Positions 1-64,000 of a stretch of 64,000 nt of DNA are shown piece after piece. The first letter of the stretch is position 1. Each line of letters opens with the position of its first letter. This DNA comes from Bullera alba. Taxonomy: Eukaryota; Basidiomycota; Tremellomycetes; Tremellales; Bulleraceae. Under the pieces are notes generated by a model that was given only the letters and a program-made list of their open reading frames with translations, searched no databases and was not told the origin of the DNA. Position numbers and translations under genes: made by a program. Where the stretch lies: contig BCIX01000001.1 in NCBI GenBank assembly GCA_001600095.1, positions 6,411,198 through 6,475,197 of the forward strand, written 5' to 3'.

Positions 1-401
1 CATTGCGTGAGTGCCAGAGTGAAGAGCTACTGGATGTACCGACTGACCACTGTTTGTAGCGTCGAGGAGACCCTTGGTTTCGGTCAAGAGTAAGCTCGAC
101 AGAGTGTTGGATTCTTGGACTGCATCACCCATGCTGGAGACATCGTTAGGCCCTTTCTCTTTATAGATGTACATTAGTCCACCGCCCCTTTACACGACTT
201 GATAATACGCTTCTGTCTCGTTTCCTCTCACCTTGCGAACAGCTTTGCAGTGTACCGTAGCGAATGTATCAGTTTCTGAAACGAACTTGAACATGATGGA
301 ATTGTGGCATGTGATACAACAACAGATACTCTACTCCAAGACTAAGCTGGCTCGTCTCGTGTCGCTCCAGACCTTCAGTTCTCCATGGACCGAAGAGCGC
401 T
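1..401. other. Left edge, no gene supported
   Basis: I see no coding region I can support here. Both strands carry only short open frames without family resemblance. The segment lies beyond the stop codon of SNU23, so part of it is probably that gene's 3' untranslated region. Confidence 0.5.
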
Positions 402-1463
402 CTACTTTTTCTTCGCGCTGAAGCCGCCGAAACCCATCATCGCGGCCATGTCCTGATATTGCTGTTGAGCCTGTTCGACCTGTTTCGACTCTTCCTCATT
501 CTCTCTATCCTCCTTTTCCACTCGCTTCTTCTTATCCCGTCCTTTGTCCCTGCTTGTGGCCTCTGGCGCCGGCTCATCGGCGTCCACTTTTGACTTTTTG
601 ATCACGCCCATTCGTGCCATTTCCTCCTCTTCCTTCCGTTCAAGGCGTTTCCGCTTCTTCTCCTCTTTCCGCCTGACTTTCTCGTCGTTGCTGTTCTTTC
701 GGATGTCTGAGAGTCGGGCTTGAAAGTCGAAATTCTTGGCTGTCACTTTCGTAGCTGTCTCAGCGCGCAATTGGGCGATGCGAGCCCTGACCTGGGACAC
801 GGTGGATCTCGAGACGTGAATCGTTTGGCCCAGTTGGCGCAAGTCTGGGCGGAGAGTCAGCACTGCGTCGCCCTGGGCCATGCGCGAGATGGGAGGCAAT
901 GGTGAGAGCTGGGTGCGACTTACGGTCTTTACCGTTCACATGGTCTAGATAGGACAAACTGTCCTTCAATGTCCTATTACACAGTTCACACTAAACATGC
1001 GTTTGATCAGCCTACACCGGTCACGTCTGACAGTAAAGTCCGAATGAACCCACATAGAAGCCAGCTCCTCGATGACCTTTTCCCGTCGCCGTGGTCTGCA
1101 CCAACATAGTCTTGTTCAAGTTCTTCTCGATGCCCAAATCCTCTTTCCGCTGTTCGAGGGCTTTGGTCGGTTTTGGCAGATCATCCTTCGGCTTGAACTG
1201 GGGTCGTTTGCCTAGGTATAAACAGGTCAGGAAGAGTGTCCCATACCGTCTCTTGCGTAGGAGGACATACCACTCTGCATTGCCGCCTCGGCCTCTTTGG
1301 CTCGCTCGGCATATTCTGCATCTTTCGCTTTGGCTTTGGCTTCCCATTCCGACTTGTCCCATTGCTTTCTAGCAGCCTGGGAGGTATCAGCCATTGACTC
1401 CGCGAATTGCCCACTAGCTGTCGCACTCACTGGAGCCGCTCCTCCGGGCTTCTCTTCCGCCAT
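402..1463 (-). CDS. SNU23: U4/U6.U5 tri-snRNP protein SNU23 (ZMAT2 family)
   Basis: Spliceosomal zinc-finger protein of the U4/U6.U5 tri-snRNP, acting in the nucleus in pre-mRNA splicing. I read four exons: 1463-1271, 1211-1054, 990-924 and 844-402, giving 861 nt and 286 aa in one frame. Order seen: acidic/Ala-rich N terminus with the conserved KWDKSEW-type stretch, a lysine-rich linker, one U1-type C2H2 finger (CELCN...LDHVNGKDH; its last His is created across the 924/844 junction), a long charged helix rich in E, K and R, and the family's signature C-terminal end MAAMMGFGGF. That ending and the finger are both diagnostic for ZMAT2/SNU23. It shares a 254-bp divergent promoter with NUP133. 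The start Met fits the family N terminus. Confidence 0.9.
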
Positions 1464-1717
1464 GATGCTGCGTATATAGGTAGGATGTTGATGACGAGGA
1501 GGTCAAATCTCGAAATGTCCACGAACGGATGCTCTCATGCAGCTCTGATGATCGGTGCGCCGCGCCGACCGTAGACGAATAGTTACGTAATGGAAAGCCA
1601 CGTGGCGCTGAAATGTCTGTTCGCATCTGTTGATGCTCTGTCCCTCCTGCTGGATATACTTCAAACACTTGGACCACGCTCTTCAACGGCTTTGACGATA
1701 TAGACAGCCACTGCGCG

Positions 1718-4700
1718 ATGTTCAACTCGCCAGCACCCCGACAAACGCCTCGACGAGGGGTAAATCGCCCCCGCGACTCGGTCTCACTTTCTCGAGGCAC
1801 CCCGTCAATCTTCTCGGATCAGCAAGACGCTCAATCCCTCCAACCGAATCGGTATCCCATTGCCCCCCTCACGCCCTCCATCAGAGGCTCGAGGCTCGCT
1901 GTGGCAAGAGGGCTTCCACCTAGTCCTACATCTTCGGCTGGAGAGACTATCAGGACTGCTAGGGCGGAAACGGATAGCTACGAGCGAGTAATTTGGGCGA
2001 AGAATGATAGAACGGTGGTATCAAGCGCGGGGGGTCTGCCTAAGGAGGTACAAAGTATCATCAAGCAGTCGGGTGAGTATACCGACCACTGCGTAGAATT
2101 TTCTGCTGACCTGGTTGCTGGCTTAGATATGATGACTACGCCCGTGTCGGGTCATTTGGACACAGCGTCCGGATTCGCTTTCATCACCACTTCAACGGCT
2201 TGCATTGCGTGGAACTATCAGAAGGTTTGTGGACTCCCGATCAGCTGAATAGCGTCATAGCGCGTATCGTTAGCTGACCTATGGTCATGCAGCGGACACA
2301 AGCCTCTCCCACTTGTTACACCTTCCCCGGCCCAGCGGTCCAATACGGCTCAACCAATTCCCAATTCCCACTACTCGCCTCCCTGTTCACATCCTCATCA
2401 ACCTCGTCTGCCGAACCAGGAATGATCGTCGTGAACGCATACGGAGAGGTCAGGCTGTGGGAGACCATGGGCATGGGCCTGGCGAATATGGACAGGTACC
2501 AGTATTCCGAGCTGCCCCTTGCCCAGGGCGATTTTGCGGAGAGAATATGGCGGGTCGAGGTGGGTCATATTCCATTCATCACACCTATCGAGGCTGACGC
2601 GGCTCGACTTGCCAGAGCAACACTGTCATCGTCACTACAGCCACGTCCCAAGCTTTCCGACTGACCATCGGGTCACAATCCGGTCGAGCGGCGCTGTCCA
2701 TCACACAGTTCACGAAATCAGGCGGCATTTTTGGCCGAGCGTCCAACACCATTTTCGCCAAAGAGTCAGATAGGTCAGGAGTCCAAGCTGTCGCCACGCC
2801 CTCAGGTAGCGGATCCACCTATATCCTTGCTGGGCGGACTTTGCAGCGTTGGGCCCTCTCGCAGGTCAGTCAGCGGGTATGTGTATAGGCAGAAGAGGGA
2901 TGATCTCGGCTGACAACGGTATAGCTGAACCAGGAGTTTGACCTCTTCGAGACCATTGGTAGCGAACTCTTCGACGACTGGGCAAAGGGTACTTCAACTA
3001 TGAGTATCAATGACATTGCGACATACGGGTAAGTATTCCACCACTCAAGAGCGAAGCGGAGCTGATTTTTGCACTAGACACGACGAACTCGCTGCTCTCG
3101 TCTCCTACACCGAGAACCAATCGTCCTCTCGGAGCCAGCATCACTCTTTCGCCATTGTCATCTTCTCGACCGACTCTTCTTCCGACATTCCCGTCATCTC
3201 GCGCATGATCCCTGTCTCACATACCTCGGTGAGGACGCTCCATCCATCCTAGACTATCTTTGCGGTGGTGCTAATCTTCATTAGAAATTTGATGAAAGAG
3301 CTCTGGATAACCCTCGTCTCGTCATCCCGTTCGGCGGCCAATTGGGTTTCATCCGCCTCGCCAACGTCGTCATTACTATATCCATGGCGGCAGGTGCGTA
3401 TATCCTTTCAAGTTTGTCAGTGTACTGTTGACCCTCGTTTAGACGACGAATACGAGGATACAATCACGCTCAAAGACGCTTCGCGGAACGCTTTCATTGG
3501 CCTGGGGTACAAGTCGGTGCCGGTCACAACTCGCCGCTTAGTTGGCTCACCGGTCGTGCTCATGCCCGCTCTGGGCGGCTTGCTCGGGGTCGACGTTGTT
3601 GAGCCTGCGAGTGTAGCTGGATCCAGGTGAGGAATACATGCTGCTGGGCTCGATTGCTTGTGTTGAAACAGCGTTCTTAGCTCTATGTCGGCGAGTACGG
3701 CCGCGCTCAAATCCATGATGGAGCAAGCGGTCTTCTACGGCGACCGAAGCGAGGTGAGTGGTGCCTCGGATTGCAACAGTTGCACTGCTCACTATTACAG
3801 AACCCCCTTGTGTTCAACGTGACGTCTGACTCAGGTGGCGATGTCGCCGAGGCGGCAGAGAGGGTATCGAGGGAGATTCTCTCTTCCAGTGAGTACAGCT
3901 GTCCACATAAATTATCTTGTAATCTTGCTGACCGGCTGTACAGCTTCCGCACACGCGCCAGCGCTATTTGAGCTGAAGCCACAACTGCTTGATCGGTATC
4001 ACCGTCTGAGGGAGCTCATCGCCTTCATCAGGCAAAATAAACTCCTTCATCTCGTTAGTCAACGTCTCCCAGTGTGGACGTGGTTACTGATTAAGATCGT
4101 TAGGTATCGCAATCCAGCCGTCGGAAGTTGTCCGCCGATGCGGAGAAAGCAAAAGCTTCTATCGAGTTGTGGGAGCATCAGGATCGCAACATGGCGTGAG
4201 TTCCACTTTCTCCACACGCCAGTCTTTGCTCATGAAGTCAGCCAATCGCAAAGCCGGTCCCCGCAATCATTGCTTGCGGACGGTATTGCCATGTACATCG
4301 AGAAACAAGGTCTAAGCGGACAAGAAGATGTCGTGCGATACTTCTTCCGGACACAGGTGAGGGATACGTGTATCTCTCCAGGCGGACATTAAGGCTCATG
4401 AGTCAGGCACCCCATCTGGACAAATTGCTGGATATCGTCTATGGCGTGTACCGCTCCTCGATCGAGTCTCTCGCCAAGAAATCCGAAGTTGCTGGCTGGG
4501 TCTACGAGGTCAACCGCATCTTCCTGGTAAGTTACCTACGTCCCCCATGTCCCAGCGTGCTGACTGGCATAGGATGTGTACCGAGCCGCTGCTCAGTACA
4601 GGGAGGACCACAGAAACACCTATGAGATCGACCGTCTCCATCCACTGGTGGAACAATGGACTGCAAAGGCCTCTCTGGTCGATGCCCTCGAGTCTCTGTA

Positions 4701-6633
4701 CAACGACACGAAAAAGGCTATCGAGGATAGAACGAGAGAGCTGGGTTCGATTGTCGACGAGGCTTCAGAGACAAGTAACCCTTCGATGAGAAAGGAGAAG
4801 GCGCTTCAGAGGCATTTGAAGGATCAATTGGCGTTCCTCGCTGCAGCATTGTGCGAAAATATGGAGGACAAGCTACGGACGCGGTCAACGTGAGTCAAGA
4901 TTGTGAAATCATGTCGGCGGTGGCTGATGGTATCGCAGGAGGGAAGAAGCGGACGGGACGAATCCACAAGATGCTATCGCCCTCAAGTCGCGGTACCTGG
5001 AGATGAAACCGCGTATCATCCGACCATTGGGTGAGCTGAAAGCGTTATCCTGATGGAACTCAAAGCTTATATATATCCTAGCACATTTTGACAAATTGTC
5101 CGAAGCGTTCGAGCTTGCTGAGAATCACTTCGATTATCCCTCCCTGGTTTGGCTGTGCTACACGACCCCAGCCGGGCAAGATGCGAATCGCCAAGCGAGG
5201 GTGGAGACCTATATCGAGCGATATGGGGAAGATTTCGCTTTCGTCTTGTATCAATGGTTCATCGACAACGGTCAGCTCTCTGTATCCGCTTCGTTGGTCC
5301 TCAGCTGATACCCCCGAAGATCGCTCGAAAGAGTTGATGACGCAAGACGAGGTCTATGGTGCTCTAGTGACCAAATTCTTCGAGGTGAACGATTACCCTC
5401 AATTGGCCTGGATGCACCATATCGCCTGCAAGCGATATTGCCAGGCTGCCGTTTCGCTCATAGCGGTAGATGGTCAAACGCAAAATCTGTCCGAGAAACA
5501 TGTGCGTCTATAAGCCCTCTATGAGAACACTGAAGCTGATCATGAGTCGAATAGCTGGTCGCTAGTATTGGAAAGCTAGCTGCGGTGGCTCAGATCAAGG
5601 CAAAGGGTGCTTCGGCCGAGCACAGGCAAATACTTGACGGTAAGCCAGCTACGTGGAGTTTGCCAAAGTAGTGACTTGACTGACCACCTGATTAGATCTT
5701 GATGATGGGCTCGAGCTAGTCGGCGTCCAGAATGGCGTTAGGGATGCTCTGCTCGTCGCCTCAAATCGGTCTGCCAACCCTCTTGGAGAATACGTCAAAG
5801 AGCACGCCTCGTATTTGAACCTTCGACCGGCGTTGAAAGAGCTCTTCGTGTCCATCGGTCAGCGATTGATCGATGGCGAATCCCTCGATCTAGAAGACTT
5901 GATAGATGTCCTAACGCTGAAAGACAACACCGGAATTTCTGTTTCTGATTCGACAATCGCTCTGGATCGTCTGGTGAAAGACGAGGTGAGTAGGCTATCT
6001 CCATGGCCACACCCCAGCGTCAGCTTACGGTCTATGCTTCATTCGCAGTCGCTGCCCGATGGTCGGAAACAAGTCGCCCTTCTTTCGATCTGGAGAAGAG
6101 TTTTCATTCGGGACGAGTGAGTTGTCCCGAAAAGACATGTACTACAAAAGGTCGGCATCGCTGACACAGCGGTCAGTTGGCTTGCGATTGCCAATACATC
6201 CGGAAGGAGTGACGAAGGCCAGAGAGCTCTCATCAGGGGAACATTGTCATATCACACTATCCGCGCTATCAGCAGCATGTCCGGTACGTCGACTCAAGCC
6301 CTAAGCGGCATCTCACCCACGCCCGACCTGAAACTGACGATTGCGATAGATTTCCCTACGGAATACATCCTCTCGCCGTACACTGCCTCACAGGCGCCAC
6401 TGCCGATAGAGCTGGTGGCTCGATTCCCCGAATGGTCAACAGACCAGATCGAGGGCTTGATGCGCGATCACCAAGCTGAGATCGAGGTCTTGACGCGATA
6501 TTTGACAGAGGCGGATTTGGAAACTCGGGTCAAGGAGGTTTCAGAGTTGGTGAGGCGGGATGTATCCGCTGGCCTGGAGGTGGAAGAAGGGTCCATCGAT
6601 GGCGGAGATGTGGATGGCGATGTCTCAATGTAA
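1718..6633 (+). CDS. NUP133: Nucleoporin NUP133 (Nup84/Nup107 Y-complex)
   Basis: Scaffold nucleoporin of the Y-shaped Nup84/Nup107-160 complex at the nuclear pore. The N terminus is a disordered Ser/Pro/Arg-rich tail followed by the Nup133/Nup155-type beta-propeller: VIWAKNDRTVV, then the exon with SGHLDTASGFAFITTSTACIAWN, a typical first blade. The middle and C-terminal exons are helical (for example LDKLLDIVYGVYRSS and HFDYPSLVWLCY), as in the Nup133 alpha-solenoid, and the protein ends with an acidic tail DGDVSM. The gene has many small introns over 4.9 kb, giving a protein of roughly 1,300 aa, the normal size for fungal Nup133. Exact splice sites in the middle were not all worked out. 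It faces the acetyl-CoA transporter tail to tail with a 109-bp gap. Confidence 0.85.
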
Positions 6634-6742
6634 AACGGCATCAGCAATAAATGGGTTGATCCTTCTAGCGAAATGCTTAATGATAATGCATCACATGGTT
6701 TGAGCCATCGACACTACTCTACACACGACAAAGTGATATGTC

Positions 6743-9364
6743 TCACACTAGTTCGGTATCTTGACCCTCCACGCGCTCATGGGTAAAGCTGAGCGATACG
6801 TCAGTACCTGTTCGCACTATGACATAGATATACCGGTACTCACCTTGTAGGCGTTTTACCGTGGGCAGAATGTAGTAGATCAGACTGAAGGCGCCTAGAG
6901 CAACGCAGACCACGTTCATAATGTAATATCCGTCTCTCTGGATGATACAATGCCCGCCTAGCTCATTGCATAGGTGTCGACCGGGATCATTGACGCAGTT
7001 GTTGTTGAGCACCGATGGGTCCTTAATGGGCACAGAGCACGTTCCGTATGTCAACAAGTCGACGGATCGCAGGACAAGCGGCTTGGGTAGTGTGCCTCCG
7101 AGGTTGGAGATGGTGTTGAGTAGCTGCGCAAAGAGGTAAGCGCCACGGCGGGGAGATAACGTCAAACTCTGATACTTACTGTCATATATGTCCCGCCAAT
7201 GAGGGGATCCGCGATCTGAGTGAAGAAGGCACTCATGCCGACGAATTGAACCGTGCTGCCGGATCGTCAGTACACACTCAACCAACGATGTGCGCTGGAT
7301 CCGCTCACCTGGTCAGAGACGAGAGCAAAGTGGTGGCCACCACAAAGCCAAAGTATCCCCCTTCCACCTTTCCGCTCTTCGGGAAACCCCAGACGACCAA
7401 GGAGCCGATGATGGCCATGGCGAGGCGTGCCCAGAAGGCCAGTAGCCATGGCCGCAGTATATCCCCGGTGCCGCTTGTCGTCAACGGATGCCTTGCCGAG
7501 CCGGTCTTGGGTCGCGACCACGTGGCCACCAGCCATCCAGCCGCCATTTGGATAGGAAAGTCGAGCAGGACCGCGACCGCGAGATCCTCTTTCAACAACC
7601 CCTTTTCCAGCAGCTTGAGGCCAGTCACAGAGTCGTTGACCTGGAAACCGATCTTGCACACGATCAAGACGACGAGGAAAGCTTGAATGTCTGCGCCATC
7701 CAGGTCAGAGGGAGTACTTCGTTCGAGAGGGGGGATAACTCACTCTTGAGCCTGATGATGCTCCACATTACAGAGTACACCTTTCTCACGTCCATATCCG
7801 GGTCATCCTCACTGACTGCATCTTCCGTCTTGAAATAAGCGATTCCAACAGTGACGATGATGAAAATGACAGCCCAGAACCGGAGATAGCCTCCGAGCGA
7901 AACCAGACCGTAGATCTGAGGTTCAGTCCGGAAATACCGATTTCTGACTCATCGTAAGCGAACGAATGCGTTGATGCATTGACTTCAACCACTCACGAGA
8001 AGTCTGGGGAGTTGAAGGCGAGGAACACGGTAAAGGCAAGAGCATTGCCAATACCTAAACCTATTGTCTGTGCAGTTGAAGCATAAGACAGGTTTTGTTG
8101 AGACAACAGGGTCAGAGCCCAGCCTAGACCACGTCAGCGAAACCTGAGGCAGTGCCTAACCCATAACATACCATCAACGGCAATATCTGAGCGCTTAGTT
8201 AGCTCTACCCGTCCGAGGGGGCCGTGCTATAGCTGACTCACCTTGAGTTGCAGCTGCTAGGATCAGACTACCGAATATGAGAGTGATGAACCGAACATTT
8301 ATCTCATCCTGGAGACGTATCAGTCAGATGAATCATATCTTCGCTCCACAACGACTCACTGTGTCCAGCCATGATTCCACTCTCCCTCCAATGTACCATA
8401 AGCCGACTCCGACAATCGCTTGGACGGGAACAATCCAGCTCTTGCGTCTACCCCATCTCGGTACGAACCAAGCGTCTACAATTGGTGACCACAGGAGCTT
8501 GAGAGAGTATGGCCACGTCGACAGTGAGAATACGGCTAATTGGGAGTATGATAGGTGTGGCTTCATAATGAACGGTAACGTTCCGAATGTCAGCCCTAAT
8601 GGTATACCCTGTAGTCTGACAGGTGTATCAGCAAGACGTCGGGCCTTTGATCAACTTGGGCTTACAGATCTAAAAAAATTGTCAGTAGGTATCCGCACGA
8701 TAGACAACGGAAACTCACACAGCAATACGAGTAAGGCAAACGCATTCCGATCTCTTGGGTTGTTCAAGCCCTCGTCGCTTCCATCACTGTAGTCCGCAAC
8801 TCTCTCCACCCTCGTCTCCTTCTCCTTCCCTTTATCACGCCGTCTTGTCTCTCTCTCACTGCCATCGTCATCGTAGTCGACATGCCGAAGGAGACCTTTC
8901 TCTTCCAGCTCGCTCACATCCTCCACGTTTCTACCTCTGAGACCTGTCCGTTGGCCGGTGGCACTGGACAGCATATCCTCGTCGATACGTTCTACTTTGA
9001 CAAAGGTGGAAGTGCTAGAAGACGATGAAGGAGTCTCCTCTTCGTCTTGTTCGTCTTCTGAGTGCAGCGAAGCTGGCGCGGGCGAAGCTTCTGCGGTATC
9101 TGTGCCAGACGCAGATGCTGAAGTTTTGACTGCGGCTGGAGGTATAGAAGACCGTTTTGTATCCGCACGCGACGACGTAGGGCGAAGAGAGGTCGAACGA
9201 GTGCTTCGACGAGTTGACTGGGCTGGGGTATCTAAGGCTGTGGTATTGCTGGTCGGTTGTAAAGATGTATTTCGAGTTTTGCGAGTAGTAGGCGGCATTG
9301 GGTGGGTGGTGCTTGGGCGAGGTCGAGTGGAAAGCGGCGAGCTCGTAAGATAGCGGCGCTGCAA
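6743..9364 (-). CDS. Acetyl-CoA transporter (SLC33A1/AT-1 family, MFS)
   Basis: Multi-pass endomembrane transporter expected to carry acetyl-CoA into the ER/Golgi lumen. Diagnostic stretches, in order: a disordered Ser/Thr/Arg-rich N-terminal tail of about 200 residues, LLQGIPLGLTFG, the block SLKLLWSPIVDAWF followed by GRRKSWIVPVQ, then AATQDIAVDGWALT, all close to animal AT-1. The C-terminal half carries further hydrophobic segments (WLLAFWARLAMAIIGSLVVWG; VCVALGAFSLIYYILPTV). Many short introns; the last one, with donor GGTGAGT near 6843, links to the tail VEGQDTELV. The start is uncertain: the first in-frame Met is at 9364 and a second (MPPTTRK) at 9298. The long cytosolic tail is unlike the short one in animals and may be regulatory. 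Confidence 0.85.
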
Positions 9365-9827
9365 CAGGTGAACCTGATGAGACTACTGAGCGAGTCTCGT
9401 GATCGTTGAACGCTCTCGATCTCTTTGTACAGTGATTTGGTGACTGCTTGTTCGGTCAAACGTCGACTGAATTGGCTGATGAATTGCTGAACGACCTCCA
9501 CGTCGGTCCTCGCGTGTTTTGTGTTGATCGATTTGATCCCGCTAATCAGCTGCCACGTGTTGATTAGCCCTGGCTTCACCTCAGCAACAACAAGATTAAG
9601 CTTAATCGTAGTGGTTAGCTTTACGTATTACGGAAGCGAGGATGTGAAACGTGTTCGCGTTTGGCAATTCGGGGCGCGTCAACGACTGCAACGAACACAG
9701 ACTTTTCCACAAGCAATCCACAAGTGTGTCAAGGCGTCCATCACACATCTTCGACCTGATCTGCTCTCTTGTGCCCTCAGATATATCCATACCCTCCTCC
9801 ACACATACACTCCCACCCACATACACA
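9365..9827. promoter_or_regulatory. Divergent promoter, acetyl-CoA transporter / phosphomannomutase
   Basis: 463 bp between two divergent start codons. The PMM side has a pyrimidine- and CA-rich leader just before its ATG (CCACCCACATACACAATGG), typical of well-expressed fungal genes. I see no convincing TATA box and no other gene. Confidence 0.4.
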
Positions 9828-10945
9828 ATGGCTACCGCCACCCCAGCAAATGTCTTCCCAGCCGGCGTCAAGCCCTTCGCTGAGCGAAAGCACCCAAAGA
9901 CCATCTGTCTATTCGACGTCGATGGAACTCTGACTCCAGCCAGGCGAGAGGCCACCGCCGAGGTCCATGCGGCGCTCAAGAAGTTGAGGACATACACTGC
10001 TACAGGCTTCGTTGGCGGCAGTGATCTCAAGAAAATTAGGGAGCAGCTTGAGATCCCAGGAGCCAACTGTGAGTGACAGACAACCCTCTTTGTGAAGGTA
10101 TATAGCCCCCGGGACGGTATCGCTCCACGTTTGGTAACAGCGCTGACATCTCCTAGTTATCAACAACTTCGACTACGGCTTCGCCGAGAACGGTCTGACC
10201 GCTTACAAGCTCGGCAATGAGCTCCCAAGCAACTCGTTCATCAAATACGTCGGAGAGGACCAGTACAAGAAGATGGTCAACTGGATCATGCGATACCTCG
10301 CCGATGTCGACATTCCCATCAAGCGGTGAGTGGGCTGTATGACTATTATATTGGAAGCTTGACCACTGAACGTACCTCCAGAGGCACCTTCATCGAGTAC
10401 AGAAACGGTATGATCAACGTCTCGCCAATTGGCAGAAACGCCTCCAATGACGAGCGAGAAGAGTTCGAGAAGTACGACAAGGTCAGTGATTTGCCCGACA
10501 TCATCAAAATTTTGCTAATGCGGACGATAGGTCCACGGAGTCAGGAAGGCTATGGTCGAGGCGATCCGAAAGGAGTTCGCCCACCTAGGCCTCACATTCG
10601 CCATTGGCGGTATGATCTCCTTCGACGTCTTCCCCAACGGTCAGTCTGTCAGACAGCATGTGAAGATCCTGTCGTACTGACTGCTCTCGGAATAGGATGG
10701 GACAAGACGTACTCCCTGAAGCACATTGAGGACGAGGGCTTCACAGAGATCCACTTCTTCGGCGACAAGGTGAGCCCTCACTTGACCGAATGTCAATAGG
10801 CGCGAGGACTGACGATGTTTCTCAGACGTATGAGGGTGGAAACGACTACGAGATCTTCTCCGACGAGCGAACTATCGGTCACACCGTCACAAGCCCAGAG
10901 GACACCCTGAAGCAGCTCGAGGAGTTGTTCTTCTCCAAGGCTTGA
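9828..10945 (+). CDS. SEC53: Phosphomannomutase (SEC53/PMM)
   Basis: Cytosolic HAD-type enzyme converting mannose-6-phosphate to mannose-1-phosphate for GDP-mannose, hence N-glycosylation, GPI anchors and mannan or capsule polymers. Six exons, all phases checked: 9828-10068, 10157-10325, 10382-10481, 10531-10639, 10696-10769 and 10826-10945, giving 813 nt and 270 aa, normal for the family. The catalytic HAD motif DVDGTLT is near residue 30. Other family blocks are [52 protein letters not shown] and the C-terminal [17 protein letters not shown] with its late acidic Mg-site residues. No signal peptide. Essential in yeast; expected to be strongly and constitutively expressed. Confidence 0.97.
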
Positions 10946-11181
10946 GTGGTGAAATAAGACGGACGCTCCACAGTCATTACTGGCGACAGGCCGGTCGCGC
11001 ACAAACATGGACAATATCGGACTCAGACCTGGAAAGTCAGGCGTTCCAGCAGTGCGAGTACACTCTTAACGCTCATCAATCTGGAAATATAGACGGCTTT
11101 CTTACAATTCACCTGATATCTCACACTTCCTCTTTTGGCTCTCTATGCATGCAATTTGACTACCTCATTCATCACCGCCGT

Positions 11182-13869
11182 CTAGGGGCCCTCGTCTACT
11201 CCGAGAGCAACCGCGACTTCCTCTTTGCTCCTCCTAAGCAAAGTCTCGGCAAACTCGTACCCTTCCTTCTTGTCCAAAACCCTATCGCTGATCTCGGCAT
11301 AAGCCTCCGAGATCTTTGACAGCGCTGTCCGGTGGATCTTCTCAGAGATCCTCGTCGACTGCAGTAGGTTCAATCTAGGTGATCGTAGGACATCGATCGA
11401 CGAGATGAATGTGGTGAATGTGGACAAGGCTTTTGTGATGGCCTTTGCCGATGTTTCCGGTATCCTTGACAGGGGTGTCTGCGCCAGTGGCGTCAGCATC
11501 TAATCCAAGCGATACCAGCCCTGTTCTCGACGTACATCTGCTGGTCTGTTCCTGATAGTCCTCATCACTAGAGCCAAGCCACACTGCTCGAGTAATTTGC
11601 CGTGCTGCCACACCGTCAACATCATCAGGCCATCTCTCAACTGTCGTGGTAACTCACATGCTCATAGGTCATGCTCTCCACGTATCCCTGGATTTTCTCG
11701 TCCAGCTCTGCTCGCTTGGCATCTGCCCCCTCGACATCATTCAGCATGGTCCGAATATATCCCAAGCAATTAATGAGGAAGATGTCCTTTTCCCAATCTG
11801 TTGCTCCTTTTCTCAGCTCGGACACCTTCTCGCACATCTCGATAGGAGGATCGATGGCTCGACTGAGCAGCTTGGTGAAGTCGCTCTCTTCGGCAGGAGC
11901 TTTGACCGAGTCGGCAGCTGAACCATTGATGATTTGGGATGGCTTGTTGACTGCTTCCACGAGCGATGAATCGTATACAGAGATGATCTCCCTGAGAATC
12001 TGACATGCGTCTCGTAGAGCCAGCGGTGGGGTAAGGTTGTTGTCCGGAGGCTAAGCACGTATGAGCTCGCATTTCCAGAAGAGTCGTTCACTCACATGCA
12101 GGAATCGTAACATGCTTCGCCCTTGAGCATCGAGAGTCTCCAAGAAGGCAGCGTAGGACTGGTCGTAGATCCTGTTTTAATGTCAATCGCGCACTGGGCG
12201 AGTATACAGTCAACTCACTCTTGCAGTGTCTTTGTCAACAGAGCAGAATCGCCTATCGTCTTCTTCATCGTGACAAGGTAGAATTGCAAAAGGTTCGAGA
12301 TCTTGTATGCCATTATAATGCCTTCCTGCGATTTGATCGTCTGCTGAATCCGCATCTGCAAGAAGATCAGTGAGCTTCTTTGCAACCCGAGTCAGCTCAC
12401 TTTAAGCGGTCGTCCCAGCCCCTCGAGATCCTTGTCCATTGCTTCACGGACCATAGCCTCTTCCTCGCTCATGTCCTCGTTGCGCCTTTCACTGCCCACC
12501 ATTCTTTTCGTCTCTTTCACCGCGAACAGACTTTCCAAGAACTCATGCTCGGACGCTGTCGTCTGATGGATCCAGGCGAGCATGTCTCCGACATATCTGG
12601 TGGGGTCGTGCGCGTGCAGCTCGATAGGCCTTGGCAGACCATTAGGTCCGCCTTTGGTCAAAGCGTCGAGGAAGGAGTTTAGTAACGACGACTGTCTCGT
12701 AGAGGTCAGGGTCTGGAGCGCGTCTCTGCATATGACGGAGTCAGTGAAGTGTATCGCCCGGGTGACACACGAACTCACGTCAATAGGCCTGGCCTCCGTC
12801 TCAGCCTCTTCACTGCCTCTCTCATGACCGGCGACACCTCCAGCTGGCCCTCCCTTGTATACTGCCTGAACTCGAATTGGCACCACCGATGGATCTTCTT
12901 GTAGCCATTCTCCATTTGCTCTGATGTCATGGCCATAATGTCGAGACTGGAGACCATATCAGCTCAGACTTCGAGCAAATCACTCACCCTGCTTGCATCT
13001 TCTCCTCTTCTCCTGTCAAGAGCGCTTTACAGTCCCGCCTTATGACTTCGACCCGGTCCAAAGCTTGAAATACAGGCTGGCCTAGGGTGACGTCCCGCGA
13101 AGTGAGGGCTTGCCGTTCTTGCTCTGACAAGGTGAATCGGGTCAAGAAAAGGGTGATTATAGTTGCGCGTAGCTGCGCGGATGCACTGGAAAATATGAGC
13201 GAGGCCTTCTTTGACTTTGGAGTCTGCTCAGTTCTCACCGCTGTGACCGCAGACCATCCGCCCTCTCGAGAAGATATCGAGTTCCAGTATTCGCCTGGTC
13301 CAGCTCTGCTTGGACCTGATCACAGCGTTCTTGCATTTCCGTCATGTGTTGGCGAAGAACATCGAGTTTCTGCTGATATCAGACAACGTCCTGCTACTGC
13401 CCAATAATCGACTGACCTGGTCTACCTGACCGAAAGCATCGAGAAACCGTTGGCTACCGCCCGCCAATCTCCCCTCGATATCCTTCTTCAACCACTTCCT
13501 GGCCATCGCCGCACTTTCGCCTTTGGCAGCCCTCCGTCCATTTGCCCAATCTGACTCCTCTCCTAACACCTCTCCGGATGCCTCGTCTTCCTCCTCCTCC
13601 TGTAATGGACCATGGCCATTCTGCTCTGCTCTGCCTTTTCCCTTGAGCGAGGTCCGTAGGTTGAGACCTCGGTCCCCAGAGTAGAAGCTTGATGCGATCT
13701 GCAGAGCTTCTTGAGAGGCGGGGTCGTCAAAGGATGTGCTGATCGCCTTGTAGATCCGTAGGGAGATGGGGTTGTTGCGAGATGTTGGTGCAGGTATGGG
13801 GGTCAACCCCGAGCTCGACGAAGTGCTACCTAGCCTTGAAGACATGGGCAGAGAGCTGGCAGACGCCAT
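11182..13869 (-). CDS. COG6: Conserved oligomeric Golgi complex subunit 6
   Basis: Lobe-B subunit of the COG tethering complex, which acts in retrograde vesicle traffic within the Golgi. The N terminus has a Ser-rich tail, then NPISLRIYKAISTSFDDP followed by LQIASSFY, the Cog6 start block. Next comes an acidic, disordered insert (EEEEDEASGEVLGEE), then long helices (RKWLKKDIEGRLAGG; RFLDAFGQVDQVSRLL) typical of COG/CATCHR coiled coils. Later exons keep a helical pattern, for example WIHQTTASEHEFLESLF. The C terminus, with SKISEAYAEISDRVLD, matches the conserved Cog6 end. At least eight introns. The start at 13869 is the first Met in an open frame and leads straight into the family block. It shares a 443-bp divergent promoter with PIS1. 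Confidence 0.87.
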
Positions 13870-14312
13870 GGCCAGTTCCCAGTCAGCTTCGTATGTTTAG
13901 ATTGTCAAGCCTGTCTTGGGTTTGCTATGTCGCGCTGTTCACTGCTGTATATGCCACTTGCAGTATATCAATGGTCACGACAAGGTCACGATCTCAGCTG
14001 GTGCGTTGCACGTCGGAGGACTCTCGGACATGGCCTACACGTGGTGTAATCTATTAGTTCCTCCTCTTTTACCAAACTCTAACCCGCCGGGCTTCGCTCT
14101 CGACCGCCGAAGCTTAACCAAGCAGCGACGTATCTACTAGTGCTGCTGCCGGTCTGAATGTAAATGGTGACGTCCCCTATAGAAGTCTCCTCTTTGCAAG
14201 AACTACTTTTCTCCATCTCATCACTCAATTGCACTGTCGCGCCGGACGAACTCGTCGAACGCAGTGATTAAAACCAAAACCCCAGCAACAACAGTGCAGC
14301 GAAATCGCCGAG
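13870..14312. promoter_or_regulatory. Divergent promoter, COG6 / PIS1
   Basis: 443 bp between divergent starts. The PIS1-proximal part is A/C-rich (CCAAAACCCCAGCAACAACA), typical of a 5' leader. The GC motif AACCCGCCGGGC lies near 14087. No open frame worth reporting. Confidence 0.4.
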
Positions 14313-15678
14313 ATGCCACCAAAGACAAGATCAAAACAAGCCACGCCCGAGATAACGGTCTCGTCGTCGACATCGGCGCTTGACCCCTCGATAGCCGGCA
14401 CTGGGGAGAAAGGCCTTCGTCCGAGGGAAGGCAGTAGAACGCGCCACGATGAAGTCGTGGACCCAGACTAGTGAGTATCGGGAGACGGATCCTCAGCTCA
14501 GTTCATATGGCCGGGCTGACAGATCATTAGCGCCCTAGGACTCGCGTGAGTGCCATTCAGACTGTCGTGCTCGTTGTGGGCTTTCAAACGTGTCATGCTC
14601 GTCGCTCCTATCGAATGACTTGCGCTTACCTTACCTTTGCGTCCGGCAGTAACCGTCCGTAAGTCGCCCGTCTTCTCAGCCTACTCATTCATACTGACAA
14701 TCTGATAGTAAGGAGAACATCTACCTATTTGTCCCCAACATCATTGGCTACATTCGAGTCATTACGGCCGCAGTCTCGTTGGCACTCATGCCGAAATCGC
14801 CTAAGCTATGTACTCTTGTGTACTTTATCAGCTGCATTTTAGACGTTTTCGACGGCATGGCTGCAAGGGCCTTGAACCAGACGAGCAAGTTCGGTGCTGT
14901 TCTGGACATGGTGACGGATAGGTGAGTACGGTTGGAACCTGTGGACCGACTGGCTGATGGATTCCATAGATGCGCCACGGCATGCTTGCTATGCTTCCTC
15001 TCGAGCAAGTACCCCCAGCAGTATTCCCTGCTATTCATGTTCCTCATCACATTGGACTTTTCCTCGCACTACATCCACATGTACTCGTGAGCAAACGGGT
15101 AGAGGCAGCGGTGGCTCGAATTATATGATTGACTCCTTGCTCAGGTCCCTCTTGACTGGATCGTCGAGTCACAAGACCGTCACGGCCGAGACGTCGAGAA
15201 TCCTCTGGCTGTACTACAACAACAAAGTGAGTTCTAAAATACATCCCAGGATCCCATAGACTAATAGACACACAGTACGTCCTGTTCGCGTTCTGCTTCT
15301 TCAACGAGGTGTGCTTCGTATGCGCCTACCTCGCTGCATTCGAGAAGACGCCTATCCACTCTTCCATCGCGATCAAGGCTCTGTGCCAAGTCTTCCCATT
15401 GGCCAGATCCGTCTACTCGTTGCCCATCCTCGGCACAATCTTTGAGCTGTGGGGCGATCTCACTTGGGCCCAATTCGTTGGAGGTCTGGCTTTCCCATGG
15501 TGTTTCGGTAAACAGATCATCAATGTGGTTCAATTCTGGAAAGCCAGCAAGATCGTGAGTCCCACTAGCTAGTCGTATACAGACGATCGTAATTGACACT
15601 GCTTAGCTTGTTGGCGTGGATCTGGCCGAGCGTCAGGCTGCCCGAGAGTCCGCTGCTCAGGGAAATCGCGGTCGATAA
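14313..15678 (+). CDS. PIS1: Phosphatidylinositol synthase (CDP-DAG:inositol phosphatidyltransferase)
   Basis: ER membrane enzyme joining CDP-diacylglycerol and myo-inositol to make phosphatidylinositol. Eight exons: 14313-14470, 14531-14545, 14650-14658, 14709-14921, 14970-15086, 15145-15226, 15276-15554 and 15607-15678, giving 945 nt and 314 aa. The CDP-alcohol phosphotransferase signature D-G-x2-A-R-x8-G-x3-D-x3-D is complete (DGMAARALNQTSKFGAVLDMVTD spans the 14.85-14.92 kb exon). It is preceded by ENIYLFVPNIIGYIRV and followed by the family's HYIHMYSSL. Several hydrophobic helices follow. A disordered, about 60-residue N-terminal tail makes it longer than the 220-aa yeast enzyme. Exons 2 and 3 are 15 and 9 nt. 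Reading them gives DYALGLANRPKENIY without breaking frame, so I trust them. Confidence 0.95.
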
Positions 15679-15960
15679 TCATCGCGCAACAAATGGCTGG
15701 TGATGCGGTAATACTGTGAACGGATATCAACCCTGGACCACATAGCAGGAACCGAATAATGAACTCGCTGTAGATTGAGCGAGACGACTTCCTGAGACGA
15801 TACCCATGCAAATAATTTAAGAGGACGATGTCACTAGCTACTGCCCTGCCGACTTGGGTGAACCACCGGTTCCACTGACTTTCCGGCCGCTTGATGGACG
15901 GTCGGAACGCGGTCGTCACTTCTGGAATCAGCCGAAGCATTGCGGAGGCTCACCATGTGG

Positions 15961-16060
15961 TCAATGACGACTATCTCTCCCCACGGCCTGCCACGGATTA
16001 GCCAACCGAGACCTACCGTCTTTACGCGGACAAGACAAAGGTGAGTTGTGTAGTGACAGC
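15961..16060 (+). repeat. Diverged duplicated segment, copy A
   Basis: Alignable by eye with 16197-16293: both run from a TCAATGACGA/TTGATGACGA start through CTACCGTCTTTACGCGGA / CTACCGCCTCTATGCGGA, then ACAAAGGT and a GTGA-rich end. Most differences in the central part fall at every third base, as if it had once been coding (frame YRLYAD.TK) and ended at a splice donor (AAAG|GTGAGT). The frame that would encode this carries a TAG upstream in copy A. Confidence 0.55.
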
Positions 16061-16196
16061 ATATGTAATGTCAAATCTCGGTGCGTGAAATTCCTGGGCT
16101 TCTAATCGTCTTCAGGGGGTGATGACCCACCTTCATCACATCTTCACCCTCTCACTTTCCCCTTCAGACGGAGAAACATAAACAAGTTTCACCTTG

Positions 16197-16293
16197 GTTG
16201 ATGACGAGTCTTGAGCCCCGCCATTGGAAATCTGGCCGATATCTACCGCCTCTATGCGGATACAACAAAGGTTAGATGTGACGCATCGTCAGC
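16197..16293 (+). repeat. Diverged duplicated segment, copy B
   Basis: Second copy of the segment at 15961-16060, same orientation, about 235 bp downstream. Here the frame reads AIGNLADIYRLYADTTK up to AAAG|GTTAGA, open where copy A has a stop. The two may be remnants of an exon from a duplicated, decayed gene. I do not recognise the peptide. Confidence 0.55.
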
Positions 16294-16468
16294 GATATTG
16301 CAGAGATCGAGCGGACACCCGATCTTGATGAGGTAAAAGAGGAGACGGTGAAAGGAGGGTCCTTCTAATTCGGTATGATACCCGTTTGAGCTGATCAGTG
16401 CGATCAGATTTCAAGGCCGCTCGCTTATCGGTTTCCGCGCCATGTCACTGGGCTTCCACCCAGTCAGT

Positions 16469-16475
16469 ATTTAAC
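16469..16475 (+). promoter_or_regulatory. TATA-like box of the 16.6-kb orphan gene
   Basis: TATTTAA about 83 bp upstream of the ATG at 16558, followed by a C/A-rich leader rich in CAACACC and CATCACAC. Position and context fit a TATA-driven fungal promoter. Confidence 0.4.
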
Positions 16476-16557
16476 GTGCTATCCCAGCCTGAAGAAACTG
16501 TTTTTCTCAACACCATTCAGACATCACACATAATCTTCGATACACCATCCCAGAATA

Positions 16558-17482
16558 ATGTCTCCCAGCAACACTTTGACCAGCAAGATCGTGAACGATG
16601 AACAAGAATGGTTCAGCGAGAAACCTACGCTCACAGGTTTGGACATGATGTCGACATGGCTGAAGATGGATGGTTACTGTTACAACCGATCCGGACTTTT
16701 TCTGGCCAGCATTCTGGATCAAGCTCAATCGCACTACGGGTTGCCAAAGCTCATTTCTGGTAATAACAGTAAGTTGCCTCTTGAGGGAATCGACGATCTG
16801 AATATTGCGACGACTTGTGCTAAGGGTGATCTTAGTCGAGCATATGACCCAAAACCTTTTCAATGTGCCTGAGGCCAATGCGGCGTCGATGCTCTTCAAT
16901 GCCGTTGTCACCGCGTCTGAGCAATTGGGTGACACTGTGAGGTCCTTGGGCAGAGATTCTCTCGAAGAGTCACCCTCTGCTCCCCCGATGAGCTTGGCCT
17001 ACAAACTGGGTCAAGTCGACAACTTGACTGCCCTACTATCAATGGCGGAAGAAAAGGGATTGGTGAATGGCAAATTCCTTCACTCTGCTGGTCGTTCCCA
17101 CGAAGCAGCCCGATCGGCGGGCAGGGACAAGGTCATGGACAATTGGCTCTCCACGGCGGATGGATCCAAGGGTCTCAAACTCTACGAGAAGCTCATGCTC
17201 GTAGACTTAGCACACACCAGGAGCATGACAGCGACGGCTCCAGCTGTGCCAGACTCAGAAGTGGGGAACACATCCGTATTGAATCTAACCGACCTCGAGT
17301 CCCAATGCTCGGCCATTGACATGGCTGCACGTCACCCTGAATATGCTGGATCGACGACTGAGGGAACTTGGGGAGTATCGCACATCACCAGCCAGGCATG
17401 CGCGGGCAAGTTTGCCGATAAGGTTGGATTGACTGAGGCGAAGAGGCCCTTCAAGAAATGGACATTAGGCTCTTCCAAATGA
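16558..17482 (+). CDS. Hypothetical protein, 285 aa, orphan
   Basis: I do not recognise this protein. Two exons, 16558-16768 and 16836-17482, joined in frame (NN|IEHMTQNLF), give 858 nt and 285 aa. Soluble, with no signal peptide and no membrane segment. The middle is helical (PMSLAYKLGQVDNLTALL; LKLYEKLMLVDLAHTRSM) and the C terminus is rich in Gly, Ala and Ser with two Cys. The single intron and nearby TATA box differ from the many-intron core genes around it. It lies just outside the GH172 cluster and converges on the first GH172 gene (215-bp gap). A role in that cluster cannot be inferred. It resembles two other orphan genes in this window (33.2 and 49.7 kb) in architecture, not clearly in sequence. 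Confidence 0.65.
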
Positions 17483-17697
17483 ACAAAAGGATATCCTTGA
17501 ACACTCTGTTGAGGTGATGCAGTCTCTCGTCTTGTGAATGTAGCTACTAACTTGTCGATGTTTGGTCGCCTGCACCTGGTAACAGTCGACACAAACGCCG
17601 ACTTGGCTGTTCGTGTTAACACTGAGCGTTGGCACACTTCGAGACAGACATATGTACAATGCATTCGCCTGGCGAACAACCGCGATGGCGTAGACTA

Positions 17698-19401
17698 TCA
17701 TAAGCTAGCTAGCCACCTTGCCCTGATCTCCTCTGCATGCTCCTTATTCTTGACCGCGCGCTGCTTGCTATCCGCCGCTCTGCGGTCTACCCACTGCTGT
17801 CGATCAGCGAGGTAGTCCTTGAACCTCTGATCCCGCTGCTTGACCAAAGCCTTTTGGTCCTCGTCGATATCATCGGCAGCACCTTGCGGGACGTCATCTT
17901 GGGCGATGGTTGGTCGACGGGGGAGGCGCTTGTCGACGGGTAGCATGGTCAACTTTGGGCCCGGCAGAGTCTGATACCAGTACGCAGTGGTCGACCAGTC
18001 GTCCTTGAGGTGGTTGCCGTGACCGGTCTCCATGGTGACTTTGAGCTTCTTGGCGAATCGCACCGGGTCGGGCAGGTGCCATCGGTAGGATACCTGGGTG
18101 TTAGGCACGTCGTCTTCGTGGATGATGGACCCGGCAAAGCTGAAGGCGTTCTTCTGCATCCCCCATCCTTGCGAGAAATAGTCTTCTCCGCCAGTACCAT
18201 GGTAAGAGGGCGGCCAGACATCGTCGTCGACAAAGATCATGTCGTCACCTTCACCCCACCAAGTCTAGTGGTCAGCTCTATTCTCCCGACTGCGACTTAC
18301 TCCTTGGAAGTGAGAGACTGATTGGTTACAACCGATAAAGTTGCCCTTTCCTTCGGTCTCGAGGATCACATAGTTCCTCTTGCCGTCCAAGTTCTTGACT
18401 TGAGTCTCGAGTGAGTTGGTCTGGGTGCCAGCGGGAGCCCAGCCGTTGGTGGGATTCTCTCGCTTCCACATGGAGTGGAAGTAGAGGGTGTCTTTGGGCA
18501 AGGGGTCCTTGTAGAGCTCATAGTCGATGTAGAAGTACTAGATACTACAGTCAGCACGCGGAGTGACTCGGTGGCCGATCTGACTGACCTGAATGTACGG
18601 GTTTTCACCTTGGTTCTCGATGACAACCCTGGCTCTCTTGTTGAACGGCATAGTGAGATAGCAATTGGCACCGCAGTTGCCTCCAAACTTGTGCAGCTCA
18701 GATGGCTTGACGGAGACTGTGAATGGCAGCGACTCGAAGTTTCCGGGCATGGAGTTGCCTATACCTTGGGTCAGTCTCAAGTAGCTTAGTATCAATAGCC
18801 TGTGCTCACCGATACAGAAGAAGTCGCCAAGGGGGCAGAGTACAGATGGCTCCTCTTGATCGTCCCAGTACATCTTGATCAGGACCTTTCGGTAGCTGGA
18901 CGAGTCAGCGGACCGTCATTATCGGGAACATCTGTGGACTGACTAGTCGGGATCGTTGTCCTCGTAGACCAGACCCAAGGCCGGATGAACCTCCATCATG
19001 GCGACTCCAGTCTTGGAGTAGGGGATGAGGCCTAGACTCTGTCAGTAGTTGCGTGCAGATAGCTCGTCGAGGGGTGTACTTACCGGGACCGAGAATCCTT
19101 CGACAGGCCTGAACAAACCACAGATGGGTAAGAGCACCGGGTCTGGCAGTACTTCAGTATGGGCTCGCAAACATTGAACGATCGACTCACCCCTCAATGT
19201 TGGCGAGCTCTACCGACTCTCCCGGCTTGAGAATGAAAGCATCCTCGTTCTTGCCTACAATTCCAGGACGTGTTAGTGTTGCTCCTCGTGAGAGGACTCC
19301 ATCTCACCTGAGTGGTCCCAGCTAGAGACTCGCGCGGTTCTCGCTTCCTTGCTTTGGGTACAGGCAGCAAGCAGGTCTTGACCTTGAGCACGGATAGACA
19401 T
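17698..19401 (-). CDS. GH172 (DUF2961) glycoside hydrolase, copy 1
   Basis: Glycoside hydrolase of the DUF2961/GH172 family, whose characterised bacterial members act on alpha-D-fructofuranosides (difructose dianhydride I to and from inulobiose) or alpha-D-arabinofuranosides. Start at 19401 (MSIRAQGQDLLAA), about seven exons, and about 450 aa by alignment with copy 2. Blocks seen: VSSWDHSG, PGESVELANIEGPGAL followed by THLWFVQ, YRKVLIKMYWDD, PLGDFFCIG, FYIDYELY, NYVILETEGKGNFIGCN, GEGDDMIFVDDD, GTGGEDYFSQGWGMQ, VSYRWHLPDPVRF and a charged helical C terminus. The Glu residues in GEGDD and GTGGEDYF are the candidate catalytic pair. No signal peptide, so probably cytosolic. Same strand as the sugar porter behind it; a TATATAAG box lies about 92 bp upstream. 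Confidence 0.88.
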
Positions 19402-20679
19402 TCTGGGAGGTGTGCAAGGGTGTGATTGATGGAAATCAGAAGTTGCAGCGTGAGATGTTGCAGTAGAGCACGTCAGGCAGTACTCTGCTGGTCTTATATA
19501 CTGATATTCAAGCTGGAGCTGAACCACTGCTGAGCCTGTCGACACCACTAGTCGGCAATGACCTGCACCGAACGGACCGACCGGACAGCGGACAGTTTAT
19601 TTTCCCTCCGCTAGGGACTCGCCGGCGGAGAGATGCGAGAGTACGAGTGCCGTATGTCGACGAGCGCTTGGCGACATTGGCCGGTGAAGCTCTCATATCC
19701 CGGGGCAATCTGCATGATGATATGAGCCGGCCTTGAGGGATGTCATGTGCGACGTCGTCAGTAGAGACATCCTGGAGGCAGAGGTCAGACGTTCAGAGTC
19801 GGACCCATCGACCAGTGACCACGTGCGTAGCAAACCACCGATCGCGCGATCGCCACACTTGGTCGGAGTCTAGCTGATGTCCGCGACCGACCGCTCCGGC
19901 CCGGCCGGCCCTGACCGTCGACGCGTCGTACACGGCAACGCGTTCGACCTTCGAAGCCCGCCTGGCGTTGGTCTCAGGTCTGGCCAGCTCTGCAGCTCGT
20001 CAATGACTCAGTGATATCTGATACCCGCGTCAATCGCCCAGGATTGTATTGTCGAATTCCTAGCTTCTCTACGCACATCAAGAGACTGATCGAGATACGG
20101 CAACGCGTACTATTGCATATGCGAGTGTCTTCTCCGGTGACCGCCGAAGACATCCTCGATCAAGAGTGAGGGCCCAAACTGTCCACATGCTCCCTCACGT
20201 CACACGCCCTCGCCGGTCCTCTCTGACCGCAAGACTGAAATCGAGGAGGAGAGGAGACTCATCAAGCAGCGATTGACATCTCGCGCAGCAAATCACGGTT
20301 ACAACAATCCTGTCGTTACGTCGACTGCCGAGTCGTTCTTCCATCTCAGTTCTCAGTACATGCTCGCGATGGCTCATGACCCCGCAGCATGCTGTGCAGA
20401 TCCGCCATATGTATGATAGTCGCCGAGGAGGTGCGAAAGGCCTGTCTAGCAGAGGAAGGCGGTGGGGCTCTCAGAGACTCGGTGCAAGCACATAGCCGAG
20501 AGGCGAGAGGAGTCCGGACAGACGCAACTTCACATTCGTGCTTTCACATTGACTGCATACAATGACGGTGTTCGTATAAATCGACTTCTGAGGGACCTTA
20601 TTGCTTCTTTACCCGTATTGCTTTGACACCTCTTCCAAGCCTCCGGTCAGGACATCCTGTCGAGTATCCTCAACGCCGA
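19402..20679. promoter_or_regulatory. 1.3-kb GC-rich spacer upstream of GH172 copy 1
   Basis: No gene I can support. The part near GH172 copy 1 is its promoter. It is rich in CGG/CCG triplets, including CGG-N5-CCG at 19573-19583 and 19897-19907, the kind of site Zn2Cys6 factors bind. The part near 20680 must hold the 3' end of the sugar porter transcript. An open frame without an early ATG runs at about 20140-20418 and is discussed under findings. Confidence 0.45.
19493..19500 (-). promoter_or_regulatory. TATA box of GH172 copy 1
   Basis: TATATAAG on the minus strand, about 92 bp upstream of the ATG at 19401. The same octamer occurs at a similar distance before the sugar porter. Confidence 0.5.
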
Positions 20680-22926
20680 TCAATGGCCGTGAGTCATGAT
20701 CGCTTCGTTCTTCAGGCCTCGAGACTCGGTGCTGGTGGTTGTCGACTTGAACTTCCTAGCTGGGATGTTCATGCTGTAAAGCTCGTCCAGCTCGACATAG
20801 GTTCTACCACAAGTCTGCGTCGTGTCAGCACGGAACATCACACCAAATTATACAGCTCGCTCACCTCAGGGTAGAAGAAGTACACCAGGACGAAGACCGG
20901 GACGACCAGAGCAGCAAAGACGAATGACGCTCTAACGCCTAGATTCGCTTGGTCGGGAGAGATCATGATGGGTACCGTCCAGTAGAAGACCAGGCTGAAA
21001 CCAGGGCATCTATCAGCAAGGTTCCCAAATCGGGTGGTATTGGTCGACTCACAAGCACGATGACTGACAAGCGAAGGCAAAGGCTGAAGTCTGCGCTCGT
21101 AGTCGTGGCGTGGCAGTCTCGCCTCCAGCGATGAAGCCGATCGGGGCTGCTGACCAAGAGTAGGCAACCACCCAGAGCAGGAGCATCGCCAGGGCAGCTT
21201 TGCCGGTACCTTCTCCCGAGAAGGATCCGGTGACTCCGAGGGCTGTGCTGAAACAGAACATCACCGCGCATCCCCTAAATCGGTCAGCATGGTCTTGTGG
21301 AGGTTCAGCCCATGGGTACTCACGACAGCATCATAAATCGACGCCCAATTCTCTCGCAGAAGTACATTGACAGCCCAATCACCGTCAATAGGACGACGTC
21401 GCTGCGTTATCAGCGGCCTTCCAATGTTCAAGCGGGCGGCAGGCGATAAATGTTCACCTACATGACAACCTGGAAAAGAGGATGTCAGCTAGGCTGACTG
21501 GCTCGTAAATGGGACACATTTGACTCACTGTGACGAGGAAGGGGTCCTGGAGGCCGACGATAGAAAAGTAGTATGTCGAGTAGCTGAAGAGCAGAGGAGC
21601 TCCAGCGAGGGGTTGGGAACATACACCGGTGACAGCAGCGATGGTTCGTCGCCTGTTGGACCCTTTAAATATCTGCAAAAACGTGAATCGACCGTTGTTC
21701 TGCGTGAGTTCCTTCTCGGCTTGAATTTGCTCGTGCACCACCCTGTACTCGTGATCCTTGCTGGATCAGCTGTGGTCTACGACAGGCAAACTCACCACGT
21801 CGTAGTCTGGTGCAGTCCCATACAGCTTGATCATACACTTCTTGGCCTTTTCCTCATTGCCCTTGTTGATGTGATAGATGTGCGATTCCGGGACGAAAGG
21901 CAGCATGAGCACGAAAAGCTGGGAATACATCAGCGCTGATTACCCCACACGCTCTAGCTCAGTGTCTGGTTGCTTACCCCGGTGAACACGAACTCTGAGC
22001 CAATCAGTCCTCGCCAAACGGTGATGTCGGTCTGATCATGCGTCAGTGGGGGCTACCGCGATTAATCGTTACCACTGACCTTGACTTGAATCTGGGTAGC
22101 AATGGCTCCAAACAGTTGTCCACCAGCCAGGAAGAGCTGATAGGCTGCCATACCGGTGCCTCGGAGCTGGAAAGGGGCTATCTCGGCGAGGTAAACAATC
22201 AAGGTGGTTTGGGCAACGCCTAGGCCGAGCTTGGTGACGCAGTTGGCGCTGAGGAACCACCTCCAGTTCTGAGCGGTGATTGAAAGGACAGAACCAAGGA
22301 GGAACAATGCGGAAAAGACACACATCGAACCCCTAGAATGTCTGTCAGCACTTATCAAGGACATTTGAGTGTAGCGGATACTCACTTTCTACCGATCGCG
22401 TTTGATATTGGCCCACCTGACAGCTGACCGATGATCTGGACCATGGCAGGGAAGCCTCCGAGAAACGATACAGTCCTGCCGCTGATGGCTGGCTGGCCAT
22501 TGATCGTAGTGTCGGCCATGGTCTTGACGAAGGCGGGCAAGGGTAGCATATTGCCGGGCAGCTGATCACCTGTCAGAGCTGGATCGGGTACGGTCATAAA
22601 CGGCACTCACTTGACCTTGGAACTGGGAGGAAAGGTGTCAGTAGCTATCAACAAACGGATTACAGTGCGCAGCTAATACTCACACCATCGTTTAGACCTC
22701 CCCAACAGGCAATTACACAAAACAGAATCGCCCTCCAGAACGTGCGGATGATCTGTGATCTGTTGAGGCCTGAGGGAAAAGGTCAGGTCTGGCTATGACA
22801 GTAAAATGTCTACTCACTGGCATATTTGGTGTCCAGTGGACCAGGAAGGGCTTCTTCGAGTTTGTGTTCGGCTTGTTCATCTTCGGCTTTATCTTGCGGA
22901 TCAGGGTGGATGTAGGCTTCGGACAT
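20680..22926 (-). CDS. MFS sugar porter (SP family, alpha-glucoside/hexose type)
   Basis: Twelve-helix plasma-membrane sugar:H+ symporter of the SP family, the likely importer of the cluster. Start at 22926 (MSEAYIHPDPQ), stop at 20682-20680, about 540 aa, about ten introns. Family marks: WGGLNDGFQGDQLPGNMLPLP after helix 1, LAEIAPFQLRGTGMAAYQL with IQVK, the mid-protein PES motif (here FVPESHIYHINKG, in place of the usual PESPR), GVCSQPLAGAPLLFSYSTYYF, GRRFMMLSG and the exit block TCGRTYVELDELY. The N-terminal cytosolic tail is acidic. A 7-nt exon (TTCCAAG, 22616-22622) restores the conserved GFQGDQ. Divergent from GH172 copy 2 across 494 bp. Substrate cannot be read from the sequence; neighbours suggest a fructose-containing oligosaccharide. 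Confidence 0.85.
22616..22622 (-). other. 7-nt micro-exon of the sugar porter
   Basis: TTCCAAG lies between a CAG acceptor and a GTCAAG donor. Including it gives the conserved NDG|FQG|DQLPG reading; leaving it out breaks the frame. Confidence 0.65.
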
Positions 22927-23006
22927 CGTGTGCTGGTGCTGACTTGAGTTGTGTGGGTAGATCGCCAAGTGTGGAGCGGTTGGGGTACACCTTGGGCCCC
23001 ATGTGG

Positions 23007-23014
23007 CTTATATA
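23007..23014 (-). promoter_or_regulatory. TATA box of the sugar porter
   Basis: TATATAAG on the minus strand, about 81 bp upstream of the ATG at 22926. Confidence 0.5.
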
Positions 23015-23144
23015 GATCATGGATCGCTGTTCGCTGTTGCTTGAGTGGACATTGTTGAATGACAACATTGAATTGGCGGGGAGGCGGGAGATCGCAGGCT
23101 GGGCAAGCCGAAGTCCTCCGGCGAGCGGCTCTTAAATTTACTGT

Positions 23145-23157
23145 CCGGTGTCACCGG
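23145..23157. promoter_or_regulatory. Perfect inverted repeat, candidate Zn2Cys6 operator
   Basis: CCGGTG-T-CACCGG, six-base arms around one base. It can be read as CGG-N5-CCG. It sits near the middle of the shared promoter of the porter and GH172 copy 2. Binding is inference. Confidence 0.4.
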
Positions 23158-23420
23158 GTACTTCACCGCCGGGTTTCCGGAGTCCGAGATATGGCATGCC
23201 CCAGCAGCGGGATCACGGGGGTATAGGAGGCTTCAGAACCGCTACATCGGATGATAGACTGGTGGCTGTGGTTCTATACGGTGTGAGTCATTGCAGATGA
23301 AGCGAGGAAGAACGATACTATCCGACGAACTGCCCATGATGAGACGGGGAGAGAATTATCGTGAGCTCTCTTCCCCCACACTTGTCTTCTTCTTGAGTAA
23401 CCGAACTCCAATCGCAGAAG

Positions 23421-25113
23421 ATGAACAGATCGGACCTGCTGTCGGCGGCAGCGTACAGAAAGAAGGCAAGGACTGGCAGAGTCTCCAGTTGGGATCACTC
23501 TGGTGAGTAGCTCAGCCGTCCCAGGGTGATGACAGTTAGACTAATTGTAACTGGTGATAGGTCGGAATGAGGACTCCTTCACCGTCCAACCTGGCGAGTC
23601 AATTGTCCTCGCTGAATTAGAAGGGTGAGGCAGCTGCGTCGAGCTATAGGTCCCCCAGGCTGACTAACGAGCGTGCCGTTAGGCCTGGGGCAATCACGCA
23701 TCTGTGGTTCGTGCAAGGTCGTCGCAATGTCCTCGGTCCCGGTGGGTGCTTGAGAAAGTGGGATGAACAGGGCGGATATCTGATGCACGACATACAGGTG
23801 TCGCTCCATATACTGCTACAAACTGCCCTTTCATGGAGACCAACCGAGCTCTGGGATTGTTTGATGAAGAAAACGATGCGGATTTGTGAGTCTGCTCCCT
23901 TTCCCAAGGGTGCTTGGCTAACGAATGCGTGAATAGCTATCGCAAAGCGGTGATCAAGTTCTACTGGGACGGTCAGGATGAACCCTCCGTCTTGGCTCCT
24001 CTTGGTGACTTCTTTTGCATCGGCCAGTCCCTACCCGCAAACTTCCAGTCCTTGCCATTCACCGTTTCTGTTCGGCCGATGGACGAGAAGAAGTACGGGG
24101 GTACGTCAGCGGTCAATTGCTACCTCACCATGCCATTCGGGAAAAGTGCACGAATCGAGGTGGAGAACCAAGGCGAGAATGCCTATATCCAGGTAAGCCC
24201 ACCATTTCTAGCCACGGGAGGATGAGTCTGAGAGCTGATAACCTGCTCAGTACTACTACGTCGACTACGAGCTGTACGCGGAATCATTCACTGACGACGT
24301 ATTGTACTTTCACGCCTCGTGGAACCGTGCCAATCCCACCAACGGCTGGGCACCGAGCTACATGGCCGCCAATTCTCGAGAGATTCAACAACCCCAGAAC
24401 CTGGGTGTTGAGAATAACTACATCATCCTAGAGACCGAAGGTGCCGGGAACTATATCGGTTGCAACCATTCCGTGACCCATTTGCAAAATGTCTGGTGGG
24501 GCGAAGGCGACGACGTGATGTGAGTAAAACCCCCTTTAGGAGACTTTGCCTTGGTTAACCCTCTTCTAGCTTGATCGACGATGACGTTTGGCCTCCATCT
24601 ATGCACGGCACTGGCGGAGAGGACTACTTCTCTCAAGGGTGGGGTATGCAGAAGAACGCTTACCCGTTCGCTGGGTCCATCGTCCACGAGGAGGATGTGC
24701 CCCAAAATCAGGTCTCCTATCGATGGCATCTAGCCGATCCCGTCCGATTCAATACCAAGATCAAGGTCACCATGGAGACTGGGCACGCGAACCATCTTCG
24801 AGACGATTGGGCCACTACGGCGTACTGGTATCAAACGCTTCCAGGACCCAAGCTCAAGCTTCCGCCAGTAGGTTTGCGGATTCCTCGGAAAGCCACGATT
24901 CCGAAGGACGACGTTCAGGAACCCGACCTGAGTCGTCTCACGACCGATCAAGCCGCTCTTGTCCAGTCGAGGAACGACCGGTTCAAGCAATACCTTGCCG
25001 ATAGGCAGATTTGGCTCGATCGACGATCCAAGGACTCGCAGGAACGAGCCTCGAAGAATGTCGAGATTGCCAAGGACCTTAGAGCTAGGTGGCTCGCGTC
25101 ACTGGGTCATTAA
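23421..25113 (+). CDS. GH172 (DUF2961) glycoside hydrolase, copy 2
   Basis: Paralogue of the gene at 17.7-19.4 kb, same family and expected activity. Seven exons: 23421-23502, 23561-23624, 23683-23741, 23798-23885, 23937-24192, 24251-24519 and 24570-25113, giving 1,362 nt and 453 aa. The true start is MNRSDLLSAAAYRKK at 23421. Longer upstream frames are in the wrong phase, and only this start continues into KARTGRVSSWDHSG. Motifs: GPGAITHLWFVQ (about 49-60), YRKAVIKFYWDGQDEPSV, PLGDFFCIG, GEGDDVILIDDD with E268, HGTGGEDYFSQGWGMQ with E290, VSYRWHLADPVRF, and a basic helical tail. The spacing of E268 and E290 fits the two catalytic glutamates of the founding enzyme as I recall them. No signal peptide. 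Converges on the regulator with a 62-bp gap. Confidence 0.9.
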
Positions 25114-25175
25114 GTCATATAGCAGTGCTGTCATGCATGAACGTCGTCCATCTTGGTACTTTGTCAAAGCGATTG

Positions 25176-28157
25176 CTACTGATCCTTGCCGAAAAGACGG
25201 AAGAAATCGTCTGTCCATCCCGCAGTAGAGTCGAGAAAGTTGAGCGTATTGACGGCTGGGACTTTCAGTCAGCTTAAGATAGGTGGGGCATGTAGGGCGG
25301 CTCGTACTCACCATCGAGCGTCATGTTCGCTTGAGCCTGGTCGGTAGGGGAAACCCAATCACTGGCGAAGAGACCATCGATACTGGCAAAAGCCGGCTGC
25401 AGCTCTCCATCGTTTGCACTTGCTGATCCTCGTCGGCTCTGCCACTGTCCTGGTAACTTCCCAGTCTCCTTTTGGTGGTGGGTCAAGCATAGTCCGATGA
25501 CCCTGCGACGGATGTACACTTGCAGATGACGTCCGTATACCGCTGCTGTGCCGAGGCGGTGTGGAGGAGTGGTGCCCACTTGCTCGAGGAGGTTTGACAG
25601 CTGAGCTAGCAAGCCGAGCAGTCTCGCCTGTGCCGCTAGGCTGGCTGTCGAGGGTGCTAGCTAAGAAGTTGTCAGTATATCGTTTGCTCGCCTGGCAAGT
25701 CAAAGTAGCTCACTCGGATCGCCAGCAAGACCTCAAAGGAGAGCATTGGGCCCATCGTATTCGGAAATCCCTGTTCGAGCTTCAGATACCGCGCCAGAGG
25801 GGCATGTCAAGCGGCACTCACCCATAACGCTCTGCTCTTCTGCAGGTGCTCGCAAACGAACGCACAGCTCGAAAAGGCTGCAGAGTAGCAATCTCGTGTA
25901 AGAGCTTCGACCGAGGCACCTCTCGAGGTGAGTGCCTGCAGAGCGTAGCTCAGAGACCACAATCGCGTGTGCCGATACATGAGCTCAAAGTAGGCTGAAT
26001 CTCCTGGAAGTGACATGAGCGACGGGCATCATCACGATGGTCTCCGTGGACGTACCGCAGTGTTGTGCCCAGTACCCATGCCAGGGGCCCAGTTCCTCGT
26101 CAATCTTTCCTGCTACCCAGGCTGTATCGTACTCAGAACGTAGCTGAATCTCGGATCTCAATGTTTCCGAAACTCGAACCTAAAGAGTAAAGTCTAGGTA
26201 AGGCTCAAGCTTCTGGCGGAAGAGCAAAAGCAACTCACCGAGACTCTTCGCAAGACCACACATGCCGTTGTGCACTTATCCTCGGGCAGAGCCAGATGGT
26301 GGAAGCACCAGCTATCGTTCCTGATTAGATCGTCCTGGGTGAATCGGGTAGCTTTGCCAAAGGCCAGGCTGAGACTGGAATCCCATAGGAACAGGTGGAG
26401 CCAAAGTCGCTGTCGGTTCCGTACAATACGCTCTTCTGAATCTGCATCCCCTCGAGTGATGCCTTCTAGACAAGGTCTGAAAGAGGCATACTGCATCAAA
26501 GTTCAGCGAGGAGTCGACAGCTAGCATCAAAGACGTACGCTTGCTTGCTCATTTCGCCAATTTGGGGCGATGACCCTGGCAAGTCCCAGCTCGACGGCCA
26601 TGTTGATTGCAAACTTAGTTTCATGCCACAGCTTCTCCTCCTGTAGCGGGACGCTGGAAGGCAGCCAAGAGATCCAAATTAGGAAAGCCTGTACGATCTG
26701 ATCATGCCATCCAATCAGTTAGACTGAACCGTACAGAGGTATAATGACACCCACCTCAACAGATGCAAATTTCCGACGTGATATTTGCTCTGATAGCCTG
26801 TGCGCGTGAATTCGTAGTCGTTTTGTAGCCTCTTCGGCACCGGGAGTGAGGGAGGCACCATGTGCGCAGATGGCTGTAAGGAGAAAAGCTGAACGCCCCT
26901 GCACGACTGGGATAATGCCGTGGTCAGCCACTTTGGATCAAATTTCGAGCCGTAGAGAGGTACTTACAGGCGGTCGTGTGCAAATGAGGGTCGAGGACCG
27001 GCAGCATGGGGTGGAATCTCGAGAAGAAAGTTGCAAAGAATGCTTTCACCTCTCGAGGGGTGACCAGCGCTAGACTCAGGGGACAGTTCTCTGGTCCTAG
27101 ATCCCTCTTGACTTCTCTGCAAGGTGGATTGAAGAAGTGGCGATCTTCCCAATCGAGCCTTCTTCTCGCATTGTCGGCCAATAACGACGCTAAGCCCTCG
27201 GCGAGATACGTTTCGTCCAGTGATGAGGGCAGAGTACGAGGCTCAGATGGCCCTTCGCTGATTATGGCGTGGAGAGTCTCAGTCAGACTGTAGTGGGGCG
27301 GTAAGGACGAGTCGAAGGACCCGTGTTCCTCATAGGCGGGTATGTCGATATCGGCTGCGGTCCGATCCGACGCACTAATCTCCTCTGCTGCCTCTGCGAG
27401 GAGCTTGACTGGGTTGGAGAGACCTCCATCGTTGTAGACGGAAGACTGCTTTCCAGAATGCTGAGATTCGATGGATCTTGCTGTCAGCGGCAGGTCGGGG
27501 TGGTATGAATTGGCGAAAAGATCAGATCCGTGCCCGATTGACGGACTGAGACCATCCATTGGCTGGTTGTCCTGACCCATCCCGCCTGCAGCAAACTCAT
27601 AAGAGCGCGGAGGGGACAGCAGGACGGAATCCAGAGGTTGTGCAGATCGATGTTCGTTGTGGTGGTGCCAGGACTCTGATCGAAGGCTCGCCTGAAGCTG
27701 TCCTCGTCCACTGGAGCTTTCGCTGGTGTCTGGTGTACCGGACCGTTTCCGTTTGGCGCTTTGGGACATGGGCATACTGCCTGGTTGTTCACGTTCGATG
27801 AGTTTTCGAGCCCTCTCTAGCGGTGTCTGCTGGCTGGGCAGAATAAGCCTCCTTCTCGCCGGATGTCGAGATCGACTCACTTCTTGCTGCCCCTGGGACG
27901 ACCGGTCCTGATGCTCGACGGTCTTGTACAGGTTTCCTGCCGCTTCTCGCATCTTAGGCACTTCTCGCTAGACGCTGGAGTCTCGCACTTTGCTTTGACG
28001 ACTCTGCAGGGGACACTGGATGCCGATGTCAGCATAGTGGCACGCTGATCAGCTTGGAGAGGGTCATGACATACCAGGCAATCAGCCTTGGACCCGCCGG
28101 CGGGCGTCCTGAAGCCTGCTGTGAGGGTTGATCGGAAAACGGCGAGACGGTCGACAT
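25176..28157 (-). CDS. Zn2Cys6 fungal transcription factor
   Basis: Nuclear DNA-binding regulator, probably of the surrounding sugar cluster. Start at 28157 (MSTVSPFSDQPSQQ). The binuclear cluster spans the first intron and is complete: C-V-P-C-x6-C-x8-C-x2-C-x6-C, using the acceptor just before TGTCCCC (the next AG downstream would give a stop). It is followed by a basic linker GRPRGSKN and a Ser/Pro-rich region. The fungal_trans middle domain follows (VKAFFATFFSRFHPMLPVLDP), then helical exons (RWLWLHLFLWDSSLSLAFGK type). The C terminus is GWTDDFFRLFGKDQ, a common end of this class. Total about 850 aa. It is divergent from GH32 over 356 bp and convergent with GH172 copy 2, so it lies inside the cluster. 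Target genes are inference. Confidence 0.88.
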
Positions 28158-28513
28158 TGGTGAAATGGTGTAGTTGTCAATGCCGGTCGATCAGAATGGA
28201 CTGATGCAGGCTCAACTATCCGGGAGGTATGACATTGGAAGAGCTGGCCATGATCGACTCGGGCCCATTGTCCAGCAGGTCCAGCTCGGGGCAGAACACA
28301 AGGTCACACCATACGGAGCGTATTTAAACCCGCCGGGGGGCGCAGTGGCTCCGAAGTTCTGCCGTCACGTTATTGGATCTTGGCCTTGATAGTGGCCAGC
28401 CAAGGAGTTCAACAGATAAATAGCTTGGGATATAGGGCAGACATGCTGTCCCAAGTCATGCGCACCCCTTTGCGCTCAATACACTCTACGACGGGTGCTC
28501 AGACGATATCGAG
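28158..28513. promoter_or_regulatory. Divergent promoter, Zn2Cys6 regulator / GH32
   Basis: 356 bp. TATTTAAA at 28321-28328 is followed directly by CCCGCCGGGG (28329-28338), about 190 bp before the GH32 start. Two upstream ATGs (28443 and 28458) share a frame that is not the GH32 frame and overlap its start. Confidence 0.45.
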
Positions 28514-30411
28514 ATGGTCGGCAGCGGAAGACCCGATTTCCACTTTGTCGCGCCCAAGGGCTGTGAGTGGTTTTCATTATACGTCGAGTAGCCATTCTGC
28601 TAACTCTTGCGCTGAATAGGGCTGAACGATCCGTGTGCGCCTGGATATGACGAGAAGACTGGCCTCTACCATCTATTCTATCAATGGAACCCAAAATCAC
28701 ACAAATGGGACGACATCTCCTGGGGTCACGCTACTAGTCGAGACTTGATCTCCTGGGAGTATTCTTCGCAAGAGGTGAGCGGTTCCGGGGAGATATAGCA
28801 CTGTTCATCTGGCTGACTGACCCTTTTCAGCCGGCTTTTACCCCTTCTGAGTCGTATGACAAGCTTGGTATCTTCACCGGGTGTTTCTATCCCACCGGTC
28901 CGGAAGGCCAGGCTGATCAGCTCTCCATTTTCTACACGAATGTCGATTACCTACCCATCAAATGGGACCTGCCCTACAAACGAGGCTGTGAAGGACTGGC
29001 GATGGCCACTTCTGTTGATGGGGGCAAGACATGTAGGTGCCTCGTTACAATGGACTGTGGTCATATGCTCACACCATTCGCAGGGACAAAGTACGCGAAC
29101 AACCCTCTACTCTCCGAAGAGCCGCCAGAGATCCACGTCACAGGGTTTCGGGACCCATTTCTCGCACCATGGCCGGCTATGGACAAGCTTCGAGGTACCC
29201 CAGGAAAGCTATACGGCCTTATCTCCGGCGGTATCCACGACCTCGGCCCTAGAACCTTCCTATACGAAGTCGACCCAAAAGACCTCACCAAGTGGACCTA
29301 TCTGCACCCGTTGACTACAGACGTGCCAGTCGGCTATCTCCCAAGTGTCAAGTGGGCTGGAGACTTCGGAGCAAATTGGGAGTGTACCAACTTTGTCAGC
29401 CTGCGTGCCCACGACGGAACCCAGCGCGAGCTGGTTTTTACCGGAACCGAAGGAGGGAAGCATCGACCTTGGCGGGATGAACACTATCGCAAGCAGTCGC
29501 AAGAGGCACCTCGACGGGATCCTAGTTACGCCAATTGGTTCATCGGCAATCTCGCAGCCGCTGGTGCTACATCGGAAGTGCGAATGGATATTGGTCCGAC
29601 TGGAATGATCGACTGGGGCGTCTTCTACGCCTCTAGCTCGTTCCCAGCTCCAGATGGTAGGACTGTGGTGTGGGGCTGGATGCAGGAGCCAGATGTCTCG
29701 GACGGCCTGTTGAAGGAGCGAGGATGGACTGGGTGTATGGGTATACCAAGAGAGATCTACTTGCAGAAGATCTCCGGGGTGATAGGTGCCTTCTCTTCGC
29801 CTCTCGATACCATCGCGTCGTTTGGACTGGAACCTCAGACTGGTGCTTCCTCGGACGCTCACACGGTCTACACCCTCGGCATCAGGCCTATCATAGAGAC
29901 GGACCAGCTCCGCAAAGACATCGTGTATGATCACCCCGCCGGTCCTATCAACTCGACCGTGAGGTGCTTCAAAACGCTCCCCGCCGCCTGCGAAATCCGG
30001 TGCATCCTCGAGATTAGCAAGGCTACGAAAGACGTCTCGTTCATCCTGCGACACAACGACGACCTCTCGATCAAAACGTCTATCGTCTTCGATCCCCATG
30101 CCGAGACATTGCAAGTCATCAGAGAACTTTCGACTGACCGCACCGACATCAGCACAGCCCCGGAGATCGGATCTCATACCCTTCTACGCCTTCAGAGTGG
30201 GGACGGCACAGAAGAACGGTTTGAGCCGTTGAGGTTGACGATATACCTCGATCACGATGTCATTGAGCTGTTTGCCAACGATCGGTTCGCCCTTTCAACT
30301 AGGGTCTACACCCCACCTCAGTACACTGGCTTCTCGATTGCAGCCAAAGGCGATGTTGAGGTGCAGGATCTGAAGGTGTGGGAAATGGGCAGCATGGGTT
30401 TGGTGCGTTGA
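28514..30411 (+). CDS. GH32 beta-fructofuranosidase, intracellular type
   Basis: Hydrolyses terminal beta-D-fructofuranosyl bonds (sucrose, inulin-type oligosaccharides, inulobiose). Exons 28514-28562, 28620-28774, 28831-29032 and 29084-30411, 1,734 nt and 577 aa. All three catalytic blocks of the five-bladed propeller are present: GWLNDP (nucleophile Asp, rebuilt across intron 1), FRDPF (transition-state Asp) and WECTNF (acid/base Glu). FTGCFYPTG and [13 protein letters not shown] also fit. A C-terminal beta-sandwich ends with [18 protein letters not shown]. The start [14 protein letters not shown] leads straight into the domain and no signal peptide is visible; an in-frame TAG upstream excludes a longer N terminus unless a further exon exists. 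Together with GH172 and the porter it suggests uptake followed by cytosolic hydrolysis. Confidence 0.93.
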
Positions 30412-30931
30412 TCGGTCAGTAGGAGAGCAGGGCGCCCGTTCCCTTGTCACAAAACGTCACTGCGGATGCAAGTATGACCAACATGCTGTCAGTATGGCGG
30501 TGGCTTCCCAGCATGAACGAGTAACCTTGACCCTACCGGCCAGAGTAGTAGTTCGCAACAGCTGGAGCGAGCTGATCGAGGCTGCAGCATGCAGACTGGA
30601 CACCAGCTGAAGCGCTACCCGCGCCACAACGATCTCTGGTGCACGTGATCTTACAGGATGCGGGGCCTCGGGTAAATTGCGGTCTGTCTACGGATAAACT
30701 GGGTGGTGGTGCCGGACAACCCGAGCAAGTCTTCGGCCCGTTTGATCGCGATAGATTGAAAATCATTGACGAGTCATGCGAGTCTATACGTTACGGCTTA
30801 GTAACAAGCGCAGAGATGGACGGTCGTTCAGAACTTACATCGAGCCTCTTCAGATCAGCGCAAGGCAGGGGAAGACGTCCTCGAGGTCGAATCTCGCACA
30901 CACATCTCACACTCACGACAGAATCGCCATC
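30412..30931. promoter_or_regulatory. Spacer between GH32 and DHA2 transporter
   Basis: 520 bp holding the GH32 3' end and the transporter promoter. A CGG-N5-CCG site (CGGACAACCCG) lies at 30713-30723. I see no gene. Confidence 0.4.
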
Positions 30932-32896
30932 ATGCGTGCTGATCTGCGAGAAAGTCCAGTGGTGAACACCCTTGACCGCGCCATCGGACAGCAAGACTCC
31001 AGTGGGACCGGAGCACTGGAGGACGTACATGAGTGTAAAGGTGATGGGTTGGAACTTGAATTACACGACCCGACAGCAGTGCCTGCGCCGACAATGTCCA
31101 TGGTCAGGATGTACTTCCTGGCCTTTTCGATGATGTTGACGTGGTTTCTTGGCGTTAGTGAAGACGCGTCTTTCTCCACTGACACGTCTTAGACCGCTAG
31201 TAATGTTGCCGTGACCATCTTGATTCCAAACATGGCGAGAGACTTGGAGGTCACCGAGTTGGAAGTACAATGGGTAAGTCAGCGGTGCGTGCGAAGCTGA
31301 CTTTAGGTCTCGTCTGCATATGGACTGGCATACGGCTGGTAAGTCATTGTTACTATAAGATGTCTAGAGCTAAGTCGTCCAGTGGAATGCTGATCTCGGG
31401 GCGTATGGCCGATCTCTTCGGACGGAAACTTCTCTATATGCTCGGTCTGTCCATCTTCGTCGTGTTCTCCATAATATCTGGAGTCCTAAGAGTGAGTCGG
31501 ACTTTCGAAGAGCAGTCATTGACGTGACAGCAAAGGATGGCGCTCTGCGTTGTAAGAGCATTTGCTGGACTAGGTCTAGCTATTGCCGGCCCCGCTGGAT
31601 ACGGTATCATCGGGACGACCATCCGGCAAGAGCCCCATCGAACGTATGTATTTGCCATCTTCGGGCTGGGTGGACCAATCGGCGCTTCCGCTGGTTCACT
31701 ACTTGGTGGAGCGGTCGCTGGAATCAATCGGTGAGCCCGAACCTGAAAGACAAAGCTGAGCGCGACAGCCGCGGGTGGAGCTATTTGTTCTTCCTTGTTG
31801 CAGGAATGGCTCTGATACCCATCGTCATTGGCTATTTCACCATACCAAAGGATGTCAAGCGACTACCGGGTTCCGGCGTTGACCGTCGAGTCGATTGGAT
31901 CGGTGGCTTCCTGGTGACTGCCGGGCTTAGCCTCTTCATCTTCAGTCTCGTGCAATCTGGGGTCGTCCCGCGAGGTTGGTCCGAACCATGTGAGTAGACG
32001 CTGAGTGCAACATCGTGACTCCTGTCGTACTGACACCAACAGATGTCCCTGCGGTATTGGTCCTATCGATAGTGCTGTTGGTGGTATTCATGTTGTGGGA
32101 ATATCACCTCGAGAACCGGACGACCTACCCACCCGTCATCAAACCTTCCATCTTTTCTAGGTATCACTACAAGCCTCTCGGCCTTGTGATCTGCGGATTC
32201 GGTATATCAGTGAGCGTACAAGGTTGGAGCTACAACACCACAATCTGGTATCAGAACTTGAAAGGGTACTCGGCCTTGAAGAACGCGATCCAGCTTCTGC
32301 CAGCAAACATTGGAGGACTGATAGCAGCCGTACGTACAACGTACGATCCTTCCGTAATTGCGCTGACAGTTGTAGGCCTCAGTGATGTATACGGTACCCA
32401 GGGTGCGAGCCCCCACGCTGTTGATAGTCGGCGGCGTTCTAGGAGGGTGAGTTGCAAGTACTATAGAGGGCTGACTGTTCAGTGTCGCTTGCATGATGTA
32501 CGCTGTCCAGCCGCAAAACACATTGTACTGGGCCTGCGAGTTCATCGCGTGTCTTTTACTGCCCTACGGGATAGATTAGTAAGTCATTGACTCTGCAGTT
32601 TATGAGCTGATCCTCTCAGCGTCGCAGGAGTAGGGAACATCTGCATGTCCAACTTGGTGGAGCAGGACGAGCAGTCTGTGGCTGGAGCGCTGTTCCAGAC
32701 TTCGTTTCAAATAGGCGGAGCGCTCGGCATCAGTCTGTCAAGTCTGATAGTCACCGAGCGGGCCAAAGTCACCGGAAGCCTGCTCAGCGCGCTGCGCGGT
32801 GGCTTCTGGTTCAACGCCGCTCTGGCGTGGATCGGTGAGGAGCGCGCACAACACAATGCGCTGGGCAACGCTGACCTCTCGCAGTACCCGTCGTGA
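30932..32896 (+). CDS. MFS transporter, DHA2-like (14-TMS drug/ion:H+ antiporter type)
   Basis: Plasma-membrane transporter of the DHA2 branch of the major facilitator superfamily. Start ATG at 30932 (MRADLRESPVV), stop at 32896. An acidic N-terminal tail is followed by TASNVAVTILIPNMARDLEV, EVQWVSSAYGLAYGCGMLISG, the MFS A-motif GRMADLFGRK, RAFAGLGLAIAGPAGYG, a loop with VDWIGGFLVTAGLSLFIF, and the late DHA2 region VEQDEQSVAGALFQTSFQIG with GALGISLSS. Members export drugs or move ammonium, borate or amino acids, so the substrate is open. It may mark the cluster edge or simply be a neighbour: it is co-oriented with GH32 and has a CGG-N5-CCG site upstream. Some internal splice sites (32.33-32.45 kb) are uncertain. 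Confidence 0.82.
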
Positions 32897-33204
32897 CGTG
32901 GGTTTCGTTTCGTCACGTCAGATTGGCAAAGGACGTGACACAGAGTCGGTAGCCTTCGACGACTCCTGAAACGTGTTTACGCACGTCAAACAACATTGTA
33001 TGTATATCATTACAAGCATCTGCCACATATGCTCGGCGCGAACACCTTGAGTATCACGGGGTGTTGTGTGAAGGGATTGTAGGTGTGCATCATCGATGTC
33101 GTCCTTTCAGGAAACCGCAACCGTCATCTGTCTGGAATGCTATAAGACGAGGTAGACAACTCTTCCTACACCAGTCCATCCTTCATTCACATTGTCACGC
33201 CACC
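32897..33204. promoter_or_regulatory. Spacer upstream of the 33.2-kb orphan gene
   Basis: 308 bp. It contains a TATA box TATAAG at 33141-33146 and a pyrimidine-rich leader ending in a good start context (CACCATGA). No other gene. Confidence 0.4.
33141..33146 (+). promoter_or_regulatory. TATA box of the 33.2-kb orphan gene
   Basis: TATAAG about 60 bp upstream of the ATG at 33205, which is itself in a strong context. Confidence 0.4.
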
Positions 33205-34590
33205 ATGAGCCAACAGCAAAGTTCTTATAGCGGTCCCCCTGGGCTCCTCACCCGAGTCACCTCCGATCACGCATGGCAGCGAGAAGGCCTTGTCCTGGAC
33301 GAGGAAGACAAAACAGCCATCATCAGAGTCGGCACCTCGGTCTGCTTTCCGGATGGAAGTATGCAGCCCCTCCCACCTGATCACGCACGTAACCTCGTGG
33401 CTGAAGCATACAACAATGCCATGAGCGACATTGGAAAGCCAAGCGATCATACAGGTCCTGGCTCCCTCGAGTATCATTATCCCAAAGCAAATCAAGCGAT
33501 CGTCAACACCGCTGACAACTACGTTTCAAAGCTGACGACGAAAACCCTGTTCGACCCCGTGAGAGAAGCGGTGCCAACACTGAAGAAGGCAGCCCCAGAG
33601 TTGGAAGAGTACTTCTGGGCGATTGATACCCTCAGTGGTTGTCATCAGTTCAGAATGGACGACCACTCGAGATCTGGGGATGAAGGTGTCATAACATACG
33701 ATGACCAGAAGCTCAAGATGAGTTATCCCATGTTGACCGCCCGGGACTCGGCAATTGTCGTCTCGCCCACGGCCCAGTTCCGCAAGACAGCTGGTGATGT
33801 TGGTAACAAAGACCTCTCCGCGGACCAGCTGGAGGGTTTCACTCAGCATGTACAGTCATGGTGGGGGAAACAGCTCGAAAGTGTCGCTGGCCGAGTGAAA
33901 ATCATGAAATGGTTGGAGACTGGCAGCCTTGACGACCTGGCCAAGCTGGCATCAGAGGCGAAGAAGAGCGCGGATGAGTGGGCTGGTCAATACACTTGGT
34001 AGGACATCCTGTACAACCCGCCAGCGGAGACTGCTCAGCCGTTCAATCTCAGCTTGGAGGACTACGTCCAGCCGACCTTGGATGAGCTGGTGAGCTATCT
34101 GCGTCCTGTAAGTGACAATGCGGGGAAGGATCCCACAAGGATGCTCGCAGCTGCAACAAATGAGCTACTGGACAAGTTCGGAGCCGAGTGTCCACCTGGA
34201 TCGACTATACCGAGTTGGTTCTGCACCCTTGAGACAGCCATCGGGCATATGTCAAATGGGCTGCGAATGTCTTTGAGGGCCTTCGAGAAGGATTACTGCC
34301 AGAACCGGTATCTATCAAATCCACCACGCGAGAGATCCGTTCCTTGTGTGACGACGGATTTCGATTTTGCGAACCATGCTGGAGGAGCTCGGGGCGGCCA
34401 GCAAAGCTGGGCCGATCAAGGAAAACCAGCCCGTGCAACCCACTTGAAGGTGTATGCGTTAACACTGGCAGTGGCGGGCGATAGCGGAGACTCCAAGCCT
34501 CTGACTCCTCTCAAGTCAATACACTATGTCAAGATCAGGAAGCCGAGATCCTGCAATGATGATGCTTCGCAGAACAGTTCCATCGAGTGA
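33205..34590 (+). CDS. Hypothetical orphan protein with an in-frame TAG (or 54-nt intron)
   Basis: I do not recognise this protein. One frame runs from ATG 33205 to TGA 34590, interrupted only by a TAG at 34000-34002. If 33999-34052 (GTAGGA...CTCAG, 54 nt) is an intron, the product is 443 aa. If it is retained, translation stops after 265 aa. Without the stop the interval would read protein-like (DILYNPPAETAQPFNLS), so a recent nonsense mutation is the third possibility. The protein is soluble, without signal peptide or membrane helices, with helical stretches (DQLEGFTQHVQSWWGKQLES; SDNAGKDPTRMLAAATNELL) and five Cys in the last third. Few or no introns and a close TATA box set it apart from the core genes nearby. 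Confidence 0.6.
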
Positions 34591-35066
34591 ATCTTCACGG
34601 TTGACGATTGTGCGATACGAGGAAGAGCCAACCGAAGGCGGAGGAAAGGATCCATGACGATTGATGAGTGTTTGCAAGTATGCAGGCAGACTGAAAATTT
34701 GCGGTTCCTCGAATTGTGCAGTGTCGAGCATGACCATGAGCAGCTAGTATCGTTACGATGGAGCCGATAGAGTTGTAGAAGAGAGCACTGCAACACTCTG
34801 CAACATGAGAGAGAGTTGGTGCATCGGAATGATGAGACATGAAGGACTCAGCACTCAGTCCTGCTCAGTCCTGCTCTGCCCTGCAGCAGCGAGCGATTCT
34901 ACACGTGGTAGGGAAATGATTCCGCTGTCGCCACCCGGATGACCTCTCGCTCTCGGTGCAACGCCAGCACCCAGCGCGGGCAGCGCCCAACAGGTAGATT
35001 TAAACAGCTTGTATACTGAGTTTAACACTTGCATTCCTGTGATCAGTCTCGTTGCATATCGGGACT
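34591..35066. other. Intergenic spacer with a short tandem repeat
   Basis: 476 bp without a gene. A perfect 10-bp tandem duplication (CTCAGTCCTG twice) lies at 34854-34873. The part near 35067 is the SYF2 promoter. Confidence 0.45.
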
Positions 35067-36345
35067 ATGCCTTCGCGAAAGTCGAAGGCCGACAAGGCTA
35101 GGGAGGACAAATCGACGGCTCCTTCACCGTCGCCGGCCGCCTCTTCGCGCTCGTCTCGCCAGAAGGGAAAGCAAGTCGCCGAGGTACAAGAAGAACTAGC
35201 CGGCGTGAACCTTGACGGCCAGGCAGAAGATGCTCCTGCTGAAGATGACGTGCCGGAACCAGCGGATGCAGCCGAGGAAGTAGAGGAGGCCTCAGAGGAT
35301 GTGCCCGAAACTGAGGAAGCGGAGGAGGAAAGTGAGGAGTCGGGGAAGAAGTTGACAATGGCGGAGAGGATGCAGAAGTTGAAGGATCTCCGTACGAGAA
35401 TGGTAGGCCGTCAAGTTATGAGAGCTGTAGACGAGACCCAAAGACTGACGGGATGGTGATGTAGAACAAATCCTCTGCCGACAACCGTAAAGACTTGATT
35501 GCAGACCATCAAAAGTCAAAGGTGACTGCGAAAGAGTTGCAACGACTGGAAAAACAGAAAAAGCTCGCTCAGACATTACGACTCAAAGCTGAAGCCGAGG
35601 AGAATGGCGAGGATATGGAGAGGAAGAAGGCATGGGAATGGAGTATAGAGCAGAATGAACGTTGGGAGGCTAAAATGGCAGAACAAGCCATCCGAGGGGA
35701 TAATCTTTTCCACAGTGAGCCATCCTCGATCAGTAAGACGGTGAGGAGAGGCTGATGATTCTTCTCAGACGCTTCGGACGATGCCCACAAGAAGTACAAT
35801 AAGAACCTCCGAACCACCAAGGCGGATTTGGTCGCTTACGAACGTCAAAAAGAGGCCGCTCTGGGTTTGGCTCCTGGAACACTTGTACCAATCAACGCGA
35901 CGTCGACGTCGATCGCTTCCTCGTCTAGAAAAGGTCTTTCAGCTTCCGAAGACCTGTACAGAGGCGCCGACACGCTTAGCTACGGTGATAGCAAGCCGAG
36001 CGAGGATGCCATTGACAGAGTGGTTGGTAAGATCAATCAAGAGTACGTCACTTATTCGCGATCTTATACGTGATGCTGACTTCCACGCAGCATGGGCAAG
36101 GTCAAGAGGAAGAAGAAGGACGATGGAGACGAGGAGATCACGTATATCAACGAGAGAAACAAGGTCTTCAACAAGAAGGTGAGCAGAAGAGTGTGCCGCA
36201 TTGCGGATGGCCAACTAACGAGAATTAGGTTGCGAGGTATTTCGACAAGTATACGAAGGAGTACGTCCTTACTGTCTTGCCATTGAGATCACGCTGACTA
36301 TGACCCAGAATCCGTGCCAACTTCGAGCGAGGAACCGCTTTGTAG
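35067..36345 (+). CDS. SYF2: Pre-mRNA-splicing factor SYF2
   Basis: Component of the Prp19/NTC-associated spliceosome complex in the nucleus. Start ATG at 35067 (MPSRKSKADKAR). The N-terminal half is a long acidic, disordered tail (runs of E and D). The SYF2 domain follows: KKLTMAERMQKLKDLRTRMN, HQKSKVTAKELQRLEKQKK, the conserved EWSIEQNERWEAKM and the NLFHNASDDAHKKYNKNLR block, then DLVAYERQKE. The C terminus carries INERNKVFNKKVARYFDKYT and EIRANFERGTAL, the standard family end. About six introns. Its 3' end converges with PHO85 (101 bp). SNU23 at the left edge is a second spliceosome gene, but too far away for shared regulation to be argued. Confidence 0.93.
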
Positions 36346-36446
36346 ATTATACCATGTGTCTGATGTATTCATCTCTTGGCCGTGGGACAGGGTACATGAT
36401 GCTCGATATGTAAAGGACGGGAATAACATAGAGACTAATGAACCTC

Positions 36447-38238
<1,792 letters not shown>

Positions 38239-38779
38239 CTTGTCGCCTCTGCTTTAGCAAACTTGGGTATCACTACACGGTCGCGCCTTGGAGAACGTGT
38301 TGGGTATCGGGTGGAGGTAGGAAGTTGCTTCGGGTGAGCCAGTAGCGTACAGTATCGACCTGCGATTAGTGGTATCGTGCACTCAAGGGGATAAAGCGCT
38401 GCCGAGTCTGCCTTTGTCGCTTGTTCGAGTGATCTTGGAAAAGAGGAAGTTGATACCTGCTGAGGGAGAATACAATCGCAGTCTAGCCTATAGACGAACC
38501 TTGTAACCTGAGCCGGTCGGAACGTGGCGTGGGTGGCGGGTAATTCAAACGAGACAGAACGGTGGTCTTCGCCGGTGGACGATCACTTCGGTGCTCTTCA
38601 GGGCAATGAAGTGTGAACTGAGTCAGTGACCTAGCTGAGCTATACATACAATGAATGACGTTTCTTACACAGGACGATAAAGACGGTACATAGATTCACC
38701 CTGTAAGTCAAAACGTAATTGTGGTGACAGAGTCTAACTCGGCACAACGATGTATGGTTCCAGCCCTGACATCGCCCGA
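38239..38779. other. Spacer upstream of PHO85
   Basis: 541 bp between the PHO85 5' end and the stop of the low-complexity gene. I see no open frame of interest and no obvious TATA box. Presumably the PHO85 promoter plus a 3' untranslated region. Confidence 0.4.
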
Positions 38780-39864
38780 TCACTGATTTGGATTCTGCTG
38801 AGCATTCTGCGCTAGCTGATGGCTCATCTGAGCGTACTGATGTGAAAGATCTGGAAAGCCTTGCGATGCCACTAGCAGAGCTGTCAAGGATTGAAAGGCC
38901 GCCTCGTTGCTTTCCATTGTGGGATCGGCGGTAACCGCCGTCGTCTGGAACTGACTATGTGTTGTGATTCCCTGGGCTACGGCTGGACCTGGATTATCCT
39001 TCGATGTAGATCCCAGTGACGCTGACAAGAGTGATGCTGCAGGGTCGTATCGGGTGAACTTTGGGTTATTGGGGTTACCAGGCGGAGGAGGCGGTAAGTG
39101 AGGATTGTGACATTGATACCGATACGGCGTCAAACCATATGGATATGGTAGTCGCATAGACTGACCGCAATGTCAGCCCTGTTCGCTTTCTGTGAGTCTA
39201 TCGAGGGCTATGCACCCACCCGAGGCCTGGCCAAAGGATTGAATCGCCAGCCTCGGATGTCACTCACGTGCTTAGGTCCATGTGAAGTCTCGCCCCTGTT
39301 CTGGCTTTGCGTGCTGCTTGAGGCCTGGGTATCTCCGCCGAATATCCATTGCAAGTTATCATCCAGTGGTAGCTGACTATCGCCCTCTGGATGAGCTGGC
39401 GAGTGATGTCTAGAGCGTTTCTGCGGGAACATGAGCAACTACATACTCGAGCTACCAATTGTGGAGAGCACAACTCCTGTGGGTCCGACCAGGATACTCA
39501 CCGCTGTCTCCCTGTTCCAGTCCGATATGATCAAGTTCTCCTCTTCACCCCGAGACGGTTCTCCGCCCGTGTACAATCCCTGCTGCATCGTGGGCGGACC
39601 CGTAGTTGGAGCTGCGGATCGCCTGGTGGCTTTTGCATTAGAGGTGAACGGGGCGGAGTCGCTGTTTCTCGACTTCCTTTTGGCACCACCCGGTCCCGAC
39701 TGTCTCCTGCCCGTGTTTCTGTCCTGTAATTGAGGATCTATGGGTATATCGTCGGTCATTGTTGACATGAGCTCGAGGCTGCTCGAGGATGGACTGTTGC
39801 TGCAGTGGAATGCGGGGAAGGACAGCGGGGCCCAAGCTGTTACAGAACCGCGATTGAGAGTCAC
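38780..39864 (-). CDS. Hypothetical low-complexity protein
   Basis: Not recognised. Three exons joined in frame (ETA|KRSRHH and GPKH|SMRLPYPYG), about 265-300 aa depending on start: the first Met is at 39864, a second (MSTMTDDIPIDPQLQ) at 39768, which I favour because it begins the polar region. The middle is hydrophilic, with basic patches (GAKRKSRN, KATRRSA, QKRSRHH). Then comes a Pro/Tyr-rich stretch (PYPYGLTPYRYQCHNPHL, PPPPPG) and a Gln/Ser-rich end (MSHQLAQNAQQNPNQ). No known domain, signal or membrane segment. The composition resembles disordered fungal nuclear regulators, but that is only a resemblance. Confidence 0.6.
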
Positions 39865-40193
39865 CGCGTCCGGGTGTCGGGTTTTCCCGTATATCTCCGT
39901 GAATGTGGCACTCTTCTAACGTGCCTGCTTTTTATTGCGGGTGACCGTCGGTGACAACAACAACAACAATGTCGGCCCAAGACAACACCGGCAAGCTGTT
40001 GTTCAGACCTGTTCAGACCACTCAATACAAAGATTGACGGCAGGCCGGACTGCGAGAAGAGCTTCAGATCATGGGCCTGCTTGAGCCCATAGGCCATTAG
40101 GCCATCGATGAGATCCTGCAATTCGTAGGTCAGAGGCAAACAATGTCGCCGTCGCTCTTGCCTCTTGATGATGTTCGCTGTTTGAATATCAAT
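39865..40193. other. Spacer between the low-complexity gene and the small candidate gene
   Basis: 329 bp with a short (CAA)n microsatellite at about 39953-39970. A minus-strand frame of about 90 codons lacks an ATG and is not called. Confidence 0.4.
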
Positions 40194-40526
40194 CTATGAC
40201 GCAAAACTCATAGCCAGCTGGGCATACCAGCTGCTCGTGTTCAGATCAGTGCCGCTACTCGCTTCCGAGGATGGCGGGGAGGATGGCGGGAGAGCCAAAG
40301 CTGTACGGAGCTTTTACCAAGCTAGACCAAGCTCCTTCTCCCCTCTCCTCTCGGACATCACGATCTCCTGCAGTATGTCAGCGATCTTAGAGACGGAAGG
40401 AAGAGACGAGAGCTGAACGAGGTCGTCGCGGAGAAATTGATCGTCACCGGTCCGCGTCACTGTCGAGGGCAACGAACCTTGGGAAGGACACGGAAGGAAG
40501 GGGAAGGACCGGTTGGAAGATGTCAT
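40194..40526 (-). CDS. Small candidate protein, 81 aa
   Basis: Candidate small gene, not recognised. Start ATG at 40526 (MTSSNRSFPFLPCPSQG). Exon 1 is 40526-40318 and exon 2 is 40230-40194, with an 87-nt intron (GTAAAAG...GAGCAG, CTGAT branch-like sequence), giving 246 nt and 81 aa. The first third is Ser/Pro-rich. The rest looks helical (DDQFLRDDLVQLSSLPSVSK; ADILQEIVMSERRGEKELG) and ends ACWYAQLAMSFAS. Spliced, it reads as a sensible amphipathic helix; unspliced, it stops at W-stop. The start context is weak. It could be a small subunit of some complex, or chance. The intron contains a 12-bp tandem duplication at 40267-40290. Confidence 0.4.
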
Positions 40527-41726
40527 TCGTGAGCGCAGCGAGGCAGAGCGAGGCCCAGTAGGGCCCAGGTGCTATAGCTCGGATCTTATGTATATGGCAT
40601 TCTTCTCTCTCAGCCGGTGCGCTCCTGGCGAGACCCTGTGACCAACATTAAAGATGTGATCGTCGAAGAACATGACATGCTGTGTCCCATCCGACGGGAA
40701 CATGGAAGTTGCGCAAACTTTAGTGTGGGACTCGCCCCGATCGAGACTATGCTACCGAATCAACATCGTACACACTACACAACTCCATCCTTGTCTTCAT
40801 CCTTGACCTACTGTCGTATCGTTATCAAAGTCTACGTACTCGTCGTCTCGACACCACCACACTGTCGAACTAGGCCACAACGCTCTTTCGTCCAACCCAC
40901 GCTCATTACACCCAACCTCTCCCGAACACCGTGACCGGAAACTTCAAAACACAACAAACATTGCAAAACGTCTTCAACAACAATCCAGCCGACACTTCGA
41001 CGCAGATCCCGGATCGTCTCTGATCCATCCTCAATCGCATGGATCTTTGAGCTCCGCCAATCCCATCCGGACTCAACCTGAAACGAGCGGTCTAACTATT
41101 TGAACAGTTGAATATTCTAGTTTCGACTGGACACTGGTTTTCATTGCGTGCCGACCCAACCACAATTACACCCTCCTTGCCTCTGGCCTCCTGCGTCCGG
41201 GGGCCTCGACTGTAACCTGTAGCGCATTACCATCTACTCTACTCTAAACGCCGCCGGTCCGCTCAGACACGATAACGTGACTCTGTAGCCCCGCTCTTCG
41301 ACTCCTCGACAACGATATCACTTGTTCGTCTAACGTCCAGAACTGGGCGTGTGTCAAGCCCACACGCATAAACGGATCACCTACCTCGTCATTGTAGACC
41401 CAATTGTCAACGTGAGACCGTATCAAACACGTCGAGGGGGTGGGAAGAAACACACGGCACGGGCAAAAGGAAGGAGCGGGGGCGGAAAAAGATCACAGAT
41501 ATATACCTACTCCTCTGCTACAGAGAGGCTGTAGCATCTTGGACCCGCCTTTCCTCTCGCCATCTTGGTTATCTTCAACTTTCAACGTCCCTCCACTTGT
41601 CAGGCACTTGCTGCACTGACACAGGTCTGAGATAACGGGACTTCTGTACATAGACACAGCGACGTGAGTGTTGATCGTTTTGACGCGTCCATACGGGGAG
41701 CTCACTCAAGTCCTTAGTCTTCCACC
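40527..41726. promoter_or_regulatory. Long leader/promoter of the C2H2 factor, with 5' UTR intron
   Basis: 1.2 kb without a supported gene. The sequence is C/A- and CT-rich from about 40,750 on, like a long transcribed leader. A likely 5' UTR intron runs 41664-41717 (GTGAGT...CCTTAG, 54 nt), leaving TCTTCCACCATGG as the start context. Confidence 0.5.
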
Positions 41727-44400
41727 ATGGGCTCGTCACCTCCTCCCTTCTCGGGCGCCTTCGAGGACTTTTGCAATGGCACTCTTGATCCTGGAGCTAC
41801 ATTCGGAGCTTCCTCGCCGATTCAGTCCGGCTCTCACGCAACCTTCAACTACGACCCGACCGCAGCTTCGCCATATACACGACTTGGCAAGACGCCCACT
41901 GCCCGAGCTCGGCGCGGAGGAAACGAAGCGTACTTGGTCTCACCCCTCAGTGGGCCTTCGACCAGCCTGCATGCTCGTGGCCTCTCCGCCCCGACCCAGG
42001 GCACGCCGAAACTGACGTATAAACGTCACGCGGTCCACACTCCTGTCAAGGTAGTCGATCACAACACTTCTCAATGGGAGGATAATGCGAGCGAGATGCC
42101 GAATGGAGATCTCGAGTTTGGCGCAAGCTTTGACGAGCAGACGGCCTACCAGCGATCGCCCGTCAAGTCCATGCGAGCTCACTCGGTAGCAGTGACACCA
42201 GTCCCTCTCAGCATGCCGATGCCACACCACACGCCTACTCATTCACCTCGTATTCTGTCTGCGCCATCTACGATACAGCGACCGCAACAGCAGCGGTCCG
42301 CGACAGGTCTTGGCTCACCATCTGTTCATCGGTCAGGCAACAGGCACCAGCGCAACGCGACTGTGGATATGGCATCATGGCCTGCTTCACCGTCGGCTAT
42401 GCGGAGGCGGAACGACGTGGAGACTGCACTTGCGATGCCACTCTCGAGAGCCCTGTCATCCTCCTCGTATGCGGGTCCAAGTTACCAGTCGAATCGGATC
42501 GTATCAGGAGCCTCAGCGTTCACGACTTCCACCTCTTACGAGCTCATGTCACCCAGTCTTGAAGCATATTCTGGACCCGACTTTGGCATCATACAGTCAC
42601 ACTCCCTCCCCGAACTCGTCGGCAGCCAGCACCCTAGCCCTCCCCTGTCCGCAGCTCGCTCGCCTGTTTGCGGTACACCTCAACAGCCTGCGACCGTCTA
42701 CTACACTTCGCCCGATGCAGACAATGGCCACTTTATCAATCTCGAGCCAATGCAACATCAGCTGCGTATCCAGCAACAGCAACCTCCGCAAGGCGACATG
42801 TCTCTCATGGGCGGTGTGAATCATGTGATGAGTCAACCAATGTCTGCGCCAAACTCGGCGTCAATGGCCTCGGTGATGTCCTTCCCTGGCGGTCATGGCA
42901 ACTACCGACAGGGCACTCTGAACACCATTATAGAGACGCCTATGATATCTCAGGACGGTCTCATGGGATTTCAATCGGTTCCTCTACCCAGTCAACCGGA
43001 GATGGCATCTCAGCCGCAGTTTCAAACTGTGCCCTACCCTCAAGTCCCCGGGATGTACGCTCAGCAGTCGCAACCTGGCCCCTCTGCTGAGAGCATTCAC
43101 GCTTGGTCAGCACAAACGCAAGCGCAGACGCAGAGTTACGCGAACCCGAACATGCCCCCGGGTCACGGCTTCACCTCTCATGCGCCTCCTCAGCGCCACG
43201 CATCGGCATCGTTTGTCCCATATCAACCGCCCATGAACCTGAACATGCAGCAGCCGATGAACCTGGTTGCTCCTCCCATGGGCAGTCGTTCGGTCTCGGC
43301 CCCATTCCAAAGATCGGTCTCCAGTTCGTCAATGCCGAGTCTCTCCCACATGCCAATGGACTTCTCATCTGGCGGTCTCTTTGGCCCATCCGCGCCCCTC
43401 GACGAGTCCAGCATGATGCAGCTACAATCCTTCGACCAAGGTCCTTCCGCGCCCTACCAGCAGATGCCCTCCTCTTCCAACCCCTCGATCGCTGCATCCC
43501 CCGATACACCCCGAAAACGAAAACTGTACCCTCGCGTTGGCCTCAATCGACTCCGACCAGGTCCCAAGCCGAAGGTCAAATCGTCACCTAGAAAGGGAAA
43601 GGGCGTATCCTCCTCTGAGCCGGGTTCATCCCCGCTTGGCTCGGAGAACCCCATGCCTTCTTTGGATCTGGCCAACAGTTCGCTAGCTCAGATCAACGAG
43701 TACGACCAGCCGCAAGACGAGGACGATGAGTCGGTCAAAGCCGAGCCGAAGTCTCTCACTTTCGGTCCGGATCTGGCTACTGTCGCCATGCAACGAACGC
43801 TCTCCGGCACCATCCTTCCACCTGGCGCCCAACCCCAGCTTGTGATACAGCCTCCGCGATCACAAGTCGGCGCCGCCGCCCCTGGAGCAGACCCGAACAA
43901 CGTCGCCGGTCTCCCAAGGCAGTTCCTCGAAAAGCTCTACACTACCTTCCTCACTCTCGATGGAAGCATGACTGGCCAACCGGTCAAGCGATTCAAGTGT
44001 TTGATCGAAGGATGCGAGAGGCATTTCCCGAGGAAGAGTGCTATCCACTCGCATATCCAGACCCACCTCGAAGACAAGCCGTTCATGTGCACTGCCGACG
44101 ACTGGTGAGTATTCATGACTATACTTCTTCACCAAAACTGACACCTCATTAGTGGCGCCGCCTTTGTTCGTCAACATGATCTCAGACGACACATGCGTAT
44201 CCACAGCGGGACCAAGCCATTCCCATGTCCTTGGTGCGTTATCGTTCTCGGTCGTTTACTATGGTTGCTGACGCTCCGTTAGCGGCAAAGGCTTTGCGAG
44301 AGGAGACGCACTCCATCGACATCGACAGAGAGGTATCTGCTCTGGGTCCATTGTCCCTCGTCGTGGCTCTAGATCACCACCTCGATTCGAGCCTTACTAG
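41727..44400 (+). CDS. C2H2 zinc-finger transcription factor, SWI5/ACE2-like
   Basis: Nuclear regulator. About 790 disordered residues (Ser, Pro, Gln, Met rich; QTQAQTQSY, QPPMNLNMQQPMNL) precede three C-terminal fingers: RFKCLIEGCERHFPRKSAIH with SHIQTHLEDKPF, MCTADDCGAAFVRQHDLRRH and PCPCGKGFARGDALHRHRQR followed by GICSGS. The THLEDKPF linker, the short PCPCGK finger and the R.ICSG ending are the hallmarks of the Swi5/Ace2 group, which in yeast drives late-mitosis and daughter-cell genes. Three exons: the second and third fingers are rebuilt across introns at about 44105-44152 and 44234-44281. Stop TAG at 44398-44400. Basic patches (PRKRKLYPRVGLNRLRPGPK) could serve as a nuclear signal. 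A specific orthologue name is not justified. Confidence 0.85.
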
Positions 44401-44590
44401 GTGTTTGGCGATCGCTTCCTCGGGGCCAGTCTCTTGTGTCTCGGTATTCTCCTTGGGTCAATGATAACGAAATGAAACGAACATTCTTTGCTTGTATCCC
44501 ATCTTTTCTCCGTGTTGTGTTAGATCCCCCAGCATTATACCATCTTATAGTGATGCATGGATTCCAGAGCCTTAACAACCATGATCCCTG

Positions 44591-47385
44591 TTACTTTTTG
44601 GCAGCTTGGGCAGCTTTCCTCTTTCGTTGATTGCCTATTTGCAACTTAGCCTTCTTCACCGCCAGCACCTCGTCGTAAGCTGTGTTGGTTTTGGCTCCCA
44701 GCATGTTAGTGTGTCCTGCAAGATAACACGTCAGTTGGCGAAGTGAGACAATGTATAGATGCCTTTGCTTACCGGTAGCATTGATGAGGTCATCAATGAT
44801 CACTTTGCTGCCGGAGGTTGGGTATCGCGCCGAGACTCCACGCGCAATCAGCGGTTCGGCGAGGAGGGCTTTGAGTTCCGCTTTCAGAGCAGGCACCTTG
44901 GCCGCTCCGACAGCGTCCTGCTTCTTCTTCGGCTGCATCTTTCGATGAGTCCCACCCTCGAATTCATCCTCGACGTCGGACAGCCTAACCTGATCAGTGA
45001 CCGCTTCGGCTTTATATGCACTCACATGCTCGGGTCAATATCCAGGTCCATGGCCTCGGCAGTCTCTCGAAGCCAGTTCTTATCGTGATTGTCCTTCTTG
45101 ACGGCATGTTGTGCCTTTTCGATGTCTCGCGCCAATGCGATCCTTTCCTTCAACTTTGGCAAGAAACCAGCTTCGATCGGCAGATCTGGAATTTCGGTAC
45201 TTCTGTCCAAAGACTTCATCAGAGCCCGCTGGAGTCCCTTGTCCTCCGGTGCGACGATCTGGAGTGCGAATCCGGGGTTCTTGGCTCGAGCCGTTCTACC
45301 ACTTCGGTGGATGTATGCGTCCGCCGTTCTGGGAAGGTTGAAGTGAACCACATGCTCGACATTTGGGATGTCGAGACCTCTGGCGGCAACGTCGGTGGCG
45401 ATCAGAACACCATTCTTGGACGACTTGAATCGGTCCAAGTTCTTCAGTCGTTGCTTTTGCTGAAGTTGGGAATGTAGAGGATATATCGGCATTTGTAGCG
45501 TTTCGAACAGAGGGACCAGTCGTCTGATGCCATCAATGGACCCAACGAAAACGAGCGATCGCCCGGGGTATCGCAAGAGGAAGTAATAGAGGTATAGATC
45601 CTGAAGAGATATCAGCACGCGCGCAGGGGCAGTGGGCTCACCTTCTCAGTCACAACGCAATCTACCATGCTCTCCTTGAGCATCTTGACCACGCCGCCTT
45701 CTGGGCTGAGATCAATGACTTCGGGATTGGCATCTCGGAAGTCCAGTCTCTCCACCAGGTCCTCTGTGTATCATTCAGCGTTATATCGAGTCGATAGTGA
45801 ATGAGACGCACCTAGAGCAGTGGCCTTCTTGTGCGGCTTCTTGCCATTGTACACCTTCCTCCGCTTGAGGTTGTATTGCAAATCCTTCGATAGTGTTGCC
45901 GAGAAGACAAACGTTTGCATGTCCTCTCGAGCTGGGTTCTCCGCCAGAGTAGACGCGGCAGCGGCGAAAACGGGGTCGTCGTCGTCCGGTCCAGCTGTCA
46001 GACTGGGGAAAGTCAGAATACAAGCGTTTCCACCTCGAGACCCGGACTCACTTTGATGCCCGTTGTGTGAGTCTGACAATCGTCTCGAGCTCTGCGAAGT
46101 GCCCATTCTCTATCATTCGATCCGCCTCGTCGATGACCAGGAATCTCAGTGATCGAATCCCGGCAGCAAGATCCTCGTCCTGCGATCCATCAGCATTGAG
46201 TCTGGCACCTCTATGGGCATCCATCGACCCACTGTCCTGATAAGATCCCAAAGACGACCAGGCGTGGCGACAAGGATGTCGCATCCCCGCTCAACGATTC
46301 TCTTCTGCTTCTGAGCACTGAGACCTCCAACCACACTGCCGATACTGATCCTCGGGGGTCCTTTCTTCTCTCCTTCCAGTACCGACTTGAGTACTTGTTG
46401 GAGATGGTCGACCACCTGAATCGCGAGTTCTCGAGTCGGGCACAGTATCAGGCCGGAAAGAGGCCTCTTGGCGGCAGTCTTCCGCAGGGGTCTGCGTAGC
46501 AGGTACGATAGGACAGGCAACGAGTAGGCAAGGGTTTTGCCAGATCCCTAATATCGAAGTGAGTGTTATACAAGCACATCATGATAATATGAACCAACCG
46601 TCTCAGCAACTCCGACAATGTCTCTCCCTTCAAGAGCTGGGCCAAGCGATCGTTTCTGTATATCCGTAGGCGAAGCGTATCCCAGTGCTTTAAGCGACTT
46701 CTTCAGGGTGGAATGTAGGTCTATGCCTTTCCACTCGGGTAGCAATTTGTCTGAAGCGCTATCAGAACAACGCAAAGTGGCGATTCCCCTCTCAATCAAG
46801 TGGTTCGCTCACTGTTGAAAGGTGGTTCCAAAGGGGCTTCGGGTTCATCATCCGCATCGTCCATGTCCTCTGTGTCCAAACCGCTGAACGTCGGGAAAGC
46901 GGACTCGCCGTCGCCCCCGACCTCGTCTTCATCTCCTTCAGCACCGCTCGTCGACGCAGCTTCGTCATCTGATACCACATCCTCGATCGGCAGAGCCTTT
47001 TCTTTGCCCTTCTTACTCGGCTTCCTTGAGCTTCCAGCCTATTTATCCTATTAGTAATTTGGCATTATTAAAGCCCTTCGAGATGACTCACCACGAATCT
47101 GGCAATCTTCGTTCCACCCTCTTCATCCCACTCGACGCCCACGTCGTCCAGCTCTTCCAACATCATCATGCCACCTCCTTCGTCCATCCCGGCGAACTGG
47201 GACGTCTTGATTTCTTTCCATGACAGCTCATCTGCTCCAAGTCGTCTCTTCTTAGCTGGAGGCGCAGTAACCTGCGCAGATGCTTGAGAGGATTTAATCT
47301 TAGCGTTGGATTTGGCTTTGAGCTTTCGCTTTTGTAGCTGTTGAAGCTTGGTCGCGAGCGACGAGGATGATCCGGGAGCCACCAT
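44591..47385 (-). CDS. MAK5: ATP-dependent RNA helicase MAK5 (DDX24 group)
   Basis: Nucleolar DEAD-box helicase of 60S ribosomal subunit assembly. An N-terminal basic/acidic region ([32 protein letters not shown]) is followed by the helicase core: Q-motif [19 protein letters not shown] and [10 protein letters not shown], motif [12 protein letters not shown] (across an intron), Ia PTRELAIQV, Ib [58 protein letters not shown] and [11 protein letters not shown]. The [18 protein letters not shown] reading and the long insert between DEAD and SAT are typical of Mak5/DDX24. The C terminus is lysine-rich ([10 protein letters not shown]). About 800 aa. Divergent from the PAQR gene, convergent with the zinc-finger gene. 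Confidence 0.93.
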
Positions 47386-47962
47386 ATCGTTGCCTTACCC
47401 GCGTGGCAGCAGCGACTGTGTTTTCCCGGTGGAGAATGGAGCCCAGGTGAGTGCGCCTGGCCAGGTGACAGTACACGCGAGGCGACAGGGTTGGTATCGG
47501 GAGGATGACAGTAATGACAGAGCATCTATGACTATAGCTGGCTACAGCTTGCAGGCGGGCCATGGCTAACTTTTGTTATTGGTCACGTGATGCTTGTTGC
47601 TCTCCCACGGCGCTCCCTCGGTCGTCGGGAACCGATCCAACTTCCAAGCCAGCGTCTCACCGATCAGCACGAGTCTCAGTGCTATACATGGCGGCCATGA
47701 CTATGCATGGACTGTACCCTCAGCTCCCCGTTGGTGACGATGTACAGTGGAGCGCAGTGTCGATGAATTTGTGTCTCCCCACGGTCCATCGCAATTTGTC
47801 TCCCGGCCTGTCAGACGTTCCTTTACCGTGGGCACGTCATGGACTTTGGGAGAGGGCCTTAGGTCCTTCGTGTCCATGATCTGCTCTCGCAACTCTTTTC
47901 TCGATTCAATGCATCACCCTTTCTGAGAACTCTAGGTACCTGTTAACCGCTCAACATACGCG
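47386..47962. promoter_or_regulatory. Divergent promoter, MAK5 / PAQR receptor
   Basis: 577 bp between divergent starts. No supported ORF and no clear TATA box. Confidence 0.35.
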
Positions 47963-49270
47963 ATGACATCTATACGACAACGAGGCTCTCAACAGCGACT
48001 CCTGAGTCCGACTACGGATCGACCGGAAGATGAGCAGGATAAAGGCCATTTCCCGCTCTTGAGCTATGAAGAGAGTCTACGCTTGGTCCCCTGGCAGACG
48101 GACAATGATCACATCAGGAGCGGATACCGGCGGCAGCTACATACCATCAGGGCGTGCTTAAAGAGCTCCTTCACCTGTGAGTTGGAGTAGCAATGGGTAA
48201 CTGTGGCGCAACACTGATGCCTACCAGACATTCACAACGAGACCGGTGAGTACCGTCGCTGTCGACATAGGAGGACGATGGATGGAACCAGGCCCTGCTC
48301 ACACCTGGATCTACGCTAGTCAATATACACACTCACTCCCTGGGAGCACTATTCTTTGCTGCGCTGATCCCACTACACCTCATCCCCACGCACTTCCCCA
48401 CTTTCGGCTTCCCCATCCCAGTTGGCTCTACACCGGTGCCTCCCACGGCGCACGACAAGGTGGCTCTCACCCTCAATCTCTGTTGCGCCGTGACGTGTCT
48501 TGGGCTTAGTAGCTGGTTCCATACGGTTCAATGCCACTCTAAGGCCACGTGCGATCTCGCCCACTCTGGCGACTATGTGCGTAGGAATCGTCGATATATT
48601 CACAAGATCGAGCTGACGTCGTGAACTTCAGGTCGGCATTGTTGTCCTGACCACCGGATCCATCGTGCCTAGCATGTACTATTCGTTCTACCACCATCCC
48701 ACTCTGATGGTCGTGTACATGGGTGAGAAATGAGAGCGCAATTTCAACATCCATCGCTCGGACTGACAAGGCTTCTCAGGCGCCATCATCTCCGCCGGGG
48801 TGACTGCTGCCTACGTGAGTCATCATACCAGTGTCCGTCGATCGAAGGGTAGCTAAAACTTTCACAGGTCGTACTCTCGCCTCATCACAGAGCGCATAGA
48901 TGGCACCGCACGTTGACTTTCATCGGACTGGGTCTATCCTCCATTGTGCCCATTACCCACATCATCCTGTCCAAGGGTTTCCAGCACGCCAGACAAACCC
49001 TGAGTCTTGACTTGGTCATGGCCGCCGGCGCTTCGTATATCTTCGGCGCGGTACTATAGTGAGTTGACGCAGTCTAATCATTCCTACTTATGGGATGCTG
49101 ATTATGAGCTTAGTGCTGCCAGGATTCCGGAGAAGTTGCGGCCTGGAAAGTTCGACATCTTTGGATCGTCGCATCAGGTCTTTCACGTGTTCGTGCTTGC
49201 GGGTGCTGGGTTCCAGTACGCAGCTTTGCGGGGAATGGTCTGGGGCAGGTCGATGGCAGTGGGTTCATAA
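47963..49270 (+). CDS. PAQR family membrane protein (adiponectin receptor/IZH type)
   Basis: Seven-helix membrane protein of the PAQR (AdipoR / yeast Izh) family, linked in yeast to zinc, sterol and sphingolipid homeostasis. Start at 47963. Landmarks: [20 protein letters not shown] followed by GYR just before helix 1, [28 protein letters not shown] (the Ser and His of the zinc/hydrolase site), [19 protein letters not shown] with the D/Y-type motif ([11 protein letters not shown]), and [20 protein letters not shown], which holds the C-terminal HxxxH site. All four metal or catalytic elements of ceramidase-like PAQR proteins look present. About five introns, roughly 310 aa. Cytosolic N terminus, short tail. 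Which Izh paralogue it matches is not clear. Confidence 0.9.
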
Positions 49271-49751
49271 CCCGGTCATAATGTAAACCCCTTGGAAGAA
49301 CTTAGATCACTAGTGGGCCTGCCAACTTCCCCAGCTCGAGCAAGATAGCTTCAGCACTGATCGGCTTGTTCACGCGAACGAGTGGCCTGAAAGTGTTTCA
49401 TCTGGTCTTCGATATGGACTCCTGGCGACTGCTGCTTCTATCGACGAGGACTCGGCGGTAGTCGCTGACGCGAAGAGAGCTTTGACCATGCCGCAAGCCC
49501 CACAGTTATCTGCCTGCATTACCTCTCTGGTCGTCATCTGAAGATCATCCTTTGTGAGTGATAACGAGAACCCTCCCGGTGCGATTGGTGTGGATACACC
49601 TCGCTGGGAAGGCTATAAAGTATTGATCATTTCCCCAAGACCTTCCGACATCATCCACCAAAACATTCTCCTTGAGCTTGACCAGTGCACAAAGCCCCAA
49701 AGCCCCGTAACTCGTCATTGTTGACAGTACACCTCCCAGAGATCCGCCACC
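49271..49751. promoter_or_regulatory. Spacer upstream of the 49.7-kb orphan gene
   Basis: 481 bp. TATAAAG at 49614-49620 and a C/A-rich leader ending in GCCACCATGAG, a strong start context. No gene seen. Confidence 0.45.
49614..49620 (+). promoter_or_regulatory. TATA box of the 49.7-kb orphan gene
   Basis: TATAAAG, 132 bp upstream of the ATG at 49752, with a pyrimidine/A-rich leader between. Confidence 0.5.
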
Positions 49752-50783
49752 ATGAGTATTAATGAGTTCTTCATCCATCCAGCTCATCATGTTACTGAAT
49801 CCTGGGCTCGTTCCGCTTGGAAAAGCAAACACATGCAATCCCACAAATACGACTTGGCCCACGAACCCACCTCTGCCGAATGGATGTCCGCCCAGGCGTA
49901 CGAGCAGGGATACTTGAACGAGCTCGCTCTGAGCGCCATGCCGTTCTACCTTGGTAAAGGGGTTCACGGTTGCGACATCAATAGCCTCCACCGCAATATC
50001 GACCAGTGGTCCCGAGACCAACAACGATGGGGAGTCCCGGCTCCTGAGATCGCGAGCAAGAAAGAGCGTATGGACCAAGTGACCAAGACCTGGATCAGGG
50101 GAACCAACTTGAAATCCATCACCGATGATCTCGAGTCAAAGTTCGATGAAGATGGGAAAGGCTCGCTCGAAACCCTGTTCCTCGCTCTGGGGAGGGGACA
50201 GCGAGAAAAGTCCCTTCAGGCATTCAAGGAGCTCTCTAGGACTCACTCCAAAGAACTGGTCGATGGACTGCTGGAGCCTGACTCGCAGACCAACAACAGC
50301 GAGTTCTTTGAACGATACATGACCGTAACCCAGGACTATGACTCGTTGATCACTGCGGCCAAAAATGGCTATGGCTTCCCGAACCCCTTCGCGGCCCTGG
50401 GTAGTTGCGATTGGCGATCGACCCTCGATCTCGATGAGAAAGTAGTCAAGCTCGACACTCTCAACGAAGGCAGTATGAGACGATGGTTGAGCAACGACAA
50501 GAACGAATCCATCGAGGCGGAGAAGAAGTCACTCGTCATGAAGCATTACACTGATTGGTGGTTGAACCAAGAGAAGATCGGGGACGATCAAACGTATACC
50601 GACAAACCTTCACCGCTGACACTCGCTCAGGCCGGTCGGTCGAATACTGACTCGTCGAAGAAGTCTTCCCACAAGGTCTGGAGTGCTCTCACTTCGGCTT
50701 TCGGTAAGGGCGATCATGACAAGATCAAGGAAGCAACGAGGGCGACCAAGATCACCTACCAGTCAACACAGCCGGAGGCGTGA
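49752..50783 (+). CDS. Hypothetical orphan protein, 343 aa, intronless
   Basis: Not recognised. A single uninterrupted exon of 1,032 nt gives 343 aa, in a window where most genes have several introns. The start context GCCACCATGAG is near ideal. Soluble, polar and mostly helical, rich in W, K, D and S: ESWARSAWKSKHMQSHKYDL, DDLESKFDEDGKGSLETLFL and EAEKKSLVMKHYTDWWLNQE. FDEDGKGSLETLF resembles an EF-hand loop (D-x-D-G-x-G-S-x-x-x-L), but no second hand is obvious and the calcium-ligand spacing is imperfect. No signal peptide or membrane helix. The C terminus is basic and Ser/Thr-rich. The intron-free structure could mean recent origin, transfer or retroposition; nothing in the sequence decides. 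Confidence 0.7.
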   Translation: MSINEFFIHPAHHVTESWARSAWKSKHMQSHKYDLAHEPTSAEWMSAQAYEQGYLNELALSAMPFYLGKGVHGCDINSLHRNIDQWSRDQQRWGVPAPEIASKKERMDQVTKTWIRGTNLKSITDDLESKFDEDGKGSLETLFLALGRGQREKSLQAFKELSRTHSKELVDGLLEPDSQTNNSEFFERYMTVTQDYDSLITAAKNGYGFPNPFAALGSCDWRSTLDLDEKVVKLDTLNEGSMRRWLSNDKNESIEAEKKSLVMKHYTDWWLNQEKIGDDQTYTDKPSPLTLAQAGRSNTDSSKKSSHKVWSALTSAFGKGDHDKIKEATRATKITYQSTQPEA

Positions 50784-51163
50784 GCGTTGGCTTGTTCGAC
50801 AATCTGGACTCTGCTCCCAGTCATCTTACCTTCAATATCTTCAGTAAGCTGTCCACATGCACATGTCTACCGCATGCCGATGCGTTGCATCCCGGTATAT
50901 GCCTGAAGGGTATAGCGAAAGCACGCGGGGTATAATGGTAAGAAAATCCATACTTTTGTAAAACCTCGTGAAGACGTAAAAAGAAAGTAGTTTAACAAAA
51001 GGTGACAAGGGGATTCATGACCGTGGTCGATGATCCGAATGCCATACGTCAGAGGGTCGGGTCGAGAACGAGCGTCATCATTAAAAGTCCTTGAATCGTT
51101 TCTCGTGCCCGAAAGAGTCGTGCCATCTCGTGGTTCCCGTGGCCTTCTCCAGAAGATCGCAGC
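50784..51163. other. Intergenic, A-rich
   Basis: 380 bp holding two converging 3' ends. A-rich around 50935-51000 (GTAAAACCTCGTG, AAAAAGAAAG). No gene. Confidence 0.4.
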
Positions 51164-52449
51164 TTAGGTTCGTGCGGCTTGGGCACCACCACCGACAACA
51201 ATGATTTGACCATAGGCGGCGACCAGACCGTTGATAGCTTGCAGGTTGGCGGCCTCGGCTATCAATGGGGTGTTGACGCTGACCTCCACGCCAGCGCTGG
51301 CGGTAGCAGAAGCCGATGCTGAGCTGACCTCACTGGCGATGATGTATGGGTTTGTCGAGTTGAACAGGTGAACAAACCCAGATGAGGAGGCACTGGCGCT
51401 GGCCGACGAGGTGATGGAAGACATGATCGTCGTCGAAGAGCTGGGAGCCACCCAGATAGAGGTCGAGGTAGAAGATGGAGCAGGTGGAGAAGGGGTGGGT
51501 GATGGTGTCCACTGCGTGGTGGAAGAAGGTGCGTGCCATTGTTCAGTCGACGAAGGGGCGACCCAAACAGAAGTTGGCGCCTGGGTGGTTGGCGCTGGCT
51601 GAGTGGTTGGCTCCGGCTGAGCGGGTTGTTAGCTTTGAAAGGCATGTAGGCTGCGCTGCTCACCTGAGGAGCATCTCCATCGAACCACCAAGTGAGCGAG
51701 ATCACACCAGCTCCCTCGTCGGCGAACCGTCTGAAAAGCTGGTATAGGGGTCAGCGAGTGACCAACCTATTGGAGGGCTCATGCTTACTGCTGGAGACAG
51801 ATCTAGACCTCCGTAGTCGCAAGTTGGGCATTCGTCTAAGTAGGATCAGCTTTGTGAACGTCTCCAAGATCGTTCCCGACTGACCCAATATCTGGACGCC
51901 TCCAACCGTCACACCGTTGGCTTGCACCGTGATCATCTTGAAACACTGTGGTCCTGGGTCTAGCAAGGGTCAGACATCGAACTGATGATCTCCCGGTCAA
52001 AGCGCTCACATCCACCGCCGTATTGTGCCGAGTCTGAGGAAATCAGCTGAGGTGTCTAGGAACTGATAGCGGTTCCAACTCACTCAAAGCCACCATGTAG
52101 TCGCTGTCCTTGGAGTATTGTCCTGGGTGACATTCAGTGTGTTCCCGACAGCTAACGCTTTGGCCCACTCACCACAAGCACCGAGACCGGTGTAGTAGAA
52201 AGTACCTCTTCCTTGGAACGCTCTCTTTGTCAACGTGTTGTTGTGCACATCTCTCACAACCAGCTCCTCGCCTAGATCCTTTCTCAACAGCTGATCATCT
52301 CGCTCCGCAACGCCCGCCTCCGAGTGTCTCTCGGCGATGTCAAAGTGCTTCCTGTTATGTCTCTTGTGTCGCAGGTGACTGTGCGACGATGCCAAGGTCG
52401 ATGAGGTGAGAAGCAGGGCGAAGAGGGAGAGTCGTGCGATGGAGAGCAT
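51164..52449 (-). CDS. Secreted DPBB (RlpA/barwin-like) protein
   Basis: Secreted expansin-like protein, expected at the cell wall. A signal peptide is clear (MLSIARLSLFALLLTSSTLAS). A basic, His-rich propeptide follows, ending in a dibasic site (TLTKR|AFQGRG), probably cut by a Kex2-type protease. The double-psi beta-barrel is complete once spliced: GTFYYTGLGACGQYSKDSDY, VALNSAQYGGGYPGPQCFKM, ITVQANGVTVGGVQILDECP, TCDYGGLDLSPALFRRFADE and GVISLTWWFDG. The Asp of the DECPTC block, conserved in the family, is present. Then comes a Ser/Thr/Pro-rich linker with WVAPSST repeats, probably O-glycosylated, and a hydrophobic C terminus. The last hydrophobic part is short, so a GPI anchor is possible but unproven. 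About six introns. Such proteins are often induced in development or infection in basidiomycetes. Confidence 0.88.
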
Positions 52450-53496
52450 ATCGTCGAGTGGTCGATATGTTGATGGGGGAGGGTTGTTGAGCGGAGCAGC
52501 GGGTCAGCAAGTGGTGCTGAGGCTGATGAACGAGTGTGTCTGATGTAAAGAGCGTGAGTGTCGCCTGCCCCGTGCTTAGGCTGTGACGAAGGTCGAGTAT
52601 CGATTGTCGATCGTCGATCGTCGAGTGGTCGAGTGTCGAGTGGTCGAGCGGGTCGGTGGGGCCGAAAGTGGGTCTAGTTCTGCAAAGGAAGGTGGAGATG
52701 GATTGATGAAAGGATGTAATGTCTGGTCGGATTGTGGTTGTTTGAACCGCCGAGGGTTGGGCGAGGAGGAGGAGGGGGATCGAGCGGGCAGAGACGTCGC
52801 AGAGACAAAAAGCAGGGGGCAGCAGGGAAGAGTGGAAAATAGGAAGAGGCGTTCCGGTTTGGACCCAGGCTAGCCCCTTGGACTCGTTCCTATTCAATCG
52901 ATCAGTGCGGGTCTGTTTCGAAAGGGGGCAAGGGCGAGGTCTGGACAATGCTCGATAGAGTAGCACAGGTTTACAGGATCACTACATCATAATGTTCAAA
53001 TGCATCGTCGTCGTCGCGGCTTCTTGCTCAGTGTGGTGGTGGAGCTCGATCATCCATCCGGTCATGTCAACTCTGTCCCAGTATTCCAATGGTCAAGAGG
53101 GCGAGGTAAACAAGTCGACAGATGTTCCGCCTTGTTTGAATTCCGGACCCTGAACAAACCTGAAACACGAAACAAACAACGCGCCAACAGGCGGTCAAAA
53201 AGCGGCAACCGCCGAGTGTGGCGTTTTAGAAATGAAATCATCGGCGTGCAGGTCAATTGCATCTCGGATCTCGTAAACGATCGTAAAGCTCTGGCAAGAG
53301 AGTCGGCAGAGGTCGGCAATCACCAAATGGTCTGATTTCAATGCCACTATCTATCTTCAGCTACTACTCTGCAACGAAAGCTCTACGACTTGCTCGGATT
53401 CACGACACAAGAGCGATCATTCGGACATATGAAGGACCACGCAGAGAGATCACAGCGCGCTTCCCTTTGTTCCGACGCTGACTCGCTCAGACCATC
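52450..53496. promoter_or_regulatory. 1-kb divergent region with TCGA-rich repeats
   Basis: Spacer between the secreted DPBB gene and the sulfite-pump gene. It holds a degenerate TCGA/GTGTCGAG short repeat at 52591-52655. The long minus-strand open frame across the DPBB leader has no protein-like features. No gene called. Confidence 0.45.
52591..52655. repeat. Degenerate TCGA-type short tandem repeat
   Basis: Repeated GTCGATC, GTCGAGTG and GGTCGAG units, with imperfect copies over about 65 bp, in the DPBB promoter or leader. Confidence 0.6.
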
Positions 53497-55262
53497 ATGT
53501 CGTCATTCCTTCCCCCGCCGATCGCGCTGACACGTTTGCAGAGGTGAGTACTTGGCGCAGGGTTGAACGACGGACAACCAGAGTTGGGATTCCAGAATTT
53601 CGCTATTCTGAGTATGCACTTACTTGGCCCTCCTCTGTCCTTGGAGGAGTTGTGCTCAACCTGATCCCCTCAACCTCGCTCACAACTCAAGCGCTCAATG
53701 TGCACGGCTTCGCTATACCTCGGCCAGGAAGAAATTACTGGAGAGAAGTACCCAACTCTGGTCATGCCGCTCTTAAGTCCTTCACCCCACAGCTCTTCAC
53801 CATATGCATGGGCACTGGGATTCTCTCGGTGCTCATGTACAACAACCCTTATCAATTCAGGGGCCTGCAAGTCATCGCGGTGGTGTTTTGGCTGATCGAC
53901 CTTGTCCTCTTCATTTCGATATGCACGATATTTGTCCTTCGGTGGATCTGGTTCACAAAGTCCACGGCGAGGATGTTCGAATCTGAGGTCGAGCAGACGA
54001 CCTACCTCAGTACCACCACCATCGCCGCGTCTACGATTGTCGAGATGATCTCGTTGGTGTGCGGATCGACGTGGAAGAACTGGCAGTATGCGAGTTTCGC
54101 GTTCTGGTGGGCAACCGTTCTTCTGGCTTTGATATCCGCCACAACAACCTACTGGCTTCTAATCAGGGATGAGCAAGTATCGATAGCCAACCTCAGTCCG
54201 ACGTTGCTATACCCTACAACGGGTCTGCTCGCTACGGCATCGGCAGGAAGCGTATTGGTCAGCTACACCACCTTGAGTGTCAGGTTGGCGGTCCCAGTCG
54301 TCATCGTGTCGTACTTGCTTCTTGGTGCAGGTCAGTAGTCGTCATTAGCATCCTCGCCTCCGTACAGATCCGGCTGACCTTCTCTCCAAGGACTCTTCCT
54401 CTGTATCCTCACGCTCAGTGCCTACTTCCTCAGGCTACTACACAATCAGACGCCTTCACCGAGCAAGATTGGAGCCCAGCTCATACCAGTAGCCGCCCTG
54501 GCCAACGCAGCGTATTCGTTCTCTTCGCTGGGCTATGTTGTGGGCATCAAGAAGCACCTCTTCGAGGACTATCCCGGAGGAAGCGGTTCACTTGGCGATC
54601 CCATGGTTGGTGAGTGCATAGATGATCCGCTCCGCTTCCATCTCTGCATGGCATTGTGACTGACGATCTCTAGGAAAAGGGATCTATGCGAGTGGCTTTC
54701 TCCTCGGCCTAACGATCTGGGGCTTCGCTACGTGAGTCATCACACCATCTTAAACCGTAGCTGTCAGTCGCCCTCCCCTCGCGGATTTCCTGCTAATCCC
54801 ACTCCTTCGCTTAGCTTCTGGCTCATCCTAGCCATCGTCTCGTTCGTCCGTGACGTCCCAAAGACCAATTTCAATCTCAACATGTGGTCAGCGGCCTACC
54901 CACTTGGGATCTACGGCATCGCCAGCTCTCAATTCGCTACCGACCTCCAATCGACGGCTTTCAGCGTTGTCAGCTCGGCGACACTCGTGACTGCGGTCTT
55001 GTATTGGGCATATTTGGTCATCTACACATTACCGATGGTCTTTACGGGCAGTCTCTTCCTTCATGATGCGCACGAGGAGTTGGAGAAGGAAAAAAGGGAC
55101 AGGGAGAACGCATCGGAGAACTCAAAGATGGAGACGGCTGGCCAATCCGACCACTTCGCGGGAGAAAGTCGGAATGCCTCTTCGGGTCAGATACAGGAGA
55201 CAAGCGATCTACCGATAGCTCGGCGATCGAGGACGAGACAGAGTGACGACACGCAAGTGTAG
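53497..55262 (+). CDS. SSU1: TDT-family transporter, SSU1-like sulfite efflux pump
   Basis: Ten-helix plasma-membrane transporter of the tellurite-resistance/dicarboxylate (TDT) family; fungal members are the sulfite pump Ssu1 and the malate permease Mae1. Seen: FTPQLFTICMGTGILSVLMYNN (family start block), WLIDLVLFISICTIFVLRWIW, EQTTYLSTTTIAASTIVEMI, LLYPTTGLLATASAGSVLVS, SKIGAQLIPVAALANAAYSF, GFLLGLTIWGFATFWLILAI and NLNMWSAAYPLGIYGIASSQ, ending in a charged cytosolic tail. WSAAYPLGIYG is closer to Ssu1 (W-F-P-x-G) than to Mae1 in my judgement. The start is uncertain: ATG at 53497 joins in frame to RNYWREVPNSG by a long intron (53544 to about 53745). The later exons, at 54.39, 54.67 and 54.82 kb, are clear. 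Confidence 0.8.
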
Positions 55263-55471
55263 TAACTGTGAGTTCCCTCGTCTGCTAGTGGGTTTACGTC
55301 CCGGCGATGGACACTAGGTTTTATGATTGGCTCTGTGTACTTCTGACTGTCGTTACATCACTCTACTCTATGGAAAGTCGAGATTATCAAATTGCCCCGA
55401 AACCCCGCAAAACAGCATCTCTTCCGTATGCCTATACTATTGGCCGGAACCTCCCTGCCCTCATAGCCCCT

Positions 55472-58283
55472 CTACGCCTTGCTCTTCGAGCTTCTGCGCC
55501 CTTTGTCATTGTCGTGTACTCCCATATGCCGCTTGAGCTGATCCGGCCTGGGGAACCGCTTGTCGCACCCAGGAAACGAACAGGCGAAAGGCCTCTCCCC
55601 GGTATCTGAACATGAACATCAGTATTGATCCAGTGCTCTGAGATATCGTATGACCTACGCGTCCGGATATGTTTGGTCAAGTTGGACGCCTCAACGAAAC
55701 CCCTAAAGCAGGGTCAGATCATCGCCTGAACATACGGATTCTGGACTCACTTCGAGCAATGCGGACAGATGAATGGCTTCTCTCCGTTGTGCGTTCGCTG
55801 CGGACGCCGTCAGTACATCGAGTCTGATCTTCATCGACCCTACACTTACCATATGGATCGTCAATGAGCTAGAGATGGCGAAGGTCTTGCCGCATCCTGG
55901 ATGCTCGCACTTGAACGGTTCTTCAAAATTAGTCAGCAATCTTCACGCAGTTTGTGGAGCCTCCAAACTTACTCTCTTGCGCGTGTCGCCGCATATGAGC
56001 AGCCAACGGGGCGGCCTCGCCAAAGCCCTGATCGCACTCTGGACAGATGAACGGTTTATGACCGATATGGCTCTGAAGATGCCGCAAGACCTTTTGTCTC
56101 GATCTAAATAGCCTGCCACAACCGTCCCATTCGCAAGTGTAGCAGTCTTTCCCCTTTCCGATATGCTCGTTGAGATGGTCCATCAGATCGCCCGAGGTCT
56201 GAAACTCGAGATGTGACTCGTTACACCCCGGCCAAAGACACTTGGACACCCGATCCGCCGGAGGTGAGGGTGTATGTGCCAAAGAAGGCTTTGTAACGTG
56301 GTTGAGCGATGACTTGTGCCCATGCGAATGGACATGGGAAAGTGATTGTGACCGATTATGTGAGTGTGAATGCGAGGCATGACATTCTCCCGTCGGGTGA
56401 ATGTGAGCATGGGAATGTCGATGTCGGTGGACGAGGCTGGATGACCGTTGATGATTGCCAATACGTGCCGGCTGACTCATCTGCGATGCGAGCTCCGCCT
56501 GGTGCAGGCGCTGATGAGCGACCTGTATGTTCTCCTGTGTTTGTGACGATAACAGCAGTTGCTCGAATATGTTCTGCCCGGCATTCGTCAACGTGTCGTC
56601 TCCTTGGGCAGATGGAGCGACCGCATCCCAGCCGATAATCGAACCAGGAACACCGAGATGTTCTTCCAGAACGTGTCGGAGCATCGTCTGCGGACTGAAT
56701 GGTTCACCGGTGATGCTGTTATGCGTATGGGCATGGGAAGGAAGATTGGGATGAGCGGGCATGTTCGAGTGCGTAGGACAGTCCTGGGGTACGGGCGCTG
56801 TACACTCTGGCATCGGGAAACAATCGTCCCACAGACACGACAGCAACGCTTGGTTCGCGGCATCGGTTGCTGCTTGCTGTTGTTGCTGGGTCGTCATGCC
56901 CAGTAGGTCATGTCCATTGTTGACGTCACTGGTCATCGATTGTTGTCCTGTGCTGCTGTTGGAGGCGACCAGTGGACTATTCCCGACACTTCCAGTCATG
57001 CCGTTCATCTGGTTGAACATCGTAGCGACATTCATGCCGCTGGACCCAACGTTGGCGTTGTTGTTGGGGCTGCTCAAGGTTGCCTGCAGCGACGCGTTCA
57101 GTTCCGCTAAAGTTGGTCCGGATGTGTCGATGACCGAGGTCCTGGGCACTGGAACAGCAGGCTGGGACTCGGCCTGTGGGAAGCCAGCGGCGCCGAGGTG
57201 ATCGGTGGCAACATGACTCAATAAATCCGGCATAGAAGGGTACATCCTGTGGCAATTCTGCCAATGACATACGTGAGTCGCCAGGATTGTCGTGTTGGGC
57301 GTCGCATATGCTGTGGTCGATGGGCTGGGTACCGTTGAGGTAGAGTTTGGGGTGAAGGCGGTTGAGGTCTGCCAATTTGACAGTGGCTTTGAGGTTGGTT
57401 CCGGAAAGGACGGTAGTACTGGAGTGGGCGCTGCACTGCTGAAAGGCGTATTGTGATTATTCATTTGACCCATGTCGAGTGAGAATGGATCGTGATGATG
57501 GACATGAGGAACGTGAGAGTGGTCGTGATGGTGATGAGTCATTTGCGCGTGGGAATTGTGTCCGCCGCCGGACGGTATCACTGGATCGCTACAAGTCCCC
57601 TGATTACAGCAGTCTAGCTAACAAGTTCGATCATAAGATCAGCACAGTGGTCATGATCATGATGTAATACGACTCACGTATTGCTGAATAGCATGACAAC
57701 CCTCTTTCGAACAAGCCCAGCGCTCAAGCTCCTTGATACCCTCAGCATCAAGCTCGCCTTCCGCAATTTGATCTCCGCTCGTGCTCGTTGATGGTCGATT
57801 TGACGTGTCGTCGGGGCAAGGGTGATGGTGACAGATTGCGTTGATCTGGTTACAGATGACCTGGTCGAGGTCACAATTTGACTCGTCACAGCATCCCATG
57901 TCCGCTGTCGACGGGGGACGCGGCTCGCCGCAGCCGTCATCGGGCACCTTGTCGCAGAGGGGATCTGCGCAACACTCCATATGATCGCCGTCCTCGCAGC
58001 AGAACATCTCCATCCCCGTAGGACCCGTTACCGAGTCCGAGAGCTGATGTACCACTGGTGCTGGATAGCCCTGTGGATTAGGGTGAATGACCGGTGACGC
58101 CAATGTGGAGCTGGGGGCAGAGTTCGACCCCTGATTACTCAGAGACATCATGATTGGCGTCGAGGACGTTCCGGATGATGAGCTGGATGATGATGCCGCG
58201 TGATCGTTATCGCAGCAGATGAACGGGTTGCCCCATGGATCTGCGTGACTCAGGTGCGGCAGGGGCTGGGCTTGGTGCTGCAT
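55472..58283 (-). CDS. ZAP1: Zinc-responsive transcription factor ZAP1
   Basis: C2H2 regulator of zinc uptake genes. The start at 58283 (MQHQAQPLPHLS) leads to a Cys-rich region: MEMFCCEDGDHMECCADPLC, MGCCDESNCDL and DCCNQGTCSD (the last made by splicing to CTAGAC at about 57617). Then a His-rich patch, two N-terminal fingers (CHWQNCHRMYPSMPDLLSHV; CLWDDCFPMPE) and the C-terminal array CLWPGCNESHLEFQTSGDLM, YTCEWDGCGRLFRSRQKVLR, FICPECDQGFGEAAPLAAHM, FKCEHPGCGKTFAISSSLTI, FICPHCSKGFVEASNLTKHI and CSFPGCDKRFPRPDQLKRHM. Finger FAISSSLTIH is almost the same as in yeast Zap1, which settles the identity. Stop TAG at 55474-55472 after GRRSSKSKA. About 850 aa, four to six exons. Confidence 0.9.
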
Positions 58284-59053
58284 CCCAGGCGGGTGGACTC
58301 CCTGTCGCTTGTTGTAGTCGCGGATCGCAGTCAGACCCTTTGTCTAAAGCTACGATGAGGTTGTGTCTCTCGAGGTCGGCTGGACAGTCAATGCCGGCGG
58401 ACAGGTGTGAGTGATCGGCGAGTCGAGAGTTGAGAAGAGATTGTAAATTTCGACAATGCGAGTCTTCGAATCGGAGCCCCCCTTGACAGCTTGCCCGTTG
58501 GGGTGGAGTGGAGTTGAGCCGAGCTGTGTGTCGGACAAGCGTTTCGTATCTTTCCTATTCTCTCTTCCAGTCCCCGCTCCCGGTGGGATACAAAGTCCGA
58601 TTACGAATGAGACCCGCACATCGTCGCACCAGCTGCTTCTCTGCACCGACCGCCTGCTCTGTGGCCAATTGGATATTGTGCTGATGGTCACCCGTCTTGC
58701 AGTGTCAGTACCCGGCTGTGGCCTGTGAGCCGTTGCCAGTCTCTCTACTTGAGGTTTGAGCGGTAACGGTGGGATGGTGTGATGTGTGGGGTGCAAGCTA
58801 AAGACTGAGAACGAGGACCCGACAGGTAATGGCCACGAGGGAGGTTAGACGGAGAGTGGATTTGATCCCGCAGGATTTGCCACCCAAGCCAAAAGTCTCC
58901 CACGGTGGTCGTGTTGTTAAACTTTGACTTTGAACCACCTCCACCTTCAAAAGTCAAAAAGACTGAAGTCCATGATGGTTCTGATCAACTGTTCGAGCTC
59001 CATAGCCGGAGCCATTGACATTAGAACTCTAGCGAACAAACGATCAAATCAAC
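58284..59053. promoter_or_regulatory. Divergent region, ZAP1 / SYO1
   Basis: 770 bp. A 148-codon minus-strand frame (58796-58350) lies upstream of ZAP1 but has no protein-like features; it is probably leader. ACCTTCAA at 58943-58950 faintly resembles half of the yeast Zap1 element, without enough match to call. No gene. Confidence 0.4.
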
Positions 59054-61689
59054 ATGGGCAAGTCTCAGACCAAGAAGAAGACAAGAGGGGAGAGGCACAA
59101 CCCGATGAGGGTGCCGGACACCCATCTCGGCGGAGGCAAGGGAGAAGGCAAAGCGGATCCGGCAAAGGAGAAGGAGATGCTACCCATCTTCACCAAGGTG
59201 AGTTTTCGGGATACTGGCAGTATTTCAGGCGGTACTGATCGGAGTGTCCATAGCTCAAGTCAGCCGAGTATGCCGACAGGACGTGGGCTTGTGCTGCTAT
59301 CTGCAACTTGATACAGAACGATCCCGCAACGAGGCGGCTCTTCCAGGCGAACAACATTGTGGGCGCGCTGTTGGAGCGATTGTCGGACAGTGTGGATGAG
59401 GTAGTGGTAGAAGCATCTGGAGCTCTGAGGTTAGCCCATTTTGCTCACCAATTTTGCTGAGCCTTGGCCCATTCTAACTCTCTTTGCAGGAACTTGGCAA
59501 TTGACGGAGGACACGAAATGTGCGCAGAGATGTTTAACAAAGGCATCATGTCGCATCTGACTGTTCTCATTGCCAAGGTGAGCATGCTGGCCTGGTATCG
59601 ATCATCCTCATCTGACCATATCTTTAGATCACATCCACGATAGACTCTATAGTGCTGCCCGCATCAGCGAATGCCGACAAGTCTTCCGACGCCGACTTCC
59701 AAGCTCGAAAACACCTCCTCGGCCTGACAGAGAACGTGATTGCCCTTATATGGTGTCTTGCCGAGGCCAACCACAAGACTTTGGCTGCTGTCAACGCAGC
59801 TCAAGTCCAGGGTCTCCTTCTGAGGGCTGTTACTGGAAGGGAAGTGCTTGGGCAGGGTGTCGCTCTGGCAGCCGGTGAGTTAAGATCAGCATCGCCCGAG
59901 ATTGCAGAACTGAGAGGCCTTGCCAATCCAGCCCACGCATTGTACTCTCTCAGCCAGGACAACTACCCCTTCACGCGCTCAATTCTCGCTACCCCTGCGG
60001 TCTTACCAGAACTTGTCAATGTGGTACAGAAAGAGCATACCATGGCTGAAAGTGGAAAGAAGAAAGGCAAATGCAAGGCCAAAGATCAGGACGACGGAAG
60101 GGCGCTTCTCACTCGAGTACTCGTTGCTGGAGCTCTGAGGAACTTTGTCCTACCGGGCTCCAAGGCGGACGAGCTGGTCGATATCGTCGCTTTGACCAAT
60201 TCGACTATCCTGCCTTTGGTCAATTCTCTTTTGGACATTGATGTCTCGAGCACCGTGTCCCAGGTCATGGAGCTCGTTGCACATGCAGTGAGCTACCTTT
60301 ATACGTTTCTTTCTCAGAGACACAAGCTGACCTCCCATTTAGCCATCGCAAGACGTTGCCAACCTCGCCAAAGGCATGAATACGGATCATCGGTCGGATG
60401 CAGAGGTCGCCCTGGAGAGGATTGAGAGGAAGTTGACGACCGTTTCCGTGGGCTTGGAGATCCTTACTGGGATCTGTGCTGGTTTGGAGGATGTGCAGGT
60501 CGACGACGCCACAGCCGAAGAGACGGCTCCAGCTGGTAAGTCGATTCAGTCACGAGACGCGGCCTGCTGCTGACCTTTCAGATGATGACGAGGAGATGGA
60601 GGATGACGACGCAGAACTGGCAGATGACGCACTTATCGACATGGCTCGAGACTCTGCCGTTGAAGACACGAAGACGGTCGCTCCGACAGTCAACACTGCT
60701 GTCACGTTACAATACCTCCTCGCCACGCTACAACTACCACAACGATTGACGAGCTTGTCCCTACTCAATAATCTATCTTTCCCTCCCACGACCGCATCGC
60801 CATCACCCCACGCTCCCACGACCTCGGCTCTATCTGTCCTTCACCTCCGAGCCTTGGAGGCGCTCAACAACCTCTTGCTCACGGTCGTTGCATCGATACC
60901 GCCTGAAGATGCAGCCTCGAGAAGCCAGGTCGGCAACGTGATCCCCGTCAAGGGAGTCTGGGATGGTGTATTCAGCATCGTCACCCTTATCCGAAGCGAA
61001 CCCCAGGCTTTGGACATGAAAGGCCAGGAATTGCGGAGAGACGTCATGGAAATGGCTCTAGGTTGTATTTGGGGCCTGGCAAAGATAGCTCCTGAAGCGG
61101 TCGTGAGTTCAGTCCGAATCCCCAATATGACATACAGCTCACGTCAGATGACAGGGCGTTACGACGGAACAAGAGCAACTCCTGATTGACACTTTGGGCT
61201 CTCTGCGAGGGGAGAACAGCAGGACGCAGTGTGTGGAGACTATTGCCGCTCTGGCATCCAGGCAGAATGTGCCATTAGAGGAGAACAAAGTGAGTCCCGC
61301 ATCACCCATTGACCACAGCGGGCGGTGCGCTGATCTGTCCGGTAGGTCATTGGGACGTGGCTAGTATCCCAATTGTCGCCATCGGTGACCTTCCCCACGG
61401 ACACTCTGATGGCAGTGATCAACGCCCTCATTGACATCTACGCCGACGAGACCAGGGAGTACGATCAGGTGTTCGTCCAGGGCGGCTTCCTCCAGTCGCT
61501 CACAAGCTGCGTAGCTAGAGTCAAGGGAGAGGTGAGTAATCTATGCCTGTGCTGAGGAGTTGTGCTGATGTTGAGTAGGTCCGCAAGATAGACAGGCGCA
61601 AGAACCTCGCATTGAGGGCAGTGGCCGAGGAAGTGTACGAAAACTTAGCCGCGTTTGTCAAGTACAGACGAGGCCTGGCGAGATCGTAG
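59054..61689 (+). CDS. SYO1: SYO1, importin-like chaperone for Rpl5/Rpl11 (HEATR3 family)
   Basis: ARM/HEAT-repeat adaptor that brings ribosomal proteins Rpl5 and Rpl11 into the nucleus with Kap104. Start at 59054: MGKSQTKKKTRGERHNPMRV followed by PDTHLGG, the typical basic Syo1 beginning. ARM repeats follow: RLFQANNIVGALLERLSDS, VDEVVVEASGALRNLAIDGG, ENVIALIWCLAE, LLTRVLVAGALRNFVLPGSK. In the middle sits the acidic Syo1 loop (DDDEEMEDDDAELADDALID) thought to sit near the Rpl11 site. Further repeats run to LALRAVAEEVYENLAAFVKY, ending RRGLARS. About ten introns, about 690 aa. The PDTH/L peptide and acidic loop in their usual places make the call firm. Converges with the signal peptide peptidase gene (179 bp). 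Confidence 0.9.
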
Positions 61690-61868
61690 GGTGTCAGTCA
61701 AAGTATGGTCGGGCGGAGGTTTGATGGCGATGCGGCGCTTGTAAAGCAACGTCGTCGACATGCATTTTAATGATGATATGTTGGTCTCCAATGACACTTC
61801 GCCTTTTTATCCTTGGTAGCAAGCATGGGCCGGGCCCTCGACCCCGAGATCTTAGACCCAGACCGGTC

Positions 61869-63600
61869 TTACTTTTTCTTGTTACCCTTTCGCTTCCTCG
61901 CCTTGCCCTCTGTGCCGACGACGCCGGCGCCTTCCATCCAACTGTCATCCTCGTCCTCTTTCTCACCTTCCCCGTCGACCTTTTCCGCTATCTCATCCGC
62001 CACTTCGGCCGCTTTGCCCTCTTTGGCGGCCTGACGCGCTTGCATGGCGACCGCGGAGGGGGCTTCGATGGTGTCGTCCAAGCTAGCTTTCTTGTCGTTG
62101 TCGTCTTTGTCCTCGGGAGAGTCGTTGTACGTCCATAGCAGCTTGAGCTCGCCTTTGGCCAGAGCGAGGAGTACAGGTCCGATAGCTGTGGATAGATTGT
62201 TAGCTTTCTGGCCGACTGTAGAGGTAGACGTAGACAGTCTGCTACGGGCGCAATGAACTGAAGGAAAGATACAACGGCCACACTCACTGCAAGCTGGGCA
62301 AAGGTATAGTAGTGCCGGCTGGGCTTTCTTCGTGTGGTGCATCACTGCCATGGTGACTGTCAACCCGATGATATAGCTCACAACACCGACAACGAAGTAT
62401 GGCCTGCTGAAGGGCGTCCTCTTGGTCGTCATTTCCGATGGGAATTTTAGAGTATGTCGATGCAGGTCGAATCGGAGACACAGGGCGATGATCAGTCCTG
62501 GCACAACGATGTCTCCGAGTCCGAGCATGGCAAAGTCGAGCGTGGTCGATGTGAAGGGGTTCTGCTTGGGTGCGAGCAGCTTGATAGGTGCGTCGATGCC
62601 CTTGGCTACGGTGACCATGACTGGGGTTGCGAAGACCTGAGACTGATGTCAGTATATGCAAGGCCAGGTCTTGTGGCCCGAACGGGCACATGACGTACCC
62701 AAAAGATGTCGTAGATGAGTAGTAGCCCGAGAAGGAGGAAAGCGGTGAAGAAGGAGTCTAGCTTGAGTAAAGCCAGCGTCGACGTTGCTAGAGAAAGAGC
62801 GAGGATATTGGATAGCCAATATGGCCGGTCCAGGGCGATGTACGATAGCGGCAGGACGAGTGACGCTGGGGCGATAACAAGCGCTGGGAGGGACACTGGC
62901 ATGTGGAAGATCTCTACTCGGGACGATTGTCAGTGGGACGACTGGACCTGGTGCGGTGAGGTATAATGCACTCACGCTTGAGGTTGGAAGTGACGCGGAA
63001 ATGGTATATGGGCGGTTTATAGCTGGTCTGCCTGATGAAGAACCGGACCAAGGTGGATACAGACTGACACTGGATTAGCGCTTACTCGTCGAACGGGTGT
63101 GATTGTGCTCACCGATTGGAAAGCGAACACTCCAGCTATCGAGACTACCGGACCTAGTCAGCTGAGGCCAAGGAACACGCAGAGAGCTGACTTGCGACTC
63201 ACAGTAGATACCCAACACCAAATTGATCCACTTCTTATCCACATAGCGCAACAACACCCACAGCCCTAGTAACACCGCCGACCCAAGAACGGGGAACAAC
63301 AGCGAATCGGCCCAAGAAAGCGTCTCGTCCAAAGACTCCTCTTCGGAGTACAGCTCATCCTCGTCGTCCTCGTCCTCTGTCAGGAGCTTGTGTGGGTCAC
63401 GAGCAGATTTCTTCCGTCTCTGAACAGTCGACCGTGGTGTCTATGTCGGGTCAGCGAATGTCACTCAAGCTTTGATAGTAGCAGTCTCGAGTTCGAAAGA
63501 GAGTCACCTTTAAGGACTTGAACGAGCCCAGGACGATGGGCAACAAGGCCTGAGTCCCGAGGGATAGGTACGCGAACACCAGGCCATTGTTGGACGACAT
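61869..63600 (-). CDS. Signal peptide peptidase (intramembrane aspartyl protease)
   Basis: ER membrane aspartyl protease of the presenilin/SPP clan, cutting leftover signal peptides and type II membrane stubs. Start at 63600 (MSSNNGLVFAYLSLGTQALL) with an N-terminal helix, then an acidic loop (LLTEDEDDEDELYSEEESLD) after a basic RRKKSARD. Both catalytic motifs are present: YD in LLLIYDIFWVF and LGLGD in MLGLGDIVVPGLI. The PAL motif lies in QPALLYLCPA. Nine hydrophobic segments can be counted. The cytosolic C-terminal tail is long, acidic then basic (EKVDGEGEKEDEDDSW...RKRKGNKKK); the KKK end could be an ER-retention-like signal. About seven introns. It is SPP, not SPPL2-like, because no luminal protease-associated domain or signal peptide precedes the helices. 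Confidence 0.92.
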
Positions 63601-63955
63601 CTCGGGCGGTCGAATTGCAACCCTTCAACGTGATGAAGGAAAGTCTGAAGGGTCAGACACGGATACCTCGAACAGCAGCAGATTAGAGAGCGTTGGTCGT
63701 TTCGACTTGTCCGACAGGCTGTCAAGTGGAGGTCGCTGTCGTTTGAATCCAGTCGGACTTTTGTACAACCCCTTTCCACAGCAGGATGTCCCCAATGTCA
63801 GCTCTCTCGTTCCCCGCGTGAGCCAACGATAGCCACAACAGGCCCATGCATAATGAAGCGCCCACTCAAGAGAGGGAGTTCATGTCGTCCAAAAAGTAGA
63901 TCATAGCCCCGTCAAAGACGCCCAGACAGGCGGGACGGACGAGAGGCAAAAACTG
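63601..63955. other. Spacer between SPP and tRNA
   Basis: 355 bp. SPP promoter on one side; AAAAA (63948-63952) on the plus strand is the T-run terminator of the minus-strand tRNA. No gene. Confidence 0.5.
63948..63952 (-). terminator. RNA polymerase III T5 terminator
   Basis: TTTTT on the minus strand, three bases after the tRNA 3' end. Confidence 0.6.
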
Positions 63956-64000
63956 AGGTCTCACCGAGATTCGAACTCGGGTTGCTGGAAGATGATTGTA
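63956..64000 (-). tRNA. tRNA 3' part, cut by the window end, probably tRNA-Gln
   Basis: Read on the minus strand, the T-arm is CCGAG-TTCGAAT-CTCGG, followed by the acceptor 3' strand TGAGACC and discriminator T. T-stem, acceptor end and U73 look like eukaryotic tRNA-Gln. Upstream, TCCAG could be the 3' side of the anticodon stem. The preceding bases (TACAATCATCT) do not fit a normal anticodon loop, so an intron after position 37 is likely. The anticodon itself lies outside the window. Confidence 0.6.

What the first reader, a model, noticed from the sequence alone, without database searches (positions are those of the whole stretch)
17698..30411. Candidate fungal alpha/beta-fructoside utilisation cluster (2x GH172 + SP porter + Zn2Cys6 + GH32)
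Five adjacent genes bring together two GH172 enzymes, a sugar porter, an in-cluster Zn2Cys6 factor and a GH32 with a complete WLNDP/RDP/EC triad. None of the enzymes shows a signal peptide. In bacteria GH172 converts difructose dianhydride I to inulobiose, which a beta-fructofuranosidase then splits to fructose. The same logic here would be: import, ring opening by GH172, fructose release by GH32. I know of no described fungal cluster of this kind. Alternatives are alpha-arabinofuranosides or another fructose-containing oligosaccharide.
Basis: partly seen in the sequence, partly recalled or inferred. Interest (0 to 1): 0.88.

Follow-up and report, generated by a model that had tools for sequence, protein, structure and literature searches.

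The report
Fungal gene cluster for difructose sugars
A basidiomycete yeast carries five side-by-side genes that look like a kit for importing, opening and digesting an unusual ring-shaped double-fructose sugar, a job so far laid out for bacteria.

Summary
Window 17698-30411 holds five intact, intron-rich genes: GH172A, a sugar porter, GH172B, a Zn2Cys6 regulator and a GH32 without a visible signal peptide. Both GH172s group with the difructose dianhydride I (DFA I) synthase/hydrolase alphaFFase1 (51% and 47% identity). GH172A keeps 8 of 8 published active-site residues, including the two that mutagenesis ties to difructose substrates; GH172B keeps 7 (Lys to Arg). Linkage is not unique to this genome: of 6 named fungal genomes in both hit lists, GH172 and GH32 lie within 8 locus tags in 5 and share a contig in the sixth; GH172 and porter lie within 3 tags in 2 of 2. 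In bacteria 70 of 79 related loci hold a GH32 within 10 kb. The full five-gene set is shown only here. Best reading: import of a DFA I-type sugar, ring opening by GH172 to inulobiose, fructose release by GH32. Substrate, activity and co-regulation are not shown. Fungal DFA I synthase activity is old knowledge; the open papers searched showed no fungal cluster.

The parts
17698..19401 (-). GH172A gene, 8 exons, 454 aa, alphaFFase1-clade enzyme with all 8 published active-site residues
   Evidence: Gene model; DUF2961 275.4 bits; 7v1v match E 4.5e-155; residues E86, K148, Y188, W268, E271, E293, D294, W300
19402..20679 (.). Intergenic region: GH172A upstream region and porter 3' side; holds one copy of CTGTCCGCTGTC at 19595 (minus)
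   Evidence: the shared word is not beyond my rough chance estimate
20680..22926 (-). Sugar porter (SP family MFS) gene, 13 exons, 537 aa
   Evidence: Gene model, end corrected; Sugar_tr 230.7 bits; closest named relatives C. gattii VGV D1P53_005500 (79%) and K. bestiolae I302_100987 (76%)
22927..23420 (.). Divergent intergenic region between porter and GH172B starts (494 bp), presumed shared promoter
   Evidence: Gene starts; length and motif scan
23421..25113 (+). GH172B gene, 7 exons, 453 aa; alphaFFase1 clade, +1-subsite Lys147 replaced by Arg144
   Evidence: Gene model; DUF2961 272 bits; residues; tree
25176..28157 (-). Zn2Cys6-type transcription factor gene, 11 exons, 812 aa
   Evidence: Gene model (first of two variants), stop checked; Fungal_trans 42.8 bits, Zn_clus 17.3 bits (below cut-off); cysteines
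28158..28513 (.). Divergent intergenic region between regulator and GH32 starts (356 bp), presumed shared promoter
   Evidence: Gene starts; length
28514..30411 (+). GH32 gene, 4 exons, 577 aa, no signal peptide visible, WLNDPC / FRDPF / WECTNF motifs
   Evidence: Gene model; Pfam; motif positions; closest named relative CspHIS471_0400020 (52%)

Best explanation
This is a catabolic gene cluster for DFA I-type difructose sugars in a Tremellales-like basidiomycete yeast. The porter imports the cyclic difructose (or inulobiose) intact. GH172A, and probably GH172B, open the alpha-fructofuranosyl bond in the cytosol to give inulobiose. The GH32 then splits inulobiose into two fructoses; because the GH172 equilibrium strongly favours DFA I (89:11 in the bacterial enzyme), the GH32 would pull the reaction forward. 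The Zn2Cys6 factor is the likely local regulator. Shown here: gene content, family and clade, conserved active-site residues, recurrent GH172-GH32 and GH172-porter linkage. Inferred: substrate, direction, import, localisation, regulation.
For: GH172A's closest solved structure is alphaFFase1 7v1v (520 bits), against 183, 154 and 103 bits for 4kq7, 8ah3 and 8ic8 (GH172B was not searched there, but is 47.3% identical to alphaFFase1 and groups with A). GH172A keeps E85 and K147, whose mutation leaves under 5% activity on inulobiose but 94-100% on pNP-alpha-D-Araf. GH32 lies within 10 kb of 70 of 79 bacterial loci, directly downstream on the same strand in 59, against about 0.02 expected per 20 kb from 123 GH32 matches (pieces and the linked genes included) in 121 Mb of 20 such genomes. 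Fungal GH172/GH32 tags: PV11_04163/04162, IFR05_007124/007126, LTR84_002790/002788, CspHIS471_0400050/0400020, IAT40_005856/005864, plus one pair known only to share a 1.47 Mb contig. GH172/porter tags: D1P53_005499/005500, I302_100990/100987. Five of the six linked fungal GH32s also start without an apparent signal peptide; the sixth is truncated. The other GH32 found in the genome has a secretion-like start.
Against: No assay, expression or growth data. Porter substrate cannot be read from sequence. Of 7 named genomes in both the porter and GH32 lists, only Microdochium bolleyi has both on one contig. Neither C. gattii VGV nor K. bestiolae appears in the top-120 GH32 list, so the full set is not shown in a second genome. 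PMC8812541 states that eukaryotic DUF2961 homologs have a unique domain organisation and likely different functions, and PMC8605356 calls its 16 fungal homologs a relatively distant clade. No convincing shared promoter site. GH172B has Arg for Lys147. GH172A depends on splicing of a 36-nt intron, the shortest of 38, just before its catalytic WWGE motif.
Confidence: 0.7

Rival explanations
1. The cluster works in the making direction: it imports inulobiose, and GH172 condenses it to DFA I as a store that competitors cannot easily use, with GH32 releasing fructose later.
For: The bacterial enzyme's equilibrium is 89:11 in favour of DFA I and its kcat/Km is 0.813 for inulobiose against 0.0378 for DFA I (PMC8605356 passages). 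The A. fumigatus enzyme was described as forming DFA I.
Against: A GH32 in the same cell compartment would remove inulobiose and drain the store. B. dentium grows on DFA I as sole carbon source according to unpublished work cited in PMC8605356.
Confidence: 0.12
2. The substrate is an alpha-D-arabinofuranoside, such as D-arabinan fragments of actinobacterial cell walls, and the GH32 neighbour is incidental or has another role.
For: Other GH172 members are exo-alpha-D-arabinofuranosidases (PMC10115798 passages; PMC10509167 search listing only), and alphaFFase1 cleaves pNP-alpha-D-Araf.
Against: GH172A matches alphaFFase1 far better than 8ah3 and 8ic8. The difructose-specific +1 residues are kept in GH172A. 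The GH32 neighbour recurs across fungi and bacteria.
Confidence: 0.08
3. It is mainly a sucrose or fructo-oligosaccharide import cluster: porter plus intracellular invertase, with the GH172 pair an accessory for side products.
For: Fungal group 8 GH32 are intracellular putative invertases (PMC2728104 passages; PMC3880211 passages), and one porter relative is annotated as a general alpha-glucoside symporter.
Against: Two old GH172 paralogs are retained beside the porter, and a GH172 sits next to the porter in C. gattii VGV, for which no GH32 was listed.
Confidence: 0.1

Closest known systems
Bifidobacterium dentium alphaFFase1 locus (BBDE_2039 GH32, BBDE_2040 GH172, BBDE_2041-2043 ABC transporter), PMC8605356
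   Same: Same GH172 clade, same active-site residues in GH172A, GH172 and GH32 both without signal peptide, transporter next door, same proposed chemistry
   Different: One GH172 and an ABC transporter are described there, against two GH172s, an SP porter and a Zn2Cys6 factor here; the fungal GH32 is in a separate clade from the bacterial linked GH32s sampled (the B. dentium GH32 itself was not compared)
Aspergillus fumigatus difructose-anhydride synthase (EC 3.2.1.134), proposed gene AFUA_5G00510, PMC8605356
   Same: Fungal enzyme activity of the expected type; the paper places the proposed gene in a fungal clade of alphaFFase1 homologs
   Different: The gene assignment is a suggestion in that paper; no surrounding cluster is described in what I read; that sequence was not compared here
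Streptomyces loci with two alphaFFase1-clade GH172 genes (L014, L015, L016, L018; L017 second copy partial)
   Same: Two GH172 genes within 10 kb; 4 of these 5 also hold a GH32 in the fetched stretch
   Different: The two second copies placed in a tree (L014, L016) are distant paralogs in another branch, so the doubling looks independent; full-length copies keep Lys147
GH172 exo-alpha-D-arabinofuranosidases of Dysgonomonas gadei and relatives, PMC10115798
   Same: Same Pfam family DUF2961 and paired catalytic glutamates
   Different: Much lower similarity to GH172A; found in D-arabinan loci; no GH32 partner noted in the passages I read
Aspergillus niger InuR regulon (sucA, inuE, sugar transporters), PMC10142829
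   Same: Fungal sucrose and inulin use under a dedicated regulator with sugar transporters (Zn2Cys6 class recalled)
   Different: Its GH32 enzymes are secreted (recalled); no GH172 mentioned in the passages I read

Membership tests
GH172, alphaFFase1 (DFA I synthase/hydrolase) clade | DUF2961 domain over its curated cut-off | tested here: met
   275.4 and 272 bits against 27
GH172, alphaFFase1 (DFA I synthase/hydrolase) clade | Sequence closest to alphaFFase1 among solved GH172 structures | tested here: met
   GH172A: 7v1v E 4.5e-155 over residues 12-448, next best 4kq7 E 1e-52. GH172B was not searched against structures; identity to alphaFFase1 47.3%, A 50.8%, and B groups with A
GH172, alphaFFase1 (DFA I synthase/hydrolase) clade | Catalytic Glu270/Glu291 and Tyr187, Trp267, Asp292, Trp298 | tested here: met
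   All present in A and B; each kept in 118 to 120 of 120 listed relatives
GH172, alphaFFase1 (DFA I synthase/hydrolase) clade | +1 subsite Glu85 and Lys147 needed for difructose substrates | tested here: inconclusive
   A has both (met); B has Glu82 but Arg144 in place of Lys. Position 147 is K in 98, R in 18, V or N in 4 of 120 relatives; effect of Arg unknown
GH172, alphaFFase1 (DFA I synthase/hydrolase) clade | Activity on DFA I and inulobiose | not testable with these tools
   Needs purified enzyme
GH172 D-arabinanase branch | Closest to exo-alpha-D-arabinofuranosidases 8ah3 / 8ic8 | tested here: not met
   GH172A: 153.5 and 103.2 bits against 520.1 for alphaFFase1
Fungal group 8 intracellular GH32 (SucB-like) | No signal peptide; NDPCA instead of NDPNG at the first motif | tested here: met
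   N-terminus [11 protein letters not shown] and WLNDPCAP, by inspection. Group 8 is predicted intracellular (PMC2728104 passages); the CA-for-NG change is reported for one group 8 member, CmINV, which itself is secreted (PMC3880211 passages)
Fungal group 8 intracellular GH32 (SucB-like) | Tree placement with a characterised group 8 member | tested here: inconclusive
   Groups with other fungal GH32s incl. an A. niger protein, which I could not confirm to be SucB; PMC1865650 not held
SP-family sugar porter | Sugar_tr domain and full MFS length | tested here: met
   230.7 bits over residues 54-506; matches GLUT and STP structures
SP-family sugar porter | Transport of a difructose | not testable with these tools
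   Needs uptake assay
Zn2Cys6 transcription factor | Six-cysteine cluster plus Fungal_trans domain | tested here: met
   Cysteines 28, 31, 38, 47, 50, 57; Fungal_trans 42.8 bits; Zn_clus 17.3 bits, under its cut-off of 21

The most novel reading that the evidence does not exclude
The two retained GH172 paralogs do different jobs: GH172A handles DFA I, while GH172B, with Arg in place of the difructose-binding Lys, is tuned to another alpha-fructoside, or the two build mixed assemblies, since in alphaFFase1 the active site is completed by the neighbouring subunit. The fungus would then use a family of cyclic fructose sugars closed to many other yeasts.
Probability: 0.3. Interest if true: 0.75.

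Novelty: new variant of a known kind. Interest (0 to 1): 0.62.

Why it matters
DFA-forming enzymes are known from bacteria such as Arthrobacter and Streptomyces acting on inulin, and a compound tentatively identified as DFA I was reported from Jerusalem artichoke in 1933 (PMC6245366 passages). The same passages describe a process in which bakers' yeast ferments away fructose and short oligofructosides during DFA production, which suggests (inference) that this yeast leaves the DFA. A fungus able to eat DFA I would have a carbon source few rivals use. The cluster offers candidates for the fungal DFA I synthase/hydrolase, whose gene PMC8605356 says had not been identified in the old fungal work, and a candidate difructose transporter. 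It also shows the GH172-GH32 partnership in fungi with a GH32 lineage different from the bacterial ones sampled, circumstantial evidence that the two enzymes work in series.

Tried and rejected
Common promoter motif for the regulator: CGG/CCG dyads and shared words in three promoter regions gave nothing clear. The word CTGTCCG[CG]TGTC occurs in the 64 kb only upstream of GH172A and GH172B, but I picked it after looking, and a hand estimate (not a call) gives about 2.5 chance 14-mer matches of that quality between those two regions; not used as evidence.

Co-transfer of GH172 and GH32 from a bacterium: not supported. In one search the window GH32 and 23 database GH32s (all taken from the window's own hit list, 3 unnamed) form one clade (100/100) apart from 20 bacterial GH32s of 18 loci, 17 of them labelled by me as the GH172-linked ones. 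The deeper branching is weak (59/63), and one linked bacterial GH32 (Verrucomicrobiota, L047) lies unresolved beside the fungal clade, so an old shared origin is not excluded. A bacterial origin of the fungal GH172 alone fits the trees (fungi beside Streptomyces, 91/93), but they are unrooted, so direction is not shown.

Recent tandem duplication of GH172A and B: rejected. A groups with C. gattii and B with K. bestiolae on supported branches.

NCBIfam gave no family for either GH172. Fungal synteny on DNA was not tested: no fungal genome collection is offered, so locus tags and contig lengths served as a proxy. Papers on Cryptococcus and Tremellales growth on inulin (passages only) report variable growth between species and inulin growth in two strains without a predicted GH32; they do not bear on DFA.
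Full report
What is there. The window lies in a 19.4 Mb, 7-contig genome. Between 17698 and 30411 I modelled five intact genes with 38 introns of 36-61 bases: GH172A (minus), a sugar porter (minus), GH172B (plus), a Zn2Cys6 regulator (minus) and a GH32 (plus). Two gene pairs are divergent: porter/GH172B (494 bp apart) and regulator/GH32 (356 bp apart). Pfam supports each call, with one soft spot: the Zn_clus domain scores under its cut-off, though all six cysteines are in place. The genome search found DUF2961 only in these two genes and GH32 here and in one other gene, which starts with a secretion-signal-like stretch. The cluster GH32 and both GH172s show no such stretch (by eye).

Which organism. 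By protein similarity it is a Tremellales-like basidiomycete yeast (inference): GH172A is 91% identical to a Cryptococcus gattii VGV protein, the porter 79% to its neighbour, and GH172B 72-74% to a Kwoniella bestiolae protein. The species was not identified.

GH172 identity. The closest solved structure to GH172A is alphaFFase1 of Bifidobacterium dentium (7v1v; 520 bits), well ahead of 4kq7 (183), 8ah3 (154) and 8ic8 (103). 8ic8 is named an exo-alpha-D-arabinofuranosidase; 8ah3 is labelled 'DG02479 GH127' and I take it, from its number, to be DgGH172c of PMC10115798. GH172B was not searched against structures; it is 65% identical to A and 47% to alphaFFase1. PMC8605356 (sections 8 and 10 part 1, and passages) gives the active-site residues. 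GH172A has all 8; GH172B has 7, with Arg144 for Lys147. The +1 residues Glu85 and Lys147 matter for the substrate question: E85A, E85Q and K147A keep 94-100% activity on pNP-alpha-D-Araf but fall to 0.5-4.8% on inulobiose. Among the 120 relatives listed (of 3133 hits), position 85 is Glu in 101 (9 Asp, 7 gaps, 3 other) and position 147 is Lys in 98, Arg in 18, other in 4. The Arg form is thus recurrent; its effect is unknown.

Linkage in other fungi. The protein database gives no genomic context, but locus tags and contig lengths do. Six named fungal genomes appear in both the GH172 list and the GH32 list, each the best 120 hits; species seen only as different strains in the two lists (Elasticomyces elasticus, Fusarium oxysporum) were set aside. 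In all six a GH172 and a GH32 share a contig length. Five have close tags: Exophiala sideris PV11_04163/04162, Cadophora M221 IFR05_007124/007126, Exophiala bonariae LTR84_002790/002788, Cutaneotrichosporon HIS471 0400050/0400020 (tags appear to step by ten), Kwoniella CBS 6097 IAT40_005856/005864. For Cadophora MPI-SDFR-AT-0126 only the shared 1.47 Mb contig is known. HIS471 and E. bonariae also have a second, unlinked GH32 in the list. Porter and GH172 occur together in two named genomes, both linked: C. gattii VGV D1P53_005500/005499 and K. bestiolae I302_100987/100990. Against this, of seven named genomes in both the porter and GH32 lists only Microdochium bolleyi has both on one contig; Saitozyma JCM 24511, Mariannaea PMI_226, two Dactylonectria species, Microdochium nivale and Fusarium lateritium do not. 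So GH172-GH32 and GH172-porter linkages each recur, but the full five-gene set is shown only in this window, and the regulator's linkage was not tested elsewhere.

Linkage in bacteria. One scan of bacterial and archaeal genomes with an alignment of 11 relatives gave 347 relatives, of which the best 80 (79 loci) were kept. With a profile built from 120 GH32 hits, 70 of 79 loci have a GH32 in the fetched flanks of up to 10 kb; in 59 it ends 0.9-1.9 kb past the GH172 on the same strand, in 11 it lies elsewhere or is shorter. The 9 without are L017, L020, L021, L022, L036, L042, L066, L072 and L083. In 20 of these genomes, chosen by me and not at random, there are 123 GH32 matches (pieces counted, the linked genes included) in about 121 Mb, or about 0.02 expected per 20 kb. 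In 75 of the 79 loci a GH172 carries all eight alphaFFase1 residues.

Evolution. In one search the 20 fungal GH172s form one clade (100/100) beside Streptomyces (91/93). The paralogs appear to have split before the sampled Tremellomycetes diverged: A with Cutaneotrichosporon, Kwoniella CBS 6097 and C. gattii; B with K. bestiolae. Five Streptomyces loci also hold two GH172s; the two second copies I placed are distant paralogs. The GH32 tree puts the window GH32 and its 23 sampled relatives together, away from the bacterial linked GH32s, which fall into several lineages (deep branching weak). The same GH172 clade is thus found beside different GH32 lineages, which argues that the two activities belong in series.

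How it most likely works. Import of DFA I or a like sugar by the porter (inferred), ring opening to inulobiose by GH172 (inferred from clade and residues), release of two fructoses by GH32 (inferred), under the in-cluster factor (inferred). The published equilibrium of 89:11 toward DFA I makes a pulling GH32 sensible. Rivals are in their field: synthesis of DFA I as a store, arabinofuranosides, and plain sucrose import.

Prior art. PMC8605356 already proposes the bacterial GH172-GH32-ABC logic, notes 16 fungal homologs in a relatively distant clade, and proposes AFUA_5G00510 as the A. fumigatus enzyme. PMC8812541 (passages) reports that 77.5% of the eukaryotic DUF2961 proteins it found are fungal, reports DUF2961 combined with GH32 in some proteins, and also says that eukaryotic homologs likely have different functions. 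My searches for GH172, DUF2961 and difructose with fungal terms listed no paper that I could recognise as describing a fungal GH172 cluster; most listed papers were not opened, and most subscription papers are not in the library.

Verdict. A well-formed fungal counterpart of a known bacterial module, with new parts (SP porter, Zn2Cys6 factor, doubled GH172). Interesting and directly testable, not categorically new.

Noticed in passing
window 18265-18300 (minus strand): GH172A intron 7 is 36 nt, the shortest of 38 modelled, with only 7 nt from the likely branch A to the AG; the catalytic WWGE motif follows directly, and the next AG downstream would bring a stop (read by eye). Splicing here decides whether the enzyme can be active.
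   Followed up: partly
P0005 (C. gattii VGV GH172): The annotated protein lacks TWWGE at the matching place, so it misses Trp267 and Glu270; perhaps an annotation or splice-site issue.
   Followed up: no
L014, L015, L016, L017, L018: Streptomyces loci with two alphaFFase1-clade GH172 genes (L017's second is partial), with all readable active-site residues kept.
   Followed up: partly
G000:C7:93439-94245 (L005): The other GH32 found in the genome, with a secretion-signal-like N-terminus and a Ser/Ala/Thr-rich stretch: possibly the secreted invertase or inulinase.
   Followed up: partly
window about 31200-32900: A further MFS transporter-like stretch (weak MFS_1 and TRI12 hits, both below cut-off, on two pieces) just downstream of the GH32; not modelled, and it may or may not belong to the cluster.
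   Followed up: no
window 33205-34002 (plus): Open frame of 265 aa with no Pfam hit and coding-like codon usage.
   Followed up: no
window 23141 (+) and 19595 (-): CTGTCCG[CG]TGTC occurs in the window only upstream of GH172B and GH172A; found after the fact and not beyond a rough chance estimate.
   Followed up: partly
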